A stretch of DNA of 64,000 nucleotides from Halonatronum saccharophilum DSM 13868 (GCF_000517025.1 NZ_KI912095.1:352888-416887); one strand, 5' to 3'. Positions 1-64,000 are shown, counted from the stretch's first letter. Numbers and translations: made by a program. Notes: generated from the sequence alone by a model not told the origin.

Positions 1-2438
1 TCTACTCTAGAACTTCTTGTTCTTTCAAACACTGCTCTTTGAAGGGTACTTTTTCTTATCAAAGTACTATTAGGTTGCAATTCACACCTCTCTGCTCCCA
101 TTTTACTATACGTTTTTTCTTTAGTATCATTACTTGCAATTTCTAATACTTCTGATAGACTTTTTCCTCGTATGAGTTCAAATCCCATTGAATATCCAGA
201 ATAGTCTTTTCTAGTATGTCTAGTTGGGGGTGTATGCGCTAAAGAAATTATTATTTTTCTGATTCCTTTATTATTAATAAAATCCTCTGGAACAGGTATT
301 TCATAAACATCAAAATTATCTAGTCTAATTTTTCCTTCTGCGTATAAAGTTACTCTATTATCAGATGAATATAACGCTTTATTTAGATTTGGAATCCCAT
401 ATCCACAAATTCTTAAAAGGTATTTATCAAATTCTGCATCATAACCTGGAATAACCTCAAGTAAATTTTTTAACTCCTCAGAACACGAATTACTTTTTAA
501 TAGCTTTCCTTTGTTTGTTACATTAACTATTCCTTTATCTATACAATCTTGAATTACATCTTCTATTTCTTCATTAAAGTCACTTTTATTTTCTTGAAGA
601 AAAGAAACAAGTTGACTATGAGCTTGATTCATATAATCTTTAAGCAAACAACAAATTTCTTCTGAAGGAATAGCAGAATTAGATAATAAAGCTCTAATTG
701 TATTATTAGTGAAATTAAAATTATAATTAAGAATTCTAGCAGATAAATTAGCTATAAAAGGAGCAGAAAAACTTGTCCCAGTATCGCAAGCAAAAAGCTT
801 ATCATCTTGCATGTATTTATGATTAATCGAAAAAACACCTGTCTCTATATTTCCTCCAACCAGTGCTTTATGATCACCATCATAATACATGTTCCCGCCA
901 TATGCTACAAACTCAGGCTTTATAGTGTCGTTTATTCCTAACCCACATCTAGTAAATGGAGAAGGCTGATTAACAGAAGCGATTGATACTTTTCTAATTC
1001 CTTTAGCTTTTTCTTGTGGATTTCTATAACCTCTGCTAGTTCTAAGCTCTGTTGAAACAGAACCTACAGTTAAACAATTAGTAGCTGTTGCAGGATCTAA
1101 TAGACCTGCCGATTCTTTGAATAAATACTCAGGATAACATTTAACTATCCCTTCACCACTAATATCAAATTGTTCTTGAAATTGATTAGGGGTGATATTT
1201 CCCGTAGAAATAACTACTATAATATCTCTTTCCCTAACTAAATTATCTAATACTTGTGCCCATTTGCTTTGATACTGGTTACCTTTATATATATTATCTG
1301 GGTCTCCTAAAGAAATATTAAAAATTCGACACCCAAACTGATTATTATAATATTCAATAGCCCTCTTTATTTGTTTTATGTAAATTTTATCATTAGGCCC
1401 AAGGTTTGAATCTTCATCAGTAACTCTAGCACTATATAATTTTACCTCAGGTATAAATTCATTTTTCTCTATACATTCATTAATATCACCATATAAAGCA
1501 ATTCCAGCCACAAATGTGCCATGGCCATTTTCATCTATTCCATCATTTAAATCTCCTCTAAAAACATCATAATCTACAATTGCATTTTCTAATAATGGAT
1601 GTTTTGGCATAACCCCACTATCTATAATACAAACCCCAGCAGCATCTTCATCAGGAGTACCAGGATTGATTTCAGATAAAGGAGTTCTAACTTTTCTAAT
1701 TCCCTTTGACATTAGTTTAGGTGGAAAATCAATTTGACAAACAATATCTTCATTAAGTAGTTCTTTTAAAGCATACCCTGAAACTTCTGCTCGTAACATA
1801 TGTAAGTGATTATCTATATAATAATCAGTTATTCTGCCTTGATCACCTATAATTGTTTTTATATCTTGTTCTGAGCTTTTACACTCTAGTTCAGAGCCAC
1901 TATACCACAATTCTATATCTACCCAATAATATTCATCGTCAATTATTTCTTTACCCTGTAATTTAGATCCTTTTCTATCTTCTGGCTCTAACCTTTTTAG
2001 TTGTTTTATATTATTAAAAAAACTTACATAAGGAGGGTTATTTGAAGAAGTTAACTCCCCATTACTATACTTATCCCACCTTTCTAAAAATTGTTCCATC
2101 ATTTCTTCATTAGAAAAAACAACCTGAGCTTTACCACCGGTTGGAATTTCACCTAACAAACGACAACCACCCCTCATAAGATCATCTTCTAATAATGGCT
2201 TTTCATATTCAATCTTAAATATCAAATGGGGGTTTATGCCTTTATCTTTAGCTTGTTGCTTTATTTGCTTTTGAATTCTATCTATATCAGTTTTAACTTG
2301 TTCAGAATGTGTCTTTCTATCTTTATCAGGAGGAATAAAAGCTCCTCCTCCTGGTTGTGATTTATATCTTTCTTCCTTATCATGAGGTATGTTCACAAGT
2401 TCTAAGTTAGGATAAGGAAATTTATTCTGGTCTTGCAT
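1..2438 (-). CDS. Subtilisin-like serine protease, IetS-like (partial, C-terminus outside window)
   Basis: The frame opens with ATG at 2438 and stays open for 812 codons to the window edge, so the C-terminus is missing. It is a peptidase S8 (subtilase) protein with a complete catalytic triad: Asp273 in IIDSGV, His306 in GHGTFVAG and Ser556 in GTSFSAP, plus the oxyanion Asn414 in STGN. About 250 residues precede the protease domain and at least 230 follow it. There is no signal peptide, so it probably acts in the cytoplasm. An SD (GGAGTGA) lies inside the end of the AAA+ ATPase gene 7 bp upstream, so the two are co-transcribed. The ATPase-then-subtilase order and sizes match IetA/IetS, described as an antitoxin/toxin pair on an Agrobacterium Ti plasmid and later grouped with anti-phage systems. 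The catalytic role is seen in sequence; the defence role is inferred. Confidence 0.85.
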   Translation of the reverse strand, partial: MQDQNKFPYPNLELVNIPHDKEERYKSQPGGGAFIPPDKDRKTHSEQVKTDIDRIQKQIKQQAKDKGINPHLIFKIEYEKPLLEDDLMRGGCRLLGEIPTGGKAQVVFSNEEMMEQFLERWDKYSNGELTSSNNPPYVSFFNNIKQLKRLEPEDRKGSKLQGKEIIDDEYYWVDIELWYSGSELECKSSEQDIKTIIGDQGRITDYYIDNHLHMLRAEVSGYALKELLNEDIVCQIDFPPKLMSKGIRKVRTPLSEINPGTPDEDAAGVCIIDSGVMPKHPLLENAIVDYDVFRGDLNDGIDENGHGTFVAGIALYGDINECIEKNEFIPEVKLYSARVTDEDSNLGPNDKIYIKQIKRAIEYYNNQFGCRIFNISLGDPDNIYKGNQYQSKWAQVLDNLVRERDIIVVISTGNITPNQFQEQFDISGEGIVKCYPEYLFKESAGLLDPATATNCLTVGSVSTELRTSRGYRNPQEKAKGIRKVSIASVNQPSPFTRCGLGINDTIKPEFVAYGGNMYYDGDHKALVGGNIETGVFSINHKYMQDDKLFACDTGTSFSAPFIANLSARILNYNFNFTNNTIRALLSNSAIPSEEICCLLKDYMNQAHSQLVSFLQENKSDFNEEIEDVIQDCIDKGIVNVTNKGKLLKSNSCSEELKNLLEVIPGYDAEFDKYLLRICGYGIPNLNKALYSSDNRVTLYAEGKIRLDNFDVYEIPVPEDFINNKGIRKIIISLAHTPPTRHTRKDYSGYSMGFELIRGKSLSEVLEIASNDTKEKTYSKMGAERCELQPNSTLIRKSTLQRAVFERTRSSRV

Positions 2439-2445
2439 AGCAATA

Positions 2446-3474
2446 TCACTCCATTTCCATTAAACCATCATAAATTTTCTTCCGTCTTTTCTCTTCATCT
2501 ATACATTCTTTTATTACATCTTCATTAACAAAATCTCTATTATCTATGATACAAGCTTTTATAGCATCTTTACAAATACGTTCAATTTGAGAATGAGACA
2601 TACCATCTAATTCTCCACTTATTTTTTCAAAATTAATATTAGTTTTGAAAACTCTAAGTTTTTTCTTTAATAATTTCTGAATCTGATCTAAACCTGGCTT
2701 ATTAAAATATAAAATTTCATCAAATCTTCTCCAAATAGCACTATCAAGTAGATGTTGATGATTGGTAGCTGCAATAAATAATGTCTTTGTTTTAAAATTA
2801 TCTAGCATTTGTAAAAATGTATTAACAGATCTTTTGAGCTCGCCATGTTCGTTTTCGTCTTCTCTACTTTTGCCTATAGTATCAAATTCATCAAAGAAAA
2901 CAACCCATTTGCCAGTTCCCGCATACTGAAATATTTTTCTTAAATTAGATGCTGTATCCCCCAAATAGGAAGAAATTAAGGAATCCATATGAACATAAAG
3001 TAAAGGTAAATTAATTTCATTAGCTAAGGCCTGAGCAGTTATTGTCTTTCCACATCCAGGAGGACCACAAAATAAAAGTCTTCTTTTTGCATCCAAGTTA
3101 TAACCTCTTAATTCATTAGCACTATGATATTCAAGCATAATTCTATTAATTACATTCTTATTTTCATCAGATAAAACTACATCTTCTAAATAATAATTAG
3201 GTTTAATAATAGAAACTAAATCAGCTCCACCTTTATCATCTCTAGGCAAGCTATTAAAGTAACTTCCATTTATGGAACTGGAATGATTTTTCCTATATTC
3301 ATCGTTATTCTCATTAGGAAAAGAATTAAATAATTGTTGTAATGAATTAGCAAGTTTGTAATGAGATTTATCTTTTTCATCTTCTATTATCTTTTTTGCT
3401 ACTTGTTTGAATCTAATGTGATTATTTTCATTATAAGCCTTAAATAAACTTTCTACATATTTACCTTTAGGCAT
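2446..3474 (-). CDS. AAA+ ATPase, IetA-like partner of the subtilase
   Basis: This is a 342-residue protein with one AAA+ module: Walker A GPPGCGKT at 137-144, Walker B VVFFDEFD at 191-198, a sensor-1-like IAATNH near 237 and an arginine-finger-like WRRFD near 250. The first 100 residues are charged and not recognised. FtsH/ClpX-type protease domains are absent. ATP-driven remodelling of a partner is therefore likely, and the subtilase encoded 7 bp downstream is the obvious candidate. The start at 3474 has a strong SD (GGGAGGGGG) seven bases upstream, and an extended -10 promoter lies 50 bp farther up. In the IetAS family the ATPase is the antitoxin-like member. Whether it restrains or activates the protease here cannot be told from sequence. 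Confidence 0.85.
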   Translation of the reverse strand: MPKGKYVESLFKAYNENNHIRFKQVAKKIIEDEKDKSHYKLANSLQQLFNSFPNENNDEYRKNHSSSINGSYFNSLPRDDKGGADLVSIIKPNYYLEDVVLSDENKNVINRIMLEYHSANELRGYNLDAKRRLLFCGPPGCGKTITAQALANEINLPLLYVHMDSLISSYLGDTASNLRKIFQYAGTGKWVVFFDEFDTIGKSREDENEHGELKRSVNTFLQMLDNFKTKTLFIAATNHQHLLDSAIWRRFDEILYFNKPGLDQIQKLLKKKLRVFKTNINFEKISGELDGMSHSQIERICKDAIKACIIDNRDFVNEDVIKECIDEEKRRKKIYDGLMEME

Positions 3475-3524
3475 AACTCTACCCCCTCCCTTAATTTGAT
3501 TTTACCGAATAAATAGTACATATA

Positions 3525-3553
3525 ATTATAGCATTTTTCTAATGATGATTAAA
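3525..3553 (-). promoter_or_regulatory. Predicted extended -10 promoter of the ATPase-subtilase pair
   Basis: Reading the minus strand, TATAAT (3525-3530) is preceded by TGC, which gives an extended -10. A weak -35 (TTTAAT, 3548-3553) lies 17 bp upstream. It sits about 50 bp before the ATPase start. Confidence 0.5.
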
Positions 3554-3921
3554 GTCGATTTTTGATTTAAGAAACATTATTTGTTTATTTTTAACTACTT
3601 TAAAATTTATATACCATTAAAATACATATAAGGTATCAATTAATCAATTAGACAAATCTAATTTAAATCCTGCAAATAAACAAAATAATAATGAATTTTT
3701 GACCTAATAATTAAAACTAGATATAATAAACTTATAGTATGTTTTTTACAAATTTATTATAAAGAAAAATTTAATGCACTATAAAATTGCATATACTATT
3801 ATTTTATAACTTGCTTTAAAACATTAATACTATTTTATTATAAGTATATAAGTAGCCTTTACTAAATTATTACTGTAATATTACTGTAACTTAAAATTAA
3901 TTAATATAAAGGAGTGATTTT
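3554..3921. other. AT-rich divergent spacer between the ATPase gene and the recombinase gene
   Basis: About 370 bp of very AT-rich DNA separate the two divergent genes. I found no open frame with a credible ribosome-binding site (RBS), no strong hairpin and no repeat. It presumably holds the recombinase promoter, which I cannot place with confidence among the many TA-rich hexamers. A clean SD (AAAGGAGTGA) precedes the recombinase ATG. Confidence 0.5.
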
Positions 3922-5514
3922 ATGAAAAATGGTATAGCTTATATACGAGTATCTAAAGCCAGGGCCAATATGATTACCCAAGATACTCAACTTGAAAAAA
4001 TTGAACAATACTGTAGCTTACATGATATAGAACTACTGAGCACTTATATGGACTTAGACTTCTCTGGTAGATCTACTAACCGCCCAGATTTTCAAAAGTT
4101 ATTTTATGATATTGAAAATGATAATATAGATGTTGATTATCTATTAGTGTACAAACTAGATCGCTTTGCTAGATCAGTTAATGACTTTCATGAATATATG
4201 GATATTTTAGATAAACATGATATTAACTTTGTTTCTATCACTCAACACTTTGACACTTCTACCCCTATGGGTCGCTTGGTAAGAAATATACTTGTTGATT
4301 TTGCTCAATTTGAATCGGAAATGGTTGGAGAGCGTGTTAGAGATAATATGCTTCAAAACGCTCAAAACGGTGTATGGAACGGTGGGCCAGTCCCCTTAGG
4401 GTTTAGCCTTAATGAAGATGAAAAAGGCCCTAATATAATACCTAATGGACGAGCTAAAGACATTATAAAGTTTTATAATTGGTACTTAGAATCAGATGGA
4501 ACCATAAGAAATAATTCTATGCGGGCCAACAAACAAAGAATTCCTTCCTCTACTGGTTCTGTATGGAACCCAAATCAAATGAGTAGAATATTAAAAAACC
4601 CTATTTATTGTATAGCTGATAAGGAATCAATCAAATATTTTGAAGATCAAGGTTTTGAAGTGTTGAATAAACAAGCTAATGATGGTAAAAGAGGGTTTAT
4701 TAGATATAACCGTCGTAAGCCAACAGGAACTACTTCTGTTGTAAGAGATAAGTCTAAATGGCTTATAGCAGTTGCTGAACATGAAGGTATTGTACCATCT
4801 GAACTATATATCAAAGCTCAAAAAAAACGAGATAAACGAAAAAATAAACCTGTTAGGGCAGGTACAGGTAAAAGTCTTTTAGCGTGGTTAACTAAATGTA
4901 GTAAATGTGGAAGAGCTATGACCTATAGCTATTCATACTCTAAGCTTGCTGATGGTACTAAAAAAAGATATAACTATTATAAATGCAGAGGTAAGCAGCA
5001 ACAGGGAACTATTACTTGTGAAGGCCAAACTGTTAAAGCTGAACAGTTAGAAAAAGTAGTCTTAAATAAACTTCACTCTTTATGTAATGACAATGATTTC
5101 TTAAATGGATCTCGTGGTAAAATCAATTCTTTGTCTGAACATATAAATCAATTAAAAGAACAGAGAAAAGAAATCAACTCTAAAATAAATCAATTAATTT
5201 CCGAAGAAGAAAACTTAATCAATACACTTAAAAGAAGCAATTCCGAAAGGCTGTTAGTTATAATTGAAGAAAAAGTTGAGGAGTTAAATAAGAGTAGGTT
5301 AGAATTAGAAGCTCAGTTAGAAGAAATTCAAACTCAACTATTAGATTATGAAGCTGAAGAATACAATAAACAAATTATACTATCTCATCTCAGAGATTTT
5401 AATAATAGTTTTGACAGTATGAGTTTTGAGGAAAAAAGAGAGTTTTTACAATCTGTTATAAATAAAATTATCTACAATGAAGGCGATGTTAAGCTGGAGC
5501 TCTTTTTTTCGTGA
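3922..5514 (+). CDS. Large serine recombinase (site-specific integrase)
   Basis: This is a 530-residue large serine recombinase. The N-terminal resolvase domain (about 3-150) carries the nucleophile Ser11 in YIRVSKA and the YKLDRFARS arginine motif at 77-85. A recombinase domain follows (about 165-290), then a zinc ribbon with Cys326, Cys329, Cys355 and Cys366, then a coiled coil (about 395-500). All parts usual for an integrase of this class are present, so it looks intact. The gene points toward the boundary with comM and ends about 35 bp from it; its last bases overlap the altered 3' end of the comM fragment. Such enzymes integrate and excise phages and mobile elements without host factors, often with an excisionase-like directionality factor, none of which is visible here. 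Its position marks it as the integrase of the element carrying the ATPase-subtilase pair. Confidence 0.93.
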
Positions 5515-6604
5515 TAAAGGGAGGGGTTTTCATTTGCATTTTTGTAATGAACGGGCAAGGGTTTAAAGCTCCGATCAGAGTAAAGCGAGCAGGATAATTT
5601 AAGGTTGTCAAGGCTCTAGAGATAGTAACCTCTCCCTCTTCTAAAGGTTGACGCAGAACTTCTAGGACACTCTTCTTAAACTCTGGTAGTTCATCTAAGA
5701 AGAGTACTCCATTATGGGCCAACGTCACTTCACCAGGCTTTGGTATCCTCCCTCCACCTATCAAACCTGCATTGGAGGTAGTGTGATGGGGGCTTCTAAA
5801 AGGAGGTTCTGCAATCAAATTATCGGTCTTAGGTAATCCACCGACAACACTAAAGATCTTTGTTACCTCAATAGCCTCCTCCTTAGTCAAAGAAGGTAAT
5901 ATAGTAGGAAAACGCTTTGCTAGCATAGTCTTTCCTGACCCAGGCGGGCCAACCATAATCAGATTATGACCACCTGCTGCTGCAACCTCTAAGGCCCTCT
6001 TGGCATGTTGTTGGCCTTTTACATCAGAAAAATCAACTTTAAACCGACTGGCAGCTTTAGGCTCAAATGAAGTCTTTAGACCTTTTATACTAATATCTCC
6101 ATTTAAATAACCTATAGTCTCTTTTAAAGACTCTACAGGAATAATCTCTAACCCTCCTATCAAAGAGGCTTCCTTAGCATTCTCTTTAGGAAGTATAATC
6201 CCCTTCTTAGCTCCTTCTTTAGCTGCTAGAGCCATTGCTAGAACACCTTTTACCCCTCTAATCTCACCATCTAAAGATAGCTCACCAATTAAAGTAAATT
6301 CCTCTAACCTTTTTTCATCTATAAAACCCATTGCCGACAACATACCTACTGCTATAGGCAGGTCAAAGGTTGCCCCTTCCTTCTTTATATCAGCAGGAGC
6401 TAGATTAACAGTTATTCTCTTAATGGGAAATTGATACCCCGAATTCTTAATAGCAGCCCTTACCCTCTCCTTTGCTTCTTTAACAGCCACATCAGGAAGA
6501 CCTACTATATTAAAAGCCGGCAAACCCTTAGAGAGATCAACCTCAACCTGTATCAGATACCCTTCCACCCCCAAAACGCCATTACTCTCTGCTTTTGCTA
6601 ACAT
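5489..6604 (-). pseudogene. comM: ComM/YifB Mg-chelatase-like AAA ATPase, 5' fragment interrupted by the element
   Basis: The frame gives 371 residues; full ComM/YifB proteins are about 500. The N-terminal Lon-protease-like domain (1-170) and the Mg-chelatase ATPase core are present, with Walker A GPPGSGKT (219-226) and Walker [11 protein letters not shown] (300-309). After residue 351 the sequence diverges into a tail of about 20 unrelated residues encoded by the inserted element, and the sensor-2 and C-terminal domains are missing. ComM is a hexameric branch-migration helicase that helps integrate transforming DNA in Gram-negative bacteria; its role in Bacillota is less clear. The loss looks reversible, because excision by the neighbouring recombinase would restore the gene. 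The start has a good SD (GGAGGAGAG). In related genomes yraN-comM-dprA-topA is common, so the comM end and dprA may lie left of the element. Confidence 0.88.
5530..5580. other. Predicted attachment-site junction of the integrated element in comM
   Basis: On the minus strand the comM reading frame keeps family identity through ALNPCP (codons about 346-351) and then leaves it. ComM/YifB proteins normally continue with a CGYYGD-like stretch, whereas here the frame runs into unrelated residues and stops at 5489. The last family-like bases are about 5553, so the crossover lies near 5545-5560, a few tens of bases beyond the recombinase stop. The matching second junction and the comM 3' part should lie to the left of the window. 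Confidence 0.7.
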
Positions 6605-6631
6605 TTCTCTCCTCCTTATCTTAAACTTAAT

Positions 6632-6924
6632 AGTAATAAAGCGAAGCTTTATTACTGGTGATGAGTAATCAGTAATGGGTAAAACCTTAAAACCTCAGAC
6701 CCCATCCCCCTTACGAGTTTCAAGAAACTCTTTATGGTTATTATCTTCACCAAAGTGATTGTGAAGATAATTTCCCTCCCCCCTCTCTTCAGAGGAGGAG
6801 AGGCTGGTTTTGCACGGAGTGATCGATAGACCCGAAGGGGGGTAGGGAGGTGAGGTGTGAGTTCTTGACTTTACTCATTACTCTTCACTCATTACCCATT
6901 ACTAGTGGCACGATAGTGCCACTA
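6632..6924. repeat. Dispersed non-coding repeat with terminal hairpins (copy 1)
   Basis: The 325-bp spacer between comM and yraN is filled by a repeat. One end is the hairpin AGTAATAAAGC-GAA-GCTTTATTACT (6632-6656), followed by GGTGATGAGTAATCAGTAAT. The other end is ACTCATTACCCATTACTAG followed by the hairpin TAGTGGCAC-GATA-GTGCCACTA (6903-6924). The middle is C-rich then G-rich and forms an imperfect long inverted repeat. The same two ends recur inverted at 22112-22293. No coding potential was seen. Confidence 0.75.
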
Positions 6925-6929
6925 TACTA

Positions 6930-7283
6930 CTAATAAATAACAATATTCTTAAACAATTCTATCTCCTCACCAAAAGAAGTCTTAGATATTGCTACAAGAT
7001 CAAACCTTGTATCTACTTCTATTCCCTTTTGAGTTATGTAATACTTAGCTACTCTAGTTAGATTCTCTTTTTTTCTATAATCTATCTGTTCACTAGGAGA
7101 CATAAAGCCTCTCCCCCTAGTCATCTTTACCTCTACAAAGGCCAAACATCCTCTATCCCAAGCAATTATATCTATCTCACCCCAACGACACCAAAAATTC
7201 TCCTCTACTATCCTATAGCCTTTAGAGATTAGATAGTCTTTGGCCCTTTGCTCTCCCCTTCTTCCTAATTCTCTTTTATTCAT
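6930..7283 (-). CDS. yraN: YraN/UPF0102 family predicted endonuclease
   Basis: This is a 117-residue protein of the UPF0102 (YraN) family, which has the restriction-endonuclease-like fold. The conserved core is visible: GRRGEQRAKDYL near the N-terminus, then GEIDIIAWD and FVEVKMTR, matching the E...D...ExK metal-binding arrangement (Glu37, Asp39, Glu52, Lys54 approximately). Length is typical (about 115-125). The family almost always sits between rnhB and comM or dprA, as here. The cellular role is not established; DNA repair or recombination is usually suggested. The gene starts with ATG at 7283 with an AGGTGA-like SD. Confidence 0.88.
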   Translation of the reverse strand: MNKRELGRRGEQRAKDYLISKGYRIVEENFWCRWGEIDIIAWDRGCLAFVEVKMTRGRGFMSPSEQIDYRKKENLTRVAKYYITQKGIEVDTRFDLVAISKTSFGEEIELFKNIVIY

Positions 7284-7427
7284 TCACCTTACCTCCATTA
7301 CTATATATTATCCACACAAGGAATAATTATACATATTTTTACTTAGAGTTGAGCATCTTCATTATTAAAGCAATGATTAATTTAAAATAATTGTACTTAT
7401 TTTCTCAAATATGCATATACTAAATGT
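7284..7427. other. Spacer upstream of yraN
   Basis: AT-rich divergent spacer between yraN and the plus-strand hairpins. It should contain the yraN promoter region. I see no open frame with an RBS and no repeat. Confidence 0.4.
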
Positions 7428-7494
7428 AAAGGTAATCTTCTAGATTACCTTTCACTATAGATAGCCCCCTTCTCCTAGGAAAAGGGGGCTTTTC
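7428..7494 (+). terminator. Two adjacent hairpins ending in a Rho-independent terminator, no gene upstream
   Basis: Hairpin 1 is AAAGGTAATCT-TCT-AGATTACCTTT (7428-7452), 11 perfect pairs. Hairpin 2 is AGCCCCCTT (7463-7471) paired with AAGGGGGCT (7482-7490) and followed by TTTTC, a terminator shape on the plus strand only. The nearest upstream gene is yraN on the other strand, so nothing known needs terminating. A weak plus-strand promoter (TTGTAC 7391, TATACT 7416, spacing 19) would make a roughly 65-nt RNA. It could be a small RNA or an insulator for the next gene. Confidence 0.6.
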
Positions 7495-7532
7495 TATTTC
7501 TAAAACAACTTAGAATAATAACTCTATAGATA

Positions 7533-7561
7533 TTAACGAATTAAGTTATCTATGGTATAAT
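7533..7561 (+). promoter_or_regulatory. Predicted sigma-A promoter of the 103-residue protein gene
   Basis: TTAACG (7533-7538), a 17-bp spacer, then TATAAT (7556-7561) preceded by TGG, an extended -10. The start codon follows 31 bp later behind the SD AAAGGAGGATC. Confidence 0.65.
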
Positions 7562-7592
7562 ATAGATATACACCTACAAAGGAGGATCAGAA

Positions 7593-7904
7593 ATGGTAGA
7601 AATGGAAGATATGGACTTTGAAGTTGATAATTATATTGAAGAGAATTTAGAATGTTCAGAGGTCCTAGCAGATTTCTTAGAGATAATTACCTTACTATTA
7701 AAAGAAGGTACTAAATCTACAGTTGAAAAGGTAGAACCTGAAGATTTATACGAAGAAACAAATAAAGAGATTTATGGTGTAGAATTAAGTATCTCTTTGC
7801 TTCTATCCCACGAAGGCTATGCACAATCAGAAATCTTCCTTTTTAATACTGAAGAAAGAAGAGATAAATTCTATTATTATCTTATTAAGATAATAAAAAG
7901 TTGA
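7593..7904 (+). CDS. Hypothetical acidic 103-residue protein
   Basis: I do not recognise this protein. It is a small acidic soluble protein with an N-terminal run rich in Glu and Asp (about 1-25), a hydrophobic helix-like stretch (ADFLEIITLLL, about 27-37) and an alpha/beta-looking second half ending in YYYLIKIIKS. It has no signal peptide, Cys pairs or membrane segment. It is likely real: it has its own extended -10 promoter, a perfect SD (AAAGGAGG) and a strong terminator just after the stop. It is one of few plus-strand genes in the block and interrupts the yraN-rnhB synteny. Confidence 0.75.
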   Translation: MVEMEDMDFEVDNYIEENLECSEVLADFLEIITLLLKEGTKSTVEKVEPEDLYEETNKEIYGVELSISLLLSHEGYAQSEIFLFNTEERRDKFYYYLIKIIKS

Positions 7905-7912
7905 ACTACAAA

Positions 7913-7965
7913 AGCTAGTAATTATCAAATTCATCATATTACGTTGAATTTGATAATTACTAGCT
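7913..7965. terminator. Bidirectional terminator between convergent genes
   Basis: A perfect 21-bp inverted repeat (7913-7933 and 7945-7965) with an 11-nt loop. A-rich sequence lies on one side and a T-containing stretch on the other. It sits between the converging 7593-7904 and 7965-8186 genes and overlaps the stop codon of the latter. Confidence 0.75.
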
Positions 7966-8186
7966 TATACTTTTACATCTATAGTATTTAGATTTTCTTC
8001 TTCTCCTAGAAGCTTAAATAAGAGTTTCCCCTTATACCACCCTTTAACTCTGACCTTTATCTTTTCTCCTTCTTTAAGGTCTGTCATAAGCTTAACTTCA
8101 ATTGCTCGATTAGAAAATTTAACTATTGCACTATCTCTCTTAACCTCCAAAACAGTACCAACTAAGGTGTCTCCTTCTTTAATCAT
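7965..8186 (-). CDS. Small OB/S1-like domain protein of unknown function
   Basis: This 73-residue protein reads like a single five-stranded beta barrel: MIKEGDTLVGTVLEVKRDSA resembles the first strands of S1/OB-fold RNA-binding domains (GDTLVGTV, AIVKFSN), followed by EGEKIKVRVKGW and KLLFKLLGEE. It is directly upstream-coupled to rnhB (11 bp gap, same strand) with SD AGGAGAGG. In Bacillus the ylqG-ylqH genes follow rnhB. This short gene takes that place but is far smaller than YlqG. RNA or nucleotide binding is a guess from the fold pattern only. Confidence 0.7.
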   Translation of the reverse strand: MIKEGDTLVGTVLEVKRDSAIVKFSNRAIEVKLMTDLKEGEKIKVRVKGWYKGKLLFKLLGEEENLNTIDVKV

Positions 8187-8197
8187 CCTACCTCTCC

Positions 8198-8974
8198 TTA
8201 GCTAAATTTACTTACAATCTTAAAAGATTTTCTATGTATAGGCGTTGGCCCGTGCTCTTTTAATGCCTCTATATGATAAGCAGTCCCATAGCCCTTGTGA
8301 GATGAAAAACCATACTCAGGATACTCTTTATCATACTCTAACAACATTCTATCTCTAGTTACTTTAGCTACTATAGAGGCTGCAGCTATAGAAACACTAT
8401 TAGCATCACCTTCAACTATACCCTTTTGAGCAATAGCTATTCCAGGCAAAGTCTCAGCATCTATCAATAGATAATCAGGATCAACTTCTAAAGAACTTAT
8501 TGCTTCTTTCATTCCTTGATAAGTTGCTTGTAAGATATTAATTTCATCAATCCTTCTATTATCAACTATCCCTACACCTACACCCAAAGCCTTCTCTTGA
8601 ATAATCTCAAATAACTCTTCACGCTTGCTCTCTGATAATTTTTTCGAATCATCTAAACCAGGTATATAAGTGTCTTCATCCAATATGACTACAGCTGCCA
8701 CTACTGGCCCTGCTAAAGGTCCACGACCAGCCTCATCAATTCCACCAATCAATTTATAGCCTCTTTCTCTTAACCCTTTCTCATACCTGCTCATCTGCTC
8801 AAACTTTTCTTTAAGCATCTGCTCTCTCTTTCTAGCTTTGAGTATACTACTGCTTATCTTTTGTACACCTTTGCGCGAATCTAAAGCTAACTTCTCGATA
8901 AGATCATCCGAAATAACCTCTAAATTAGAGACTGCCTCTTTAATCTCTTTAATTGTCATACTAGCAAAATCCAT
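8198..8974 (-). CDS. rnhB: Ribonuclease HII
   Basis: RNase HII removes ribonucleotides from DNA and RNA in RNA/DNA hybrids. The signature GIDEAGRGPLAGPV carries the first catalytic Asp-Glu pair, LLIDAE supplies the next Asp, and ASIVAKVTRDR the conserved C-terminal motif. About 75 residues precede the catalytic domain, as in Bacillus RnhB (258 residues here). The frame is open to 9034, but the SD AAGGAGTG selects the ATG at 8974 (MDFASM). The order rplS-lepB-rbgA-rnhB is conserved in Bacillota. Confidence 0.95.
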   Translation of the reverse strand: MDFASMTIKEIKEAVSNLEVISDDLIEKLALDSRKGVQKISSSILKARKREQMLKEKFEQMSRYEKGLRERGYKLIGGIDEAGRGPLAGPVVAAVVILDEDTYIPGLDDSKKLSESKREELFEIIQEKALGVGVGIVDNRRIDEINILQATYQGMKEAISSLEVDPDYLLIDAETLPGIAIAQKGIVEGDANSVSIAAASIVAKVTRDRMLLEYDKEYPEYGFSSHKGYGTAYHIEALKEHGPTPIHRKSFKIVSKFS

Positions 8975-9089
8975 CCTCTCACTCCTTAAAAACCAGTTAA
9001 TAAAGAACATTAAATATTTAATAAATAAAATCAAAATCTAGAATATTCTCTATTGTCTGCCCTTGACCTTAACTGTCAATTATCAATTA

Positions 9090-9935
9090 TCAATTATCAA
9101 CTGTCTCTAAAGTTAATCTTCCAAATTTACCTTCCCTAAACTCTCTAATAATTATATCTGAAACTCTTTCTCGATCTATACGCCCACCTGATTGTAAACA
9201 GCCTCGCTTACGTCCAATATCAGCTACTAACTCATAGGTATCAGGGTTTACATAATCTAAGTTAAAACGTTCTTCTATCTTTTGGGGAGCGACATCAGTT
9301 AATATCTGAAGTAATTTATAAGCTAAAAGCTCACTATCAAATAAAGTCTCCTTAATAGCACCTGCTAAAGCTAATTTAAACCCTACCTCTTGATCCTCAA
9401 ATTTAGGCCATAAAATTCCAGGTGTATCTAATAACTCAAAGCCCTTTCTCAACTTCACCCATTGTTGGCCCCTAGTTACACCAGCTTTATTTCCAACTCG
9501 AGCACTCTTTTTATTACTTAAACTATTAATCAATTGAGACTTACCTACATTGGGAATACCGACTATCATCATCCTTATATCTTTCTTAGTACGCCCTTTT
9601 TCTTCCCATTTCTTCATTTCCTCTTCCATCAAGTCTTTACTGACTTTAATGATCCCATTTACCCCTTTACCAGATAAAGAGTTAACAGTTAAGGTTGGAG
9701 CAATATTTGAGAAATAATCCTCCCACCTTTGAGTCTCTTTAGGATCAGCCAAATCTTCTTTATTTAAAACAATAATCCTATTTTTACCTTCTAAAAGATC
9801 ATCTATATCAGGATTTCTACTACTTAACGGAATCCTAGCATCTAAAAGTTCAATTACTACATCTATTAAACCAAGTCTTTCACTAACCTTTCGCTTAGCT
9901 TTTACCATATGACCTGGGTACCATTGAATTGTCAT
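9090..9935 (-). CDS. rbgA: Ribosome biogenesis GTPase RbgA (YlqF)
   Basis: This is a circularly permuted GTPase needed for late assembly of the 50S subunit. The motif order is permuted as expected: G4 LNKED first, then G1 GIPNVGKSQLIN, then G3 DTPGILWP. The N-terminal QWYPGHMVKAKR is typical of YlqF, and an ANTAR-like RNA-binding C-terminal domain follows. At 281 residues the length is normal. It lies 12 bp after lepB with an SD (GGGGGTAG) before ATG 9935. A short tandem CAATTAT repeat (about 9077-9099) runs through the stop codon and may have replaced a few terminal residues. Confidence 0.96.
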   Translation of the reverse strand: MTIQWYPGHMVKAKRKVSERLGLIDVVIELLDARIPLSSRNPDIDDLLEGKNRIIVLNKEDLADPKETQRWEDYFSNIAPTLTVNSLSGKGVNGIIKVSKDLMEEEMKKWEEKGRTKKDIRMMIVGIPNVGKSQLINSLSNKKSARVGNKAGVTRGQQWVKLRKGFELLDTPGILWPKFEDQEVGFKLALAGAIKETLFDSELLAYKLLQILTDVAPQKIEERFNLDYVNPDTYELVADIGRKRGCLQSGGRIDRERVSDIIIREFREGKFGRLTLETVDN

Positions 9936-9947
9936 AATTACTACCCC

Positions 9948-10445
9948 CTAATTAATTAAGCTGATCCTATTTAAAGGCCAAAAGATAACAAATGCCCTAC
10001 CAACAACCTTTTCTTCAGGGACAAATCCCCAATACCTGCTATCCTCGCTATTATTTCTATTATCACCAAGCATAAAGTAATGACCTTCTGGAACAACTTT
10101 AGCTGGAAAATCTGCATAATTTCTCTCTAATAGATAGTCCTCTTCCAATACTTCTCCATTAATATGAACCACACCATTTATTATTTCCACTTCATCCCCT
10201 GGCATACCAATTAACCTTTTAATGAAGTTACGCCTAGGATCAACTGGATATTTAAAGACTATAATTTCCTGGCGTTTAGGCTCAGTAAATCTATAAATGA
10301 ATTTATTTACTAAAATCCTATCTCCAGGCTCTAATAGAGGTCTCATAGACCCAGATGGAATAAAAAAGGCCTGTACCACAAAGGTAATTATTAAAAAGGC
10401 AAGAATAATTGAGATAATTAAGGATTCTAAATACTCTCTAATCAT
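9948..10445 (-). CDS. lepB: Signal peptidase I
   Basis: Type I signal peptidase removes signal peptides from exported proteins. One N-terminal membrane segment (about residues 10-30) is followed by the serine motif IPSGSMRPLL, the lysine motif region RNFIKRLIGMPGD and the box GDNRNNSEDSRYWG. This matches Bacillus-type SipS with a Ser/Lys dyad. At 165 residues it is of usual length. The SD GGAGGTG selects ATG 10445 over an in-frame GTG at 10460 that lies inside the SD. It sits between rplS and rbgA as in Bacillus and Clostridium. Confidence 0.95.
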   Translation of the reverse strand: MIREYLESLIISIILAFLIITFVVQAFFIPSGSMRPLLEPGDRILVNKFIYRFTEPKRQEIIVFKYPVDPRRNFIKRLIGMPGDEVEIINGVVHINGEVLEEDYLLERNYADFPAKVVPEGHYFMLGDNRNNSEDSRYWGFVPEEKVVGRAFVIFWPLNRISLIN

Positions 10446-10518
10446 AGATAACACCTCCACTTATATAAAAGAGGACAGGCTAAAAGCCAGTCCCCTAATA
10501 ATAGTCTTTGCAACTTAA

Positions 10519-10863
10519 TTAAAATCTCTTTTCTTTTACTTGAGCAGCCTTACCTCTACGTTCTCTTAGGTAATATAGCTTAGCTCTTCTTACATCTCCA
10601 CGTCTTACAACTTCGATCTTAGCGATCTTTGGAGAATGTAATGGGAATACACGTTCTACTCCAACTCCAAAAGATATCTTACGAACAGTGAAAGTCTCTT
10701 GAATTCCTCCACCCTTCTTCTTGATTACGATACCTTGGAATACCTGAATTCTCTCTTTTCCACCCTCTTGAACTTTTACATGAACCTTAAGAGTATCACC
10801 AGGGCCAAAAGAAGGAACTTCTTCTTTTAATTGATCTTGCTCTATAGCTTTAATCAAATCCAT
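10519..10863 (-). CDS. rplS: 50S ribosomal protein L19
   Basis: This is 114 residues of typical L19 sequence: [15 protein letters not shown] near the start, [16 protein letters not shown], then [16 protein letters not shown] and the basic tail [17 protein letters not shown]19 sits at the 30S-50S interface. The gene has its own promoter and a structured leader, so it is likely expressed separately from the trmD operon ahead of it and may read through into lepB-rbgA-rnhB. Confidence 0.97.
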
Positions 10864-10938
10864 CGTTATTTGCCTCCCCTCTCAAGACGTTCTTAACCAC
10901 TTTTCTGGACAGCGGACCGCCTGTTTTCACACTGAATC
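10864..10938 (-). ncRNA. Probable L19 leader (5' UTR structure of rplS)
   Basis: Between the predicted transcription start and rplS lies about 70 nt of structured leader with GC-rich inverted segments (GGCGGTCCGC) and the SD GAGGGGAGG just before the ATG. A conserved L19 leader is known upstream of rplS in Bacillota and may mediate autogenous control. The assignment here rests on position and general form, not on a covariance match. Confidence 0.5.
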
Positions 10939-10967
10939 ATTATAGCATATAATTAGCAGTATTACAA
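10939..10967 (-). promoter_or_regulatory. Predicted sigma-A promoter of rplS
   Basis: On the minus strand, TTGTAA (10962-10967), a 17-bp spacer and TATAAT (10939-10944) preceded by TGC, an extended -10. Confidence 0.75.
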
Positions 10968-10984
10968 GAACTTTTTCTCTTTAA

Positions 10985-11572
10985 TTACTCATCACTATTA
11001 CTATACCATCCTTCTCCTAAGAGCCTATCCATAATAATAGAAGCAGCACTTCTTACAGATAGATGGTTATAATCTACTGGCCCATAGATAGGCTCTAAGA
11101 TATAATCAGTAGATTTCATAACCTCTTTGGTAAGACCCCATCCAGTTCCAAGAAGTATCAGATAAGGCTTATCTCCGCTTTGAATTTTGGCCCTTAAGTC
11201 TTTGTATCCAATTGTATTAGGATAGATCCTAGCATCAGTAGTTACTAAGATAGGTTCTTCTCCTTCTACCTTCTTAATATCTTCAACTGCATCTTCTAAC
11301 TCACTTCTTACATCTATTACACTAAAGGCTTCTTTTCTATCTGGATTGTATTGGGCTCCAAAATCACCAGTCCAATAATCTTTCATTTTATTGACCATAT
11401 CCTGTTGACTTTGGAGGTGATTTACTATGTAATACTTTTTCACACCATAAGTTCTACTTGCTCTAGCAATATCATGGAGGTCAAAATTTGTTACTGTAGT
11501 AGTAATTACCTCCATCTTCTTATTGTAAATTGGATTATGTATTAATGCCAAATAAAATCTTGGATTAGCCAT
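10985..11572 (-). CDS. SPOUT-type RNA methyltransferase (Methyltrn_RNA_4 family)
   Basis: This 195-residue protein resembles the SAM-dependent RNA methyltransferase family found next to trmD in many Clostridia and Thermotogae. It begins [13 protein letters not shown], has [11 protein letters not shown] and ends in a SPOUT-knot-like region: [14 protein letters not shown], then [23 protein letters not shown], where the cofactor-binding trefoil would be. Its target nucleotide is unknown to me. It overlaps the trmD stop by 8 bases, so it belongs to the rpsP-khpA-rimM-trmD operon. rplS, next along, has its own promoter. Confidence 0.88.
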
Positions 11573-12311
11573 TGGCCCCCTCCTCCATCTCTTTCTTTAT
11601 CTCTTCTAATAGCCCTTTATCCTCTTTGGACAGCTGAACCTTTTTTAAAAGCTCAGGCCTTCTTAGTAGAGTCTCTTCTAAGGCTTTTTTTCTGCGCCAA
11701 GTAGCAATCTTTCCATGGTTACCACTTAAAAGAATATCTGGAACCTCTATTCCTCTATAAGATTGAGGTCTTGTATAATTAGGAAAATCTAAAATCCCAT
11801 TATAAAAAGAATCTTCTATTGCCGATTCTTCACTTCCAAGAACTTCAGGTACCATCCTAGAAACTGCATCTATTAAGACCATAGCTGGTAACTCTCCACC
11901 AGTTAAAACATAATCACCAATTGAAACTTCATGGGTAACTAAATTATCCCTAACCCGCTGGTCGATACCTTCATAATGTCCACACAAAAGTACTAATCTA
12001 TCTTCTTTAGCAAATTCTTTAGCCATCTTTTGGTCTAAAGTCTTTCCTTGAGGAGTTAAAAAGATTAAAGGAGTGCCTTCCTCTATCTTCAAATCATCTA
12101 CCGCTTCAAAGATAGGTTCTGGTTTCATTACCATCCCCGCTCCACCACCGTAGGGGTAATCATCAGCCTGATTATGCTTATCTTTTGTATAATCTCTAAT
12201 ATCTACTTTATTTATAGAAATAAGCTCTCTCTCCCTAGCTTTATTTAGTATACTAGCACCGAGTACACTATCAAACATCTCTGGAAAGAGAGTTAAAATA
12301 TCGAATTTCAT
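11565..12311 (-). CDS. trmD: tRNA (guanine-N1)-methyltransferase
   Basis: TrmD methylates G37 of tRNAs reading CNN codons and prevents +1 frameshifts. The N-terminal [30 protein letters not shown] and the SAM-binding trefoil region [18 protein letters not shown]...RMVPEVLG are classic. The 248-residue length is typical. It lies 11 bp after rimM and overlaps the following methyltransferase gene by 8 bases. Confidence 0.97.
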
Positions 12312-12322
12312 CTATATCCCAC

Positions 12323-12829
12323 CTACCTTAAACCTGGAATCATTTTAACAATCATCTCTCTTTTCTCCATATCAACAGATAAAACCACATCTTTAATGGC
12401 TGGCAAGAGAACCTCTTTATTAGCATTTTTAACAACATAAACATCGTTGGCCCCTGTCTCTAAGACCTCTGCTAATATACCTAAGTCCTCGCCTTGATCT
12501 GTATAAACTTGAATACCTACAATATCATCTATATAATAAGTAGCTTCAGGAAGATCAACTTTATCCTCATCCTTTACTTTCAAGAAGAATCCCTTATGTT
12601 CGATAGCTATACCAATTTCATCAAAACCTTTAAACTTTAAAATAACAAAATCTTTATGATACCACATATCCTCTACAAAGACCTCTTTTTTGATTCTATT
12701 TTTTATTAGATAAAGAGAATCTAACTCTTCAAACCTTTCAATGAAATCAGTCAAAGGAGCAACTCTAACCTCTCCTTTATTACCTTGATGACGAATTATC
12801 TTGCCAATTGTAGTTAACTCTTCTCCCAT
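12323..12829 (-). CDS. rimM: 16S rRNA processing protein RimM
   Basis: RimM binds ribosomal protein S19 and helps mature the 30S head. The N-terminal beta barrel begins TTIGKIIRHQGNKGEVRV, and the C-terminal PRC barrel includes VGIQVYTDQGEDLGIL and NKEVLLPAIKDVV. At 168 residues it is of normal size. The SD AAGGAGAG selects ATG 12829 (MGEELTT), not the in-frame ATG at 12847. Its place between khpA and trmD is canonical. Confidence 0.95.
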   Translation of the reverse strand: MGEELTTIGKIIRHQGNKGEVRVAPLTDFIERFEELDSLYLIKNRIKKEVFVEDMWYHKDFVILKFKGFDEIGIAIEHKGFFLKVKDEDKVDLPEATYYIDDIVGIQVYTDQGEDLGILAEVLETGANDVYVVKNANKEVLLPAIKDVVLSVDMEKREMIVKMIPGLR

Positions 12830-12912
12830 AACTACTCTCCTTTTCATTATTATATACTTTTTATTATAAATTATAATTAAAGAGCTAGAGTTAGCCTCTA
12901 GCTCTGCATTAA

Positions 12913-13143
12913 TCAGTCTTTAATTTCTACTCTTACCTGCTTCTTAGCTTTAGTTGCTGCAGCCTCAATTAGGGTTCTGATGGCTTTAGCCACCCTTCCC
13001 CCTTTACCGATGACCTTACCCATATCTTCATCAGCAACTCTCAACTCTAAGATAATAGACTGTCCTTCTTCCCTCTCCTTAACGGAGACTTCTTGAGGAT
13101 TGTCCACTATATTTTCAGCAATAGTTCTTAGTACCTCTTTCAA
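12913..13143 (-). CDS. khpA: KH domain RNA-binding protein KhpA
   Basis: This is a 76-residue single KH-domain protein. The GKGGRVAKAIRTLI loop is the GXXG RNA-binding motif. KhpA pairs with KhpB/Jag and binds many RNAs, affecting cell elongation in Gram-positives. The start is TTG at 13143, chosen because GGAGGTG sits seven bases upstream; the longer frame from 13158 would place the SD inside the gene. It follows rpsP as in most Bacillota. Confidence 0.93.
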   Translation of the reverse strand: MKEVLRTIAENIVDNPQEVSVKEREEGQSIILELRVADEDMGKVIGKGGRVAKAIRTLIEAAATKAKKQVRVEIKD

Positions 13144-13178
13144 AGAGAGCACCTCCAATTAAGTTAAAGACCTCTTTT

Positions 13179-13442
13179 TTAGTTCTTTTCAGCAAATTTC
13201 TTCATAATACCTTCACGCTTAAAAATATTCTTAACTGTATCGGAAGGTTGAGCACCTTTACTTAGCCATTCTATTGCACTTTCTTCATTAATCTTAACTG
13301 TTTCTGGCTCAGTAGTAGGGTTATAGAATCCTACCTCTTCGATAAATCTACCATCACGAGGAGATCTAGAATCAGCAACAACTAATCTATAAAAAGGATT
13401 TCTCTTAGCTCCCATTCTTTTTAGTCTAATCTTAACTGCCAT
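13179..13442 (-). CDS. rpsP: 30S ribosomal protein S16
   Basis: The 87-residue protein has the standard S16 start [21 protein letters not shown] and the [14 protein letters not shown] core. The SD AAAGGAGGTGA lies just before ATG 13442. The 113-bp spacer to ffh holds a short repeat-like stretch rich in AGCT and TAGC, similar to one near 35343. Confidence 0.97.
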
Positions 13443-13555
13443 TATTATTCACCTCCTTTATAGTATATAGCTTCTAGCTTGTGGCTACTAGCTAAATTAC
13501 TTAAGTATATATATTATTATAACTAGCTGCTAATACCTAGCAGCTAATAAATAAC

Positions 13556-14905
13556 TTACATAAAAGGTAGTTTAAATTTACCCTTCAATCCACCTTTTCC
13601 ACCTAGACCTTTTTGCATTTGGCCCATCTGTTTCATCATCTTTCTTGTCTGCTTAAACTGCTTTAATAGTCGATTAACATCTTGAACTTTTGTTCCACTA
13701 CCTTTAGCAATTCTTCGCCTTCTACTTCCATTAATCATCTCTGGATTACGACGTTCTTCTATGGTCATAGAACTGATAAGAGCTTGAATCTTATCTAACT
13801 CTTTTTCATCCATATTGATATTCTTTAACTGCTTACCAACACCAGGTATCATCCCTAAAACCTCTTCTAAAGGTCCCATATTTCTCACCTGGTTCATCTG
13901 ATCTAAGAAATCCTCTAAGGTAAACTCTTGCCTTCTTAATTTCTCTTCTAGCTCTTTTGCTTTCTGAGCATCTATCTGCTCTTCAGCTTTTTCAATAAGA
14001 GTTAGAACATCACCCATCCCCAAAATTCTTGAGGCCATTCTATCTGGGTGGAATGGCTTTAGATCATCTAACTTCTCACCAAAACCTCCAAATTTAATAG
14101 GCTTATTGGTTACAGAACTGATTGATAAGGCTGCCCCACCACGAGCATCACCATCTAACTTAGTCAAAATTACACCGTCAACACCTAGCGCTTCATCAAA
14201 GCTTTGGGCAACATTCACAGCATCCTGACCAGTCATTGAATCAACAACTAATAGTATCTCATGTGGCTTAACCTCTTTTTTAATATCTTTAAGCTCATCC
14301 ATCAATTCCTCATCTATATGCAATCGACCAGCAGTATCTATAATCACAACATCATTACCATTTGACTCTGCATTACTGATTGCTGCTTTCGCAATATCGA
14401 CTGGACTCTGCTTATCCCCCATAGTAAATACAGGTTGCTCAACTCTCTCTCCTAGTACCTGTAGCTGTTTGATAGCAGCAGGCCTATAGATATCTCCAGC
14501 TACTAATAAAGGGTTCTTTCCTTCCTTCTTTAGAAGCTTAGCTAGTTTACCTACAGTGGTAGTCTTACCGGCACCTTGTAAACCTGCCATCATAATTACT
14601 GTAGGAGGGTTGGAGGCAAAGGTTATCTTACTCTGCGATCCACCCATCAAATCTGTTAACTCTTCATTAACAATCTTAATAACCTGTTGGGCAGGAGTTA
14701 AACTACCTAAAACCTCTTCTCCAACAGCTCTTTTTTCTATCTTTTTAATAAACTTCTTAACAACCTTAAAGTTAACATCGGCTTCTAACAAAGCCAATTT
14801 AACCTCGCGCATTGCTGCTTTAACATCCTTCTCCGATAACTTTCCTTTACTCTTTAATTTATCAAAAGCACCTTGTAACTTGTCTGCCAATCCTTCAAAG
14901 ATCAC
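13556..14905 (-). CDS. ffh: Signal recognition particle protein Ffh
   Basis: Ffh is the SRP54 GTPase that binds signal peptides and 4.5S RNA. The N domain covers about 1-90 and the G domain has [15 protein letters not shown] (G1), DTAGR (G3) and [12 protein letters not shown]. The methionine-rich M domain ends in [20 protein letters not shown]. At 449 residues the length is full. It overlaps ylxM by four bases, giving translational coupling, and rpsP follows. Confidence 0.97.
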
Positions 14906-15270
14906 ACTAATTCCCCCTCTTGGTAAGCTTTTAGTCTAATTAAAATATCCTTTAAATCCTCTAGCTCTTCCTTTTCCAATCTGGGTTCTATCCTTTTTCT
15001 TATATCTTCTAATTTTTCTATCTCTTCTTCTATTCGTTGATAGTGTTTTAGTAATTTTAATTTTTCTTCATAGTCTTCTAAAGCTTCTTCTGAGCGCTTT
15101 AGATTGTCATAAACGCCTTGTCTACTGATCCCTTTCTGCTCTGCTATCTCACCTAAAGATAGGTCATGATAGTAATAGAGCTTAACAAACTCTTGTTGCT
15201 TTTGAGTCAGTAGCTTCCCATAAAAACTAAACAACTTCCCAATCCTAACAACCTTGTCAACACTTAACAA
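14902..15270 (-). CDS. ylxM: YlxM family helix-turn-helix protein
   Basis: YlxM proteins precede ffh in most Bacillota and, in streptococci, modulate SRP-RNA binding. This 122-residue copy shows the sigma-70-region-4-like HTH ([20 protein letters not shown], then [18 protein letters not shown]) and a C-terminal coiled coil. The start is TTG at 15270 behind the SD GAAGGTGG. The frame is open further to 15333, but those 21 codons would overlap the promoter region and lack an SD. Confidence 0.9.
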
Positions 15271-15315
15271 AAAACCACCTTCAATCCTGTTAAGTAATTT
15301 CACTTTACAGACATA

Positions 15316-15344
15316 ACTATAACATAGTAACACATAGTTGTCAA
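15316..15344 (-). promoter_or_regulatory. Predicted strong sigma-A promoter of ylxM-ffh-rpsP
   Basis: On the minus strand, TTGACA (15339-15344), a 17-bp spacer and TATAGT (15316-15321). The spacer and -10 contain AACTAT...ATAGTT, an inverted repeat that might be an operator. Confidence 0.75.
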
Positions 15345-15488
15345 TTATTTTTTTATTGCCTTTATCCTGTGAAAATCAAAGTGCTGCTCAATAGGTAATA
15401 TAGTGTCAGTTTTAGAGTTAAGATCAAAAGATTTTTTTACCACTAATGAACTGAAGCTTTTTACCTTAACTATCAATTCTCAATTAAT

Positions 15489-16613
15489 CTATTCCTCGCC
15501 ATCAAATAGTGCATTGATAAAGCTCTCTGGCTCGAAGTCTTGTAAGTCCTCTGCACCTTCACCTACACCGATTAGCTTGATTGGAATACCTAGCTCCTCT
15601 TTAATAGCAATTACTACTCCACCTTTAGCCGTTCCATCTAGTTTGGTTAAAGCAATTCCATCAACATTTACAGCTTCGTTAAATAGCTTAGCTTGGGAGA
15701 TTGCATTCTGCCCTGTAGTGGCATCTAAGACTAAAAGAACCTCAACTCTCATATCACCAGCTTCACGATCGATTACCCTTCTTACCTTCTTAAGTTCTTC
15801 CATTAGATTAGACTGAGTATGTAACCTTCCAGCAGTATCTACTATTAATAAGTCAACCTCTCTAGACTTAGCTGCTTGTACTGCATCATAGGCTACAGCT
15901 GCAGCATCAGCACCCTCTTGGTGGGATATTATATCTATCCCAACCCTTGAAGACCAGACCTTAAGTTGATCAATTGCTGCTGCTCTAAAGGTATCTCCAG
16001 CGCCTAAAAGTACTTTCTTATCCGCAGCCTTAAACTTTTGTCCAATTTTTCCAATAGTAGTTGTCTTTCCGGCCCCATTAACACCTACTACCATCAAAAT
16101 AGTTGGCTTATCCTCTTCTTCTTCCTCTTCTTGGTTTAATAACTCAATTAACTGTTCTCTAAATATATTAGTAAGATCACTTGGCTCTTTAATCTTCTCC
16201 TCCTGAGCCTTATCCCTCAAATCATCTACCAACTTCATAGTTGTATTCACACCTACATCAGCTTGAATCAATATCTCTTCTAACTCTTCATACAATTCAT
16301 CATCAATACTTGAAAACCTACTAAAGAGATCTTCAACCTGAGATACAAAACCTTTCCTTGTCTTGGATAGCCCCTTTTTTAACCGGCTAAAGAAACCAAC
16401 TTTCTCTTCTTTTTCTTCTACTTCATTAAGCTTTTGTTCAGCTTTTTCTCCAACCTTTTCCTCAATTTTCTCTTCAACTTCGACTTCCTCTTTCTTCTCT
16501 CCTAGATCTTCTTCAATCTCTTTTATTTCTTCTACTACTTGTACTACTTGCTCATCTACAAGCTCTTCTTTCTTCTTTTTCTTTCTACCTAAACCAAATA
16601 TCTTCTTTAACAT
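15489..16613 (-). CDS. ftsY: Signal recognition particle receptor FtsY
   Basis: FtsY is the membrane-associated SRP receptor GTPase. A highly acidic N-terminal A domain (about 15-80, nearly all Glu and Lys) precedes the NG domain with GVNGAGKTTTIGKIG, DTAGRLHTQ and TKLDGTAKGG. The start is ATG 16613, eight bases after the SD GGGGAG; the in-frame GTG at 16622 lies too close. ylxM-ffh begins a separate transcript 145 bp downstream. Confidence 0.96.
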   Translation of the reverse strand: MLKKIFGLGRKKKKKEELVDEQVVQVVEEIKEIEEDLGEKKEEVEVEEKIEEKVGEKAEQKLNEVEEKEEKVGFFSRLKKGLSKTRKGFVSQVEDLFSRFSSIDDELYEELEEILIQADVGVNTTMKLVDDLRDKAQEEKIKEPSDLTNIFREQLIELLNQEEEEEEDKPTILMVVGVNGAGKTTTIGKIGQKFKAADKKVLLGAGDTFRAAAIDQLKVWSSRVGIDIISHQEGADAAAVAYDAVQAAKSREVDLLIVDTAGRLHTQSNLMEELKKVRRVIDREAGDMRVEVLLVLDATTGQNAISQAKLFNEAVNVDGIALTKLDGTAKGGVVIAIKEELGIPIKLIGVGEGAEDLQDFEPESFINALFDGEE

Positions 16614-16628
16614 AATCTTCACTCCCCA

Positions 16629-17759
16629 CTATTTCATCTCAATTGGTTTACATAAATCTGTATATTCTTGGGCGATTCCAAATCTCCTCTTTCTTATCTC
16701 TGTCTCTTCTTCTGGAGTTTGGGCCAAATAATACCGTTGACCAACCTCTTCATACTCATCGGCAAGGTTAGCAACTTCAGGACGAAGTTCAATAACTGTA
16801 GCCCCTCTAATGTTACCATCTTTATCATGACCAATAGCAACTACCGGTCTCCCCCAAGTTCCCGGGCCAGCCATGGCATCACCCATATGCATTACACCTG
16901 TTCCACCTGGATGTGTATGTACTATCACTACGTTGTTAGGAATAACTTCAGTATAAGCTTCCTTTAGAGATAAGCCTGAGATATCTGTATAACTTGAGGC
17001 AAGCATCCTCGATGGTACATAACCCATACCACCAACTACAATCTCACCTTTTTGTACTATATGACCATCCTTTACCTCTCCAATGGCTGCTACCTCTCTT
17101 CCTTGCTCAACCTGAGTAGATTTATCTACTAACCTTTTAGCAAAACCTTCATCTATAGAATCAACTTCAACAGTTGGAATCTCCCAATCACTTTTTACTA
17201 GAGATAATTCTACATCCCTTTCTTCAATATCAACAACCTCTAACTCTTCACAAACATCTAAATAATTAAGTTGAAGGTTGAAAGACTCTCTTAAGATATC
17301 CCTCTCTTCTTCCATAGTATTGGCTGTTAACCTCTTTAATTGAATATTTTCTGAGCTGGTAGAGAGATCAAATAGCTTCTTTTGAGGATAAATTAGACCT
17401 ACCCCAGCTGCTTTACCCATCTTCACCCCTATACTTACTAGAGGAAGATTAAAGATATCAAGACCACCAGTTCCAACAATTATCCCTGTCTTTCCAGGGT
17501 TAGTGGTAATTATCACTGCATTATCAGGCAGTTGATTAATTATCTCTAAAAGAGACTCCCCTTCTACCTTTACTAATTTAGATAACATCTTTCTATAAGG
17601 AAGGCCAGATATACCCCCATCTACCAAATCTGTCAATGCATCTATGTACCCTTCATCATTTAAAAAACCAATAGCCCCAGCGGGTCTTCCTTGGCTTAAA
17701 TGGTTGCTTCTTTCTACTAATCTATCTACTACAAATTTTCCTATACCTTTTACCTTCAT
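16629..17759 (-). CDS. Uncharacterised protein with duplicated JAB-like domain and one HTHPG motif
   Basis: I cannot name this 376-residue protein. It contains an internal duplication: residues 11-100 and 207-315 align, for example [20 protein letters not shown] against [20 protein letters not shown]. Each copy ends in a strand plus loop. The second copy has [10 protein letters not shown] (279-288) followed by HMGD, which resembles the metal site of JAB/MPN (JAMM) peptidases. In the first copy the same place reads ITTNPGKTG, so both histidines are lost. The usual JAMM Ser-x2-Asp spacing is not exact. Glycine-rich loops and the absence of a signal peptide suggest a cytoplasmic hydrolase, one half active and one structural. 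Database annotation as a peptidase is likely, but the reaction is unknown. It sits 15 bp before ftsY and follows smc. Confidence 0.75.
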
Positions 17760-17950
17760 AATTTCCTCCTTTTATTATTAGCTATATGATTTATGCTAAT
17801 GATTTTTATCTTCTTAAAACTTCAAGTGCAAAATCACCCGTACTGACAAAGGCAGTATTCTAGAATCAGAAGTCTGGAATCTGTACAGATCAAAGTCAAG
17901 GACTTAAAGATTTTGAACTTGCTTATTCTTCGTTCCCAATTCCTAAATTC
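17760..17950. other. Spacer between smc and the duplicated-domain protein gene
   Basis: It holds no gene. The segment TGCTAATGATTTTTAT (17794-17809) is identical to part of the dispersed repeat near 42522. No terminator hairpin with a T-run was seen. Confidence 0.4.
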
Positions 17951-20900
17951 CTACTCTTCATACTCATCCAAATCATCCATCCTCAAAGAGACCATCTCTG
18001 AGACTCCAGACTCTTGCATTGTGACCCCATAAAGAGCATTTGCTGCTTCCATAGTTCCTTTTCTATGAGTAATGACAATAAACTGAGATATCTCAGATAA
18101 TCTCCTTAAATAAGCTGCAAATCTATTAACATTAGCATCATCTAAAGGAGCATCCAACTCATCAAGGACATAGAAAGGGCTTGGATTTACCTTTAGAAGG
18201 GAAAAGATCAAAGCAGTAGCTGTTAGAGCCTTCTCTCCTCCTGACATCAAAGATAGCTTCTGTAACTTCTTCCCTGGTGGTTGGGCATTAATCTCAATAC
18301 CTGTCTCTAATAGATCATCTTCATCCTCCAAAGCTAATTGAGCTCTTCCTCCACCAAATAGATCAACAAAAATCTCCTCAAACTGTGCTTTAACTTGTTT
18401 AAATGTCTGAGCAAACTTTTCCTTCATCTCCTCTTCCATCTCACTTATTACCTTCTCTAAAGATTCTTTGGCTTCTACCAAGTCATCATGCTGCTCCCTT
18501 AAAAAATCAAACCTTTCCTTTAAACTCTCATATTCCTCAATTGACGTTAAATTAACAGGCTCTAAGCCCTTCATCAACCTCTTTAACTCTTTAATCCTCT
18601 TCTCTACCTTGGAATAGTCATCAATTGCTACCCTGCTTTCTACAGCTTGGCAGGCCTCTAAATCATATTCTTCTCTTAATCTCGACTCGGTATTCTCAAC
18701 CTTGACCTTTAACTGGGCCAACTCCACTTCAACCTTATTATAACCTTCTTGAAGTGAATTAAATTGTTCTCTTATCTCTTTAGATTCTTGCAAAAATTGA
18801 GCTATCTGTCCATCAGCCTCTTTCTTCTTATCTCTAAAGCCATCTAGTCGGTTCTTCAGTTCAAAGACCTCTTGACTTTTAAGCTCGCGATCTTTATGTA
18901 ATTGAGATCGTTGGTCCTCTAGATCTTCATCTTTATTTTCTAGCCTTTTAATGCTTGCTTCTCTCCTTTGAATTCCCTCTTTAGCACCTTTAATAGATCT
19001 CTCCTTAAGGCTAATATCTTCTCTTAGACCTTCTTTTTCCTTACGCAATGAAGCAATCTCAACTTTTAAGTCAGTAATCAACTCATTGCACTCTTCCTTC
19101 TTAGCTTGATTAGCCTCTATATTATCTTCAAGCTCTTTGATTATCTCTTTAATATTACTTCCATCCTCATTAAGGTCCTCTAAAGCCTTAGATAGTCCAC
19201 CCTTTTCTACTTCTAAACTATCTATTTTATCCTTTAATTGAGATGACCTCTTATCTTTCTCATCAATCTCCTTATTTAAACGATCTATCTCTTTAGTATA
19301 ACCTTCTATGTCTTTAGAATAGCCATTCTTCTCTATCTCTAAAGAATGAATATTTTTGTTCAACTCTTTAATCTCTCCTTCAGCTTCTAAGAGTTGACCT
19401 CTCTTCTCTAAGCCAGCCTCCTCTAACAACTTTAACTCCTTAGATAAACCTTTTAAAAGCTCATCTAATTTTTCAATTTCTCGAGAACGACCTAAAAGGT
19501 TATTATTTTGATTTCTACTACCTCCTGTCATAGCTCCACCAGGATTAATTAAATCTCCTTGTAAAGTTACAACCTTTACCCTCTTATTTGTAGCCTTAGA
19601 GACCTTAACTGCCACATCCATATCCTTGGCAATAATAACCCTTCCTAAAAGGCTCTCAAAGACAGGTCTATACTTTTGATCATAGCTAACTAAATCCTTA
19701 GCTATCCCGATTACACCTTCAATATCTAAGGCACCCTTCTCTTTATTATTTAAATAACGGCGACTGACTAAATTAATCGGTAAGAAGGTAGCCCTACCCA
19801 TTCTATTCTTCTTCAAATAATTAATAGCCCTCTTTCCTACCTTATCATCTTCAACTACTATGTTCTGGAGGCTACCACCTAAGGCAATCTCAATTGCTGT
19901 ATCATATTCCTTAGGAGTATTAATAAGCTCTGCTACTACTCCACAGACCCCTTTAAAATCATTATTACCTTTAGTTGCTTTTAATAGATTCTTAACCCCT
20001 CTATAATAGCCTTCATAATTTTCTTCCATACCCTTTAAGACCTTAAATCTAGACCTTTTACTATTATATTTACCCTTTAAACTTTCATAACCTTTTTGCA
20101 AAGTATGTAAATCACTCTTTAAACTCTCTACCTTAACTTCTAAATCCTTATGTCTTGCGCTTAAAGTATTTAATTTATCCTTTGTCTCCTCTAAACCCTC
20201 TTGCCCTTCTCTTCTAATGCTCTCTAGATCCTTGATATCTCTAGCTAATTCTTCTTTCTCTTGCTTTAGCTTATTAATATCCTCTTTATCTCTTTGGATC
20301 TCTCTGTCCATACTCTTTAATCTATGCCTTTGATCACTTATCTTATCAACCTGTTTTAATCTATTTCCTTCTATCTTACTCTTTTGAGATAGATAAGCAG
20401 CCAACTCTTCTTGTATCTGATTAGCTAATGATTCTTTAGCCCTTAAATCCTCTTCCTTCTTTTCAATTAACTCCTCTAACTGATCTTCCCTAATTTTCTT
20501 ATTATCTAATTCTTTAGTATTTAACTCTATATTACTATTTAAAGATACAACTTCTTTATTTAAACGTTTCTTCTCTCTAACGAGGTTATCTTTCTTCTCC
20601 CTAGCTAATTTAAGCTTATTTTCTATCCTCTCTACATTACTCTTTGCTTCAAATATCTTATCCTTCTCTTGGTCAATCTTAGTAGTTAACTCTTCACTTT
20701 GCTGCTTGTACTTATCCATCTTTAGATCATATTCACTTACTGCAGCCTTGGCTTGAGTTAATTTATAAGACAAAGATTGTTTCTCCCTTAGCTTTTCATC
20801 TAGCTTATCATCAAAGGTATTATACTTATTAAGTAATAGATTAACCTCTAGCTCTTTTAGTTGGCCCTGATAATCTTTATACTCTATAGCCTTTTTGGAC

Positions 20901-21523
20901 TCCTTCTTAAGCGGCCCAATCTGTCTTTCTATCTCACTAATAATATCTTCTATCCTCTGTAACTTCTGCTGAGTATTATCTAGCTTCCTTAATGCCTCTT
21001 CTTTCCTACTCTTATGTTTTGTAATACCTGCTGCTTCCTCGAAAAGCTCTCTTCTATCTACAGAACGCTCACTTAAAATAGCTTCTACCTTACCTTGTCC
21101 AATAATTGAGTAAGCATCCTTACCAACTCCAGTATCCATAAATAATTCTTTAACATCCTTTAATCGACATATATTATTATTAATTAAATAATCGCTATCT
21201 CCACTACGACTCACCCTACGACCTATTGTTACTTCTTTATAATCAATAGGCAAATCTCCATTTCTATTATCTAAAGTCAAATAAACCTCGGCAATACCCA
21301 AGGCTCTCCTATCCTTACTACCAGCAAAGATTACATCCTCCATCTTTCCACCACGCAAGGTTTTAGCACTCTGTTCACCTAAAACCCACCTAATAGCATC
21401 CGAAATATTACTCTTCCCACTACCATTAGGGCCAATGACTCCAGTAATAGCGGGCTCAAAATCTACCTTAACCTTATTTGCAAAGGATTTAAACCCTTTT
21501 ATAGTTATCCGTTTCAAAAACAC
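17951..21523 (-). CDS. smc: Chromosome segregation protein SMC
   Basis: The 1190-residue protein is the core of bacterial condensin. It has the N-terminal ATP site GPNGSGKSN (about 31-39), two long coiled coils, a hinge domain in the middle (around GVCGVVAELINTPKEYD), and the C-terminal signature LSLMSGGEKAL with Walker B FYVLDELDAPLDD. Its kleisin and partner genes, scpA and scpB, are in the same window at 26510-27830. The start is GTG 21523, giving the family-typical MFLKRITIKGF. It follows the SD GGAGGAGGAA, which lies inside the longer frame from 21544. Confidence 0.97.
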   Translation of the reverse strand: MFLKRITIKGFKSFANKVKVDFEPAITGVIGPNGSGKSNISDAIRWVLGEQSAKTLRGGKMEDVIFAGSKDRRALGIAEVYLTLDNRNGDLPIDYKEVTIGRRVSRSGDSDYLINNNICRLKDVKELFMDTGVGKDAYSIIGQGKVEAILSERSVDRRELFEEAAGITKHKSRKEEALRKLDNTQQKLQRIEDIISEIERQIGPLKKESKKAIEYKDYQGQLKELEVNLLLNKYNTFDDKLDEKLREKQSLSYKLTQAKAAVSEYDLKMDKYKQQSEELTTKIDQEKDKIFEAKSNVERIENKLKLAREKKDNLVREKKRLNKEVVSLNSNIELNTKELDNKKIREDQLEELIEKKEEDLRAKESLANQIQEELAAYLSQKSKIEGNRLKQVDKISDQRHRLKSMDREIQRDKEDINKLKQEKEELARDIKDLESIRREGQEGLEETKDKLNTLSARHKDLEVKVESLKSDLHTLQKGYESLKGKYNSKRSRFKVLKGMEENYEGYYRGVKNLLKATKGNNDFKGVCGVVAELINTPKEYDTAIEIALGGSLQNIVVEDDKVGKRAINYLKKNRMGRATFLPINLVSRRYLNNKEKGALDIEGVIGIAKDLVSYDQKYRPVFESLLGRVIIAKDMDVAVKVSKATNKRVKVVTLQGDLINPGGAMTGGSRNQNNNLLGRSREIEKLDELLKGLSKELKLLEEAGLEKRGQLLEAEGEIKELNKNIHSLEIEKNGYSKDIEGYTKEIDRLNKEIDEKDKRSSQLKDKIDSLEVEKGGLSKALEDLNEDGSNIKEIIKELEDNIEANQAKKEECNELITDLKVEIASLRKEKEGLREDISLKERSIKGAKEGIQRREASIKRLENKDEDLEDQRSQLHKDRELKSQEVFELKNRLDGFRDKKKEADGQIAQFLQESKEIREQFNSLQEGYNKVEVELAQLKVKVENTESRLREEYDLEACQAVESRVAIDDYSKVEKRIKELKRLMKGLEPVNLTSIEEYESLKERFDFLREQHDDLVEAKESLEKVISEMEEEMKEKFAQTFKQVKAQFEEIFVDLFGGGRAQLALEDEDDLLETGIEINAQPPGKKLQKLSLMSGGEKALTATALIFSLLKVNPSPFYVLDELDAPLDDANVNRFAAYLRRLSEISQFIVITHRKGTMEAANALYGVTMQESGVSEMVSLRMDDLDEYEE

Positions 21524-21745
21524 AAAAAATTCCTCCTCCACCAATAATACAAGTCCACCTTATATTCTATCATAAGTTTGTCAAAAAATAAATATAAGCA
21601 CAAATCCTCCCCTTATTAGGAGAGGATTTTAAAATTATAAATATAATAATATGCTTTAGAGAAATTTCTATCTAACAGATAATCATCAACAAATATTAAA
21701 CAATTTAAAAAACTTTTATTTTTCTAAAATTATTCTTTTTTCCCG

Positions 21746-22006
21746 TTACCTTGGTTCTACAATGAATTTAATTGCTGTTCTTTCTTGCCCATCAATTTCA
21801 ATCTCAGAAAATGCGGGAATTGCAATTAAATCTATACCATTAGGTGCTATAAAGCCCCGTACAATTGCAATAGCCTTAACAGCTTGATTGATTGCACCCG
21901 CTCCAACGCCTTGCAATTCTGCTCTTCCTTCTTCTCTTATTACAGCAGCTAAAGCCCCAGCAACAGATTTTGGCTTTGATTTTGATGATACCTTCAACAT
22001 TTCCAT
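21746..22006 (-). CDS. spoVS: Stage V sporulation protein S
   Basis: SpoVS is a small Alba-fold protein required for efficient dehydration and coat formation in Bacillus spores, and it is nearly invariant across Bacillota. This 86-residue copy matches it throughout (EMLKVSSKSKPKSVAGALAA, then VIREEGRAELQGVGAGAINQ). The SD TTGAGGAGGAAG precedes ATG 22006. Upstream is a long leader hairpin. Downstream, an imperfect hairpin at 21602-21629 separates it from smc, but it lacks a T-run on this strand. Confidence 0.96.
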   Translation of the reverse strand: MEMLKVSSKSKPKSVAGALAAVIREEGRAELQGVGAGAINQAVKAIAIVRGFIAPNGIDLIAIPAFSEIEIDGQERTAIKFIVEPR

Positions 22007-22023
22007 ATTTCTTCCTCCTCAAC

Positions 22024-22078
22024 TTTTAGTAGATTAATATATCTCTTATGTTAATATATATTAACTAGTCTACTAAAA
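22024..22078 (-). promoter_or_regulatory. Long inverted repeat in the spoVS upstream region
   Basis: Arms TTTTAGTAGATTAATATAT (22024-22042) and ATATATTAA...TCTACTAAAA (22056-22078, with a four-base bulge) can pair over 19 bp. It lies 18 bp before the spoVS start and may be an operator or an mRNA leader hairpin. Confidence 0.5.
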
Positions 22079-22111
22079 TATTCATATTTAAAAATTTTTT
22101 TGAGGATTTAT

Positions 22112-22293
22112 AGTAATAAAGCGTCACTTTCGTGCCACTAGTAATGGGTAATGAGTGAAGAGTAATGAGTAGAGTCAAAATCTCAAAACCTCTTATAAGT
22201 CTTAGGTAACAAAGGGGTTTCTGTTTTCTTAAGGTTTTACCCATTACTCATTACTGATTACTCATCACCAGTAATAAAGCTACGCTTTATTAC
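22112..22293. repeat. Dispersed non-coding repeat with terminal hairpins (copy 2, inverted)
   Basis: Its ends match those of 6632-6924 in the opposite orientation. The left end has CGTGCCACTAGTAATGGGTA; the right end has TGATTACTCATCACCAG then AGTAATAAAGC-TAC-GCTTTATTAC. The interior is shorter and differs. It abuts the stop codon of the radical SAM gene. Confidence 0.75.
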
Positions 22294-23307
22294 CTATAAC
22301 GCTTCCACAATAACACTCCCGCGTTCTAGGGTATCATCTCTTTTTATTATTATCTCTTCTATAGGATATTTATTATTTAAAGTATCTATATTATGATTCT
22401 TTTGACCCCTAAGGTTAGATATATCCTTAGAATTAACAGTAATAGTTAGAGTTTTAATAGGATTATCATCTATTTTTTCCTCAACCTTTTTTAACATAAT
22501 TCTAGATTCTACAATCTGTCTAAAGGAGGGATGGAAGGGTCCAGCTATCACCTCATCATCATTTACACCTTCTGAAGGCTGTAGACCGACCCTTATAACC
22601 TTTATTTGAGCTTTGTTTAACTCTTCTAAAATAGTAGAACTAATCTCTACTCCATCTTCTAGGGATAAAGGGATATAGTGTCCACTCTTATAAAGAGAAG
22701 CCAACTGAGTCCCCTTTATAACCAAGGTAGGATATATTCTAACAAAGTCTGGCTTTAGTTGAATGATCTCCTTTACTGTTTGAAAATCAGATTCCCTACT
22801 ACTACCAGGTAGTCCAGGCATAATCTGTAGTCCTAATTGAAAATTATATTCTTTAATTAAATCTACAGCCTTTAAAACCACCTCTCTATTATGACCTCTC
22901 CCAGCAGCTTTTAAAACCTTCTCATCTAAAGACTGTACTCCTAGCTCTATAGCTGTAACACCATAATCCTCTAAGTAATCTAAAACCTTTTCATCTATGT
23001 AATCAGGACGAGTCGATAACCTAACTCCATTTATATCACCTTTTAATAATTTATCTTTAGCTGCTTTTAGTAATTCTCTTTGATAAAGAGGGTCAATCCC
23101 TGTAAAACTTCCACCATAAAAAGCTACTTCAATGTTGTTGGCCCTTTTAGGTATGGTCTCTAGATAAGAATCAACCTTCTTGATCACTTCAGCATAACCA
23201 AGGCCTCTTTTAACCCCTGTTATTTCCTCTTGATTGCAAAAAACACAATCATGGGGACATCCTAAGTGGGGTACAAAGATAGGAATAATATAATTCCTCT
23301 TACTCAT
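22294..23307 (-). CDS. Elp3-like radical SAM protein without acetyltransferase domain
   Basis: This 337-residue radical SAM enzyme carries the cluster-binding motif CPHDCVFC (C-x3-C-x2-C, residues 17-24), then FYGGSFTGID and a TIM-barrel typical of the Elp3/HemN-like branch (ELGVQSLDEKVLKAAGRGHN). The C-terminal region matches the extra domain often found in stand-alone bacterial Elp3-like proteins. The GNAT acetyltransferase domain of true Elp3 is absent. The substrate is unknown; tRNA modification is plausible by family. It overlaps the end of rluB by 8 bases, indicating coupling. Confidence 0.88.
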   Translation of the reverse strand: MSKRNYIIPIFVPHLGCPHDCVFCNQEEITGVKRGLGYAEVIKKVDSYLETIPKRANNIEVAFYGGSFTGIDPLYQRELLKAAKDKLLKGDINGVRLSTRPDYIDEKVLDYLEDYGVTAIELGVQSLDEKVLKAAGRGHNREVVLKAVDLIKEYNFQLGLQIMPGLPGSSRESDFQTVKEIIQLKPDFVRIYPTLVIKGTQLASLYKSGHYIPLSLEDGVEISSTILEELNKAQIKVIRVGLQPSEGVNDDEVIAGPFHPSFRQIVESRIMLKKVEEKIDDNPIKTLTITVNSKDISNLRGQKNHNIDTLNNKYPIEEIIIKRDDTLERGSVIVEAL

Positions 23308-24031
23308 TCTCTTTAACCCTCTTAGCTATCTCTTTTAATTTATTGACTTCCCAGCGCTTTAACCTCCTATAAGAACCTAACTTTAAATTGTCATCCAACT
23401 CCAAAGGTCCCATCTTAATTCTCTTCAATTCTAAAACTGGGTATCCTACCGATTTAAGCATCCTCTTTACTTGATGTTTCTTACCTTCATGAATCTCTAA
23501 AGATACAATAGATTTATTTTTATAATCAACTACTAACCTAGCTTTAGCTGGAGCAGTCCATCCATCATAAAGCTTGATCCCTCTCTCTAAAGCATCTAGG
23601 GCACCTTGATTTGGAACCCCCTCAACTGTTGCTATATATTCCTTACTTACCTGATGACTTGGGTGGGTTAGAGCATAGGCTACATCTCCATCATTTGTTA
23701 AGAGTAATAGACCCTCTGTATCATAATCCAACCTACCAACTGGATAGACCCTCTGCTTTACCTTAACTAAGTCTAAAACTGTTGCTCTCCCCTTTGGATC
23801 ATCGGCAGTAGTAATATAACCCTTTGGTTTGTTTAAAAGAAGGTAAACCTTCTGTTCCTTATTTATTTCTTTACCATCTACCTCGATCCTATCCTTATTA
23901 GGATCTACCTTAACACCTAATTCCTTTACTAACTTTCCATTTACTTTGACCCTACCTTCTGTAATTATCTCTTCACTTTTACGTCTTGATGCCACTCCTG
24001 CTTTTGCCATTACTTTCTGTAATCTGTCCAT
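23300..24031 (-). CDS. rluB: 23S rRNA/16S rRNA pseudouridine synthase, RluB/RsuA family
   Basis: The N-terminal S4 RNA-binding domain (RLQKVMAKAGVASRRKSEEI) is followed by the RsuA-type catalytic domain with PVGRLDYDTEGLLLLTNDGD, where the first Asp of the RLD motif is the nucleophile. At 243 residues it is typical of RluB (pseudouridine 2605 of 23S rRNA in E. coli). It corresponds to ypuL beside the scpA-scpB region in Bacillus. Confidence 0.93.
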   Translation of the reverse strand: MDRLQKVMAKAGVASRRKSEEIITEGRVKVNGKLVKELGVKVDPNKDRIEVDGKEINKEQKVYLLLNKPKGYITTADDPKGRATVLDLVKVKQRVYPVGRLDYDTEGLLLLTNDGDVAYALTHPSHQVSKEYIATVEGVPNQGALDALERGIKLYDGWTAPAKARLVVDYKNKSIVSLEIHEGKKHQVKRMLKSVGYPVLELKRIKMGPLELDDNLKLGSYRRLKRWEVNKLKEIAKRVKENE

Positions 24032-24099
24032 TCTAATATCACCTCAACTACTTTTTATCTTTCTTTAAAGTTATTCACGATAAGAGTTCAGGTTCCTTT

Positions 24100-25230
24100 T
24101 TAAAAATAAATTTGTATCCTTGAGGTGATTATCTTCCAAAATCTATTGATAGCTGATTCTTCAACATCTCTGTCACTTATTATATCTACCTTTCCTATTA
24201 ATTGGCCCTCGTTATTATAAAAGGATATATTACCCATCTTATCTCCTCTTCTAATAGGAAGGGTATAATTATAAACTCTTAGAGACCTCTTTATGTTAAC
24301 TTCCTCCCCCTTAGGTATGACCACCTTAAAGTCTTTATCAGCTATTAGATCTATCTTTTCACCTCTTCTTAATTTAATTTGATGAACAACTTCACCTTTA
24401 TCAATTAGATCTACTCTATCATAATTATCAAAACCATAATTTAATAAAGCTAAAGACTCACCCCACATATCACCACTCTTTAAAACTACACTTATCAACC
24501 TTCTACCATTTTTTGTTGCAGAGGCTACTAAGCACCTTCCTGCTGCCCTAGTATAACCTGTCTTTACTCCATCTACTATATCTGATCTAGTTAACAATCT
24601 ATTTGTATTCTTTAATATCCTATCCCAACTATTACCGGGCCAAGATATCCTCTTTTTCGGGGTTGCAACAACCTCAGAAAAGAACGGGTTCTGTAGTGCA
24701 TAACGCGTAATCTGGGCCAAATCATAGGCTGTAGTCAAATGCCCTTCTTGTGGTAGACCATTAGGATTTTTGAAGGTAGTATTTAGAGCTCCAACCTCCC
24801 TTGCTTTTATATTCATCATCTGAGCAAAGTCTTCTACTGATCCCCCTATATGTTCAGCAATGGCTACTGCTGCATCATTTCCAGACTTAACCATAAGACC
24901 ATAGACCATTTCTCTTAAAGTTAAAGTCTCACCTGGCACTAAATATATAGAAGACCCTCCTTCATAAGCAGCTCTAGGACTTGCTGTGACCTCATCTGAT
25001 AAATTCCCTTGCTCTATTGCTAAAATTCCTGTCATTATCTTTGTAGTGCTAGCAGGAGCCCTTCTCTTATGAATGTTTTTTCCATAAAGAACCTCTCCTG
25101 TATCCCCATCAATTAAGATTGCTGCATAAGAACTTATACTTGGACTAGCAAAAACACTGATATTTAATCCAATATTTAACAATAGACTTACTACTAAAAT
25201 CAAAATTATCCTTTTACTTGCTTTATTCAT
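24100..25230 (-). CDS. D-alanyl-D-alanine carboxypeptidase (DacB/DacF type, exported)
   Basis: This penicillin-binding protein of family S11 has an N-terminal signal peptide (hydrophobic 8-27). All three active-site motifs are present: S-T-T-K in APASTTKIMTG, the SGN motif in MVKSGNDAAVA, and KTG in VDGVKTGYTRA. A C-terminal beta-sandwich domain and an amphipathic tail probably hold it to the membrane. It trims peptidoglycan pentapeptides. Its place between rluB and scpB corresponds to dacB in Bacillus, where the product shapes spore cortex, so a sporulation role is likely. ATG 25230 is chosen because GGAGGTG precedes it; the frame extends to 25278. A second enzyme is at 45814. Confidence 0.92.
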   Translation of the reverse strand: MNKASKRIILILVVSLLLNIGLNISVFASPSISSYAAILIDGDTGEVLYGKNIHKRRAPASTTKIMTGILAIEQGNLSDEVTASPRAAYEGGSSIYLVPGETLTLREMVYGLMVKSGNDAAVAIAEHIGGSVEDFAQMMNIKAREVGALNTTFKNPNGLPQEGHLTTAYDLAQITRYALQNPFFSEVVATPKKRISWPGNSWDRILKNTNRLLTRSDIVDGVKTGYTRAAGRCLVASATKNGRRLISVVLKSGDMWGESLALLNYGFDNYDRVDLIDKGEVVHQIKLRRGEKIDLIADKDFKVVIPKGEEVNIKRSLRVYNYTLPIRRGDKMGNISFYNNEGQLIGKVDIISDRDVEESAINRFWKIITSRIQIYF

Positions 25231-25286
25231 AAAAAACACCTCCATTGTTTCAAAAGAAAAGTGAAGGTTACCCTCCACTTTAGAAG

Positions 25287-25703
25287 CTAATAAGTCAAGT
25301 CTACCTGCCTATCACTATTTTTCTTACCACTATAAACATCAGCAAACTGATCGATTAATTCAGGTACTAAATTAATCAAACGCTCTATTCCAGCCTTATT
25401 ATTAACTGGTAAAAGCCTTACCTGTTCTTTATTAACAACTAAGAAAGCCATTGGCTGTAACATAACTCCAGCACCACTACCCCCACCAAACTTTGGAGTA
25501 TTACTCTCATCATCTTTTTTACTCTTTAACTTATATTCGGCACCACCAGCAGCAAAACCAAAGTTGACTTTGGAAATAGGAATTATAACATTTCCCTCTT
25601 TAGTTTCTACTGCATCACCGACAATTGTATTGACATCTATCATCTCTTTAATATTCTCCATTGCAGTAGACATTAATCCTTCAATGGGATGTTCTTTGCT
25701 CAT
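25287..25703 (-). CDS. ytfJ: Sporulation protein YtfJ
   Basis: This is a 138-residue member of the GerW/YtfJ family, forespore-expressed in Bacillus and linked to lysozyme-dependent germination. Diagnostic parts are the start EHPIEGLMSTAMENIKEMID, the KVNFGFAAGGAEY stretch, GGGSGAGVMLQPMAFLVV and the C-terminal PELIDQFADVYSG. It overlaps the upstream DUF2953 gene by 23 bases, an arrangement conserved in Clostridia. Confidence 0.94.
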   Translation of the reverse strand: MSKEHPIEGLMSTAMENIKEMIDVNTIVGDAVETKEGNVIIPISKVNFGFAAGGAEYKLKSKKDDESNTPKFGGGSGAGVMLQPMAFLVVNKEQVRLLPVNNKAGIERLINLVPELIDQFADVYSGKKNSDRQVDLTY

Positions 25704-26331
25704 ATTTTCTCCTCCTCTTTTTTATCTTTGACGAAACAATAGTAAAACCTATACGTATAATTTTTCCTAAATTCAATTTAAATATACCTTTTATTTCAAA
25801 TTTCAAGGGGGAGGAACCATCAAAATCGGGACATATTTCAAATACAGGGTCTTTTTCTAACTTTAGATTATTACTCATTAACCCAACAACTGAGCCTTTA
25901 AGCCCCCATAACAAACCAGTAATTATTCCAGTATAAGCTGGATTACTAAAACCAAAACTACTCCTCCAAAGGAAATAATCACAGTTATTTACTTTTTCAA
26001 AAAAAAATCGAATTAAATTTGGGTCAATATCTAAACGATTGAAAAATATTTTAATATCTTCTAAACTTTCCTTCTCCCCTAAACTTTCCTCTGCACTTAT
26101 CCCCTCTTCAAAAATACTTTCAAACTCTCCTTTGAATTCTAAATTTGATAAAGAAAAGCACTCTTCTATATTAAGATAAGGAATTTTAACTCTATCATTA
26201 ATTATCATTAGCATTCCACTTACTTTGATATGTAAAGATTTGTTCTTCTGTTTGCATATTAAATCCATTCTTAACTTTACTGGTATAAAATAAAGAATGA
26301 TCAAGGCTAAGATTATTAATATAAGTATCAT
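25681..26331 (-). CDS. DUF2953 family membrane-anchored protein
   Basis: The 216-residue protein starts with one hydrophobic segment (IILALIILYFIPVKLRMDLI, about 6-25) and then a beta-rich region. A glycine-rich central helix (YTGIITGLLWGLKGSVVGL) and a basic C-terminus (KIKKRRRKYEQ) match DUF2953 proteins encoded between scpB and ytfJ in spore formers. The function is unknown; expression with ytfJ suggests the forespore membrane. Confidence 0.8.
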   Translation of the reverse strand: MILILIILALIILYFIPVKLRMDLICKQKNKSLHIKVSGMLMIINDRVKIPYLNIEECFSLSNLEFKGEFESIFEEGISAEESLGEKESLEDIKIFFNRLDIDPNLIRFFFEKVNNCDYFLWRSSFGFSNPAYTGIITGLLWGLKGSVVGLMSNNLKLEKDPVFEICPDFDGSSPLKFEIKGIFKLNLGKIIRIGFTIVSSKIKKRRRKYEQRTSH

Positions 26332-26432
26332 AAAATCATCCTTTCAAATGTTAGGAATCTGGCAAACCATTAATCCTAAAGGTTTAGATTTTAACGCTCT
26401 ATTTATTCCTGATTACTTATTCCAGATTCCTG

Positions 26433-26453
26433 TAATAAAGCTATACTTTATTA
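26433..26453. repeat. Short hairpin related to the dispersed repeat ends
   Basis: GTAATAAAGC-TAT-ACTTTATTAC-like palindrome between the DUF2953 gene and the scpB terminator. It resembles the end hairpins at 6632 and 22270 but lacks the rest of that element. Confidence 0.45.
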
Positions 26454-26456
26454 CTA

Positions 26457-26496
26457 TAAAAAAAAGAACTAGATATCAATTAAGATACCTAGTTCT
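26457..26496 (-). terminator. Rho-independent terminator after scpB
   Basis: On the minus strand, AGAACTAGGTATC pairs with GATATCTAGTTCT (26465-26496, one mismatch), followed by eight T. It closes the trpS-scpA-scpB transcript. Confidence 0.85.
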
Positions 26497-26509
26497 GGAA
26501 AATTTATTC

Positions 26510-27070
26510 TTATTTTTTGAATACCTCTTCTTCTAATTCTTCTTCGTGAAGTTGAGTAAACTCTTGGGGTAAAGGTAAATCTTTAAGATCATTTAGCCCC
26601 ATATACTCTAAAAATTGATCAGTCGTCCCATAAATAATTGGATTACCTATAGTATCTTTCTTACCTTTTTCCTTTATCAAACCTCTTTTTTGTAGAGTCT
26701 TTAAAGCCTTCTCTACATTAACCCCCCTAATCGCCTCAACCTCGGCTCTAGTAATAGGTTGTTTATAAGCTACTATAGTTAAAGTCTCTAATGCTGCCTG
26801 GCTTAGAGAATTGTTCATTTCTGGTTTATGCAGCTCTTTAATAAAGGGTTGATATTGCTCCTTGGTCTGCAATTGATAACCTTTATTAACCGTTACCAAT
26901 TCAATACCCTTATCTGCCCCTTGATACTCTTTCTTTATCTTATCTAAAGAATCCTTAACTTCTTCTTTAGTTATACCTAAGACATCTACAATATCTTTAA
27001 GCTTTAAAGGATCTGTACCCATAAATAATAAAGCTTCAACTGCTCCTCTTATCTCATCCGCTTTTAACAT
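26510..27070 (-). CDS. scpB: Segregation and condensation protein ScpB
   Basis: The 186-residue kleisin-associated subunit of SMC condensin has two winged-helix domains. Recognisable stretches are EIRGAVEALLFMGTDPL at the start, LSQAALETLTIVAYKQPITR and AEVEAIRGVNVEKALKTL. It overlaps scpA by 17 bases. SMC itself is encoded 5 kb downstream. Confidence 0.95.
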   Translation of the reverse strand: MLKADEIRGAVEALLFMGTDPLKLKDIVDVLGITKEEVKDSLDKIKKEYQGADKGIELVTVNKGYQLQTKEQYQPFIKELHKPEMNNSLSQAALETLTIVAYKQPITRAEVEAIRGVNVEKALKTLQKRGLIKEKGKKDTIGNPIIYGTTDQFLEYMGLNDLKDLPLPQEFTQLHEEELEEEVFKK

Positions 27071-27830
27071 TTAAACCACTCCCCAGAAGGTAAATTCTTA
27101 TATCACTAAAACTATCCTCCTGCTTAATCTTGATCTCTTTTAATTTTATTAATTCCAATAAAGCCATAAAGCTTACTACTACCTCTAACCTAGTTGTAAT
27201 GTCTGAAAATAAGTCTATAAAACTGACTTCTCCACCTCTAATCATTAACTCTTTAATAATATATCCTTCTTGTTCTTTAATAGTAACCTTCTCTCTTTTA
27301 ATTTGAGGAATCTCAGGTACCTCTTCCTCCTTTTTAGCCTCTTGCCTTCTCTTTTTTCTTCTCTTTAACACCCTTTGAAAAGCAACTATAAAGTCTTCTA
27401 ATTCAACATCTTCTAATGGATTTACACTTTCAAACTCTAAATTAGCCAATAAAGGTGCTACATTTCTAGTATAAGACTTGCGCTTCTTAACTTCAAAGTC
27501 CTGTAATTGACTAGCTAATTCCTTATACTTCTTATACTCTAATAACCGCTCTACCAGTTGCTGACGAGGGTCAACCTCATCCTCTTCTTCATCACTCTTC
27601 TTTTTTGGTAATAGAGTTTGGGCTTTAATCTCCATTAGTCGAGCAGCCATCACCAAGAATTCACTAGCAACCTCTAAATCTAGCTGATTCATCTCTGTAA
27701 TATAATTTAAATACTGCTTTGTGATATCAGAAATTCTAATATCATAAATCTCCACCTTATCCTTCTTCAATAGATGTAACAATAAGTCTATTGGCCCTTC
27801 AAAGGCGTCTATTCTAACTTGATAGCCCAT
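27054..27830 (-). CDS. scpA: Segregation and condensation protein ScpA
   Basis: This is the bacterial kleisin, which bridges SMC heads. The N-terminal FEGPIDLLLHLLKKDKVEIY and DISDITKQYLNYI are characteristic, and the C-terminal winged helix has VSFMALLELIKLKEIKIKQ. At 258 residues it is full length. It lies 12 bp after trpS, overlaps scpB, and is probably translated in step with it. Confidence 0.96.
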   Translation of the reverse strand: MGYQVRIDAFEGPIDLLLHLLKKDKVEIYDIRISDITKQYLNYITEMNQLDLEVASEFLVMAARLMEIKAQTLLPKKKSDEEEDEVDPRQQLVERLLEYKKYKELASQLQDFEVKKRKSYTRNVAPLLANLEFESVNPLEDVELEDFIVAFQRVLKRRKKRRQEAKKEEEVPEIPQIKREKVTIKEQEGYIIKELMIRGGEVSFIDLFSDITTRLEVVVSFMALLELIKLKEIKIKQEDSFSDIRIYLLGSGLNVKSG

Positions 27831-27842
27831 ACTCTATCACTC

Positions 27843-28829
27843 CTATTTTAGATTCATTGCCTTTCTTACTTCTTCTAGAGTCACTTTGGCAATTTCACGA
27901 GCCTTATTAACACCCTTCGCCAAAATCTCATCAACAATCTCTGGGTTCTCTTTTAACTCTCTTCTTTTTTGGTGGATATCCGATAAATAATCAGTAATTG
28001 AATTTGCTAATGTCTTCTTGCAATCCATACAACCAATCTGAGCTTTACGACAGCCTTTATCTATCTCTTCTGCCTTATCTTCAGTAAATATTCTATGATA
28101 TCCAAATACAGAACATACTTCTGGGTTACCTGGGTCATCTAATCTAATCCTATCAGGATCAGTTACCATCTTTTTGACCTTATTCTCTATCTCTTTAGGG
28201 CCATCACTTAAATATATAGCATTACCATAACTCTTACTCATTTTTCGCCCATCTAAGCCTAATAACTTCTTGATCTCAGCAAGCTCTGGCTCAGGCTCAG
28301 GGAAAGTTTCTCCATAAAGATGATTAAATCTTCTTGCTATCTCCCTACTTATCTCTATATGAGGAAGTTGATCCTCTCCAACAGGCACCTTATCTCCCTT
28401 GAAAGTTAATATATCAGCAGCCTGTAATACAGGGTATTCTAAAAGGCCAAAGGGAATAGAGTCCTTTACTCCTAACTCCTGGATCTGATCCTTATATGTA
28501 GGGTTTCTTTCCAATCTAGATACAGAAACGATCATAGATAGTAAAAGGTTTAACTCTGCAATCTCTGGTATATGGGATTGAACAAAGATAATACTCTCTT
28601 CTGGATCAATTCCAGCACTAATCCAATCTATTACCTGCTCTCTAATATTCTCTTGCAGTTCTTCAGTCTGATCAAATTTGGTAGTTAGAGCATGCCAGTC
28701 TGCCACCTCAAAGATACAATCATACTCCTTTTGTAACCTCTTCCAATTATCTAAAACTCCTATTAAGTGTCCTAAGTGCAATTTACCTGTAGGTCGCATC
28801 CCACTTAAAATAGTACCTTTCTTACTCAT
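27843..28829 (-). CDS. trpS: Tryptophanyl-tRNA synthetase
   Basis: This class I synthetase of 328 residues has HIGH-like HLGH in MRPTGKLHLGHLIG and the KMSKS loop in LDGRKMSKSYGN. CGKA-type Cys clusters are present near 255-265 (CRKAQIGCMDCKK), as in some clostridial TrpS. It heads the transcript toward scpA-scpB. I looked for a T-box leader upstream and saw no specifier or GGTGGNACCGCG-like antiterminator. Confidence 0.96.
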   Translation of the reverse strand: MSKKGTILSGMRPTGKLHLGHLIGVLDNWKRLQKEYDCIFEVADWHALTTKFDQTEELQENIREQVIDWISAGIDPEESIIFVQSHIPEIAELNLLLSMIVSVSRLERNPTYKDQIQELGVKDSIPFGLLEYPVLQAADILTFKGDKVPVGEDQLPHIEISREIARRFNHLYGETFPEPEPELAEIKKLLGLDGRKMSKSYGNAIYLSDGPKEIENKVKKMVTDPDRIRLDDPGNPEVCSVFGYHRIFTEDKAEEIDKGCRKAQIGCMDCKKTLANSITDYLSDIHQKRRELKENPEIVDEILAKGVNKAREIAKVTLEEVRKAMNLK

Positions 28830-29169
28830 AACAATTCCTCCCCTAAAATCAATTAATTTAAAACCTTTTCATACCTCACTCTAACTCTATCCTACCTTAG
28901 AAGAGAGAACTAAAAGCATTATCTTTGTTCCCCTATCCTGGTATGAGGAGAAGGATTAGGGATGAGGTGATTTTTTAAGTTTTATTTTAAATTCAAATTT
29001 ATAATCTAAAATCATATAATTCTAAGCACTATCCCTCCAAGTTTTTAAAGCCTTCGGGTTCAAAAACCATAAACCACTCGTGGAATCTCAATTTCAAAGG
29101 TCCCTCATAGTTTATAAAAAGCATAAACCACTCGTGGAATCTCAATTTCAAAGGTCCCTCTATCCCTTA
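28830..29169. other. 340-bp spacer between trpS and the M50 protease gene
   Basis: The spacer has no supported gene. The left part should contain the trpS promoter and RBS (GGGGAGGAA). The middle has purine-rich and pyrimidine-rich stretches, and the right part is the direct repeat described separately. Confidence 0.5.
29068..29160. repeat. 39-bp direct repeat, two copies
   Basis: An identical 39-bp unit occurs at 29068-29106 and 29122-29160, beginning CATAAACCACTCGTGGAATC and ending AAAGGTCCCTC, with 15 bp between. Each unit contains the small palindrome CCACTCGTGG. It follows the M50 gene stop directly on the minus strand. Confidence 0.85.
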
Positions 29170-29796
29170 TTATATAATTCCAACTATACTAAAAATCAAA
29201 TTCCTTATAACAATTAAAGGCACTCCTAATACCCTTCCTAGTCCTCCAGTAAATACTAAAAGCATTAAGATAAAAGGGCCATAAGCTTCTAGATTATATA
29301 TTATATTATCCATACTAGGTGGTAATATCCCCATTAAGATTTTAGACCCATCTAATGGAGGTACTGGCAAGAGATTAAACAATGCTAAACCCACGTTCAA
29401 AGAAACTCCAACCATAAAGAATGTAACAACTATATTGGGATTTAAAAATTGTATCAAATAATCTCCTGTAAATCTAAATAAAATAGCCAAAAGAAAGGCC
29501 ATTAATATATTTGATAAAGGGCCAGCTATACTTACAAGCATCATTCCTTTTCTCTTATCCTTAAAGTAACGAGGGTTTATTTGTACAGGTTTTGCCCAAC
29601 CAAACCTTCTAGTTGTCAATAAAACTAGAGTTCCTAACAGACTTAAATGGGCCATAGGATTTAAAGTTAACCTTCCTGTCATCTTAGGGGTTGGGTCTCC
29701 TAAGATATCAGCCATCTTACCATGGGCAAACTCATGTATTGATAAAGATAATAATAGTATCGGTATTAATATAAGTAGTTCAGCTACTAATGGCAT
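29170..29796 (-). CDS. Site-2-protease-like M50 membrane metalloprotease
   Basis: The 208-residue multi-pass protein has the zinc-binding HEFAH (about residues 22-26) within LSIHEFAHGKMADILGDPTP, and the second metal motif in LLPVPPLDGSKIL. About five membrane segments are visible. It belongs to the short group lacking PDZ domains (YwhC/FtsH-independent group B), common in Bacillota next to scpA. Its substrate is unknown; it cleaves within membranes by family. ATG 29796 is chosen over the in-frame GTG at 29805, which lies in the SD GAGGTG. It follows the DHH-CBS-nucleotidyltransferase gene with almost no gap. Confidence 0.9.
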   Translation of the reverse strand: MPLVAELLILIPILLLSLSIHEFAHGKMADILGDPTPKMTGRLTLNPMAHLSLLGTLVLLTTRRFGWAKPVQINPRYFKDKRKGMMLVSIAGPLSNILMAFLLAILFRFTGDYLIQFLNPNIVVTFFMVGVSLNVGLALFNLLPVPPLDGSKILMGILPPSMDNIIYNLEAYGPFILMLLVFTGGLGRVLGVPLIVIRNLIFSIVGII

Positions 29797-29797
29797 T

Positions 29798-32425
29798 CTA
29801 ATCACCTCTTTTCTCTATATACTCTCTTAAATATTCAAGCTCTTCTTTATAACCATTTACTTCTCCATCTAATTTGGCCCTTTTAACCTCTTTTAAAACA
29901 TCTTGAAAGAAAGGACCAGGCTTATATCCATATTCAATAATATCTTCTCCTGAAACTTCTAGATCAACCCATTGCAACTCTTCTAAATAAAGGCTTACCT
30001 TAGCCTCTAATTTAGGTTCTAACAATAAAATTAGGATAATATCTTCAATTGCTAAGCTCTGTAAGAAGTAATATATCTGGCTAGAGCTATGAGCTTGCTT
30101 CAACATTTTAATATCATCATCTATTCTAATTGTAGCCAAAAGCCTATAAAATAAATTTTTATTTAAACTTAACTTCTCTTTTAGACCTCTTATTTTCTCC
30201 TTCTCTAAACCTTTAAATAAGATCATAAGATAAAGAACCCACTCTTCAAAGCTAAAAGATACCTCTAAAGCCGAAAGCCAATCTAATATTTTTGATATCT
30301 TAGAAGCCAATTCTACCTTTTGATCATCCCAACTAAGGTTCTCATCTATATAAGATAATAAACCATACTTATTTAATAGTCCGATGAATTTAATAGGATC
30401 ATCATCCTCTAATCCAAGCTTAACCTCTGAAAATAACCTTTCACAACTCATCTTATCGACTATATCTAACTCGATACCTTGTCTAATTAACTCTTCTGTT
30501 CTCTCCTCAAACTTATACCTATAGCGACTAGCAAACCTTAAGCCTCTAAAGATTCTAGTTGGATCATCATAAAGACTAAAGTTGTGTAGTAATCTAATTA
30601 TTCCTTTCTCTAAATCAGCTTTACCGTTAAAATAATCCACCAATTGACCAAAATAAGGAGCATTTAATTGTATTGCCAAGGCATTAATTGAAAAATCTCT
30701 TCTAAATAGATCTTCTTGGATTGAGCCTTTCTCCACCTCTGGAAGACTTGCAGTATTAGAATAGTACTCAACCCTTGTAGTAGCAATATCTAGCTTAATT
30801 TTATCTAATGATATTAAGGCCGTACCAAACTCATGATAAATATCTAACTCTCCTTTAAGCTCCTGGGCCAACTTACGAGAAAATTCAATGCCATCACCCT
30901 CTACTACCAAATCTAAATCTAAATTAACTTTATCTAGAAGAAGATCCCTTACAAAACCTCCTACTATATAAAGGTTAAAGCCCATCTCCTGGGCCAACTC
31001 CCCTGACCTTCTTAAAATCTTCATAATATCATCATCAATAACCTTAAACTTATCGATTATATTGTAACGTTTCTCCTGGACTTCAACCAAGCTTCTTCCA
31101 TATAAGTTCTGCTTATTCATCAGATAATCTTCTCTACCATAGAAGGTCTTTAGAAGATCACTACGGCTAATAATACCTACTAATTTACCCCCTTTATCAA
31201 CGACAGGTAGTCGACCAATATCATGATTTACTATCTCTTCTTGTACTTCTTTTAGAGAAGCTTCTTGGTCTATAGTTACAGGTTTTGTCGACATATAACC
31301 TTTAACTGGAGCATGTAGTAGGTTATGTTTTCTAACCTTATCAATATCTCTTCTTGAAATAATCCCAACAGTCTCTTCATCATCAACTACTACTAAACCT
31401 GAATAACCATACCTTTGCATAATCTTATCAGCTTCACCCATAGTAGTATCTAAACCCACTGTCTTAACAGGTGTAGACATAATATCCTTTACCAATATAG
31501 CAGGGTTGACCTTTCCTTTAATAGTACAAAGCAACTCCTCTTGCCAATCTATTAAAGATCTTGTATCACCCTTAATATTGGCTGAAGCAGCTCTACTGTG
31601 TCCACCACCACCATAATAATTTAAGATATCACCTACATCTATACTATCATTATTACTTCTTCCTATAATCAAGACCTTATCACCTTGTTTAATCAAAATA
31701 AACAAAGCCTCTGCATTATGTAATTCATTAAGCTTATGGGCCAACAAAGCGATATCAGGTATGTATTCATCAATTTCAACGCTAAAGATATCTATAGCAA
31801 AACCCTTAACTGATACCTGATATAAAGAGTCTAATAATTTATTAAAGAGCTCCTGTTGCTTTCTATTTAAAGAGTACTCTATATAATCCTCTACTATCTC
31901 CAAGTTGGCCCCTTTTTCAAGCAGATAAGCTACTGATTTAGCATCTGTTGAAGTAGTGCTCTTATAGATAAGACAACCGGTATCTTCATATATCCCAAGA
32001 GCAAATAAAGTAGCTTCAAAAGGGGTAATCTCTATCTTCTTCGCCTTTAAGCGGTTGACAAGCATTGTGATTGTAGCTCCAACCTCTTCAATCACCTCTT
32101 TGGCTTGGGGTATTAGTCCTTTTCTATCAAGGTGATGATCATAGATTAAAAAGTCAACTCCATCCTTCTTCGCTAAATCAGAAAAAACTCCCAGTCTAGA
32201 AGGGACCCTCGTATCAACCATAATAACTCTAGTTATATCATCCTTATTAATATCTCTAGCATACTTAACAGTAATTCTATCTCTATATAAGGCCATAAAC
32301 TTCTTAACATTCTTCGTTAACTTACCTGAAAAGACCATAACGCCTTTTGGGTGCAGCTTCTGTGCTGCCACCATAGAAGCTAAACCATCAAAGTCAGTTC
32401 TCTGATGACTGATAATTATCTCCAT
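29798..32425 (-). CDS. DHH phosphoesterase-CBS pair-tRNA nucleotidyltransferase fusion
   Basis: This 875-residue fusion has three parts. Residues 1-310 are a DHH phosphoesterase (DFDGLAS, VDTRVPSR, YDHHLD, GGGGHSRAAS). Residues about 315-435 hold two CBS domains (KDIMSTPVKTV; GYMSTKPVTI), usually nucleotide sensors. From about 485 on lies a class II CCA-adding/poly(A) polymerase-like nucleotidyltransferase (YIVGGFVRDLLL, then LDLDLVVEGDG) with the RNA-binding region DDPTRIFRGLRFASRY. Similar fusions occur in Aquifex, Thermotoga and some Clostridia, where separate enzymes add CC and A to tRNA. Whether this one adds CCA, only A, or also degrades nanoRNA through DHH is open. It has its own extended -10 promoter. 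Confidence 0.9.
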   Translation of the reverse strand: MEIIISHQRTDFDGLASMVAAQKLHPKGVMVFSGKLTKNVKKFMALYRDRITVKYARDINKDDITRVIMVDTRVPSRLGVFSDLAKKDGVDFLIYDHHLDRKGLIPQAKEVIEEVGATITMLVNRLKAKKIEITPFEATLFALGIYEDTGCLIYKSTTSTDAKSVAYLLEKGANLEIVEDYIEYSLNRKQQELFNKLLDSLYQVSVKGFAIDIFSVEIDEYIPDIALLAHKLNELHNAEALFILIKQGDKVLIIGRSNNDSIDVGDILNYYGGGGHSRAASANIKGDTRSLIDWQEELLCTIKGKVNPAILVKDIMSTPVKTVGLDTTMGEADKIMQRYGYSGLVVVDDEETVGIISRRDIDKVRKHNLLHAPVKGYMSTKPVTIDQEASLKEVQEEIVNHDIGRLPVVDKGGKLVGIISRSDLLKTFYGREDYLMNKQNLYGRSLVEVQEKRYNIIDKFKVIDDDIMKILRRSGELAQEMGFNLYIVGGFVRDLLLDKVNLDLDLVVEGDGIEFSRKLAQELKGELDIYHEFGTALISLDKIKLDIATTRVEYYSNTASLPEVEKGSIQEDLFRRDFSINALAIQLNAPYFGQLVDYFNGKADLEKGIIRLLHNFSLYDDPTRIFRGLRFASRYRYKFEERTEELIRQGIELDIVDKMSCERLFSEVKLGLEDDDPIKFIGLLNKYGLLSYIDENLSWDDQKVELASKISKILDWLSALEVSFSFEEWVLYLMILFKGLEKEKIRGLKEKLSLNKNLFYRLLATIRIDDDIKMLKQAHSSSQIYYFLQSLAIEDIILILLLEPKLEAKVSLYLEELQWVDLEVSGEDIIEYGYKPGPFFQDVLKEVKRAKLDGEVNGYKEELEYLREYIEKRGD

Positions 32426-32513
32426 CTTAACCCTCCTTTGAAAAATAAGCCAAAAAACTAGAATATATTAAACAAGATTATATATAACTTTAGATTTTAA
32501 TAAGCTAATCTTT

Positions 32514-32522
32514 ATTATACCA
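32514..32522 (-). promoter_or_regulatory. Extended -10 promoter of the DHH-nucleotidyltransferase gene
   Basis: TGGTATAAT on the minus strand (TATAAT at 32514-32519) about 90 bp before the start codon. TTGACT lies 22 bp upstream, too far for a normal -35, so recognition would rely on the extended -10. Confidence 0.45.
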
Positions 32523-32622
32523 TAGATTATTAGTAAAAAAAAGTCAACCTAAATAAGGTAAGTTTTAATTAAGAAATAAATATAGAAATATTTATAACAC
32601 AAAAGCTAAAACCTTTTATCAT

Positions 32623-32670
32623 AAACTAAAAAGAAGTTATCCACTTAAGTGGATAACTTCTTTTTAGTTT
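32623..32670. terminator. Terminator after lysA
   Basis: A perfect 48-base palindrome (24-bp arms) beginning AAACTAAAAAGAAGTTATCC. The A/T-rich outer arms give T-runs in both directions. It overlaps the lysA stop codon. Confidence 0.85.
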
Positions 32671-33985
32671 ATTTTCTCAATCGTTCAGGTATTTGATCAT
32701 TAGCAATTAAATCATCATAACTTTGTGGTTTAACTGCCCAGTCAATTTTATCTTCATTGATCAATAGAACTCCTGGTCTTGGGATTCCATTATAATTATT
32801 ACTCATTGAATAACCATAAGCTCCCGTACAAGAAATTAAGAGAATATCACCAGACTCTGCCTTGGGTAATTTAATGTCTCTAATTAAGATATCACCTGAC
32901 TCACAGCACTTTCCAGTAATAGTTACTTCCTCTTCTTTCTCTTTATTAGCTTTGTTAGCTATAATAGCTTCATACTCTGCCTCATAAAGAGCTGGTCTAA
33001 TATTATCTGTCATTCCTCCATCTACTGCAACATACTTTCTGATTTCTGGAATTTCTTTAACAGATCCAATACTATAGATTGTAGATCCAGCAGTAGCTAC
33101 AATCGAACGACCTGGTTCATTAATAACCCTTGGTAATGGGATATCTAACTCTTCACACTTCTTCTTAATTGAACCTGCTACAATCTTAGCATATTTTTCA
33201 ATATCTGGTTTCACTTCAGCATCTGTATAAGGGATACCAATTCCCCCACCTAAATTTAGCTCTTCTAAGGTTACTCCTACTTCTTCTTTGATATCTTCAA
33301 CGAACTCTAACATAACATCCACAGCTTTAGCAAAAGACTCTAGCTTAAAAATCTGAGATCCAATATGGCAATGGATTCCCTTTAGTTTGACATTTTCTAA
33401 GTCTTTAGCCTCTTTAACTGCCTCTAAGGCTAAACCGTTTTGGATGCCTAGACCAAACTTAGAATCAGTCTGACCTGTTTGTATATAACTATGAGTATGA
33501 GCTTCAATACCTGGCGTTACTCTTAATAGAATATCAGCTTCTAACCCCTTTTCTCCAGCTAATCTATTTAACATTTCTAATTCATAGGTATTATCAACTA
33601 CAAAAGACCCTATATTGGCATCTAAAGCAGTTCTAATTTCACTAGCAGTCTTATTATTCCCATGGAAATATATCTTCTCTGCTGGAAAGTCAGCTTTTAA
33701 TGCTATGTGCAACTCTCCGCCTGAGACTACATCTAATCCTAAACCTTCCTCATCAATAATTCTTGCCATAGACAAAGACAAAAATGCCTTACTTGCATAT
33801 AAAGTTAAAGAATTTGGATACCACTTTTCAAAAGCTTTACGATAAGCTCTACAATTCTCTCTAACCTCCCCTTCATCTAATATATACACTGGCGTCCCAT
33901 ATTCATTTGCAATATCAACAACACTATGACCGGCAATCTCCAATACTCCCTGCTCATTAATACTCATATTTCCTTGCAATTTCAT
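32669..33985 (-). CDS. lysA: Diaminopimelate decarboxylase
   Basis: LysA makes lysine from meso-diaminopimelate and uses pyridoxal phosphate. The PLP lysine is in TLYASKAFLS, the glycine loop in NLGGGIGIPY, and substrate residues lie in INEPGRSIVA and CCESGDIL (Cys of the partner subunit). Length is 438 residues. The upstream lysine riboswitch shows that transcription is shut down when lysine is plentiful. lysA after the spoVA operon matches Bacillus subtilis, but here four genes intervene. Confidence 0.97.
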   Translation of the reverse strand: MKLQGNMSINEQGVLEIAGHSVVDIANEYGTPVYILDEGEVRENCRAYRKAFEKWYPNSLTLYASKAFLSLSMARIIDEEGLGLDVVSGGELHIALKADFPAEKIYFHGNNKTASEIRTALDANIGSFVVDNTYELEMLNRLAGEKGLEADILLRVTPGIEAHTHSYIQTGQTDSKFGLGIQNGLALEAVKEAKDLENVKLKGIHCHIGSQIFKLESFAKAVDVMLEFVEDIKEEVGVTLEELNLGGGIGIPYTDAEVKPDIEKYAKIVAGSIKKKCEELDIPLPRVINEPGRSIVATAGSTIYSIGSVKEIPEIRKYVAVDGGMTDNIRPALYEAEYEAIIANKANKEKEEEVTITGKCCESGDILIRDIKLPKAESGDILLISCTGAYGYSMSNNYNGIPRPGVLLINEDKIDWAVKPQSYDDLIANDQIPERLRK

Positions 33986-34030
33986 CTTACTATTCCCCTC
34001 TCTAAAAGTTAATTATAGTCTTATTATTGT

Positions 34031-34258
34031 AAAAACGGTTATGAGAATTATCTCATAACCGTCAAATATCACTATTATCAGTTTACAAGATAGCCCTCCA
34101 CATTTAGTGGCAATTCTTTACCTATTAAGCAAAAAACCAACCTCAAGAGATGTGTTTTCTCTTAAAGGTTTCGGCAATAACCCCTTTCCTATTAATTCAT
34201 AGCCAACACAGCTCCTTAATATTACTATTGATTATTGCTCCTCTATCACTTTATATTC
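34031..34258 (-). promoter_or_regulatory. Lysine riboswitch (L box) with terminator
   Basis: The minus-strand leader of lysA carries the L-box landmarks in order: GATAGAGGAGCAATAATC, AGTA, AAGGAGCTG, GGGGTTATTGCCGAAACC, CTCTTGAGGTTGGTTTTTTG, then GCCACTAAATGTGGAGGGCT and ATC. It ends in a terminator of 12 perfect pairs (34035-34046 with 34051-34062) followed by TTTTT. Lysine binding is known to favour such terminators. Confidence 0.92.
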
Positions 34259-34274
34259 ATTTTTCGTTGTGATT

Positions 34275-34304
34275 AGAATAACATATTAGTAAACCTATGT
34301 CAAC
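34275..34304 (-). promoter_or_regulatory. Predicted promoter of the lysA riboswitch transcript
   Basis: TTGACA (34299-34304), an 18-bp spacer and TATTCT (34275-34280) on the minus strand, just ahead of the L box. The -35 overlaps the stop codon of the EamA transporter gene. Confidence 0.65.
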
Positions 34305-35253
34305 ACTTTTTGAGATTAATTCTCAAAAACCTTTTTTTATCTTTCAATTTGCCTTTACCCCTATAATAATTAGTTCCCCAAACACCGATTATTATTAATA
34401 TACATCCTACAGCATGAAACCAATAAAAAGGTTCATTTCTTAAGGTGACTCCTGCAATTACCGAAACAATAGTTGTTAGATTAGCAAAGACGGCAGAACG
34501 GGAAGCTTCCATCTGAGATAACATAAAGTTGACCAAAAAGAATGCTACTACTGAAGATAGTATACCTAGGTATACTACAGCAATTAATATTTCAATTTCA
34601 AATATAGGGGCCAAATAACCTGCTAAATTCCCACCTATTGTATGTTGAATTAATGATATCGTGTTAAAAGTAATTGCACCCATCAACATCATAATATAAG
34701 TAATTTCAACAGCATTAAACTCTAAAGATAGCTTTCTTGAAATAATATTAAATATTCCTGCTGACAAAACAGCCCCTAATAGCAATAATAGCCCTATAAA
34801 CTCACCACTTACTCTTACTCGATCACCCATAAAGATAATAAAGAAGACCCCTAAAACTGAAGTGATTATAAAGAAAAGTTGCTTTGGAGTTGGTATCTCT
34901 TTAAGAAAGATTGCTCCTAATATTGTAACTATAACTGGTATTAAAGCAATCACCATCCCTGCTTCTGATGAAGTAGTCAAGTTTAAACCAATTGTCTCAA
35001 AGACAAAATAAAAGACTGGTTGAAAGATTCCTAACATAAGTAATAGTTTAATCCTCTTTCCAGAATAGTCAACTTTAATAACTTTTAGATATTTAAGCAG
35101 AGTCAATACACCAGCTGCAAAAGAAAATCTAAAGGCCAGTAAATGAAACGGAGCCAACAGATCTAAAGCCTCCTTAGTAAATAAAAAAGAAAATCCAAAT
35201 ATAATTGATGTAATTAATCCTGATACTATGGGGAAATAACTTTTTTTATCCAA
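34300..35253 (-). CDS. EamA/DMT family transporter
   Basis: The 317-residue protein has about ten membrane helices in two EamA repeats (about 8-140 and 152-300), a typical drug/metabolite transporter. The N-terminal FGFSFLFTKEAL and the motif LLAFRFSFAAGVL are characteristic. The substrate is unknown; amino-acid or metabolite export is common in the family. Although it lies directly before the lysine riboswitch, it is upstream of it and so not controlled by it. The C-terminal tail is basic (GKGKLKDKKRF). Confidence 0.88.
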   Translation of the reverse strand: MDKKSYFPIVSGLITSIIFGFSFLFTKEALDLLAPFHLLAFRFSFAAGVLTLLKYLKVIKVDYSGKRIKLLLMLGIFQPVFYFVFETIGLNLTTSSEAGMVIALIPVIVTILGAIFLKEIPTPKQLFFIITSVLGVFFIIFMGDRVRVSGEFIGLLLLLGAVLSAGIFNIISRKLSLEFNAVEITYIMMLMGAITFNTISLIQHTIGGNLAGYLAPIFEIEILIAVVYLGILSSVVAFFLVNFMLSQMEASRSAVFANLTTIVSVIAGVTLRNEPFYWFHAVGCILIIIGVWGTNYYRGKGKLKDKKRFLRINLKKC

Positions 35254-35336
35254 CTTTCTATCACCCTCTCTAAATATAAATATAACACTTATTATATTAA
35301 AACATATTTGTTAGAGGATAACAATAGTAAGTTTAT

Positions 35337-35484
35337 TAGTTACTAGCTTCTAGCTATGGGCTTTTAGCTAAAAAGCTTTAAACCCTACTTTTAACGAGGA
35401 AGGTTTGCCTAATAGCTAGCAAGTAGCTAGCTATTAGGCATTACTAATTACTCATCACTAATAATAAAGCATAGCTTTATTATT
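35337..35484. repeat. Composite dispersed repeat region
   Basis: This spacer has TTACTAGCTTCTAGCTATGG and inverted AGCTAGC-type segments resembling 13468-13500, then TTACTAATTACTCATCACTA and the hairpin AATAAAGC-ATA-GCTTTATT (35462-35480) matching the end of the repeats at 6632 and 22270. No gene was seen. Confidence 0.6.
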
Positions 35485-36446
35485 TAACCATTAGAAATTA
35501 CAACTTCACCCTTTGGACATTTTGACCCCCAACTGGCGATAATTCTATCCTCTTGATGAATATTAATAACTTCACAGGAATTAGAACACTTCTCACATTC
35601 AAAGCTTGATACATGGTAATTAAATCCTGAACTATCAAAACCTTTAAAGCTGGTTTCTCCTTTCTTCTTAACCGCTTCCTGGGCCAACACCGCCGAACCT
35701 ATAGCACCCATTACATTATGATATTCAGGAACAATAATCTCTAAATCTAATGCATCTTCAAAGGCTGCCCTGATACCGGAATTTGCTGCTACCCCCCCTT
35801 GGAATACAACAGGACCTAGTACCTCCTTGCCCTTACCAAGGTTATTTAAAAAATTTCTTACCAAAGCTTCACATAACCCTCCAATAATATCCTCTAGATT
35901 ATGTCCTAACTGCTGTTTATGTATCATATCTGACTCTGCAAAAACTGAGCACCTTCCTGCTATCCTAACTGGATTATCTCCTTTAAGGGCCAACCCACCA
36001 AACTCTTCTATAGGAATATTTAATCTACTTGCCTGCTGATCCAAAAAAGATCCAGTTCCGGCTGCACAGACTGTATTCATTGCAAAGTCTACTACTACAC
36101 CATCTCTTAATATGATTATCTTAGAATCCTGACCACCAATCTCTAAGACGGTCTGAACCTCTGGATTTACTGTCGATGCAGCAACTGCATGGGCTGTTAT
36201 CTCATTCTTTACCACATCTGCACCAACAATTACTCCGGCTAAATTCCTTGCACTACCTGTTGCTCCTACACCACCAATCTCTATATCCACCTTATCCTTC
36301 ATTCTCATCATACCCTCTTGGATAGCTCTAATTGGCTTTCCTTCAGTCCTTAAATAAAGTTTCTCTAGAACCTCTTTGTCCTCATTAATAATTGCAATAT
36401 TCGTACTTACCGACCCAACATCAATTCCCATATATCCTTTACTCAT
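35484..36446 (-). CDS. 2-hydroxyacyl-CoA dehydratase activase-like ATPase (HgdC/BadF family)
   Basis: The 320-residue ASKHA-fold ATPase begins GIDVGSVSTNIAII and contains IGGQDSKII and VCAAGTGSFLDQQASRL, whose Cys is the family's bridging [4Fe-4S] ligand, then GRCSVFAESDMIH. A C-terminal extension adds CEKCSNSC and a further Cys (284, 287, 291, 310), probably a second metal site. HgdC-type activators hydrolyse ATP to inject an electron into a partner iron-sulfur enzyme. It overlaps its DUF2229-type neighbour by four bases. The target is unknown, since no dehydratase alpha subunit is nearby. Confidence 0.9.
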   Translation of the reverse strand: MSKGYMGIDVGSVSTNIAIINEDKEVLEKLYLRTEGKPIRAIQEGMMRMKDKVDIEIGGVGATGSARNLAGVIVGADVVKNEITAHAVAASTVNPEVQTVLEIGGQDSKIIILRDGVVVDFAMNTVCAAGTGSFLDQQASRLNIPIEEFGGLALKGDNPVRIAGRCSVFAESDMIHKQQLGHNLEDIIGGLCEALVRNFLNNLGKGKEVLGPVVFQGGVAANSGIRAAFEDALDLEIIVPEYHNVMGAIGSAVLAQEAVKKKGETSFKGFDSSGFNYHVSSFECEKCSNSCEVINIHQEDRIIASWGSKCPKGEVVISNG

Positions 36447-37534
36447 ACAACTACCTCCTCTTTCTTACGGGCCAATAGATCGATAAAGGCCTCCAGTCTA
36501 GTTACAAAACCAGCATCACCAGTATGCTCATCTACACTCAAAGAGAGTACTGGAATATCCTTCTCCTTACTTATTGTAGGAAGAACGCTTTGGGCTATTA
36601 TCTCAGGCATACAAGTAAAAGGTAATAAGTGAATAACACCATCATATCCTTCTCTAGAATATAAGACTGTCTCACCTACAGACTCTATACCGTGTCCTCC
36701 TACAAAATGATTAAGGTAAGGCTTGGCTGCTTCCCTAACATTTCTATTATGCTTTAGGTCTCTAAATAAATTAAGGGCCATATGCTCTTTGATCCAATCT
36801 GTTAAGAAGATAGATCTATCCACTAATACCCCCAATTCTCCAAGTTTCTCTTCTATATTCAAATTAGTAAAGGGCTCTAAGACCACATATATCTCCCCTA
36901 CCAAACCTACCTTTAAAGGTTTAAAATTCTTCTTCCTCTTCAAGCAATTTAACCTGCCTTCTATTAAATCTACAGATTTCTCTATATTCTTTATATCATT
37001 GCTCTCATCTACTAAACTAAGACCTTCCTTGTAGATTTGAGTACCTTTCTTGGGATCTATAAGGTAAGGTCTTGTCTTATTAATCAAAGAATCTAATCTA
37101 TCTACCGCCTTGGCTTTGGCCCATCCTTTGTCCCAGGCACTCTTAAGTTTCAATAATGACATCTTCCCTAATAATGACCTTACTTTTTTATAAAAGTCCT
37201 TCCACCTACCTTGCATAGGTTCAAAGATAATCATCTCAAATTCATAACCTAAATCTCTTAATATCTCCTTTTGTACCTCACCATAGTAACCAAAACGGCA
37301 CGGGCCAACACCTCCACCCATAATAATAGTATCAGCACCTAACTCTAAGGCTTCAATATAATTACCGACATTCATCTTAAGAGGAAGACAAGCAAACTCA
37401 GGCGAATGCTTGACTCCTAAATCTAAAGTCTTCTTTGTAATTGGAGGTGGCAAAATCACATCAAAACCCAATTCTTCAAATAAGGCCTTTGCCGGAATGG
37501 CCATGGTTCCCATATGAGGAAAGGTTATCTTCAT
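36443..37534 (-). CDS. DUF2229/HgdB-like iron-sulfur subunit (activase-associated), copy 1
   Basis: This 363-residue protein belongs to the group that is often fused to the activase in anaerobes. Conserved cysteines lie in FACLPLKMNVGNY, VGPCRFGYYG and LPFTCMPEII, giving likely ligands for a [4Fe-4S] cluster as in HgdB. A C-terminal LSVDEHTGDAGFVTRLEAF motif is repeated in the next gene. ATG 37534 is chosen (SD GGGAGGGAG); it overlaps the stop of the preceding gene by one base. Function inferred: partner of the activase in an electron-activated reaction. Confidence 0.85.
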   Translation of the reverse strand: MKITFPHMGTMAIPAKALFEELGFDVILPPPITKKTLDLGVKHSPEFACLPLKMNVGNYIEALELGADTIIMGGGVGPCRFGYYGEVQKEILRDLGYEFEMIIFEPMQGRWKDFYKKVRSLLGKMSLLKLKSAWDKGWAKAKAVDRLDSLINKTRPYLIDPKKGTQIYKEGLSLVDESNDIKNIEKSVDLIEGRLNCLKRKKNFKPLKVGLVGEIYVVLEPFTNLNIEEKLGELGVLVDRSIFLTDWIKEHMALNLFRDLKHNRNVREAAKPYLNHFVGGHGIESVGETVLYSREGYDGVIHLLPFTCMPEIIAQSVLPTISKEKDIPVLSLSVDEHTGDAGFVTRLEAFIDLLARKKEEVVV

Positions 37535-38454
37535 TATGCTCCCTCCCATCTAATCATATCAATAAAGGCTTCCAATCTAGTCACAAGACCGGCCTCTCCT
37601 GTATGCTCATCTAAATTTAATGATATAAAGGGCTGACTCCTTCTTCGCTTAGACTCCCTTTCAACCATCTCTCCTACCAAAGAATCAGGTCCACAACCAA
37701 AGGCTGTCAATTGAATGATCCCATCTATATCATCCCGCTCAAAGAAATGATAAGCAGAACCTAGCATACTCTTACTTAAAGTCCAGAACATATCCTTAGA
37801 AAAACCCTTGGCTTGCTCTTCTAAAATCTGATCATCCACCATCTCTGAAGTTATCACATCTACCCCCATTTTTCTTAACTTCTTAATAAGGTTCATACTC
37901 ACATGAGGGTCATAGATTATATACTCATGTCCTAGAAGTCCAATCTTATAATCAAATCTATCATGACTTTTATCTAGCATCTCTTTTTTATACCTTCTTA
38001 ACTCCCTCAAAGCTTTAAAAAGGGCTTTAGTCACCTCTATATAACCTTTACCTAAAATATCTCCAACCTCAAAAGCAGACTTTAGAAGATCCCTCTTCCT
38101 ACTTCTCATATTTATCGTTGTATCGATAATAGGAGGAATCCTATCTATATTATGCCTAACCATATCGGGCAGACCCATAAACTTAGGACATAGATACTCT
38201 CTAGGTTGAACACTAATAACTCTTGGAATGAAGAGGTAATCAACCTTATCCTTTAAATAATCAACATGACCTAAAAATAGTTTAACTGGAAAGCAGGCTT
38301 CATCAACAGATAATGATACCCCTTTATCTACTATATCCTTAGTAGACTTATCAGAATTTACCACCTCACATCCTAGCTCTTCAAAAAACTTATTCCATCC
38401 TCGGTAGTACTTATAATACAACAACGCTTTCGGTATTCCGATTTTGAAGCTCAC
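37534..38454 (-). CDS. DUF2229/HgdB-like iron-sulfur subunit, copy 2 (paralogue)
   Basis: This 306-residue paralogue of the next gene shares the KIGIPKALLYYKYYRGWNKF-type start, EACFPVKLFLGHVDYL, a cysteine in AFGCGPDSLVGEM and the C-terminal LNLDEHTGEAGLVTRLEAFI. It corresponds to the other half of the large fused activase proteins of Clostridia, so the usual one-gene form is split into three here. The start is GTG 38454 behind AAGGAGTGA. The longer frame reaching 38526 would overlap spoVAF. Confidence 0.85.
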   Translation of the reverse strand: MSFKIGIPKALLYYKYYRGWNKFFEELGCEVVNSDKSTKDIVDKGVSLSVDEACFPVKLFLGHVDYLKDKVDYLFIPRVISVQPREYLCPKFMGLPDMVRHNIDRIPPIIDTTINMRSRKRDLLKSAFEVGDILGKGYIEVTKALFKALRELRRYKKEMLDKSHDRFDYKIGLLGHEYIIYDPHVSMNLIKKLRKMGVDVITSEMVDDQILEEQAKGFSKDMFWTLSKSMLGSAYHFFERDDIDGIIQLTAFGCGPDSLVGEMVERESKRRRSQPFISLNLDEHTGEAGLVTRLEAFIDMIRWEGA

Positions 38455-38473
38455 CAAATCACTCCTTAAAATT

Positions 38474-39925
38474 TTATTCAGAAGGACGGGTATTATCTTC
38501 TTTAGATTCTTCATGCCTTCTTTCATCCAAATTGAGTGCTGATTGTCTGAATATATATGTCTTCAATGCCTTCCATTTAAATGGAATCAAAGGCCACAAG
38601 TATGGTATACCAAAGGATTTAGTGAAGAGAAATAGCATAAATATCACTACAACTCCACCAATGAATCCTGGGGTTCTTAAAAATACTACAAGTATTATCA
38701 GTATCAACCTAGCTATTTCAAAGAATAGAGCTATCTCTAATCCAGGTATTGCAAAGGTACCAATTGTTCCAATAGCTAAATATAGTATAGTTTCTGGATT
38801 GAAAAGACCTACTTCAATAGAGAACTCACCTAGAATTAAAGCACCAATCAAACTCAAAGATGTAGCAAGGGCTGTTGGTGTCTGTATCGAAGCAATTCTA
38901 ATCAGATCAATACCTATAGTCGCTATGATAAATTGGGCTCCCAAAGATATCTGACCAACTTCCTCTGGTCCAATAAACTCTAAAGCCTCTGGCACCCAGT
39001 CTGGACCATAGGCCATTAACAACCATAGTGGTGGTAGAATAAGCCCCAAAAATATTGCTATAAATCGAATCGCTTTAAAATAACTACCTATTAAAGGTGG
39101 ATATCTATATTCTTCTAAATTCTGAGTATGGTCTAAGAATACAGCCGGCAAGATCAGTGCTGTTGGCGAATTGTCTGTTATTACACATATCTTCCCCTCC
39201 AATAAATGAGCGGCTACGATATCAGGTCTATTACTATACCTTACCTTGGGCAAAAAGTTTATACCTTGACCAGTTAAAATATCATCTACAGTTCTATCGG
39301 CCAAAGGTAAACCTTCTAAGTCAGCTTCTTCTAGCTTCTGCTTAACCTCCTTTAGAAGATCTTTATCTACTCGATCATCAATATATAATACACCTACATC
39401 AGTTTTGGATCGACTCCCCAACTTAAAGGGCTCTACTCTCAACTTAGGATCTCTGATTCTTCTTCTAACCATACCTACATTTAAAACCATAGTCTCTATA
39501 AAACCATCTTCAGCTCCACGAGTAGCTTTTTCTAACTCAGGCTCTTCTGGACCTCTCATCTCCCAACCTCTAGCATCTATCTTTATGGCTTTGTCTTCAC
39601 CATCTATTAATAAAACCTGAGGACCTGCTAAGACATCATCTATAATGGTATCTACATCATCTAATAGATCAATCTCTGTATAGGGTAACTTACTCTGTAC
39701 TAACTTCTCTAAAAAGTCAATACTGAGATCTTCCTCTTCTATATCCATCAAAAATTTTAATAACCAAACCAAAATATCTCCATTAGTTAAACCATCAACA
39801 TAGATAAGGCTAACGTCCCTACCTGCAATCTTGAAATCACGATTAAAGAAGTCGAAGGTCTTTGGCCCGTCAATCTTATCCTTTATATACTTTAGATTAT
39901 CGCCTAAACTTTTGCTTACCTTCAT
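38474..39925 (-). CDS. spoVAF: Stage V sporulation protein AF (GerA-family)
   Basis: SpoVAF is a spore inner-membrane protein related to GerAA-type germinant receptor subunits. It is associated with the SpoVA channel that moves calcium-dipicolinate. The 483-residue sequence has a soluble N-terminal half (about 1-285; GDILVWLLKFL, PYTEIDLLDDVD) and several membrane helices in the second half (LIGSYFKAIRFIAIFLGLIL and later). It overlaps spoVAEa by four bases and is the last spoVA gene; the activase cluster follows 20 bp on. Confidence 0.93.
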   Translation of the reverse strand: MKVSKSLGDNLKYIKDKIDGPKTFDFFNRDFKIAGRDVSLIYVDGLTNGDILVWLLKFLMDIEEEDLSIDFLEKLVQSKLPYTEIDLLDDVDTIIDDVLAGPQVLLIDGEDKAIKIDARGWEMRGPEEPELEKATRGAEDGFIETMVLNVGMVRRRIRDPKLRVEPFKLGSRSKTDVGVLYIDDRVDKDLLKEVKQKLEEADLEGLPLADRTVDDILTGQGINFLPKVRYSNRPDIVAAHLLEGKICVITDNSPTALILPAVFLDHTQNLEEYRYPPLIGSYFKAIRFIAIFLGLILPPLWLLMAYGPDWVPEALEFIGPEEVGQISLGAQFIIATIGIDLIRIASIQTPTALATSLSLIGALILGEFSIEVGLFNPETILYLAIGTIGTFAIPGLEIALFFEIARLILIILVVFLRTPGFIGGVVVIFMLFLFTKSFGIPYLWPLIPFKWKALKTYIFRQSALNLDERRHEESKEDNTRPSE

Positions 39926-40485
39926 TCCTTCACCCCGCTTCTCTTAAGTATCTCCTCTATAGCTTTAGTCGTTATAGGTGCTCCAACCTCAAAGCTATCC
40001 TTTCCAGACATCTTACCCAAATCTCCTATCCCAACAACCATAAGATCAGAAAACTCGTTAATTATATCTACTGTATCTCCTTCTAGAATTTGATGATTCT
40101 TGCCTTCTTGAGTTCCATACTTATCCACCGGCAAGTTTACAAGGTTTCCATCTCGAGTTATTGAAAAGTTAGGCTTAACCCCAGAGACAGCAGGAGTATT
40201 TGATGCTACTGCAACAATACCCAAAACTTCAATATTTTCAGATTGAACTACTTTCTCCATAACCTGCTCTCCCTTGCCACAACCACTATAACCTTGATCA
40301 TCTACCATAATTACAACAGGGTCTTTTGGACAACTCTCGATCATATCCAATACCTTCTCTCCATCACAAGGTGTTGGATTGCCAGCAGATCTAGATATAA
40401 CCCTCAAATCCAGATTCTCTGTTGCCTTCTCTACTGCCCTTTTAGCAACATTATCACCATCGGTTACAATAATTACTCTCTTCAT
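39922..40485 (-). CDS. spoVAEA: Stage V sporulation protein AEa
   Basis: The 187-residue soluble protein begins RVIIVTDGDNVAKRAVEKA and contains AGNPTPCDGEKVLDMI and MVDDQGYSGCGKGEQVME, all typical of SpoVAEa. It may face the outer side of the spore membrane in the dipicolinate channel complex. It sits between spoVAEb and spoVAF in the canonical order. Confidence 0.94.
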   Translation of the reverse strand: MKRVIIVTDGDNVAKRAVEKATENLDLRVISRSAGNPTPCDGEKVLDMIESCPKDPVVIMVDDQGYSGCGKGEQVMEKVVQSENIEVLGIVAVASNTPAVSGVKPNFSITRDGNLVNLPVDKYGTQEGKNHQILEGDTVDIINEFSDLMVVGIGDLGKMSGKDSFEVGAPITTKAIEEILKRSGVKE

Positions 40486-40518
40486 ATCAACCGCTCCTTT
40501 ATAGCTTTACTGATATCC

Positions 40519-40872
40519 TCACTCCTTAGGTCTAAAGATAGCTGCCATTATGAAGCCAATCAATATTGCAGCAGCCACCCCTGTCCCACCTATCTCTAGT
40601 ATTCCAGAAAAGAGGCCTAAAAATCCACCTCGTTTAGTCTCCACAAGAACACCTTGGGTAAGTATATTACCAAAATTCATTACTGGAACCGTTACACCAG
40701 CACCAGCAAATTCTACTAAAGGCTCATATAAACCTAAACCGGTTAAAATAGACCCTATAACAACAACAATTACCAAGAGATGGGCTGGAGTATACTTGGT
40801 GAAATCCAAAAATATCTGCCCCAAGCCGCAGATTAAACCACCAACCAAAAAGGCCATAATATATAAATACAT
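40519..40872 (-). CDS. spoVAEB: Stage V sporulation protein AEb
   Basis: The 117-residue membrane protein has about four helices and is homologous to SpoVAC. GGLICGLGQIFLDFTK and GLYEPLVEFAGAGVTVPV are shared signatures. It is part of the SpoVA channel for Ca-dipicolinic acid. It lies 3 bp after spoVAD. Confidence 0.95.
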   Translation of the reverse strand: MYLYIMAFLVGGLICGLGQIFLDFTKYTPAHLLVIVVVIGSILTGLGLYEPLVEFAGAGVTVPVMNFGNILTQGVLVETKRGGFLGLFSGILEIGGTGVAAAILIGFIMAAIFRPKE

Positions 40873-40875
40873 AGC

Positions 40876-41979
40876 TCAACCCCCGTTCCCATTTAAAGCT
40901 TCAATTTTTGCTACCTCAATCTTATCAGCAAGCTTATTCTGTATCTTCTTACGTCCTATCCCTTCAACTAAATGGCCTGTACTTTCTAAAGTTACTGCAT
41001 GAGCAATAGAGGGAATGGTCTCTCCCTGTAAAGAAAGAGTAGGATTTAAAAGAGCACCTGTTCCTAAGATCAAAACTCTCTTCAAGTGACCATACATCAA
41101 CTGAGGTAGAACATAGGAAGCTAAAACTACAGCTGAACATCCACAACCACTTCCACCAGCTCCCACCTTCTGCTTAGAGTTATAAATTAATACTCCGCAA
41201 TCATCATAGTTATCACCAAGATGGCAACCTGTCTCCTCAAGAAGTTCTTTAGTCAACTTCTTACCTAACTCTCCTAAATCTCCAGTAAGTATTAAATCAT
41301 AATAACTTGGATCACGACCTGTATCTTCGAAGTGTTGAAGGAGAGTATCAGCAGCAGCAGGTGCCATAGCCGACCCCATATCCCTAGGATCTGCAACCCC
41401 TAAGTCAACTACCTTACCCAAAGTAGCCTCTCTAAGTTGAACACCACCTTGAGTATTGCTCATTATAACCCCTCCAGCCCCAGTCACAGTTCTTTGTTTA
41501 AAAGGAGGGTACTTGTCACCGTATTCATTTGGTGTTCTGTACTGCCTTTCAGTAGCCTGATAATGGCTTGAGGTAAATGCTATTATTTGGTTTACTCCCC
41601 CTCCATCTATCATCACTCCCCCTATTGCAACTGCTTCAATCATTGTTGAACAAGCACCATAAACTCCTAAGAAAGGGGTTGGAAAGTCCCTTACAGCAAA
41701 ATTAGAGGCTACCATTTGATTTAATAGATCCCCAGCTATTAAACAATCTATATCATCTTTAGATAACTTGGCTTTGTCTAATAAGCTATCTAACAAATCA
41801 CTTGTCATCTTAATCTGAGCTTGGTCCCAGGTTTTTTGCTTATTATAACCATCACTGATAACTTCATCAAAGTAATCTCCAATTGGCCCCTTACTCTCCT
41901 TATTCCCAACTATAGATGCAGCAGACATAAATTGAGGAGGGTTAACAAATTCCATCGTCTGTTTTCCTAATTTCTTCAT
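40876..41979 (-). CDS. spoVAD: Stage V sporulation protein AD (thiolase fold)
   Basis: SpoVAD has a thiolase-like fold and binds dipicolinic acid. This 367-residue copy shows FLGVYGACSTMIEAVAIGG and GSGCGCSAVVLASY, both conserved in the family, and the C-terminal region with GALLNPTLSLQGETIPSIAH. The full-length SD (GTGGGGGTG) precedes ATG 41979. It lies between spoVAC and spoVAEb. Confidence 0.96.
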   Translation of the reverse strand: MKKLGKQTMEFVNPPQFMSAASIVGNKESKGPIGDYFDEVISDGYNKQKTWDQAQIKMTSDLLDSLLDKAKLSKDDIDCLIAGDLLNQMVASNFAVRDFPTPFLGVYGACSTMIEAVAIGGVMIDGGGVNQIIAFTSSHYQATERQYRTPNEYGDKYPPFKQRTVTGAGGVIMSNTQGGVQLREATLGKVVDLGVADPRDMGSAMAPAAADTLLQHFEDTGRDPSYYDLILTGDLGELGKKLTKELLEETGCHLGDNYDDCGVLIYNSKQKVGAGGSGCGCSAVVLASYVLPQLMYGHLKRVLILGTGALLNPTLSLQGETIPSIAHAVTLESTGHLVEGIGRKKIQNKLADKIEVAKIEALNGNGG

Positions 41980-41993
41980 TTAATTCACCCCCA

Positions 41994-42440
41994 CTAAAAT
42001 ATTAATAATTTGATTACACCTATTAAAAAAGCCGTCAACATACCATAAGTTAAAACAGGTCCAGCAATAGAATAAATGTTGGCCCCTAAGCCTAGTATGT
42101 ATCCATCTTGTCTGTACTCCATAGCAGGAGAGACAATAGCATTAGCAAAACCTGTAATAGGAACTATGGAACCTGCCCCTGCAAATTGAGCTATTTCATC
42201 ATAAACACCTAAACCAGTTAATAACCCACCTATAAATAACAGTATAATAGTATTATAAGCACTTGCATCTGCCATAGATAGACCTGCTCCCTGTAATGTG
42301 TTTAAAACAAATTGACCAAACACACATATCAATCCACCTACCAAATAAGCTGCAAAAAAGTTTCTAATCGGCGAACCTTGAGGTTGATGCTTTTTAATTA
42401 ATTTTTGATACTCTTCTTGTGTCTTGTCTATCTTTCCCAT
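41994..42440 (-). CDS. spoVAC: Stage V sporulation protein AC
   Basis: The 148-residue protein has a soluble N-terminus (about 1-22), then membrane helices with YLVGGLICVFGQFVLN and GLGVYDEIAQFAGAGSIVPI. SpoVAC is a mechanosensitive channel component releasing dipicolinate in germination. A 180-bp spacer with a dispersed repeat separates it from spoVAB, unusual in this otherwise tight operon. Confidence 0.95.
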   Translation of the reverse strand: MGKIDKTQEEYQKLIKKHQPQGSPIRNFFAAYLVGGLICVFGQFVLNTLQGAGLSMADASAYNTIILLFIGGLLTGLGVYDEIAQFAGAGSIVPITGFANAIVSPAMEYRQDGYILGLGANIYSIAGPVLTYGMLTAFLIGVIKLLIF

Positions 42441-42526
42441 TTACTTCCTCCCCTTTATTAGTTGATAATTATTTAGAACAAATGAACTAAAGTCCATTTA
42501 AGCTGTGTGTCGTGTGCTTTGTGCTA

Positions 42527-42571
42527 ATGATTTTTATTACGGAAGGTCTTGATTTTTAGACCTGTAGGGTG
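42527..42571. repeat. Dispersed hairpin repeat (family 2, copy A)
   Basis: A 46-base stretch with the core AGGTCTTGATTTTTAGACCT, a hairpin, lies in the spoVAB-spoVAC spacer. It matches the reverse complement of 49155-49200 at 43 of 46 bases. Confidence 0.8.
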
Positions 42572-42620
42572 TTCTAAAAGATTAACATCTTAATATAAAA
42601 TCTTTAACCCTTGATGAATA

Positions 42621-43052
42621 TTATGACCATATCTGAGGGAAAAGCCAATATACAAGTGAACCTAATGCTTTTCCTAATATTATAGCTGATAGCATTAATT
42701 TCATTTCATCCTTCAACCCCAACCTCCTACTCAAAATTGGCAAAACCTTCAAAACCTCTGTTAAAGCACCTGCAACTAAACCTACAAAGATACCAAAGAA
42801 TAAACCGCTTAAAACAACCAATAATTCATTCAAAAAAAATAAATTTGGCAGAGCAAAATCATAAAAATCAATTAATATACCAATTAATGCTCCTATTAAG
42901 ATAACAGATTGGTATAACCTTATCTTGCTTTTAGTAGATGTAAATCTAATCAGACGTGGAATTACATCCAAAACCATCAAGAAGGCTACTAAGGCCATCC
43001 CTACAATTACTCCTTCGGCCAAGCCTAATAAGATCAAAAAGATCCTTTTCAT
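42621..43052 (-). CDS. spoVAB: Stage V sporulation protein AB
   Basis: The 143-residue membrane protein has about four helices (GLAEGVIVGMALVAFLMVL at the start; LFFGIFVGLVAGALTEVL). Its place between spoVAA and spoVAC and its size fit SpoVAB, an integral part of the DPA uptake and release complex. It lies 8 bp after spoVAA. Confidence 0.93.
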   Translation of the reverse strand: MKRIFLILLGLAEGVIVGMALVAFLMVLDVIPRLIRFTSTKSKIRLYQSVILIGALIGILIDFYDFALPNLFFLNELLVVLSGLFFGIFVGLVAGALTEVLKVLPILSRRLGLKDEMKLMLSAIILGKALGSLVYWLFPQIWS

Positions 43053-43060
43053 ATTATCAC

Positions 43061-43717
43061 CTAATGCTTACCCTTCTTTATCTGCTTTGCCCTTTTTGAT
43101 TTTTGGGCCAAGGAGAATTCGTTGACTTTATTCTCATAAAGATACATCTCTATCTCAAGAGGAGTTGGATCATCATCTATCTTATACTTATAAAATCTAT
43201 TAAAGAAGATAATCATACCTATAGCTATTCCTAAAGAGTAAGGAACCTGTAATAAAAGTGGCTCTTGATTGCTAACTCCCATAATCATCTGGTAGATTCT
43301 TTGGTGCACTGGCCCCATCCCAACATCGGCATGAAAGTTCATTATCGCCATTGCAGAGCCTAAGAATAAAATTAGGGAAACAAATATGACATATAATCTA
43401 GGAGGACTACTCTGGTGTTTATTTTTTTTAGAATTTTTTTCAATATCTATTATCACATCTGCTTCCCCTATATGTTCTATCCTCAACTCTGGAAATTCTC
43501 TCTTTATAGCTCCAATAATCTCTAAGGCCGTTATTATCATCGAATCTCCAGCTTCTTTGACTACCTCCTTTACTCTTATCTTCTCTATCTCTTCTTTGAG
43601 TTTATCTTCACTGACCACTTCAGATAAATCCTTAATGTCTAATCTTTGATTAGGCTCAGCTCTAACAACCCTCTTTACCCTTAAGAACACCTCTTCCTTT
43701 GTCCCTTTATCTAACAT
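43061..43717 (-). CDS. spoVAA: Stage V sporulation protein AA
   Basis: This 218-residue protein has a cytoplasmic-side N-terminal domain (VFLRVKRVV, about 10-110) and two membrane helices (LYVIFVSLILFLGSAMAIMN; GIAIGMIIFFNRFYK). The motif MNFHADVGMGPVHQRIYQMI is conserved in SpoVAA. The start at 43717 has a poor SD; the in-frame GTG nearby (VFLRV) is an alternative. It overlaps the preceding 64-residue gene. Confidence 0.93.
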   Translation of the reverse strand: MLDKGTKEEVFLRVKRVVRAEPNQRLDIKDLSEVVSEDKLKEEIEKIRVKEVVKEAGDSMIITALEIIGAIKREFPELRIEHIGEADVIIDIEKNSKKNKHQSSPPRLYVIFVSLILFLGSAMAIMNFHADVGMGPVHQRIYQMIMGVSNQEPLLLQVPYSLGIAIGMIIFFNRFYKYKIDDDPTPLEIEMYLYENKVNEFSLAQKSKRAKQIKKGKH

Positions 43718-43901
43718 AAGAGATCGGTGACCTTTCTAAATTAACCTCTTCTACAATCACATCTTGATTGAAAACCCTCTTGGCCCTTGGCGATATCTCA
43801 TCTTTTCTAAAAGTATCTCCCCAGAGGTAGATATTAACTGCAATTAGAAGGGCCAATATCACTAAATAAACCATCTTTCTTGCCTTCAAATAATCAAACA
43901 A
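43707..43901 (-). CDS. Small single-pass membrane protein at the head of the spoVA operon
   Basis: This 64-residue protein starts with TTG at 43901 behind a strong SD (AAGGAGGG). It has one membrane helix (MVYLVILALLIAVNIYLW, about 10-27) and a short charged tail, and overlaps spoVAA by 11 bases. I do not recognise the family. A sigma-F/G-like promoter just upstream suggests forespore expression with SpoVA. The overlap and SD make it credible despite its size. Confidence 0.65.
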   Translation of the reverse strand: MFDYLKARKMVYLVILALLIAVNIYLWGDTFRKDEISPRAKRVFNQDVIVEEVNLERSPISYVR

Positions 43902-43940
43902 CTTTAACCCTCCTTTTTGAAAGGTTGATTTCTTATAAGC

Positions 43941-43970
43941 TATTATGTGTAAATAATCATATTTTAATAC
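43941..43970 (-). promoter_or_regulatory. Predicted sigma-F/sigma-G promoter of the spoVA operon
   Basis: GTATT (43966-43970), an 18-bp spacer and CATAATA (43941-43947) on the minus strand, close to the forespore consensus GHATR-N18-CATNHTA. It is placed between the sigF terminator and the first spoVA-operon gene. Confidence 0.6.
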
Positions 43971-44004
43971 AAAAAAAGCATGGATGATTAATCATCCATG
44001 CTTT
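43971..44004 (-). terminator. Terminator of the spoIIA operon after sigF
   Basis: A perfect 30-base palindrome AAAGCATGGATGATT/AATCATCCATGCTTT followed by seven T on the minus strand. It overlaps the last codon region of sigF. Confidence 0.9.
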
Positions 44005-44767
44005 AAATAAATTGATTTCTAATTATTTTTATTATATTCTTCTCCAGCCTAGAGACTTGTGCTTGAGATATCCCAAGCACCTGAGCTATTTCACTTTGAG
44101 ATTTCTCTTCAAAATATCTAAACCGTATTATAAGTTGATCCCTACTATCTAATTTTTTTATAATTTCTTTTAAAACAATACTATCTATTTTAGCATTATA
44201 ATAATCCTTAGAATCTGCAATTTGATCTCCTAACTCCAAATTGCTATCTTCACCTTTATAAACCTTTTTATGAATAGAATCTGGTTCTCTTACTGATTCT
44301 AAAGCATTGACTATATCTTCTACAGCCATTCCCAACTCTTTACTCAACTCTTTAATCGTTGGCTCTCGATTCAAATGTTTACTAAGAGATTTCTTTACAG
44401 CCTTTATCCTACGGGCATCCTCCTTTAAGCTTCTGCTTACCTTAATCAGACTATCATCTCTAAAAAATACCTTAATTTCACCTATTATCCATTGAACAGC
44501 ATATGTCGAGAACTTCACCTCTTTGCTTAGATCAAATCGATCTATCGCTTTAATTAAACCTATTATACCAATTTGAAATATATCTTCAAGGGAATACTGT
44601 CCATTCTTAAATCTATGTGCTATCTTTAAAACTAAACGTAGATTGTGATTTATCAGCTTGTCCTTTGCTTCTTCATCCCCTTGTTGATAATCAAATATTA
44701 AACTCTTAACCTCATCTTCCTCTAACAAAGGATACTCTTTTATACTGATACTCTCAAATCTGTTCAT
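44003..44767 (-). CDS. sigF: RNA polymerase sigma-F factor
   Basis: Sigma-F is the first forespore-specific sigma factor. The 254-residue protein has region 2 (LVLKIAHRFKN, EDIFQIGIIGLIKAIDRFD, TYAVQWIIGEIKVFFRDD), region 3 and the region 4 HTH (SQSEIAQVLGISQAQVSRLE). It follows spoIIAA-spoIIAB as in Bacillus, and the anti-sigma factor SpoIIAB holds it inactive until septation. ATG 44767 is preferred (SD AGGGG eight bases upstream) over the in-frame GTG at 44773. Confidence 0.97.
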   Translation of the reverse strand: MNRFESISIKEYPLLEEDEVKSLIFDYQQGDEEAKDKLINHNLRLVLKIAHRFKNGQYSLEDIFQIGIIGLIKAIDRFDLSKEVKFSTYAVQWIIGEIKVFFRDDSLIKVSRSLKEDARRIKAVKKSLSKHLNREPTIKELSKELGMAVEDIVNALESVREPDSIHKKVYKGEDSNLELGDQIADSKDYYNAKIDSIVLKEIIKKLDSRDQLIIRFRYFEEKSQSEIAQVLGISQAQVSRLEKNIIKIIRNQFI

Positions 44768-44778
44768 ACCCACAACCC

Positions 44779-45204
44779 CTACTCTATCTCTTTATCCTGG
44801 ATAGGCACCTTAAGCATCTTTAACCTAGTACCTTCACCCAACTTAGACTCTACTTTAAATTCATCCATAAAAGAATCTATAAATACAAGACCAAGCCCCA
44901 TTCTACCTTCAGTAGTATAAGTAGGCTGACAAGCTTCTTCAATATCTTCAATGCCACACCCTCTATCCTCTACAATTATCTGCAATTTCCCGTCAAAAAT
45001 CCCCATCTCTATCTCAATCTTTCCACTTTCTTCTTTATAACCATGAATTATAGAGTTGGATACAGCCTCTGAAATTGCAACCTTTAACTCTTCTAATTCA
45101 GATAATGTAAAGTCTAATTGTGCTGCAAAGGATGCTACTGTTACTCTACACAAACCAATATTTTCAGAAATACTATCAACTATTAATCTAGCCTTATTTT
45201 CCAT
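44779..45204 (-). CDS. spoIIAB: Anti-sigma-F factor SpoIIAB
   Basis: The 141-residue GHKL ATPase/kinase binds sigma-F and phosphorylates SpoIIAA. The N-box AISEAVSNSIIHGY, G1 box VEDRGCGIEDIE and G2 box GRMGLGLVF are intact. It lies 4 bp after spoIIAA. Confidence 0.97.
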   Translation of the reverse strand: MENKARLIVDSISENIGLCRVTVASFAAQLDFTLSELEELKVAISEAVSNSIIHGYKEESGKIEIEMGIFDGKLQIIVEDRGCGIEDIEEACQPTYTTEGRMGLGLVFIDSFMDEFKVESKLGEGTRLKMLKVPIQDKEIE

Positions 45205-45208
45205 TCTC

Positions 45209-45553
45209 TTACCCCCTAAAAATATTATCTAAGGCTTCTTTCTCTGATGAATAAAGATTTATTATCTTTAACATCCCAGATAACTCAAATATTCTTCTTA
45301 CTTGAGGTGTTACATTTAATAAACCCAATTCCCCCCCTAAGCCCTTGATTTTCTTATAACTGACTAAAATAGCACCTAAACCTGAACTATCAATAAATTT
45401 AATACCATCTAAATTTAATATTAATCCTCTAATCTGCGGATTTATTTTTTTAGTAATGGCCTCTTTAAAACCAGGAGCAGTATGTAAATCAAAGTCTCCT
45501 TTTAAACTTACAATAAGCTTCCCTTCTTTTTCTTTAAATGATAAATCCATCAT
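45209..45553 (-). CDS. spoIIAA: Anti-sigma-F factor antagonist SpoIIAA
   Basis: This 114-residue STAS protein has the regulatory serine in FIDSSGLGAI (Ser57 here). Dephosphorylated SpoIIAA frees sigma-F from SpoIIAB. The gene heads the operon; the SD GGAGGG precedes two adjacent ATGs, either of which could be used. A sigma-H promoter lies upstream. Confidence 0.97.
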   Translation of the reverse strand: MMDLSFKEKEGKLIVSLKGDFDLHTAPGFKEAITKKINPQIRGLILNLDGIKFIDSSGLGAILVSYKKIKGLGGELGLLNVTPQVRRIFELSGMLKIINLYSSEKEALDNIFRG

Positions 45554-45577
45554 CTTCCCTCCTCTCTAAGAATATTA

Positions 45578-45604
45578 ATTCAACATTAACCATTTTTTTC
45601 CTGC
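45578..45604 (-). promoter_or_regulatory. Predicted sigma-H promoter of the spoIIA operon
   Basis: GCAGGAAAA (45596-45604), an 11-bp spacer and GTTGAAT (45578-45584) on the minus strand match the sigma-H consensus RNAGGAWWW-N11/12-RNNGAAT at every defined base. In Bacillus the spoIIA operon is sigma-H dependent. Confidence 0.8.
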
Positions 45605-45790
45605 TATTTTAGATATATTTTTTTATCCTACTCTTTACACCTCAAAACTTATTATGTTAAAATAATTGAAATAATGAGAAGATTAAATGGTTAAAAGATT
45701 TATAAGTTATTATGTGCTTAAGTAGAATATATTTTTGTAAATCAATTTATTATTGCAATTTAGGTTTATTCTTTGATTAAAAAGAAAAAT

Positions 45791-45813
45791 AGTACTCCGT
45801 TAGCGGAGTACCA
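45791..45813 (-). terminator. Terminator after dacF
   Basis: GTACTCCG (45791-45798) pairs with CGGAGTAC (45803-45810) across a four-base loop and is followed on the minus strand by ATTTTTC. It separates dacF from spoIIA. Confidence 0.8.
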
Positions 45814-46995
45814 TTAAAAAACATTCATCAATTTACTTATAAACCTTTTAAAGGTCTGAATTATTATCATAAAGAAATTAGCCTTCTCTACACTATCTTT
45901 AGCAATTAGCTCAACCCTTCCTAACTCCTGTTCTCCTTTTAAAGCAACAATAACCCCCAACTTATCACCAGCTTCAATAGGAGCAACAATCTCTTTATCT
46001 ATACGTGTCTGTTTAATCACTTCTTTCTCTTCTCCCCTTAATAAAGTAACATTGAGATCATCCTTAGCAACAGCAGTAACTTCCTCAACCTTACCTTTAA
46101 ATACTTTAACCTGACCTACCTCTTCCCCCTTCTCTGCTATACTTAAAGAACGATGAATACTAAAAGCATAATTTAATAATTCGCGCGCTTCACTAAACCT
46201 CTTTTGGGAGTTAGGCGCCTTCATAACAACTGCAATAAATCTCATCCCATCCTTACTTGCAGTTGCTGAAACACAGAAACCAGCCTCTTGAGTATAGCCA
46301 GTCTTTAAGCCATCTGCTCCTTGATAAAAGCGTACTAAATTATTAGTATTACGTAAAAATGATTCCTCATCTCTAATATAGTCAATCCAAGTTGAAGTAA
46401 AGTCTAATATTTTAGGATATTTCAATAACTCTCTAGACATAATAGCTATATCTCTAGCGGTAGTATAATTCCCTTCTATTTCAGGATCTGTAGAAGGTAG
46501 CCCATTAGTGTTATAAAAATAACTATTCTCCATCCCCAGCTCCTTAGCCTTATCATTCATTGCTGCTACAAAAGCATCATGAGTTCCATAAATATGTTCA
46601 GCTACTGCTACACAAGCATCATTAGCTGAAACTATGGCTATAGCTTTTACTAAATCCCTTAATTTCATCTCTTCTCCTGGCTCTAACCATATCTGTGATC
46701 CTCCCATCTGTGCTGCATATTCAGTTGCTACTATCTTCTCTTCCCACTCTACTCTACCTTCATCTATTGCTTCCATAACCAATAATAATGTCATTACCTT
46801 TGTTATTGAAGCAGGTGGCATCTTCTTATCAGCATCTTTTTCATAGAGGACATTAGCAGTATTCGCATCTAATAATATTACTGATTCAGATTCTAACTCA
46901 AAATTAGTTTCTTGCACTGCATAAGCATTTCCAATAATAGAAATAATAAAGGCCAATAAAATAATAACAATCAAACTAATTTTTGATTTTTTCAT
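45814..46995 (-). CDS. dacF: D-alanyl-D-alanine carboxypeptidase DacF
   Basis: The 393-residue S11 enzyme has an N-terminal signal peptide (about 1-26, IIGNAYA cleavage region). The active-site motifs are S-I-T-K in PPASITKVMT, SAND in IVSANDACVA, and KTG in DGLKTGYTQEA. A C-terminal beta domain ends in an amphipathic tail. Placement directly before spoIIA equals Bacillus dacF, which is made in the forespore and regulates cortex crosslinking. The terminator after it means read-through into spoIIAA is limited. Confidence 0.94.
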   Translation of the reverse strand: MKKSKISLIVIILLAFIISIIGNAYAVQETNFELESESVILLDANTANVLYEKDADKKMPPASITKVMTLLLVMEAIDEGRVEWEEKIVATEYAAQMGGSQIWLEPGEEMKLRDLVKAIAIVSANDACVAVAEHIYGTHDAFVAAMNDKAKELGMENSYFYNTNGLPSTDPEIEGNYTTARDIAIMSRELLKYPKILDFTSTWIDYIRDEESFLRNTNNLVRFYQGADGLKTGYTQEAGFCVSATASKDGMRFIAVVMKAPNSQKRFSEARELLNYAFSIHRSLSIAEKGEEVGQVKVFKGKVEEVTAVAKDDLNVTLLRGEEKEVIKQTRIDKEIVAPIEAGDKLGVIVALKGEQELGRVELIAKDSVEKANFFMIIIQTFKRFISKLMNVF

Positions 46996-47194
46996 ACTTA
47001 ATTCACCCCCACATTCTACTAATATCTATTACCTTTTTATTATAAGTATGATTGTAAAAAAAAGGGTTTTTAGTGACTGTGGTTATTTTTTACTTCATAA
47101 TCTATTTTTTATTATTTAAAAGGAGAATTATAATTTCTGTCGAAACAATTTAAGTATAAGTGAAATGTATCTTAAACGGGGAGGTTTTAAAACT

Positions 47195-47656
47195 ATGAAG
47201 ACAAAATATATCAATCCTATCTTTGATGCTACTAAAAGTGTTTTACAGAATATGATTCAAGTAGAGGCTAAAAAGGGTGAATTAATAACCCGCAGCAACC
47301 CTTTATCTGCTCAAAAAATCAATGCCTCAATTGGTGTTACGGGAGATTTAAAGGGCTTTATTTATTTTGGTATGACCGAGGAAACAGCCCTTAGCGTATT
47401 TACTAGAATGGCAGGGATGGAATTGGATGAATTTGACGAATTAGCTGGATCAGCTATTGGAGAATTAGCTAATATAATTACAGGTAATTCTTTAACAAAT
47501 CTTTCTAATATAGGGTATAAATGCGATTTAACTCCTCCTTCTATCACAGTAGGAGATAATATTAGAATCTCTACTGACCAACCTCAATTCTTAGTTATTC
47601 CCTTGCATACTGAGATTGGGGATTTTGAGATTAATGTATCTTTAAAAGAAAGATAA
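47195..47656 (+). CDS. cheX: Chemotaxis protein CheX-like CheY-P phosphatase
   Basis: This 153-residue protein matches CheX/CheC-like phosphatases: the E-x2-N pair lies in SAIGELANIITGN, and the flanking DEFDELAG and C-terminal PLHTEIGDFEINVSL are usual. CheX dephosphorylates CheY-P. No che or flagellar genes are nearby, and it is on the opposite strand to its neighbours. The start is ATG 47195 with SD GGGGAGGT; the frame is open from 47165. A bidirectional terminator follows. Confidence 0.88.
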   Translation: MKTKYINPIFDATKSVLQNMIQVEAKKGELITRSNPLSAQKINASIGVTGDLKGFIYFGMTEETALSVFTRMAGMELDEFDELAGSAIGELANIITGNSLTNLSNIGYKCDLTPPSITVGDNIRISTDQPQFLVIPLHTEIGDFEINVSLKER

Positions 47657-47710
47657 GATATTAATTTTATATCAACTCTAAAGGACTATTAAAAGAACAA
47701 TTTATCTAAT

Positions 47711-47752
47711 AAAATAATAAAAGGCGGGCTTTAGCCCGCCTTTTATTATTTT
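47711..47752. terminator. Bidirectional terminator between cheX and pdp
   Basis: A perfect 20-bp inverted repeat with a two-base loop and core GGCGGGCT/AGCCCGCC, flanked by A- and T-runs, so it serves both convergent genes. Confidence 0.9.
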
Positions 47753-49050
47753 ATTACCTCATAAATCAAAGGGTTTAATGCTGGTTTTTTATCACCTATT
47801 TGATAAGCACCTAGCAATTTATCTTTAGCTTCATCTACTTTAGCACTTTCATTATAGTATAAAGTAGCAATAGTCTCTCCACTATCTACTTTATCTCCAA
47901 CTTTCTTAGCCAATTTAATTCCAGCAGCTAAATCAATTTCAGATTCTTTAGTCTCACGACCAGCACCTAAAAGCATTGCACTTATACCAACATCTTCAGC
48001 TACTATCTTCTGAACATAACCTTCTTTTTTAGATCTAACTTCTAAATTGTTTTTAGCTTTAGGTAATAGATCTATATTATCAATAACTTCACCATTACCT
48101 CCTTGTATATTTGCCATTTCTTTAAATTTAGCTAAACCACTTCCATCCGAAATTGCTCTCTCTAAAATTTCTCTTCCTTCATCGGCATCTTTAGTTACAC
48201 CTGATAAGACTAGCATATGAGATCCAAGGGTTAAAGATAGTTCTGTTAGGTCTGCTGGACCTTCACCTTTTAAAGTTAAAATTGCTTCTTCTACCTCCAA
48301 AGAATTTCCAACCGCAAAACCTAATGGTTGATCCATGTCTGAGACTACTGCAACTGTTCTTCTGCCTACCTCTTTTCCTATCTCCACCATAGTCTTGGCT
48401 AACTGAACTGAACCTTCATATTCTTTCATAAATGCTCCATTTCCAGTCTTAACATCTAAGACAATAGAATCTGCTCCAGAAGCAATCTTCTTACTCATAA
48501 TACTGCTTGCTATTAAGGGAATTGAATCCACTGTAGCTGTAACATCACGTAAAGCATATAATTTCTTATCCGCCGGGGCCAAATCTCCTGTCTGCCCTGC
48601 TACTGCTATCTTATTTTCATTCACATTATTAATAAAGTCCTCACGAGTTAATGATATATTAAAGCCTGAAATAGCCTCTAACTTATCAAGAGTTCCTCCT
48701 GTATGACCAAGACCTCTACCAGACATCTTAGCTACTGGCGCACCACAAGCTGCTACTAATGGCGCCAACACTAAAGTAGTTGTATCCCCTACACCACCAG
48801 TACTATGTTTATCTACCTTAACACCTTCAATTGGAGATAGATCTATTCTATCACCCGAATCTACCATAGCCTCTGTTAGATTACCTATCTCTTCTCTATC
48901 CATCCCTTTAAAAAAGACTGCCATTGCCCAAGATGACATCTGATAATCAGGAATTTCACCCTTTGTATAACCTTCAATCAAGAAGTCAATCTCTTCTTTA
49001 CTAAGTTTCTTACCTTCACGTTTTTTATAAATTATATCATAAACTCTCAT
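47746..49050 (-). CDS. pdp: Pyrimidine-nucleoside phosphorylase
   Basis: The 434-residue enzyme cleaves thymidine, uridine and deoxyuridine with phosphate. The family signature [16 protein letters not shown] is at residues about 108-123, and the phosphate-binding [14 protein letters not shown] precedes it. The C-terminal PYNP domain is complete. Gene order pdp, punA and deoB forms a nucleoside catabolism set feeding ribose-5-phosphate. Confidence 0.97.
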
Positions 49051-49154
49051 CTAATCACCCCTTTTAATTTTATATTAATAAAGTTCATTTTATTAATATA
49101 GCTGTGAGCCTTGTGTTGTATAGTTTTGTAGCGGTTTTGAATTTGGTTTTAGCT

Positions 49155-49200
49155 CACCCTACAGGTCTAAAAACCAAGACCTTCTGTAATAAAAAGCATT
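49155..49200. repeat. Dispersed hairpin repeat (family 2, copy B, inverted)
   Basis: The reverse complement of this stretch matches 42527-42571 at 43 of 46 bases. It lies between punA and pdp, the second case of this repeat inside a conserved operon. Confidence 0.8.
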
Positions 49201-49222
49201 TCATTTACACAAAGCAGATGAC

Positions 49223-50047
49223 TCATAGCTCATTTATGATCCCTCTTACCAATTGAATAAACTTTGGTTTAACTCTTTGAGTAGTCTCTATTACCTCATC
49301 ATGAGCCAAAGGCTGTGGTAATATACCTGCTGCCATATTGGTAATACAGGAGATACCTACTATATCCATCCCCATATGGTTGGCTACTATTACCTCTGGT
49401 ACTGTCGACATACCAACTGCATCTGCACCTAATAAACTGGCCATTCTTATCTCAGCAGGAGTTTCATATGTTGGCCCAGAAAAACCAGCATAAACACCTT
49501 TTCTAAGGCCTAAACCTTGGTCTTGAGCAACATTTTCAGCTAATTCAACAAGTTCTTTATTATAAGCCTCTGACATATCTGGAAAACGAGGACCCAATTC
49601 ATCCTCATTTGGGCCAATTAATGGATTTGTCCCTGTTAAGTTAATTTGATCACTAATCAACATAAAGTCACCTACATTAAAGTTACGATTTGCTCCTCCT
49701 GCAGCATTTGTAACCACTAGCTTATCTGCACCTAAAAGCTTCATCACCCTAACTGGAAAAGTGATAAATGAGATATCATAACCTTCATAATAGTGGAATC
49801 TTCCTTGCATAGCTACAACCTTTTTACCTTCTAGATCTCCCAAAACCAACTGCCCTGCATGTCCTTCTACAGTTGAAACAGGAAAATTTGGAATCTCTTC
49901 ATACGGAACCTCTACCTTATTTTCAATTTCATCTGCTAAAACACCTAAACCTGATCCTAAAATAAGAGCAACCTCTGGATCAAAATTAACCTTCCCTTTA
50001 ATATAATCAACACTCTCATTTAATTTACTCATCAATTCACTTCTCAT
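49223..50047 (-). CDS. punA: Purine-nucleoside phosphorylase
   Basis: This 274-residue trimeric-type (PNP I) enzyme has VALILGSGLGVLADEI at the start, VVAMQGRFHYYEG, VTNAAGGANRNF with the catalytic Asn region and GADAVGMSTVPEVIVANHMG. It converts inosine and guanosine to base plus ribose-1-phosphate. It lies between deoB and pdp. The start is the ATG at 50047 with an SD of GGGGGG eight bases upstream. Confidence 0.96.
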   Translation of the reverse strand: MRSELMSKLNESVDYIKGKVNFDPEVALILGSGLGVLADEIENKVEVPYEEIPNFPVSTVEGHAGQLVLGDLEGKKVVAMQGRFHYYEGYDISFITFPVRVMKLLGADKLVVTNAAGGANRNFNVGDFMLISDQINLTGTNPLIGPNEDELGPRFPDMSEAYNKELVELAENVAQDQGLGLRKGVYAGFSGPTYETPAEIRMASLLGADAVGMSTVPEVIVANHMGMDIVGISCITNMAAGILPQPLAHDEVIETTQRVKPKFIQLVRGIINEL

Positions 50048-50098
50048 AAATTACGCCCCCCTATTTTTTAGTTTACAGTGTACAGTTTAAAATTTACA

Positions 50099-50120
50099 AT
50101 TGCCACGATAGTGCCACTTT
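50099..50120. repeat. Short fragment of the dispersed repeat end hairpin
   Basis: GCCACGATAGTGCCAC matches the GTGGCAC-GATA-GTGCCAC hairpin at 6903-6924. It lies in the deoB-punA spacer beside a GTTTACAGTGTACAGT stretch. Confidence 0.5.
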
Positions 50121-50130
50121 TTATTACTAT

Positions 50131-51309
50131 TTATTTTACTACCTCATCCTTGAAAGATTTACCATATAAATCTCCCTTTACTCCAAAGATATCTGCAATT
50201 GTAACACCAATATCCCCAAAGGAAGATCTTTCCCCTAAATCATAACCCTCTTTTACTCTATCACCATATACCAATAAAGGAACATATTCTCTAGTATGAT
50301 CTGTCCCCTTAAAAGTAGGATCACAACCATGGTCTGCTGTCATAATTAAAAGATCATCTTCATTTAAAGCAGATATAATCTCTGGTAATCTCTGATCAAA
50401 CTCTCTTAAAGCTTGTGCATAACCTTCGACATTTCTACGATGACCATAGACCATATCAAAATCAACTAAATTAGTAAATATCAATCCACTCTTACCTTCT
50501 TTTAAATAATCTAATGTCTTATCCACTCCATCCATATTGTCGGATGTATGAACTGCTTCAGTAATTCCTTGGCCCGAGTAGATATAATCTATCTTACCAA
50601 CTGACATAACATTATGACCATTATCCTTTAAGTAATCTAAAAATGTCTTTTTAGGTGGCTTAAGAGAATAATCCTTTCTCCTAGCAGTTCTTGTAAAATT
50701 CCCCACATCTCCTACAAAAGGTCTAGCAATTACTCTTGCAACAGCATGTTCACCAGTCAATAAATTTCTAGCTTTTTCACACATATCATAAAGCTCATCT
50801 ATAGAAATAACATCTTCATGAGCAGCAATTTGAAATACACTATCAGCTGACGTATATACAATAGGCTTTCCAGTCTTAATATGCTCCTCTCCCCACTCCT
50901 CAATAATTGCAGTTCCAGAAGCTGGCTTATTAGCTAAGCTCTCACGACCTATCGCCTTATGGAAGCTTTCCATAATATCTTTTGGAAATCCATCAGGATA
51001 AGTTGGAAAAGGATCTTCTGATAAAATTCCACCTATCTCCCAATGTCCAGTAGTAGTATCCTTACCATTAGATCCTTCAGCCATTATACCAAAAGAGCCC
51101 TTTGAATTGGAGTTCTCTGAAACACCTTTAATCTCTGTTATATTTCCTAATCCCAAGCTCTGCATATTAGGTAAATCTATCCCCCCAACTGCTTCAGCCA
51201 AATTTGGTAAAGTAGCTGCTCCTTCATCTCCAAACTTATGAGCATCAGGTAATGCGCCAACACCTACACTATCTAATACTATTAAAACTACTCTTTTAAA
51301 TTCTCTCAC
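50131..51309 (-). CDS. deoB: Phosphopentomutase
   Basis: The 392-residue alkaline-phosphatase-superfamily enzyme interconverts ribose-1- and ribose-5-phosphate. Metal and catalytic motifs are visible: [27 protein letters not shown] (the phosphorylated Thr), and [19 protein letters not shown]. The start is GTG 51309 (SD GGGGTGG); the in-frame GTG at 51318 lies inside the SD. It matches drm upstream of punA in Bacillus. Confidence 0.96.
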
Positions 51310-51498
51310 CTTTACCACCCCTTAATTTAAATGTATAATTCTAGTTTATCCTATATCTCCAAGAAATAAATCTAGATTTATTTCTATCTAGTCTAACCAA
51401 CTATAGTTATTAATATTAAAATTGTCGTTAGACGTCAGACGAATATATTATTAATATTCGTCTTTCAAGATAAAACTCCTTCTTATTTTTGATTTTTT
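51310..51498. other. Spacer between spoIIM and deoB with two palindromes
   Basis: It contains AGAAATAAATCTAGATTTATT-type palindrome DNA (51361-51386) and GACGAATA...TATTCGTC (51438-51463). Neither has a clear T-run. The xerD/ripX gene found here in Bacillus is absent. Confidence 0.45.
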
Positions 51499-52116
51499 TT
51501 AAGGATTTAAAATAAAGCCTTCTGCTATTTGGATCAATCTAGGGGTTACATTTATCTCTATTAAGGCTGCTACAAATAGACATATACCAATCCCCCCCAT
51601 AATAATAGAGTAGTAAACAATTCCTTGCTGTAAATTATACCTTCTCCTAAATAAGATATTACTAACTGCCTTAAATACAAAAACCAAAGTAAAAAATGAG
51701 GCTAATATTAAGCTAGGAATCATTATTATATTTTGAGGAAACATCGCTAAAAATACTAATAAAACCCCTTTAAAGAACATCTCCCTCATTATAAAAGTAG
51801 CTGTGAAGCCAATTATAAATCCTCTTAAAAATATTATAAATGGTACTATTGAAGCACCAACCAGCGTTATTCCTAGAACCCAAAATAAAAGTGCAAATTT
51901 TAAATTTCCAACGATAAGATCCTTAGCCACAATGCTTCTCCCCTCTGATAATAATTGATTAACCTCTATTGTAAACCCAGATAAATAATCAAGGAGAGCC
52001 TTCTTTTGAGTATAGGTTAATGTATTGGCAGATATAGAACCTAGAATAACTCCGATTAAAAAAAATATCAGAACAAATATTAAAAAAATCAGATTCTCTT
52101 TAAAGAAATTTTTCAA
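51499..52116 (-). CDS. spoIIM: Stage II sporulation protein M
   Basis: The 205-residue protein has five or six membrane helices and belongs to the SpoIIM/DUF95 family. The N-terminal NLIFLIFVLIFFLIGVILGS, the region LIVGNLKFALLFWVLGITLV and the FIIFLRGFIIGFTATF stretch fit. SpoIIM works with SpoIID and SpoIIP in septal peptidoglycan hydrolysis during engulfment. Position upstream of deoB agrees with Bacillus. Confidence 0.93.
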   Translation of the reverse strand: MKNFFKENLIFLIFVLIFFLIGVILGSISANTLTYTQKKALLDYLSGFTIEVNQLLSEGRSIVAKDLIVGNLKFALLFWVLGITLVGASIVPFIIFLRGFIIGFTATFIMREMFFKGVLLVFLAMFPQNIIMIPSLILASFFTLVFVFKAVSNILFRRRYNLQQGIVYYSIIMGGIGICLFVAALIEINVTPRLIQIAEGFILNP

Positions 52117-52205
52117 CCTTAGTTTAAAATACCTATAATTAATTTCAATCCCTCCTGACTAGACATTTTTTTAATATTATGCAAAGGGATATAGTAGTTA
52201 TTACA

Positions 52206-52901
52206 TTATACATTTAAAAAACCAGACTGAGCTATTAATCTCCCTATAGCCTCTGACGCCAAGATATCTTCATAAGAATTAGAACTTGCTGCTACCAAAG
52301 TGATGCCTGTATTATACTTCTTTGCTAGTTTAATTGCTCTATTAGCCGAATTCTGGGCTGGTTCAAACCCCTTCTTTTTCTCAGTTCTTGCAATAGTTCC
52401 TGTAATTACTGCAGGTGCTCCATGGCTATAAGCAGCATCAAAGGCAACACCCCCTGAAGCTGTTACAATTAATACTACCTTATCCTTAAAATCGACCAAT
52501 TCTACTATCTCCCTACCTATATTAGGGAGTATATCTCCTATCTTTGCTCCAGATCTAGTAACACCTGCTAAAGCAAGCTGAATATTCTCTTCTCTCTGCT
52601 TATTATCCCCTAACCTAGGCTCTGCAATCACTATTAATTCAGCCCTATTCTTCAATGCCTTCTTACCGGCAAAATAACCTATCTTTTCTGGATTAATAGT
52701 TATTGGAACAGTTACATTATCTGAACTAGCCCCAAAAACTTCAATTGCACCTCCATCTAAAGCTGCCTCAGCCGTAGTTGACATATCTATCACATCAATA
52801 ATGACAATTACATCACCTCTTCTAGCACCCTTTGCTGCACCTGAAGCATTTGAAGTTATATTTAATGTATATATAGGATCACGACTTCCCATTTTCTCCA
52901 T
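52206..52901 (-). CDS. ComB-like (2-phosphosulfolactate phosphatase family) protein
   Basis: The 231-residue protein shows GDVIVIIDVIDMSTTAEAAL and ANGA-like DGGAIEVFG, which correspond to the start of ComB phosphatases, and a late AASSNSYEDILASEAIG region. The normal ComB text is VVIDVLRATTT; here Arg is replaced, so activity on phosphosulfolactate is doubtful. It also has GSRDPIYTLNITSNASG, not usual in ComB. The role is unknown. It lies between nudF and spoIIM, a place with no fixed gene in Bacillus. Confidence 0.6.
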   Translation of the reverse strand: MEKMGSRDPIYTLNITSNASGAAKGARRGDVIVIIDVIDMSTTAEAALDGGAIEVFGASSDNVTVPITINPEKIGYFAGKKALKNRAELIVIAEPRLGDNKQREENIQLALAGVTRSGAKIGDILPNIGREIVELVDFKDKVVLIVTASGGVAFDAAYSHGAPAVITGTIARTEKKKGFEPAQNSANRAIKLAKKYNTGITLVAASSNSYEDILASEAIGRLIAQSGFLNV

Positions 52902-53003
52902 AATAACATCCCCCTTATATCAAATATACAGTATACAGTAGATATGATTTCTATTATTTTCACATCAATCCTATAGCTAGCTAATAAACTTAAAACCTTC
53001 ATT

Positions 53004-53546
53004 TTAATAGTTATAACTTAATTCATTTAACAAACATTGTATACCAATAATTGTCTTAGCATCTTTAATCTTTCCTTCTCTTAACATAACCTTAATCTCT
53101 TCTAAACTATACTCTTTTATATTTATAAATTCTCCTGGATCTGTATTCTGTTCATATTTTTCTAAATCTGTAGCTAAGTACAAATAAATAACTTCATTTG
53201 TGAAACCAGGAGTAGTATAGAAATCATTTATGAAATTTAGAGATTCTGCTTTATATCCTGTCTCTTCCTCTAACTCCCTAAGAGCACAATCCTTAGGCTT
53301 TTCCCCCCCCTCCAATCTTCCAGCTGGTATTTCTAATAATATACTATCTGTAGCTTTACGAAACTGCTCTACCATTATAACCTTCCCATTATTATAAGGT
53401 ATTATTGCTACTGCACCACTATGATCTATAATCTCACGATTTGCTAAACTTCTATCTGGCAACTCTACCTCTTCAATTCTCAAATTAACAATTTCACCTT
53501 CATATACCTTAGTACTTTTAATAGTCTTTTCCCTCAAATTATTCAT
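53004..53546 (-). CDS. nudF: ADP-ribose pyrophosphatase (Nudix)
   Basis: The 180-residue Nudix enzyme hydrolyses ADP-ribose to AMP and ribose-5-phosphate. The Nudix box begins GRLEGGEKPKDCALRELEEE and continues TGY, and the ADPRase-specific Pro lies after it in FYTTPGFTNE. The SD GGGGTGAT selects ATG 53546 (MNNLREK); the frame is open to 53576 and would overlap the DUF3866 gene. It equals yqkG/nudF upstream of spoIIM in Bacillus. Confidence 0.94.
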   Translation of the reverse strand: MNNLREKTIKSTKVYEGEIVNLRIEEVELPDRSLANREIIDHSGAVAIIPYNNGKVIMVEQFRKATDSILLEIPAGRLEGGEKPKDCALRELEEETGYKAESLNFINDFYTTPGFTNEVIYLYLATDLEKYEQNTDPGEFINIKEYSLEEIKVMLREGKIKDAKTIIGIQCLLNELSYNY

Positions 53547-53550
53547 TTTA

Positions 53551-54624
53551 TCACCCCATAAATTTTTGATCAACAATTAGCCCCGCTACTCCTGCAGTCA
53601 TAAAATATTCCTTATCCTCTTGATGACTCCTTCCCATTGTTTTTACTTTAAAACTTAAGTTGTCTAAACTCTCTATAATTTCTTCTCCATCTATAAAAGT
53701 TAAATTATGCTTTTCAATGATCCCTGATCTCCTTAATTGTTCTTGTATTATCTTACTCTTCTCCCCTTCAAAATTCGGAATTGCAATAGAACTCCTTATC
53801 AGGGCCAACTCACCAAAATTAGTCCTACTATGATGACTAATTCCATAATGACGTTTTCTTTTATCTGCAAAACTAATCCTAGGAACTCCAATTGGATCAC
53901 CACCTAATACATTTACAGCATGAAGAACATCTACCTGTTCAGTCCCACTAAACCCATACTTTGTTCCCGTACCTACTATCCCAGGCCCCATAGTTACTAT
54001 TATTGCATCTGATTTATTTATCTCTTTTGCACCAATTAATGCTGAATATATATTTACACTCTCTAAATCTCCACCAAAGGAGTGGCCTATAGTTATGGTG
54101 TTATCAATCAGCCCTTCTTTCTTTAAATAATGAACTGTCTTACTAAAAGATATAGGTAAAGCAGCACCATCAGTCATAATATAGCTTATTTTTGCCTCAG
54201 GATTCTTCTCTTTAATCATCAAGGCTATCGGTACTAGCATACTATGAAGGGTCCCAACTATAACAGGAAGCCCCTCTAAAGAAATAAATGACTTTATTAT
54301 TTCCTGATACCCACTATCTTCTTCTGCTAAGCTACAGGTCTGTAATTGATAAGGTGTATATCTTAATTTCATAATATGCCCCTTATCCTTTAGATCTCTT
54401 TGTTTACCTAGTATGTAAATGATAAAATCATAGCCTCCAGTTCCAAGACTCAAAGAGGTTGCACTAGTATTTACTATAACCCTATCCCCAATTTCAACCT
54501 CACCAGTTAATGACTTGTAATTTATGCCTTTATGCTCTATTCCATTAATTTCTATATCGACTACAGTTATCCCTTCTTTTTGGGACAAAATACCAGTTAT
54601 TTTACCCTCTTTAATCTCTATCAT
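53551..54624 (-). CDS. DUF3866 family protein
   Basis: This 357-residue protein of unknown function is found in Clostridia and Actinobacteria beside nudF and spoIIM. Visible features are an N-terminal beta region (EIKEGKITGILSQKEGITVV), MKLRYTPYQLQ, VTMGPGIVGTGTKYGFSG and SHHSRTNFGELALIRSS, all conserved in the family. No membrane segments were seen. Placement before nudF suggests a housekeeping role. Confidence 0.88.
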   Translation of the reverse strand: MIEIKEGKITGILSQKEGITVVDIEINGIEHKGINYKSLTGEVEIGDRVIVNTSATSLSLGTGGYDFIIYILGKQRDLKDKGHIMKLRYTPYQLQTCSLAEEDSGYQEIIKSFISLEGLPVIVGTLHSMLVPIALMIKEKNPEAKISYIMTDGAALPISFSKTVHYLKKEGLIDNTITIGHSFGGDLESVNIYSALIGAKEINKSDAIIVTMGPGIVGTGTKYGFSGTEQVDVLHAVNVLGGDPIGVPRISFADKRKRHYGISHHSRTNFGELALIRSSIAIPNFEGEKSKIIQEQLRRSGIIEKHNLTFIDGEEIIESLDNLSFKVKTMGRSHQEDKEYFMTAGVAGLIVDQKFMG

Positions 54625-54787
54625 TTAATCCCCTCCATTCCAAAACTTATCTAGTGCTATTATTTACATTTTTAGATTAAAAATTCTTATTTTAGTGATT
54701 ATAAACTAAGAAAAACTATATAAAATTAGATTATACGATATCATAATAATTTAATTTAATTTTAAGCAAATAATTATGGATTAAATA

Positions 54788-54829
54788 AAAAAAGTTCTAA
54801 GGGGATAATTATCCCCTTAGAACTTTTTT
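54788..54829. terminator. Terminator after the PTS gene
   Basis: A perfect 42-base palindrome with core TTCTAAGGGGATAA and A/T-runs on both sides. It ends the minus-strand alpha-glucoside transcript. Confidence 0.9.
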
Positions 54830-54836
54830 GGATAAA

Positions 54837-56921
54837 TTAAATAGATACTTCTAATATCTTATTTAAATTATTTGTATCTTTAATTATTTTTTCTACCTTA
54901 TCACTATTTGTAATAGCTATAGGCGTTACTATATCTTTACCCTCACTCTTTATATAATCTAAGTCTACTTCTATTATAGGAGTTCCCTTTTTAACTTTAG
55001 TATCTTCTTCAACCAACCTCTTAAACCCTTGACCATTTAAATCTACAGTATCAATTCCAATATGAACAATAAGCTCAATTCCCTCTTTAGTCTCCATTCC
55101 AAAAGCATGGTTTGTTGGAAAAATTGTTTTAACTATCCCGTCACAAGGAGCAGAAATAGTATTTTCAGATGGAATTATAGCTACCCCATCTCCCATTAAC
55201 TTTTGAGAGAAAGCTTCATCTGGAACCTCTGTTATATCAATCAACTTTCCTTTTGCTGGAGAACTTAAAATCACTGTATTGATGCCTTCACTACTCTCTT
55301 TAGCTATATTTTCATCACTGTCTTGCTGTAAATCTATATATTTTTTTTCATTAAACAACTTTATTTCTTCTTCAATTCCTTCTTCTTTTAATAAAAAATT
55401 GATCTTATTTTTATATAAATCTGAATATCCTCCAAAGATAGCTTGAACACTATTTTTTACCTTAACTACACCGGAAGCTCCTAAATCTTTTAAAAGATCT
55501 TCGTCTATCTTCTTAATATCTTCAACATCTACTCTTAATCTTGTAAAACAAGCATCAACACTTTTTATGTTCTTCTTTCCACCAAGACCACTGATTATTC
55601 CTATTGAAATTTCTCGTTTACCATTTTTACCTTTATTATTTTTTTTATTATAATCACTTCTTCTAAATAATTTTGTTTGTTGACCTCCCCTTCCAGGAGT
55701 TGCAATATCCCATCTTTTGATTGCATAAGTAAATGAGAAGTAATAAATTATAAAGAACATACCCCCAATAACTATATTCATCCACCAATTAGGTGTTCCT
55801 GGTAATACATTTACAAGTATATAATCAATAACTCCTGAGCCTCCAGCCCAGCCAAGATGAACATCTAAAACAAAGGTTATTATATAAGATATAGCAGTTA
55901 ATATTGAATGGAAAACATATAAAAATGGAGCTACAAATAAAAATGTAAATTCTATAGGCTCTGTTATACCAGTAAGAAAAGCTGTTCCAGCTGCTGCTAT
56001 AAGTAAACCTTTAACAACTTGTTTATTCTTCTTATCAGCTTGCTTATACATAGCTAGTGCTGCTCCTGGAAGACCAAACATTATTATTGGAAATTTACCA
56101 GCCATAAATCTTCCTGCAGTTACATCTACTCCTGCAGCAATTTCTTTTAAGAAAATATACTGATCTCCCGAAACTAATTCTCCTGCTATTTCTGCACTCC
56201 CTCCTAAAGGAGTCCACAAAAACGGAGCATACCATATATGATGAAGACCTGTAGGAATAAGCAGCCTTTCTAAACCACCATATAAACCTATATAAAGTGG
56301 ATTGGTTGTATCTGAAGCAATTATATTAGCAATTGAATCAATAACAACTTGTATAGGTGGCCAAATTACCATCAGTGCTCCCGCTAATAACATTGATGCA
56401 AAAACCATTACAATACCTACTGACCTATCACCAGCAAAAAAACCTAAAACTTCTGGAGGTTGAAATTCATGGAATCTATTATAAACTGCCACAGCTAATA
56501 ATCCCACTAAAATTCCACCTAAAACACCTGTTTCTAATGTTGGTATTCCTAAAGCTAATCCATACCTACCACTTTCTGCAGCCATTTCAGGTGTTATTCC
56601 TAATATTATAGAAATTGTTGTATTGGTAATTATATACCCTACAAAAGATGCTAATGCTGCAATACCAGATCCTCCACTTAACCCTATAGCTACTCCTATC
56701 GCAAATATCATTGGTAAATTTTGGAATATACTAATTCCTAATTGTAATAACATAGCACTAATAAAACTTACAACAGTACTTTGTAATATTGGAATACTGT
56801 TTGCTAAAGGCCCTGTCAAAGCAGCTCCTAGCCCAAGTAAAATACCTGCTGCTGGCAATAATGCTACTGGAACCATCAGCGCTTTCCCAAACTTTTGCAA
56901 CTTGCTAAAATCAAAATTCAT
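54837..56921 (-). CDS. PTS alpha-glucoside (maltose-type) EIICBA component
   Basis: This 694-residue fused sugar transporter has an IIC domain (1-400, about 10 helices, ITEPIEFTFLFVAPF signature), a IIB domain with phosphorylated Cys458 in SVDACFTRLRV, and a IIA-glucose-type domain (550-694) with His605 in PTNHAFG and the catalytic His620 in LIVHIGIDTVDLNG. It imports and phosphorylates a disaccharide. Partnership with the GH4 enzyme points to an alpha-glucoside such as maltose. Two linkers are charged and rich in Lys and Asn. Confidence 0.93.
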   Translation of the reverse strand: MNFDFSKLQKFGKALMVPVALLPAAGILLGLGAALTGPLANSIPILQSTVVSFISAMLLQLGISIFQNLPMIFAIGVAIGLSGGSGIAALASFVGYIITNTTISIILGITPEMAAESGRYGLALGIPTLETGVLGGILVGLLAVAVYNRFHEFQPPEVLGFFAGDRSVGIVMVFASMLLAGALMVIWPPIQVVIDSIANIIASDTTNPLYIGLYGGLERLLIPTGLHHIWYAPFLWTPLGGSAEIAGELVSGDQYIFLKEIAAGVDVTAGRFMAGKFPIIMFGLPGAALAMYKQADKKNKQVVKGLLIAAAGTAFLTGITEPIEFTFLFVAPFLYVFHSILTAISYIITFVLDVHLGWAGGSGVIDYILVNVLPGTPNWWMNIVIGGMFFIIYYFSFTYAIKRWDIATPGRGGQQTKLFRRSDYNKKNNKGKNGKREISIGIISGLGGKKNIKSVDACFTRLRVDVEDIKKIDEDLLKDLGASGVVKVKNSVQAIFGGYSDLYKNKINFLLKEEGIEEEIKLFNEKKYIDLQQDSDENIAKESSEGINTVILSSPAKGKLIDITEVPDEAFSQKLMGDGVAIIPSENTISAPCDGIVKTIFPTNHAFGMETKEGIELIVHIGIDTVDLNGQGFKRLVEEDTKVKKGTPIIEVDLDYIKSEGKDIVTPIAITNSDKVEKIIKDTNNLNKILEVSI

Positions 56922-57101
56922 TAAAATTCCCCCTTAGTGATTTAATATTTTTATATTAAAATCCCCCTATAAAAAACTGCTTTTAAATCACTAATATCTT
57001 ATATGTCTTACCTTAAAACCCAAAACACTCTTATATAACTTATTACTAGTTGGATTAACATATTTTTAAAGGAGAAAATAATTAACTTATAATTTATAAA
57101 T

Positions 57102-58427
57102 TTAATTTAACTTAGGCCAATATTCTTTATTTGCTACAATTAATTCATCAAGAATCTCTCTTGCCACTGGTGCATTTACTACTGTTCTATTTAAAGTTAA
57201 AGCTTGTAAAGCCTTATTATAATCTTGTTCAAAATAAGCATCTACTACTAGTTTTTCATACGCTAATTGCCCTTCAATTAAACCTTTTTGAAAAGTAGGA
57301 ATCTTGCCTACCGCTAATGGTTTTGGTCCATCATTTGTAAGAACTGCTGGTACTTCAACCATTGCATCATCTGCTAAGTTAGAAATAATACCATTGTTCT
57401 CAACAATAACAATATAAATATCCCCTACATTGTATGCTAATGATGCTGCTACCCTTACCATATATCTACCATGAATATCCACCTCTAAATCTGCACCCTC
57501 AGTAGTTTGAGCTCCTATAATTTCATCAGCTAATTTAAAAACCCTCTTCTCTCTTCCATCCATTACTTGGCTAGCTCTTGTATATTTTGGATCTTCCTTC
57601 TTAACCATATTATCTGGATATAGGTAATACTGTAGATAAGTGTTAGGTAGATAGTCTGGAAAATCTTTTAACATAATCTGTACTTGCTTAAATGTTTTTT
57701 GCCATGATGGGTCATCGGCAATCTCAGAATCTTCTGGAACAAAACCTTTATTTAAAATATGACTTTTTAATTGATCTGTTAAATCATTACCATCTCTGTC
57801 ACGAATTTTACTAAACCAACCGAAATGATTTAAACCAAAATACTCTGGAACTAAATCCCAGATCTCTTTACCTAAAATATCAGCATAACTTACCATAATT
57901 GCAGCTGGCATATCACAGATATTAAGTATTTTTTTATCATCAGAAAACACCCTATTTAAAGCTTCTGCTACAATTGCAGCCGGATTAGTATAATTTAAGA
58001 TCCAAGCGTCAGGAGAGTATCTTCTAATATCATTAATCAATTCAATCATATCTCCAATTGATCTCATTCCATAAGCCATTCCACCTGGTCCACAAGTCTC
58101 TTGACCAACAGCTCCATAACTTAACGGAATCTCTTCATCTTTTACTCTCATCTCAAGACCACCAGTTCTAATTTGAACAAAAACAAAATCTGCACCTTTT
58201 AATGCTTCTTCTTTATCAGTAGTATAAGTAAACTCTTCTATCTCAGAATATTTCTCTTTTAATATAATCTCTGTAGCTTTAGCATTTTTTTCTTGTCTTT
58301 TAGAATCAATATCATAAAAAGTTAAGCTCTTTAATGGAAAGTTACCCTTTTCAGCTATCAAGCTCATAACCATACCAATTGTATATGTACTTCCTCCACC
58401 CACAATAACAAGATCTTGTTTTTTCAT
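57102..58427 (-). CDS. 6-phospho-alpha-glucosidase (GH4)
   Basis: The 441-residue NAD- and Mn-dependent glycosidase begins VIVGGGSTYTIGMV. The active-site tetrapeptide CDMP (171-174) is the one that marks alpha-specific 6-phospho-glucosidases (GlvA/MalA), where beta enzymes have CNVP. Metal ligands Cys171 and His201 are present. It hydrolyses the 6-phospho-disaccharide delivered by the PTS protein encoded next. The gene is the promoter-proximal one of the pair, with a consensus promoter overlapping an operator. Confidence 0.94.
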   Translation of the reverse strand: MKKQDLVIVGGGSTYTIGMVMSLIAEKGNFPLKSLTFYDIDSKRQEKNAKATEIILKEKYSEIEEFTYTTDKEEALKGADFVFVQIRTGGLEMRVKDEEIPLSYGAVGQETCGPGGMAYGMRSIGDMIELINDIRRYSPDAWILNYTNPAAIVAEALNRVFSDDKKILNICDMPAAIMVSYADILGKEIWDLVPEYFGLNHFGWFSKIRDRDGNDLTDQLKSHILNKGFVPEDSEIADDPSWQKTFKQVQIMLKDFPDYLPNTYLQYYLYPDNMVKKEDPKYTRASQVMDGREKRVFKLADEIIGAQTTEGADLEVDIHGRYMVRVAASLAYNVGDIYIVIVENNGIISNLADDAMVEVPAVLTNDGPKPLAVGKIPTFQKGLIEGQLAYEKLVVDAYFEQDYNKALQALTLNRTVVNAPVAREILDELIVANKEYWPKLN

Positions 58428-58448
58428 ATTTAACCACTCCTATTTTTT

Positions 58449-58496
58449 ATTGGTATTATAATCATATTATTTTTATAATACAATTATAATACCAAT
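58449..58496. promoter_or_regulatory. Operator-like inverted repeat between the GH4 gene and the regulator gene
   Basis: Perfect 14-base arms ATTGGTATTATAAT (58449-58462) and ATTATAATACCAAT (58483-58496) flank 20 bp. A further TTATAATAC copy is at 58474-58482. The right arm overlaps the -10 of the GH4 promoter, as expected for a repressor site. Confidence 0.7.
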
Positions 58497-58511
58497 TTAG
58501 TTAGTTGTCAA
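58483..58511 (-). promoter_or_regulatory. Consensus sigma-A promoter of the alpha-glucoside operon
   Basis: TTGACA (58506-58511), a 17-bp spacer and TATAAT (58483-58488) on the minus strand, 56 bp before the GH4 start. Both hexamers match consensus exactly. Confidence 0.85.
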
Positions 58512-58529
58512 GATGAATTTTAATTAAAA

Positions 58530-58558
58530 TTGACAATCGCCTACTCTTCATATATCAT
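58530..58558 (+). promoter_or_regulatory. Predicted sigma-A promoter of the GntR-family regulator
   Basis: TTGACA (58530-58535), a 17-bp spacer and TATCAT (58553-58558), 48 bp before the regulator ATG. The two divergent -35 boxes are about 20 bp apart. Confidence 0.75.
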
Positions 58559-58605
58559 AAAAATCAACATATCAATTTCAAAAGACATTGAGGAGTGAAT
58601 TGTAA

Positions 58606-59322
58606 ATGAATGATAAATTCTTACCTTTATATAGACAGATAGCTGAAAAAATAAAGCAAGAGATTTATAATAAAAATTTACAACAAGGAGATGCTATTCC
58701 TTCAGAAGCTAAGTTAACAGATAAATTTAATGTAAGTAGAGTTACAATAAGACAAGCTATAGATGTACTTGTTAATGAAGATCTTTTATACAAAGTTCAA
58801 GGAAGTGGAACATATGTAAAGAAAACAAGGTTAGAACATAATATATATACTCTTGAAACCTTTACTGAAGAAGCAATCCGACATAATAAAGTACCAGTAA
58901 ATAAAATTATTGATTTTAAGATTACTAAACCAAGTGATGAGATAAAAGTACGATTAAATCTTTTAGATGAAGATAAAGTCTATTTTATTTCAAGATTACG
59001 CTGTATTGATAATACTCCTCTAGTTTTAGAAAAAACTTATTTGCCGATAAAATTATTCCCAGACTTATCTTATGAAACAATGCTCTCATCTAAATATGAT
59101 TACATTGAAAATAAAAAAAGCTTAACTATAAAACAGAGTCATCAAGAAATAATACCCATATTGCCAAATGAAGAATTAATAAACTTAATGTCTTTAAAAA
59201 AAGATCAACCCATTTTACATCTAGTAATGGATTCCATCTTGGATGATGGTACGGTATTTGAATATACAGAACTATACTTTAAAAGTGATGAATATAAATT
59301 TTCACTAGTTGCAAAACGTTAA
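58606..59322 (+). CDS. GntR/UTRA transcriptional regulator of the alpha-glucoside locus
   Basis: The 238-residue protein has an N-terminal GntR winged helix (about 5-72; IPSEAKLTDKFNVSRVTIRQ and LYKVQGSGTYV) and a C-terminal UTRA ligand-binding domain (about 95-235; VLEKTYLPIKLFPDL). The TreR/BglR-type family binds a sugar phosphate and releases DNA. Divergent placement and the operator suggest local repression of the PTS-GH4 operon, induced by the phosphorylated sugar. The inducer is inferred. Confidence 0.92.
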   Translation: MNDKFLPLYRQIAEKIKQEIYNKNLQQGDAIPSEAKLTDKFNVSRVTIRQAIDVLVNEDLLYKVQGSGTYVKKTRLEHNIYTLETFTEEAIRHNKVPVNKIIDFKITKPSDEIKVRLNLLDEDKVYFISRLRCIDNTPLVLEKTYLPIKLFPDLSYETMLSSKYDYIENKKSLTIKQSHQEIIPILPNEELINLMSLKKDQPILHLVMDSILDDGTVFEYTELYFKSDEYKFSLVAKR

Positions 59323-59361
59323 AATATTTACGTTTTATCCACATTATAATTTAATCTAAAC

Positions 59362-59415
59362 AAATTAAAAGCCCTTAACGTATTTAAATTTAAATACGTT
59401 AAGGGCTTTTAATTT
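59362..59415. terminator. Bidirectional terminator between regulator and peptidase genes
   Basis: A perfect palindrome AAAAGCCCTTAACGTATTTA and its complement (core 59367-59410), with A/T-runs on both sides, between convergent genes. Confidence 0.9.
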
Positions 59416-59424
59416 TTAAATATT

Positions 59425-60537
59425 TTAATTTAACTTCTCCGTAATCAAAGCTACTGTATACTCTACTGCCTTTAATAGATCATCAACCTTAATATTCTCA
59501 CCTGTAGTATGGACATCATTCATTCCTACACTTGTATTTATTGTAGGGATACCTTTACCATTGAAGATATTAGCATCACTTCCACCTCCAGTAGGCATCA
59601 ATACCGGCTTTACTCCTACTTTTTTAGCTGCTTTGATAGCAAGTTCTACAACTGGATCATTTCTAGACAAATCATAGGCTGGATACATTCTATCTACATC
59701 AATCTCTACTTTAGCTTTATACTTCTTAGCTGCTTTTTTGAATATATTACACATATGCTTAGTCTGCTTATCTAACTTTTTCACATCAAGACTTCTAGAT
59801 TCTCCTTCTAGTTCAACTAGGTCTGGAACTATATTGGTAGCTTTACCACCTTTGATCACACCAATATTAGCAGTAGTTTCATCATCTATTTGCCCTAACT
59901 TCATATTAGATAAGGCTACACTTGCTACTTTTATAGCGTTAATACCTGCTGATGGATTCATACCTGCATGGGCAGCTTTGCCTATAACTTTAACATTAAT
60001 CTTATCTTGAGCAGGTGCCTGAACAATAATAGAACCAATATCTCCTCCTGAATCAAAAGCTACACCATAATCAGCATCAATTAGATTATGGCTTAAATTC
60101 TTAGCTCCTAATAGACCAACCTCTTCACAGATTGTAAAGACGACTTCTATATTACCATGATCCATATCATTCTCTTTTATAACCCTTATAGCTTCTAAGA
60201 TTGAGATTATACCTGCTTTATCATCAGATCCTAGGATTGTATCTCCTTTACTATATATAACTCCATCCTCAATGACTGGTTCAATACCTTTACCTGGAGT
60301 AACTGTATCCATATGTGCACTTAACATAATTGTAGGTCTGCTGTCATCCCCTGCTAATTTAGCAATTAGGTTCCCTGTTTCTCCACCAACAATATCTCCT
60401 GCATTATCTTCTACTACCTCTAAACCTAATTCTTCTAATACTTTCTTTAAATGTTTAGCAACATTACCTTCTTCTTTAGAAATACTATCTATCTTTACTA
60501 ACTCCATAAAATTATTCACTATTCTCTCTTTATCCAA
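59425..60537 (-). CDS. Peptidase T-like M20 metallopeptidase
   Basis: The 370-residue zinc peptidase has the metal motif SAHMDTVTPGKG, the ILGSDDKAGI loop, ICEEVGLLGA with the catalytic Glu pair, and the C-terminal metal ligand region GGGSDANIFNGKG...TSVGMNDVHT. It belongs to the PepT-like family (tripeptidase-like), about 370 residues and common in Clostridia. The start is TTG 60537 behind AAAGGGGGAAG; the frame reaches 60558 but those codons cover the SD. Confidence 0.92.
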   Translation of the reverse strand: MDKERIVNNFMELVKIDSISKEEGNVAKHLKKVLEELGLEVVEDNAGDIVGGETGNLIAKLAGDDSRPTIMLSAHMDTVTPGKGIEPVIEDGVIYSKGDTILGSDDKAGIISILEAIRVIKENDMDHGNIEVVFTICEEVGLLGAKNLSHNLIDADYGVAFDSGGDIGSIIVQAPAQDKINVKVIGKAAHAGMNPSAGINAIKVASVALSNMKLGQIDDETTANIGVIKGGKATNIVPDLVELEGESRSLDVKKLDKQTKHMCNIFKKAAKKYKAKVEIDVDRMYPAYDLSRNDPVVELAIKAAKKVGVKPVLMPTGGGSDANIFNGKGIPTINTSVGMNDVHTTGENIKVDDLLKAVEYTVALITEKLN

Positions 60538-60691
60538 TTTTCTTCCCCCTTTTACCATTCTCTTCTCTCTTAATACTTATAATTCCTCTTTTAAAACAAT
60601 TTAATCATATGCTGATAAAAACTAACTCTTAACCATACAAACATAAGTAACCTACACCTTATTATATCTTCCATAAATTCCATAGTCAACC

Positions 60692-61519
60692 CTATTGCCT
60701 TCCTAGTCTATCTACATATAATAGGAGCTTATTTCTCTTAATTAACCTTGATAAAGAGTAAAACTCTGCATAGATATGGACTGCCAGAAGGGCCAACAAA
60801 ATTATTAGCTTAAAAGTCAATCCAAAAGCAATAATAACTAAAAATCCTATAATTCCTCCCAAAACATTGGCCCCTACATCCCCCATCATCCCTTCAGCCC
60901 TTAGATCAAAAGGCAAGGTCCAAGCAACTATTGTTATAATAGGAATAGCCAATACCCTAACCCTTGACCCTATCACAAATATAATAATCAATAAAAATAA
61001 TGACATCTTTAGAGCTCGTCCAGGCCTTAAATCTAAAAGGTTTATAAAGTTAGCCATTAATAAAATAAGAAGAGTATCAATAAATATAACAACTATATTA
61101 TTTCCTAGATAAAAATTTATAAATAGGACAATAAGCAAGCTAAAGATGGCCTTAATTGCTCCGGTAGTCAATCTTTTTTCAACAATAAGTCTCTTAAAGT
61201 GTCCACTGAAACCTTGGCTGTCTTTGCTACCAATAGTATCATCTAAAAGCCCCACAAAGGCCATAGCTAAAATTAAAATCATAAGAGGGTAAACTGTTAT
61301 TATTCGATAGTATCCCAATAAAGACCCTATCATTAAAATTGCAATAACATTTAAAGCAAATACCATTCCATAACCTACAGGTATGGTCCTCCCTTGATAG
61401 TTCTTAGCTAAAGACCTTCCTTCAATTAACATAGGAGGAATAAGTTTTAAAGTTACCTGACTTAAGAGAATACTTATTAAGACTAAGAGAAGCATATCTA
61501 ATATTATATCCAATATCAT
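60692..61519 (-). CDS. MraY/WecA-like polyprenyl-phosphate glycosyl-1-phosphate transferase
   Basis: The 275-residue integral membrane protein has about eight to ten helices. Three family motifs are present: GLLDDTIG (the Asp-Asp pair), NFINLLDLRPGRALK (MraY NAVNLTDG counterpart) and GMMGDVGANVLGG (MraY FMGDTGS counterpart). It is shorter than MraY (about 320) and probably works on undecaprenyl phosphate. The nucleotide sugar is unknown. It overlaps the GT2 gene by four bases, so a joint role in envelope glycan synthesis is likely. Confidence 0.82.
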   Translation of the reverse strand: MILDIILDMLLLVLISILLSQVTLKLIPPMLIEGRSLAKNYQGRTIPVGYGMVFALNVIAILMIGSLLGYYRIITVYPLMILILAMAFVGLLDDTIGSKDSQGFSGHFKRLIVEKRLTTGAIKAIFSLLIVLFINFYLGNNIVVIFIDTLLILLMANFINLLDLRPGRALKMSLFLLIIIFVIGSRVRVLAIPIITIVAWTLPFDLRAEGMMGDVGANVLGGIIGFLVIIAFGLTFKLIILLALLAVHIYAEFYSLSRLIKRNKLLLYVDRLGRQ

Positions 61520-62196
61520 ATCTTGTTGGCCCTCCCTTTCGATAATAAGACCTTTGCTATATCTTTAAATTGCTTTCCCCTATGCAAGAAGCCCTTTAAA
61601 TCTCGACCTGTCTCACGATGTGTCATATCAACCTCTACCTCTACTATCTTATACCCTCTTCTATGGGCATCAATAGTAAGACCTACCTCTACTCCAAATC
61701 CTCTCGAAAAGCCTGGAAAACCTTCTAAAACCTCTCTAGCTATAGCTCTTTGCCCCGATAAAGGAGATTCAAAACTCTGTTTTAGCATTCTCTCTAAACC
61801 AAAATTAGCTAAACCCTTTACCAACCCAAAACCACCTTTTATCTTTGCAGGAGGAAACTTTGCGATGGCCATATGAGCCTTACCTTCTACTACCGGGCCA
61901 ACAAGCTTTTTAGCCTCTGTGGCACTCTCACCTAAATCAGCATCAACCAATAAAATAACATCTCCAAAAGCTTGCTCTAAACCACAATCAAGGGCTACAC
62001 CCTTTCCTTGGTTAGATTCTAAGCAAATAACTTTATCTGCAACTCTATCTGCTTTAAGATAGGTGTCATCCTTAGAACCATCATCAATAACAATTATCTC
62101 CTTAAGATTATTTAATCCTCTTAATGCTGTTACTGTCTTTTCTATCCTATCCCCTTCGTTATAAGCTGGAATTAAGATTGATATAGAGCTATTCAT
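61516..62196 (-). CDS. Family 2 glycosyltransferase (DPM1-like)
   Basis: The 226-residue GT-A enzyme has SILIPAYNEGDRI, VIDDGSKDDTYLKA and the metal-binding LVDADLGES (DxD-like). Later, GQRAIAREVLEGF and GFGVEVGLTIDAHRRGYKIV complete the fold. The DPM1-like type suggests transfer from a nucleotide sugar to a polyprenyl phosphate. It overlaps the MraY-like gene by four bases and follows the SteB-like gene. Confidence 0.88.
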   Translation of the reverse strand: MNSSISILIPAYNEGDRIEKTVTALRGLNNLKEIIVIDDGSKDDTYLKADRVADKVICLESNQGKGVALDCGLEQAFGDVILLVDADLGESATEAKKLVGPVVEGKAHMAIAKFPPAKIKGGFGLVKGLANFGLERMLKQSFESPLSGQRAIAREVLEGFPGFSRGFGVEVGLTIDAHRRGYKIVEVEVDMTHRETGRDLKGFLHRGKQFKDIAKVLLSKGRANKI

Positions 62197-62210
62197 ATAA
62201 CTCCCCCTTT

Positions 62211-62780
62211 TTAAAGATCCAACTCTTTAGAAGCCACTTCAAAGACCAACTTGATTAATCCTGAGATAGACTCTATTTGATTACCATCCACCTTTATAGC
62301 CTTATCCTTTAAGTTACTATAATCTATCTTCTCCTTTGAGATTGTTGGCCCTAATAATAAAACCTTATCAAAATCATTATCTTTAATACCTTCATCTTTT
62401 TTTATAATCTCAACAAAATCTGCATCTGCTAATCTAAAAGCCTCTAACAACCTGTCCTTGAGATTATTAGTGACCCCTTCTTCCACTACTAAAAGCACCC
62501 TCTTTTCCTTTAACTGCTCCTTTAAAACTAAGGGCATAATCACCCTTTGAAACTCCTTGTTCATAGCCAACTTTTCTTCTAGTGAATTTACTTCTTGAGC
62601 AAACTCTTGGTTCTCATTTCTTAAAAAGTCAAACTCTTTCTCCAATTGTGAGATTAAATTCTTATGCTCATTAGATATCAATTCATTACCGACCATACTC
62701 CCTCCAATTAAGATTCCTATAGCCAAAGTTACAAAGATAATAACTATCGTAATTATATGATACCTTAAATCAATTAACAT
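62211..62780 (-). CDS. SteB/MctB-like (DUF3186) membrane-anchored protein
   Basis: The 189-residue protein has one N-terminal membrane helix (HIITIVIIFVTLAIGILIGG, about 8-27), then a coiled coil (about 33-70), then a globular domain with VLLVVEEGVTNNL and DKVLLLGPTIS. This matches the family annotated as copper transporter MctB or SteB in Actinobacteria. In Corynebacterium, SteA and SteB act together at the division site. ATG 62780 follows the SD AGGAGGTGGG; the ATG at 62801 would overlap it. Confidence 0.82.
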   Translation of the reverse strand: MLIDLRYHIITIVIIFVTLAIGILIGGSMVGNELISNEHKNLISQLEKEFDFLRNENQEFAQEVNSLEEKLAMNKEFQRVIMPLVLKEQLKEKRVLLVVEEGVTNNLKDRLLEAFRLADADFVEIIKKDEGIKDNDFDKVLLLGPTISKEKIDYSNLKDKAIKVDGNQIESISGLIKLVFEVASKELDL

Positions 62781-62790
62781 ATCCCACCTC

Positions 62791-63909
62791 CTATAAGCCA
62801 AGATTTAATCTCATCTGCATAATCAACAACTTCATAATCTGCTGCAAAGGTGTAGATACTGCAACAATTACAACAATAGGAATAAGTGAAGCCAATAATA
62901 CTTGAGCAACATATTTAGGCTTAATACGACTCTTATAAAGCTTATTTACCCCCTTTGCATCTACTAACTTACTTCCCACCTTAACTCTTACTAAGAAGGT
63001 ACTTGCCATGCCTGGCCTTCCTTTCTCTAAAAAGTCTATCATTGTAGTATGAGTTCCTACAGCTACAATCAATTCTGCCCCTTTTTCATAAGCTAATAAC
63101 ATAGTAATATCTTCACTCGTACCTGGGGCGGGAAACTTCTTAGCCTTTAAACCCAATTCATCAATCCTATTCATCCCTGGAGCATCCCCATCTGGATATG
63201 CATGAACAATAAGTTCTGCTCCACAAGCTAAAGCCCTATCACTTACACTATCCATATCTCCTATAATAATATCTGGTTTAAAACCATATTCTAGTAGTGC
63301 ATCGGCTCCACCATCAACAGCAATTAAAATTGGATTAACCTCTCTAATATATGAAATAACAGCCTCTAGATCCTCTCTATAATCCTTACCTCTAACTACA
63401 ATTAGAACATCCTTCTCCTTTAATCTAGTCTCTATATCAGGCATACTAACACCCAATATCAGATTCTTCTCCTTCTTTGCATAATTGAGGGTATTATCTA
63501 CAAATTTATTTAACTCAACATTTAAATTATCCCTAGTCGCCTTTAACCTCTTTTCAACCTTTCTCTTTGTAAGAATCTCACCTTCTGCTATTAACTCGTC
63601 ATTTCTTAAGACTTTAGAACCTACTATTTTTATGCGATCTCCATTTTCCAACTCTTCAAAGATTTCTTCACCAATATTATCCATCAGAAGAATGCCTGCT
63701 TTTACAATCTTTTCAGGACCTAAATTAGGGTATTTTCCACTAATCGATCTATTTGCATTTAAAATCCCGCTCACCTTAGCTTCGATCAAAGCTTGAGCGG
63801 CTAATTGATCAATATCCCTATGATCTATAAGAGCAATTTCACCCTCCTTTATTTCCTTGCTAAGCCACTTAGTCTTCTTTCCTAACCTTACTTTACCACT
63901 TAATTTCAT
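62791..63909 (-). CDS. SteA-like protein with thiamin-pyrophosphokinase-like domain
   Basis: This 372-residue protein has an N-terminal region (about 1-150) and then a domain resembling the thiamin pyrophosphokinase catalytic fold, with AVDGGADALLEYGFKPDIII, GDMDSVSDRAL and APGTSEDITM. The C-terminus has one membrane helix (ASLIPIVVIVAVSTPL, about 340-356). This is the layout of SteA-like putative cytokinetic ring proteins. It heads the SteA-SteB-GT2-MraY-like operon. A real pyrophosphokinase activity is doubtful. Confidence 0.85.
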   Translation of the reverse strand: MKLSGKVRLGKKTKWLSKEIKEGEIALIDHRDIDQLAAQALIEAKVSGILNANRSISGKYPNLGPEKIVKAGILLMDNIGEEIFEELENGDRIKIVGSKVLRNDELIAEGEILTKRKVEKRLKATRDNLNVELNKFVDNTLNYAKKEKNLILGVSMPDIETRLKEKDVLIVVRGKDYREDLEAVISYIREVNPILIAVDGGADALLEYGFKPDIIIGDMDSVSDRALACGAELIVHAYPDGDAPGMNRIDELGLKAKKFPAPGTSEDITMLLAYEKGAELIVAVGTHTTMIDFLEKGRPGMASTFLVRVKVGSKLVDAKGVNKLYKSRIKPKYVAQVLLASLIPIVVIVAVSTPLQQIMKLLIMQMRLNLGL

Positions 63910-64000
63910 AGCTATATCCTCCTAAATTAGCTCTCAATAATAGTATGACTTTATTAAAATTCTCTCATACTTGAAATAGTAGGCAATAAAGTTAAGTTTG
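63910..64000. other. Right-edge spacer upstream of the SteA-like gene
   Basis: The SD (AGGAGGAT) of the SteA-like gene is visible. I see no other gene or promoter I would defend. Confidence 0.4.

Follow-up and report, generated by a model that had tools for sequence, protein, structure and literature searches.

A prophage-borne ATPase–subtilase pair of the IetAS family in Halonatronum saccharophilum and its possible action as a restrained suicide protease

To which of the known protease-based systems do an ATPase gene and a subtilase gene belong that lie side by side at the end of a mobile element in Halonatronum saccharophilum DSM 13868, and what would they do for the element that carries them? 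The pair is located at positions 1–3474 of the window (i.e., the whole stretch of DNA analysed, 64 kb in length, numbered 1–64,000 and corresponding to G000:C6:352888-416887), where the two reading frames run on the minus strand:

2446–3474, minus strand: ietA, classic AAA+ ATPase, 342 aa (PF00004, E 2.1e-34; PADLOC IetA PDLC02196, E 1.1e-94; AlphaFold2 pLDDT 88)
1–2438, minus strand: ietS, subtilase (Peptidase_S8; Pfam, PADLOC), with an in-window ORF at 3–2438 that is open at the left edge
1719–2438, minus strand: IetS N-terminal region, residues 1–240 (AlphaFold2 pLDDT 87, pTM 0.90; best PDB match 3afg; no Pfam family)
627–1655, minus strand: IetS catalytic subtilisin domain, residues about 262–604 (PF00082 at 269–604, E 5.8e-43)
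1–626, minus strand: IetS post-protease region, residues 605–812 of 605–886 (alignment and AlphaFold2)

The window holds 812 of the 886 residues of IetS, and the last 74 codons lie beyond its left edge; once the neighbouring genome sequence was added, the protease gene was completed (L003:11666-14326). ietA lies 5′ of ietS, the intergenic gap is 7 bp, the Shine-Dalgarno sequence of ietS (GGAG) sits within the end of ietA, and 3′ of ietS there is a hairpin of 17 bp that ends in a T-rich tail. Judged from this arrangement, ietA and ietS very likely form a two-gene operon. It had been claimed in a preliminary description of this DNA that the adjacent genes share one promoter; the operon layout makes a shared promoter plausible, but the promoter-like matches found for ietA-ietS (33, against 28.7 ± 5.1 in shuffled sequence) are not above chance.

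First of all, the IetAS-like identity that had been proposed was confirmed by profile search, which names IetAS rather than an unrelated housekeeping family. According to the PADLOC definition, an IetA profile match (residues 8–329) and an IetS profile match (PDLC02198, E 5.3e-118, with its best stretch at residues 36–608 and a second stretch present) are found in adjacent genes with ietA first. Among the PHROGs, IetA corresponds over nearly its full length to phrog_3757 and IetS over residues 22–876, also nearly full length, to phrog_3964, both being phage families of unknown function. The present pair is a member of the IetAS family, a kind that is already known and whose carriage by prophages has already been published. 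A housekeeping identity (FtsH, PAN, Cdc48 or a secreted subtilase) was considered separately and rejected, since the IetA profiles score far better and IetS is found in only 2 of the 13 genomes of the order.

The two genes also keep together in their relatives, which were counted by alignment-based scans (80 loci in genomes, and 22 viral ones that matched well); matches in viral contigs below about 200 bits, which are partly general subtilases and partly distant IetAS pairs, were left out. ietA is directly 5′ of ietS in all 80 genome loci, within 60 bp in 77 of them, and in the other three (L149, L153 and L182) a gene is broken, shortened or overlapping. The same order was seen in 19 of the 22 viral loci, the remaining three being convergent (L039), overlapping (L054) or without an IetA found (L050). 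Moreover, the distances among IetA and among IetS sequences co-vary (Mantel r 0.85, 0 of 2000 permutations). Chance is excluded by the profile E-values and by the fact that the two genes adjoin in every genome locus. As for the exceptions, L039 (7770-11194) is a provirus in which ietS and ietA lie convergently beside serine integrases, and L050 (7386-9611) is a viral contig with IetS and without a recognised IetA. When 398 genomes of the phylum were scanned for the family, 10 of them had IetS; single-protein scans for close relatives returned only the provirus itself and zero relatives in genomes.

The ATPase has the intact Walker motifs attributed to it earlier: the Walker A residue K143 and the Walker B residues D195/E196 are invariant in 42 of 42 IetA sequences, as are the sensor N238 and the arginine fingers R249/R250. 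Its predicted fold is a classic AAA+ domain behind a small helical N-terminal domain, the nearest folds being PAN, the 26S Rpt subunits and p97, and IetA is probably hexameric. The pore-loop position is aromatic in 38 of the 42 sequences. Such an aromatic residue is found in threading ATPases, by analogy with PAN and FtsH.

In IetS, the catalytic triad that had been described as intact (D273, H306 and S556) is invariant in all 56 aligned sequences, together with the oxyanion residue N414. The closest PDB fold to the AlphaFold2 model (mean pLDDT 87, pTM 0.90) is the pro-form of Tk-SP (3afg; 721–727 columns in Foldseek). The TM-score normalised to query length rises from 0.32 against the mature enzyme 9ues to 0.38–0.39 against the Tk-SP pro-form, a gain worth about 55–60 residues, and it is likewise higher for pro-subtilisin E (3whi, 0.29–0.30) than for mature subtilisins (about 0.23). 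Residues 1–240 are modelled as two beta-alpha-beta-beta-alpha-beta (ferredoxin-like) units, at 72–149 and 170–237. Since the pro-forms outscore the mature subtilisins in these Foldseek comparisons, the second unit is most likely placed like a subtilisin propeptide.

It had been suggested that the long regions on both sides of the protease could hold a sensor or target-recognition domain. The regions do exist, but the N-terminal one is propeptide-like, the C-terminal one is a predicted beta-sandwich, and both are family-wide. Residues 31–240 have a mean occupancy of at least 0.94 in the alignment of relatives, so this region, being found in almost all of them, is no special sensor of the present copy; the comparison of predicted structures, with its two ferredoxin-like units and best match to 3afg, gave a sensor no support either, and a Pfam search of the region recognises no family. 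A sensor domain at the N-terminus is thus not supported on any of three grounds, i.e., the Pfam result, the propeptide-like fold and the family-wide presence. Behind the catalytic domain, residues 601–660 form a helical insert (occupancy below 0.2) found in few relatives, and the beta-rich region 3′ of it is conserved throughout the family. The order of a propeptide-like domain, a subtilisin domain and a C-terminal beta domain is the same in Tk-SP, and the first two follow each other in the same way in pro-subtilisin E. Both of these are secreted enzymes. IetS, unlike them, has an extra N-terminal ferredoxin-like unit, an ATPase partner and a start of polar, charged residues.

The mobile element with an integrase beside the pair, as it had been described, is now defined as a 54-kb serine-integrase prophage inserted in comM. 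At the integrase end, its features in the window are the following:

3922–5514, plus strand: large serine integrase, 530 aa (PF00239/PF07508/PF13408; phrog_95 integrase, E 5.8e-110)
5553–5557, no strand: core TGCCC of the attachment site at the integrase end; a second copy lies at G000:C6:304253-304257, 54.2 kb away
5558–6604, minus strand: 5′ part of comM (yifB), the interrupted host gene (TIGR00368); its 3′ part is at G000:C6:303805-304095 with PF13335

Compared with the intact comM of relatives, the crossover falls within the codons for Asn-Pro-Cys-Pro; among 12 relatives of the order, 11 have an open comM frame (509–523 aa). To the left of ietAS there are cargo genes of unknown function, an ImmR/ImmA-like repressor and metallopeptidase, more repressor-like genes and RecT, as well as the terminase, head morphogenesis and major capsid genes. 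The integrase, attachment sites, head, packaging and lysogeny genes are thus all within one element, and the prophage looks complete; IMG/VR already lists it as a 52.6-kb provirus carrying an identical IetS. By its gene content, the carrier is a temperate phage that occupies a serine-integrase target, with ietAS as cargo at its integrase end. In the same prophage, L003:4407-5409 encodes an HTH repressor followed by an M78 metallopeptidase, which resembles the ImmR/ImmA lysogeny switch. Between the repressor genes and ietS (L003:5478-11365), the cargo includes ORFs of 448, 183, 213, 105 and 243 aa without a Pfam or PHROGs match, and one for a protein of 329 aa whose end is weakly SH3-like. In the twelfth of the relatives compared (L204:6983-15756, in G008:C23), comM is broken at the Asn-Pro-Cys-Pro codons by a related element, whose two serine integrases are 54 and 63% identical to the present one; this element also holds a chemoreceptor-like gene and an ImmR/ImmA-like pair, and no IetAS was seen within its available 7.7 kb. 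To judge from these two insertions, comM is a repeated target of this serine-integrase group.

Given this position near a repressor–metallopeptidase pair, the pair might act in phage development, processing the repressor or phage proteins upon induction, and have to do with neither defence nor addiction. We regard this as very improbable: full-length homologues occur on plasmids and on chromosomes without phage genes, the available stretch of the related comM prophage lacks IetAS, and the present pair lies outside the head and packaging gene block.

The neighbourhoods of relatives are varied. The nearest homologous pair (IetS 58% and IetA 76% identical; G001) shares its strand with brxF-brxC-pglX, which follow immediately downstream, so that it looks like part of a BREX island (L023:499-11095), and the second-nearest, in Halanaerobium congolense, adjoins AbiH. 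These two and the present pair form one clade with three different neighbourhoods (BREX, AbiH and prophage), so that no fixed chromosomal position is seen among the three closest members. Other relatives have type I R-M (L026, L029), Gabija together with BREX (L028) or a TIR protein as defence neighbours, while plasmid-borne ones, of which the full-length representatives are about 30–35% identical, adjoin relaxase, transfer and toxin-antitoxin genes. In addition, serine integrases other than the present one accompany phage lysis or head genes at L027, L040, L044, L188 and L043. Such prophage-type neighbourhoods are scattered over three or more separate clades of the IetS tree, and this suggests that acquisition was repeated.

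The anti-phage immunity in which the pair had been placed by the preliminary description is possible for it. Against the NCBIfam anti-phage IteAS equivalogs (NF042956/NF042959), IetS scores 90.9 bits with a cut-off of 900, and IetA 252.7 bits with a cut-off of 510. The IetS of Escherichia phage vB_EcoS-683R6, on the other hand, clears the NCBI anti-phage IteS model with 1043 bits against the same 900. In that phage the pair (L022) has replication genes on one side and antiterminator Q on the other, the context being lambdoid and Rac-like; it is likewise an ATPase–subtilase pair in a temperate phage and both proteins are homologous, yet its IetS is 25% identical to the present one over the catalytic domain only and stands on a deep, separate branch. 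In the IetA tree, where several branches are long and the details unsure, the two pairs are on opposite sides of a fork with support of 100/99, and the present pair groups with plasmid- and island-borne pairs. One may still imagine a pure anti-phage machine without any role in prophage maintenance, in which a phage protein is recognised or unfolded by IetA and then passed on to IetS, or IetS is thereby switched on, in the manner of a two-protein threading protease. The classic AAA+ fold with its pore-loop aromatic, the relatives in defence islands and the score of the 683R6 protein are in its favour; with the present pair far under the model cut-off and on the other branch, and with published relatives acting as toxin and antitoxin, so that the protease does not need the ATPase for its activity (PMC5006074, PMC8562856), we consider it unlikely.

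Toxin-antitoxin action is the best-documented activity of relatives, and the present pair resembles such a module in having a catalytically intact subtilase and an intact ATPase that are near-obligately paired. The IetAS of pTiC58 was reportedly studied by Yamamoto in 2009. It has been reported that IetAS of the Agrobacterium plasmid pTiC58 and SgiAT of Salmonella genomic island 1 (SGI1) consist of an AAA-ATPase antitoxin and a subtilase toxin, and that in SgiAT the toxicity of the protease shows within 30 min and is relieved by the ATPase (Huguet 2016, PMC5006074). By description, gene order, the two enzyme families and mobile carriage are as here; however, the carriers are a plasmid and an integrative mobilizable element instead of a prophage, and their function was tested experimentally, whereas the present pair is known from sequence alone. 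The module TA132/3 of Mycoplasma mycoides subsp. capri, also likened by description, again has an adjacent ATPase antitoxin (353 aa) and subtilisin toxin (757 aa) (PMC8562856), but it is chromosomal in a mycoplasma. In Pseudomonas aeruginosa, IetAS on the Pf prophage PfAC08 has a statistical link to phage resistance, with the mechanism stated as unknown (PMC11878078); it is prophage cargo as here, with an ATPase 38% identical over 55% of IetA, although PfAC08 is a filamentous phage and the present carrier a tailed one that has a serine integrase and sits in comM. The reference ietAS accompanies an ICE integrase in 91% of cases in Salmonella Typhimurium (PMC9958689).

These precedents could be taken to mean that the pair is purely an addiction module, which kills or slows only cells losing the prophage and leaves other phages unaffected: the pairs of pTiC58 and SGI1 help to keep their plasmid or island stable (PMC5006074), and many relatives sit on plasmids beside relaxase, transfer or toxin-antitoxin genes. 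Close relatives, however, are in chromosomal BREX, R-M, Gabija and AbiH neighbourhoods with no obvious element to hold, the SGI1 operon under its own putative promoter gave no post-segregational killing (PMC5006074), and an IetAS on a mobile element has been associated with resistance (PMC11878078), so that this reading also appears improbable.

We favour the reading that the pair, as prophage cargo, amounts to a restrained suicide protease and serves both maintenance and superinfection exclusion, with a probability of roughly 0.55. In it, the cytoplasmic subtilase IetS would be held harmless by its AAA+ partner IetA, as lysogenic cargo beside the serine integrase; by analogy with the experimentally studied relatives, IetS alone would be toxic and IetA would neutralise it. 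When IetA is lost with the prophage, or disturbed by a second phage taking over the cell, IetS would be released, cleave host proteins and stop the cell, and the module would thereby keep the prophage in the population and shut out other phages. Because IetA has a pore loop and arginine fingers, control might, as a guess, work through ATP-driven remodelling of IetS, e.g., of its propeptide-like domain. This reading is supported by the profile matches, the invariant residues, the near-obligate pairing and co-variation, the prophage and defence contexts, the toxin-antitoxin relatives and the resistance-associated IetAS of the Pf prophage; it is weakened by the locus without a recognised IetA (L050) and the convergent one (L039), and toxicity and defence could be separate properties of different branches. 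A more specific form of it is tentative and rather doubtful: IetS would be an intracellular subtilisin zymogen whose propeptide-like domain is held or pulled by an IetA ring, and phage takeover or prophage loss would turn it into a suicide protease, so that temperate phages with serine integrases would have a single device for addiction as well as for superinfection exclusion.

New here are the completion of the protease, the exact definition of the element with its comM site, the interpretation of the N-terminal region as propeptide-like, and the position of the pair outside the branch that meets the anti-phage equivalog. The structural insight into IetS is modest, but the family-wide propeptide-like domain and the propeptide–subtilase–beta-domain layout suggest, in a concrete and testable form, how the protease may be restrained, and the prophage setting would allow maintenance and superinfection exclusion to be separated experimentally. 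Moreover, the two deep branches suggest that the function of the anti-phage branch is not to be assumed for every PADLOC IetAS match. The E. coli-type pair itself is carried by many IMG/VR proviruses (L061-L074, L079, L083 and L022), with an IetA of 384 aa; their IetS has 754 aa in all but one, which is cut at the contig end.
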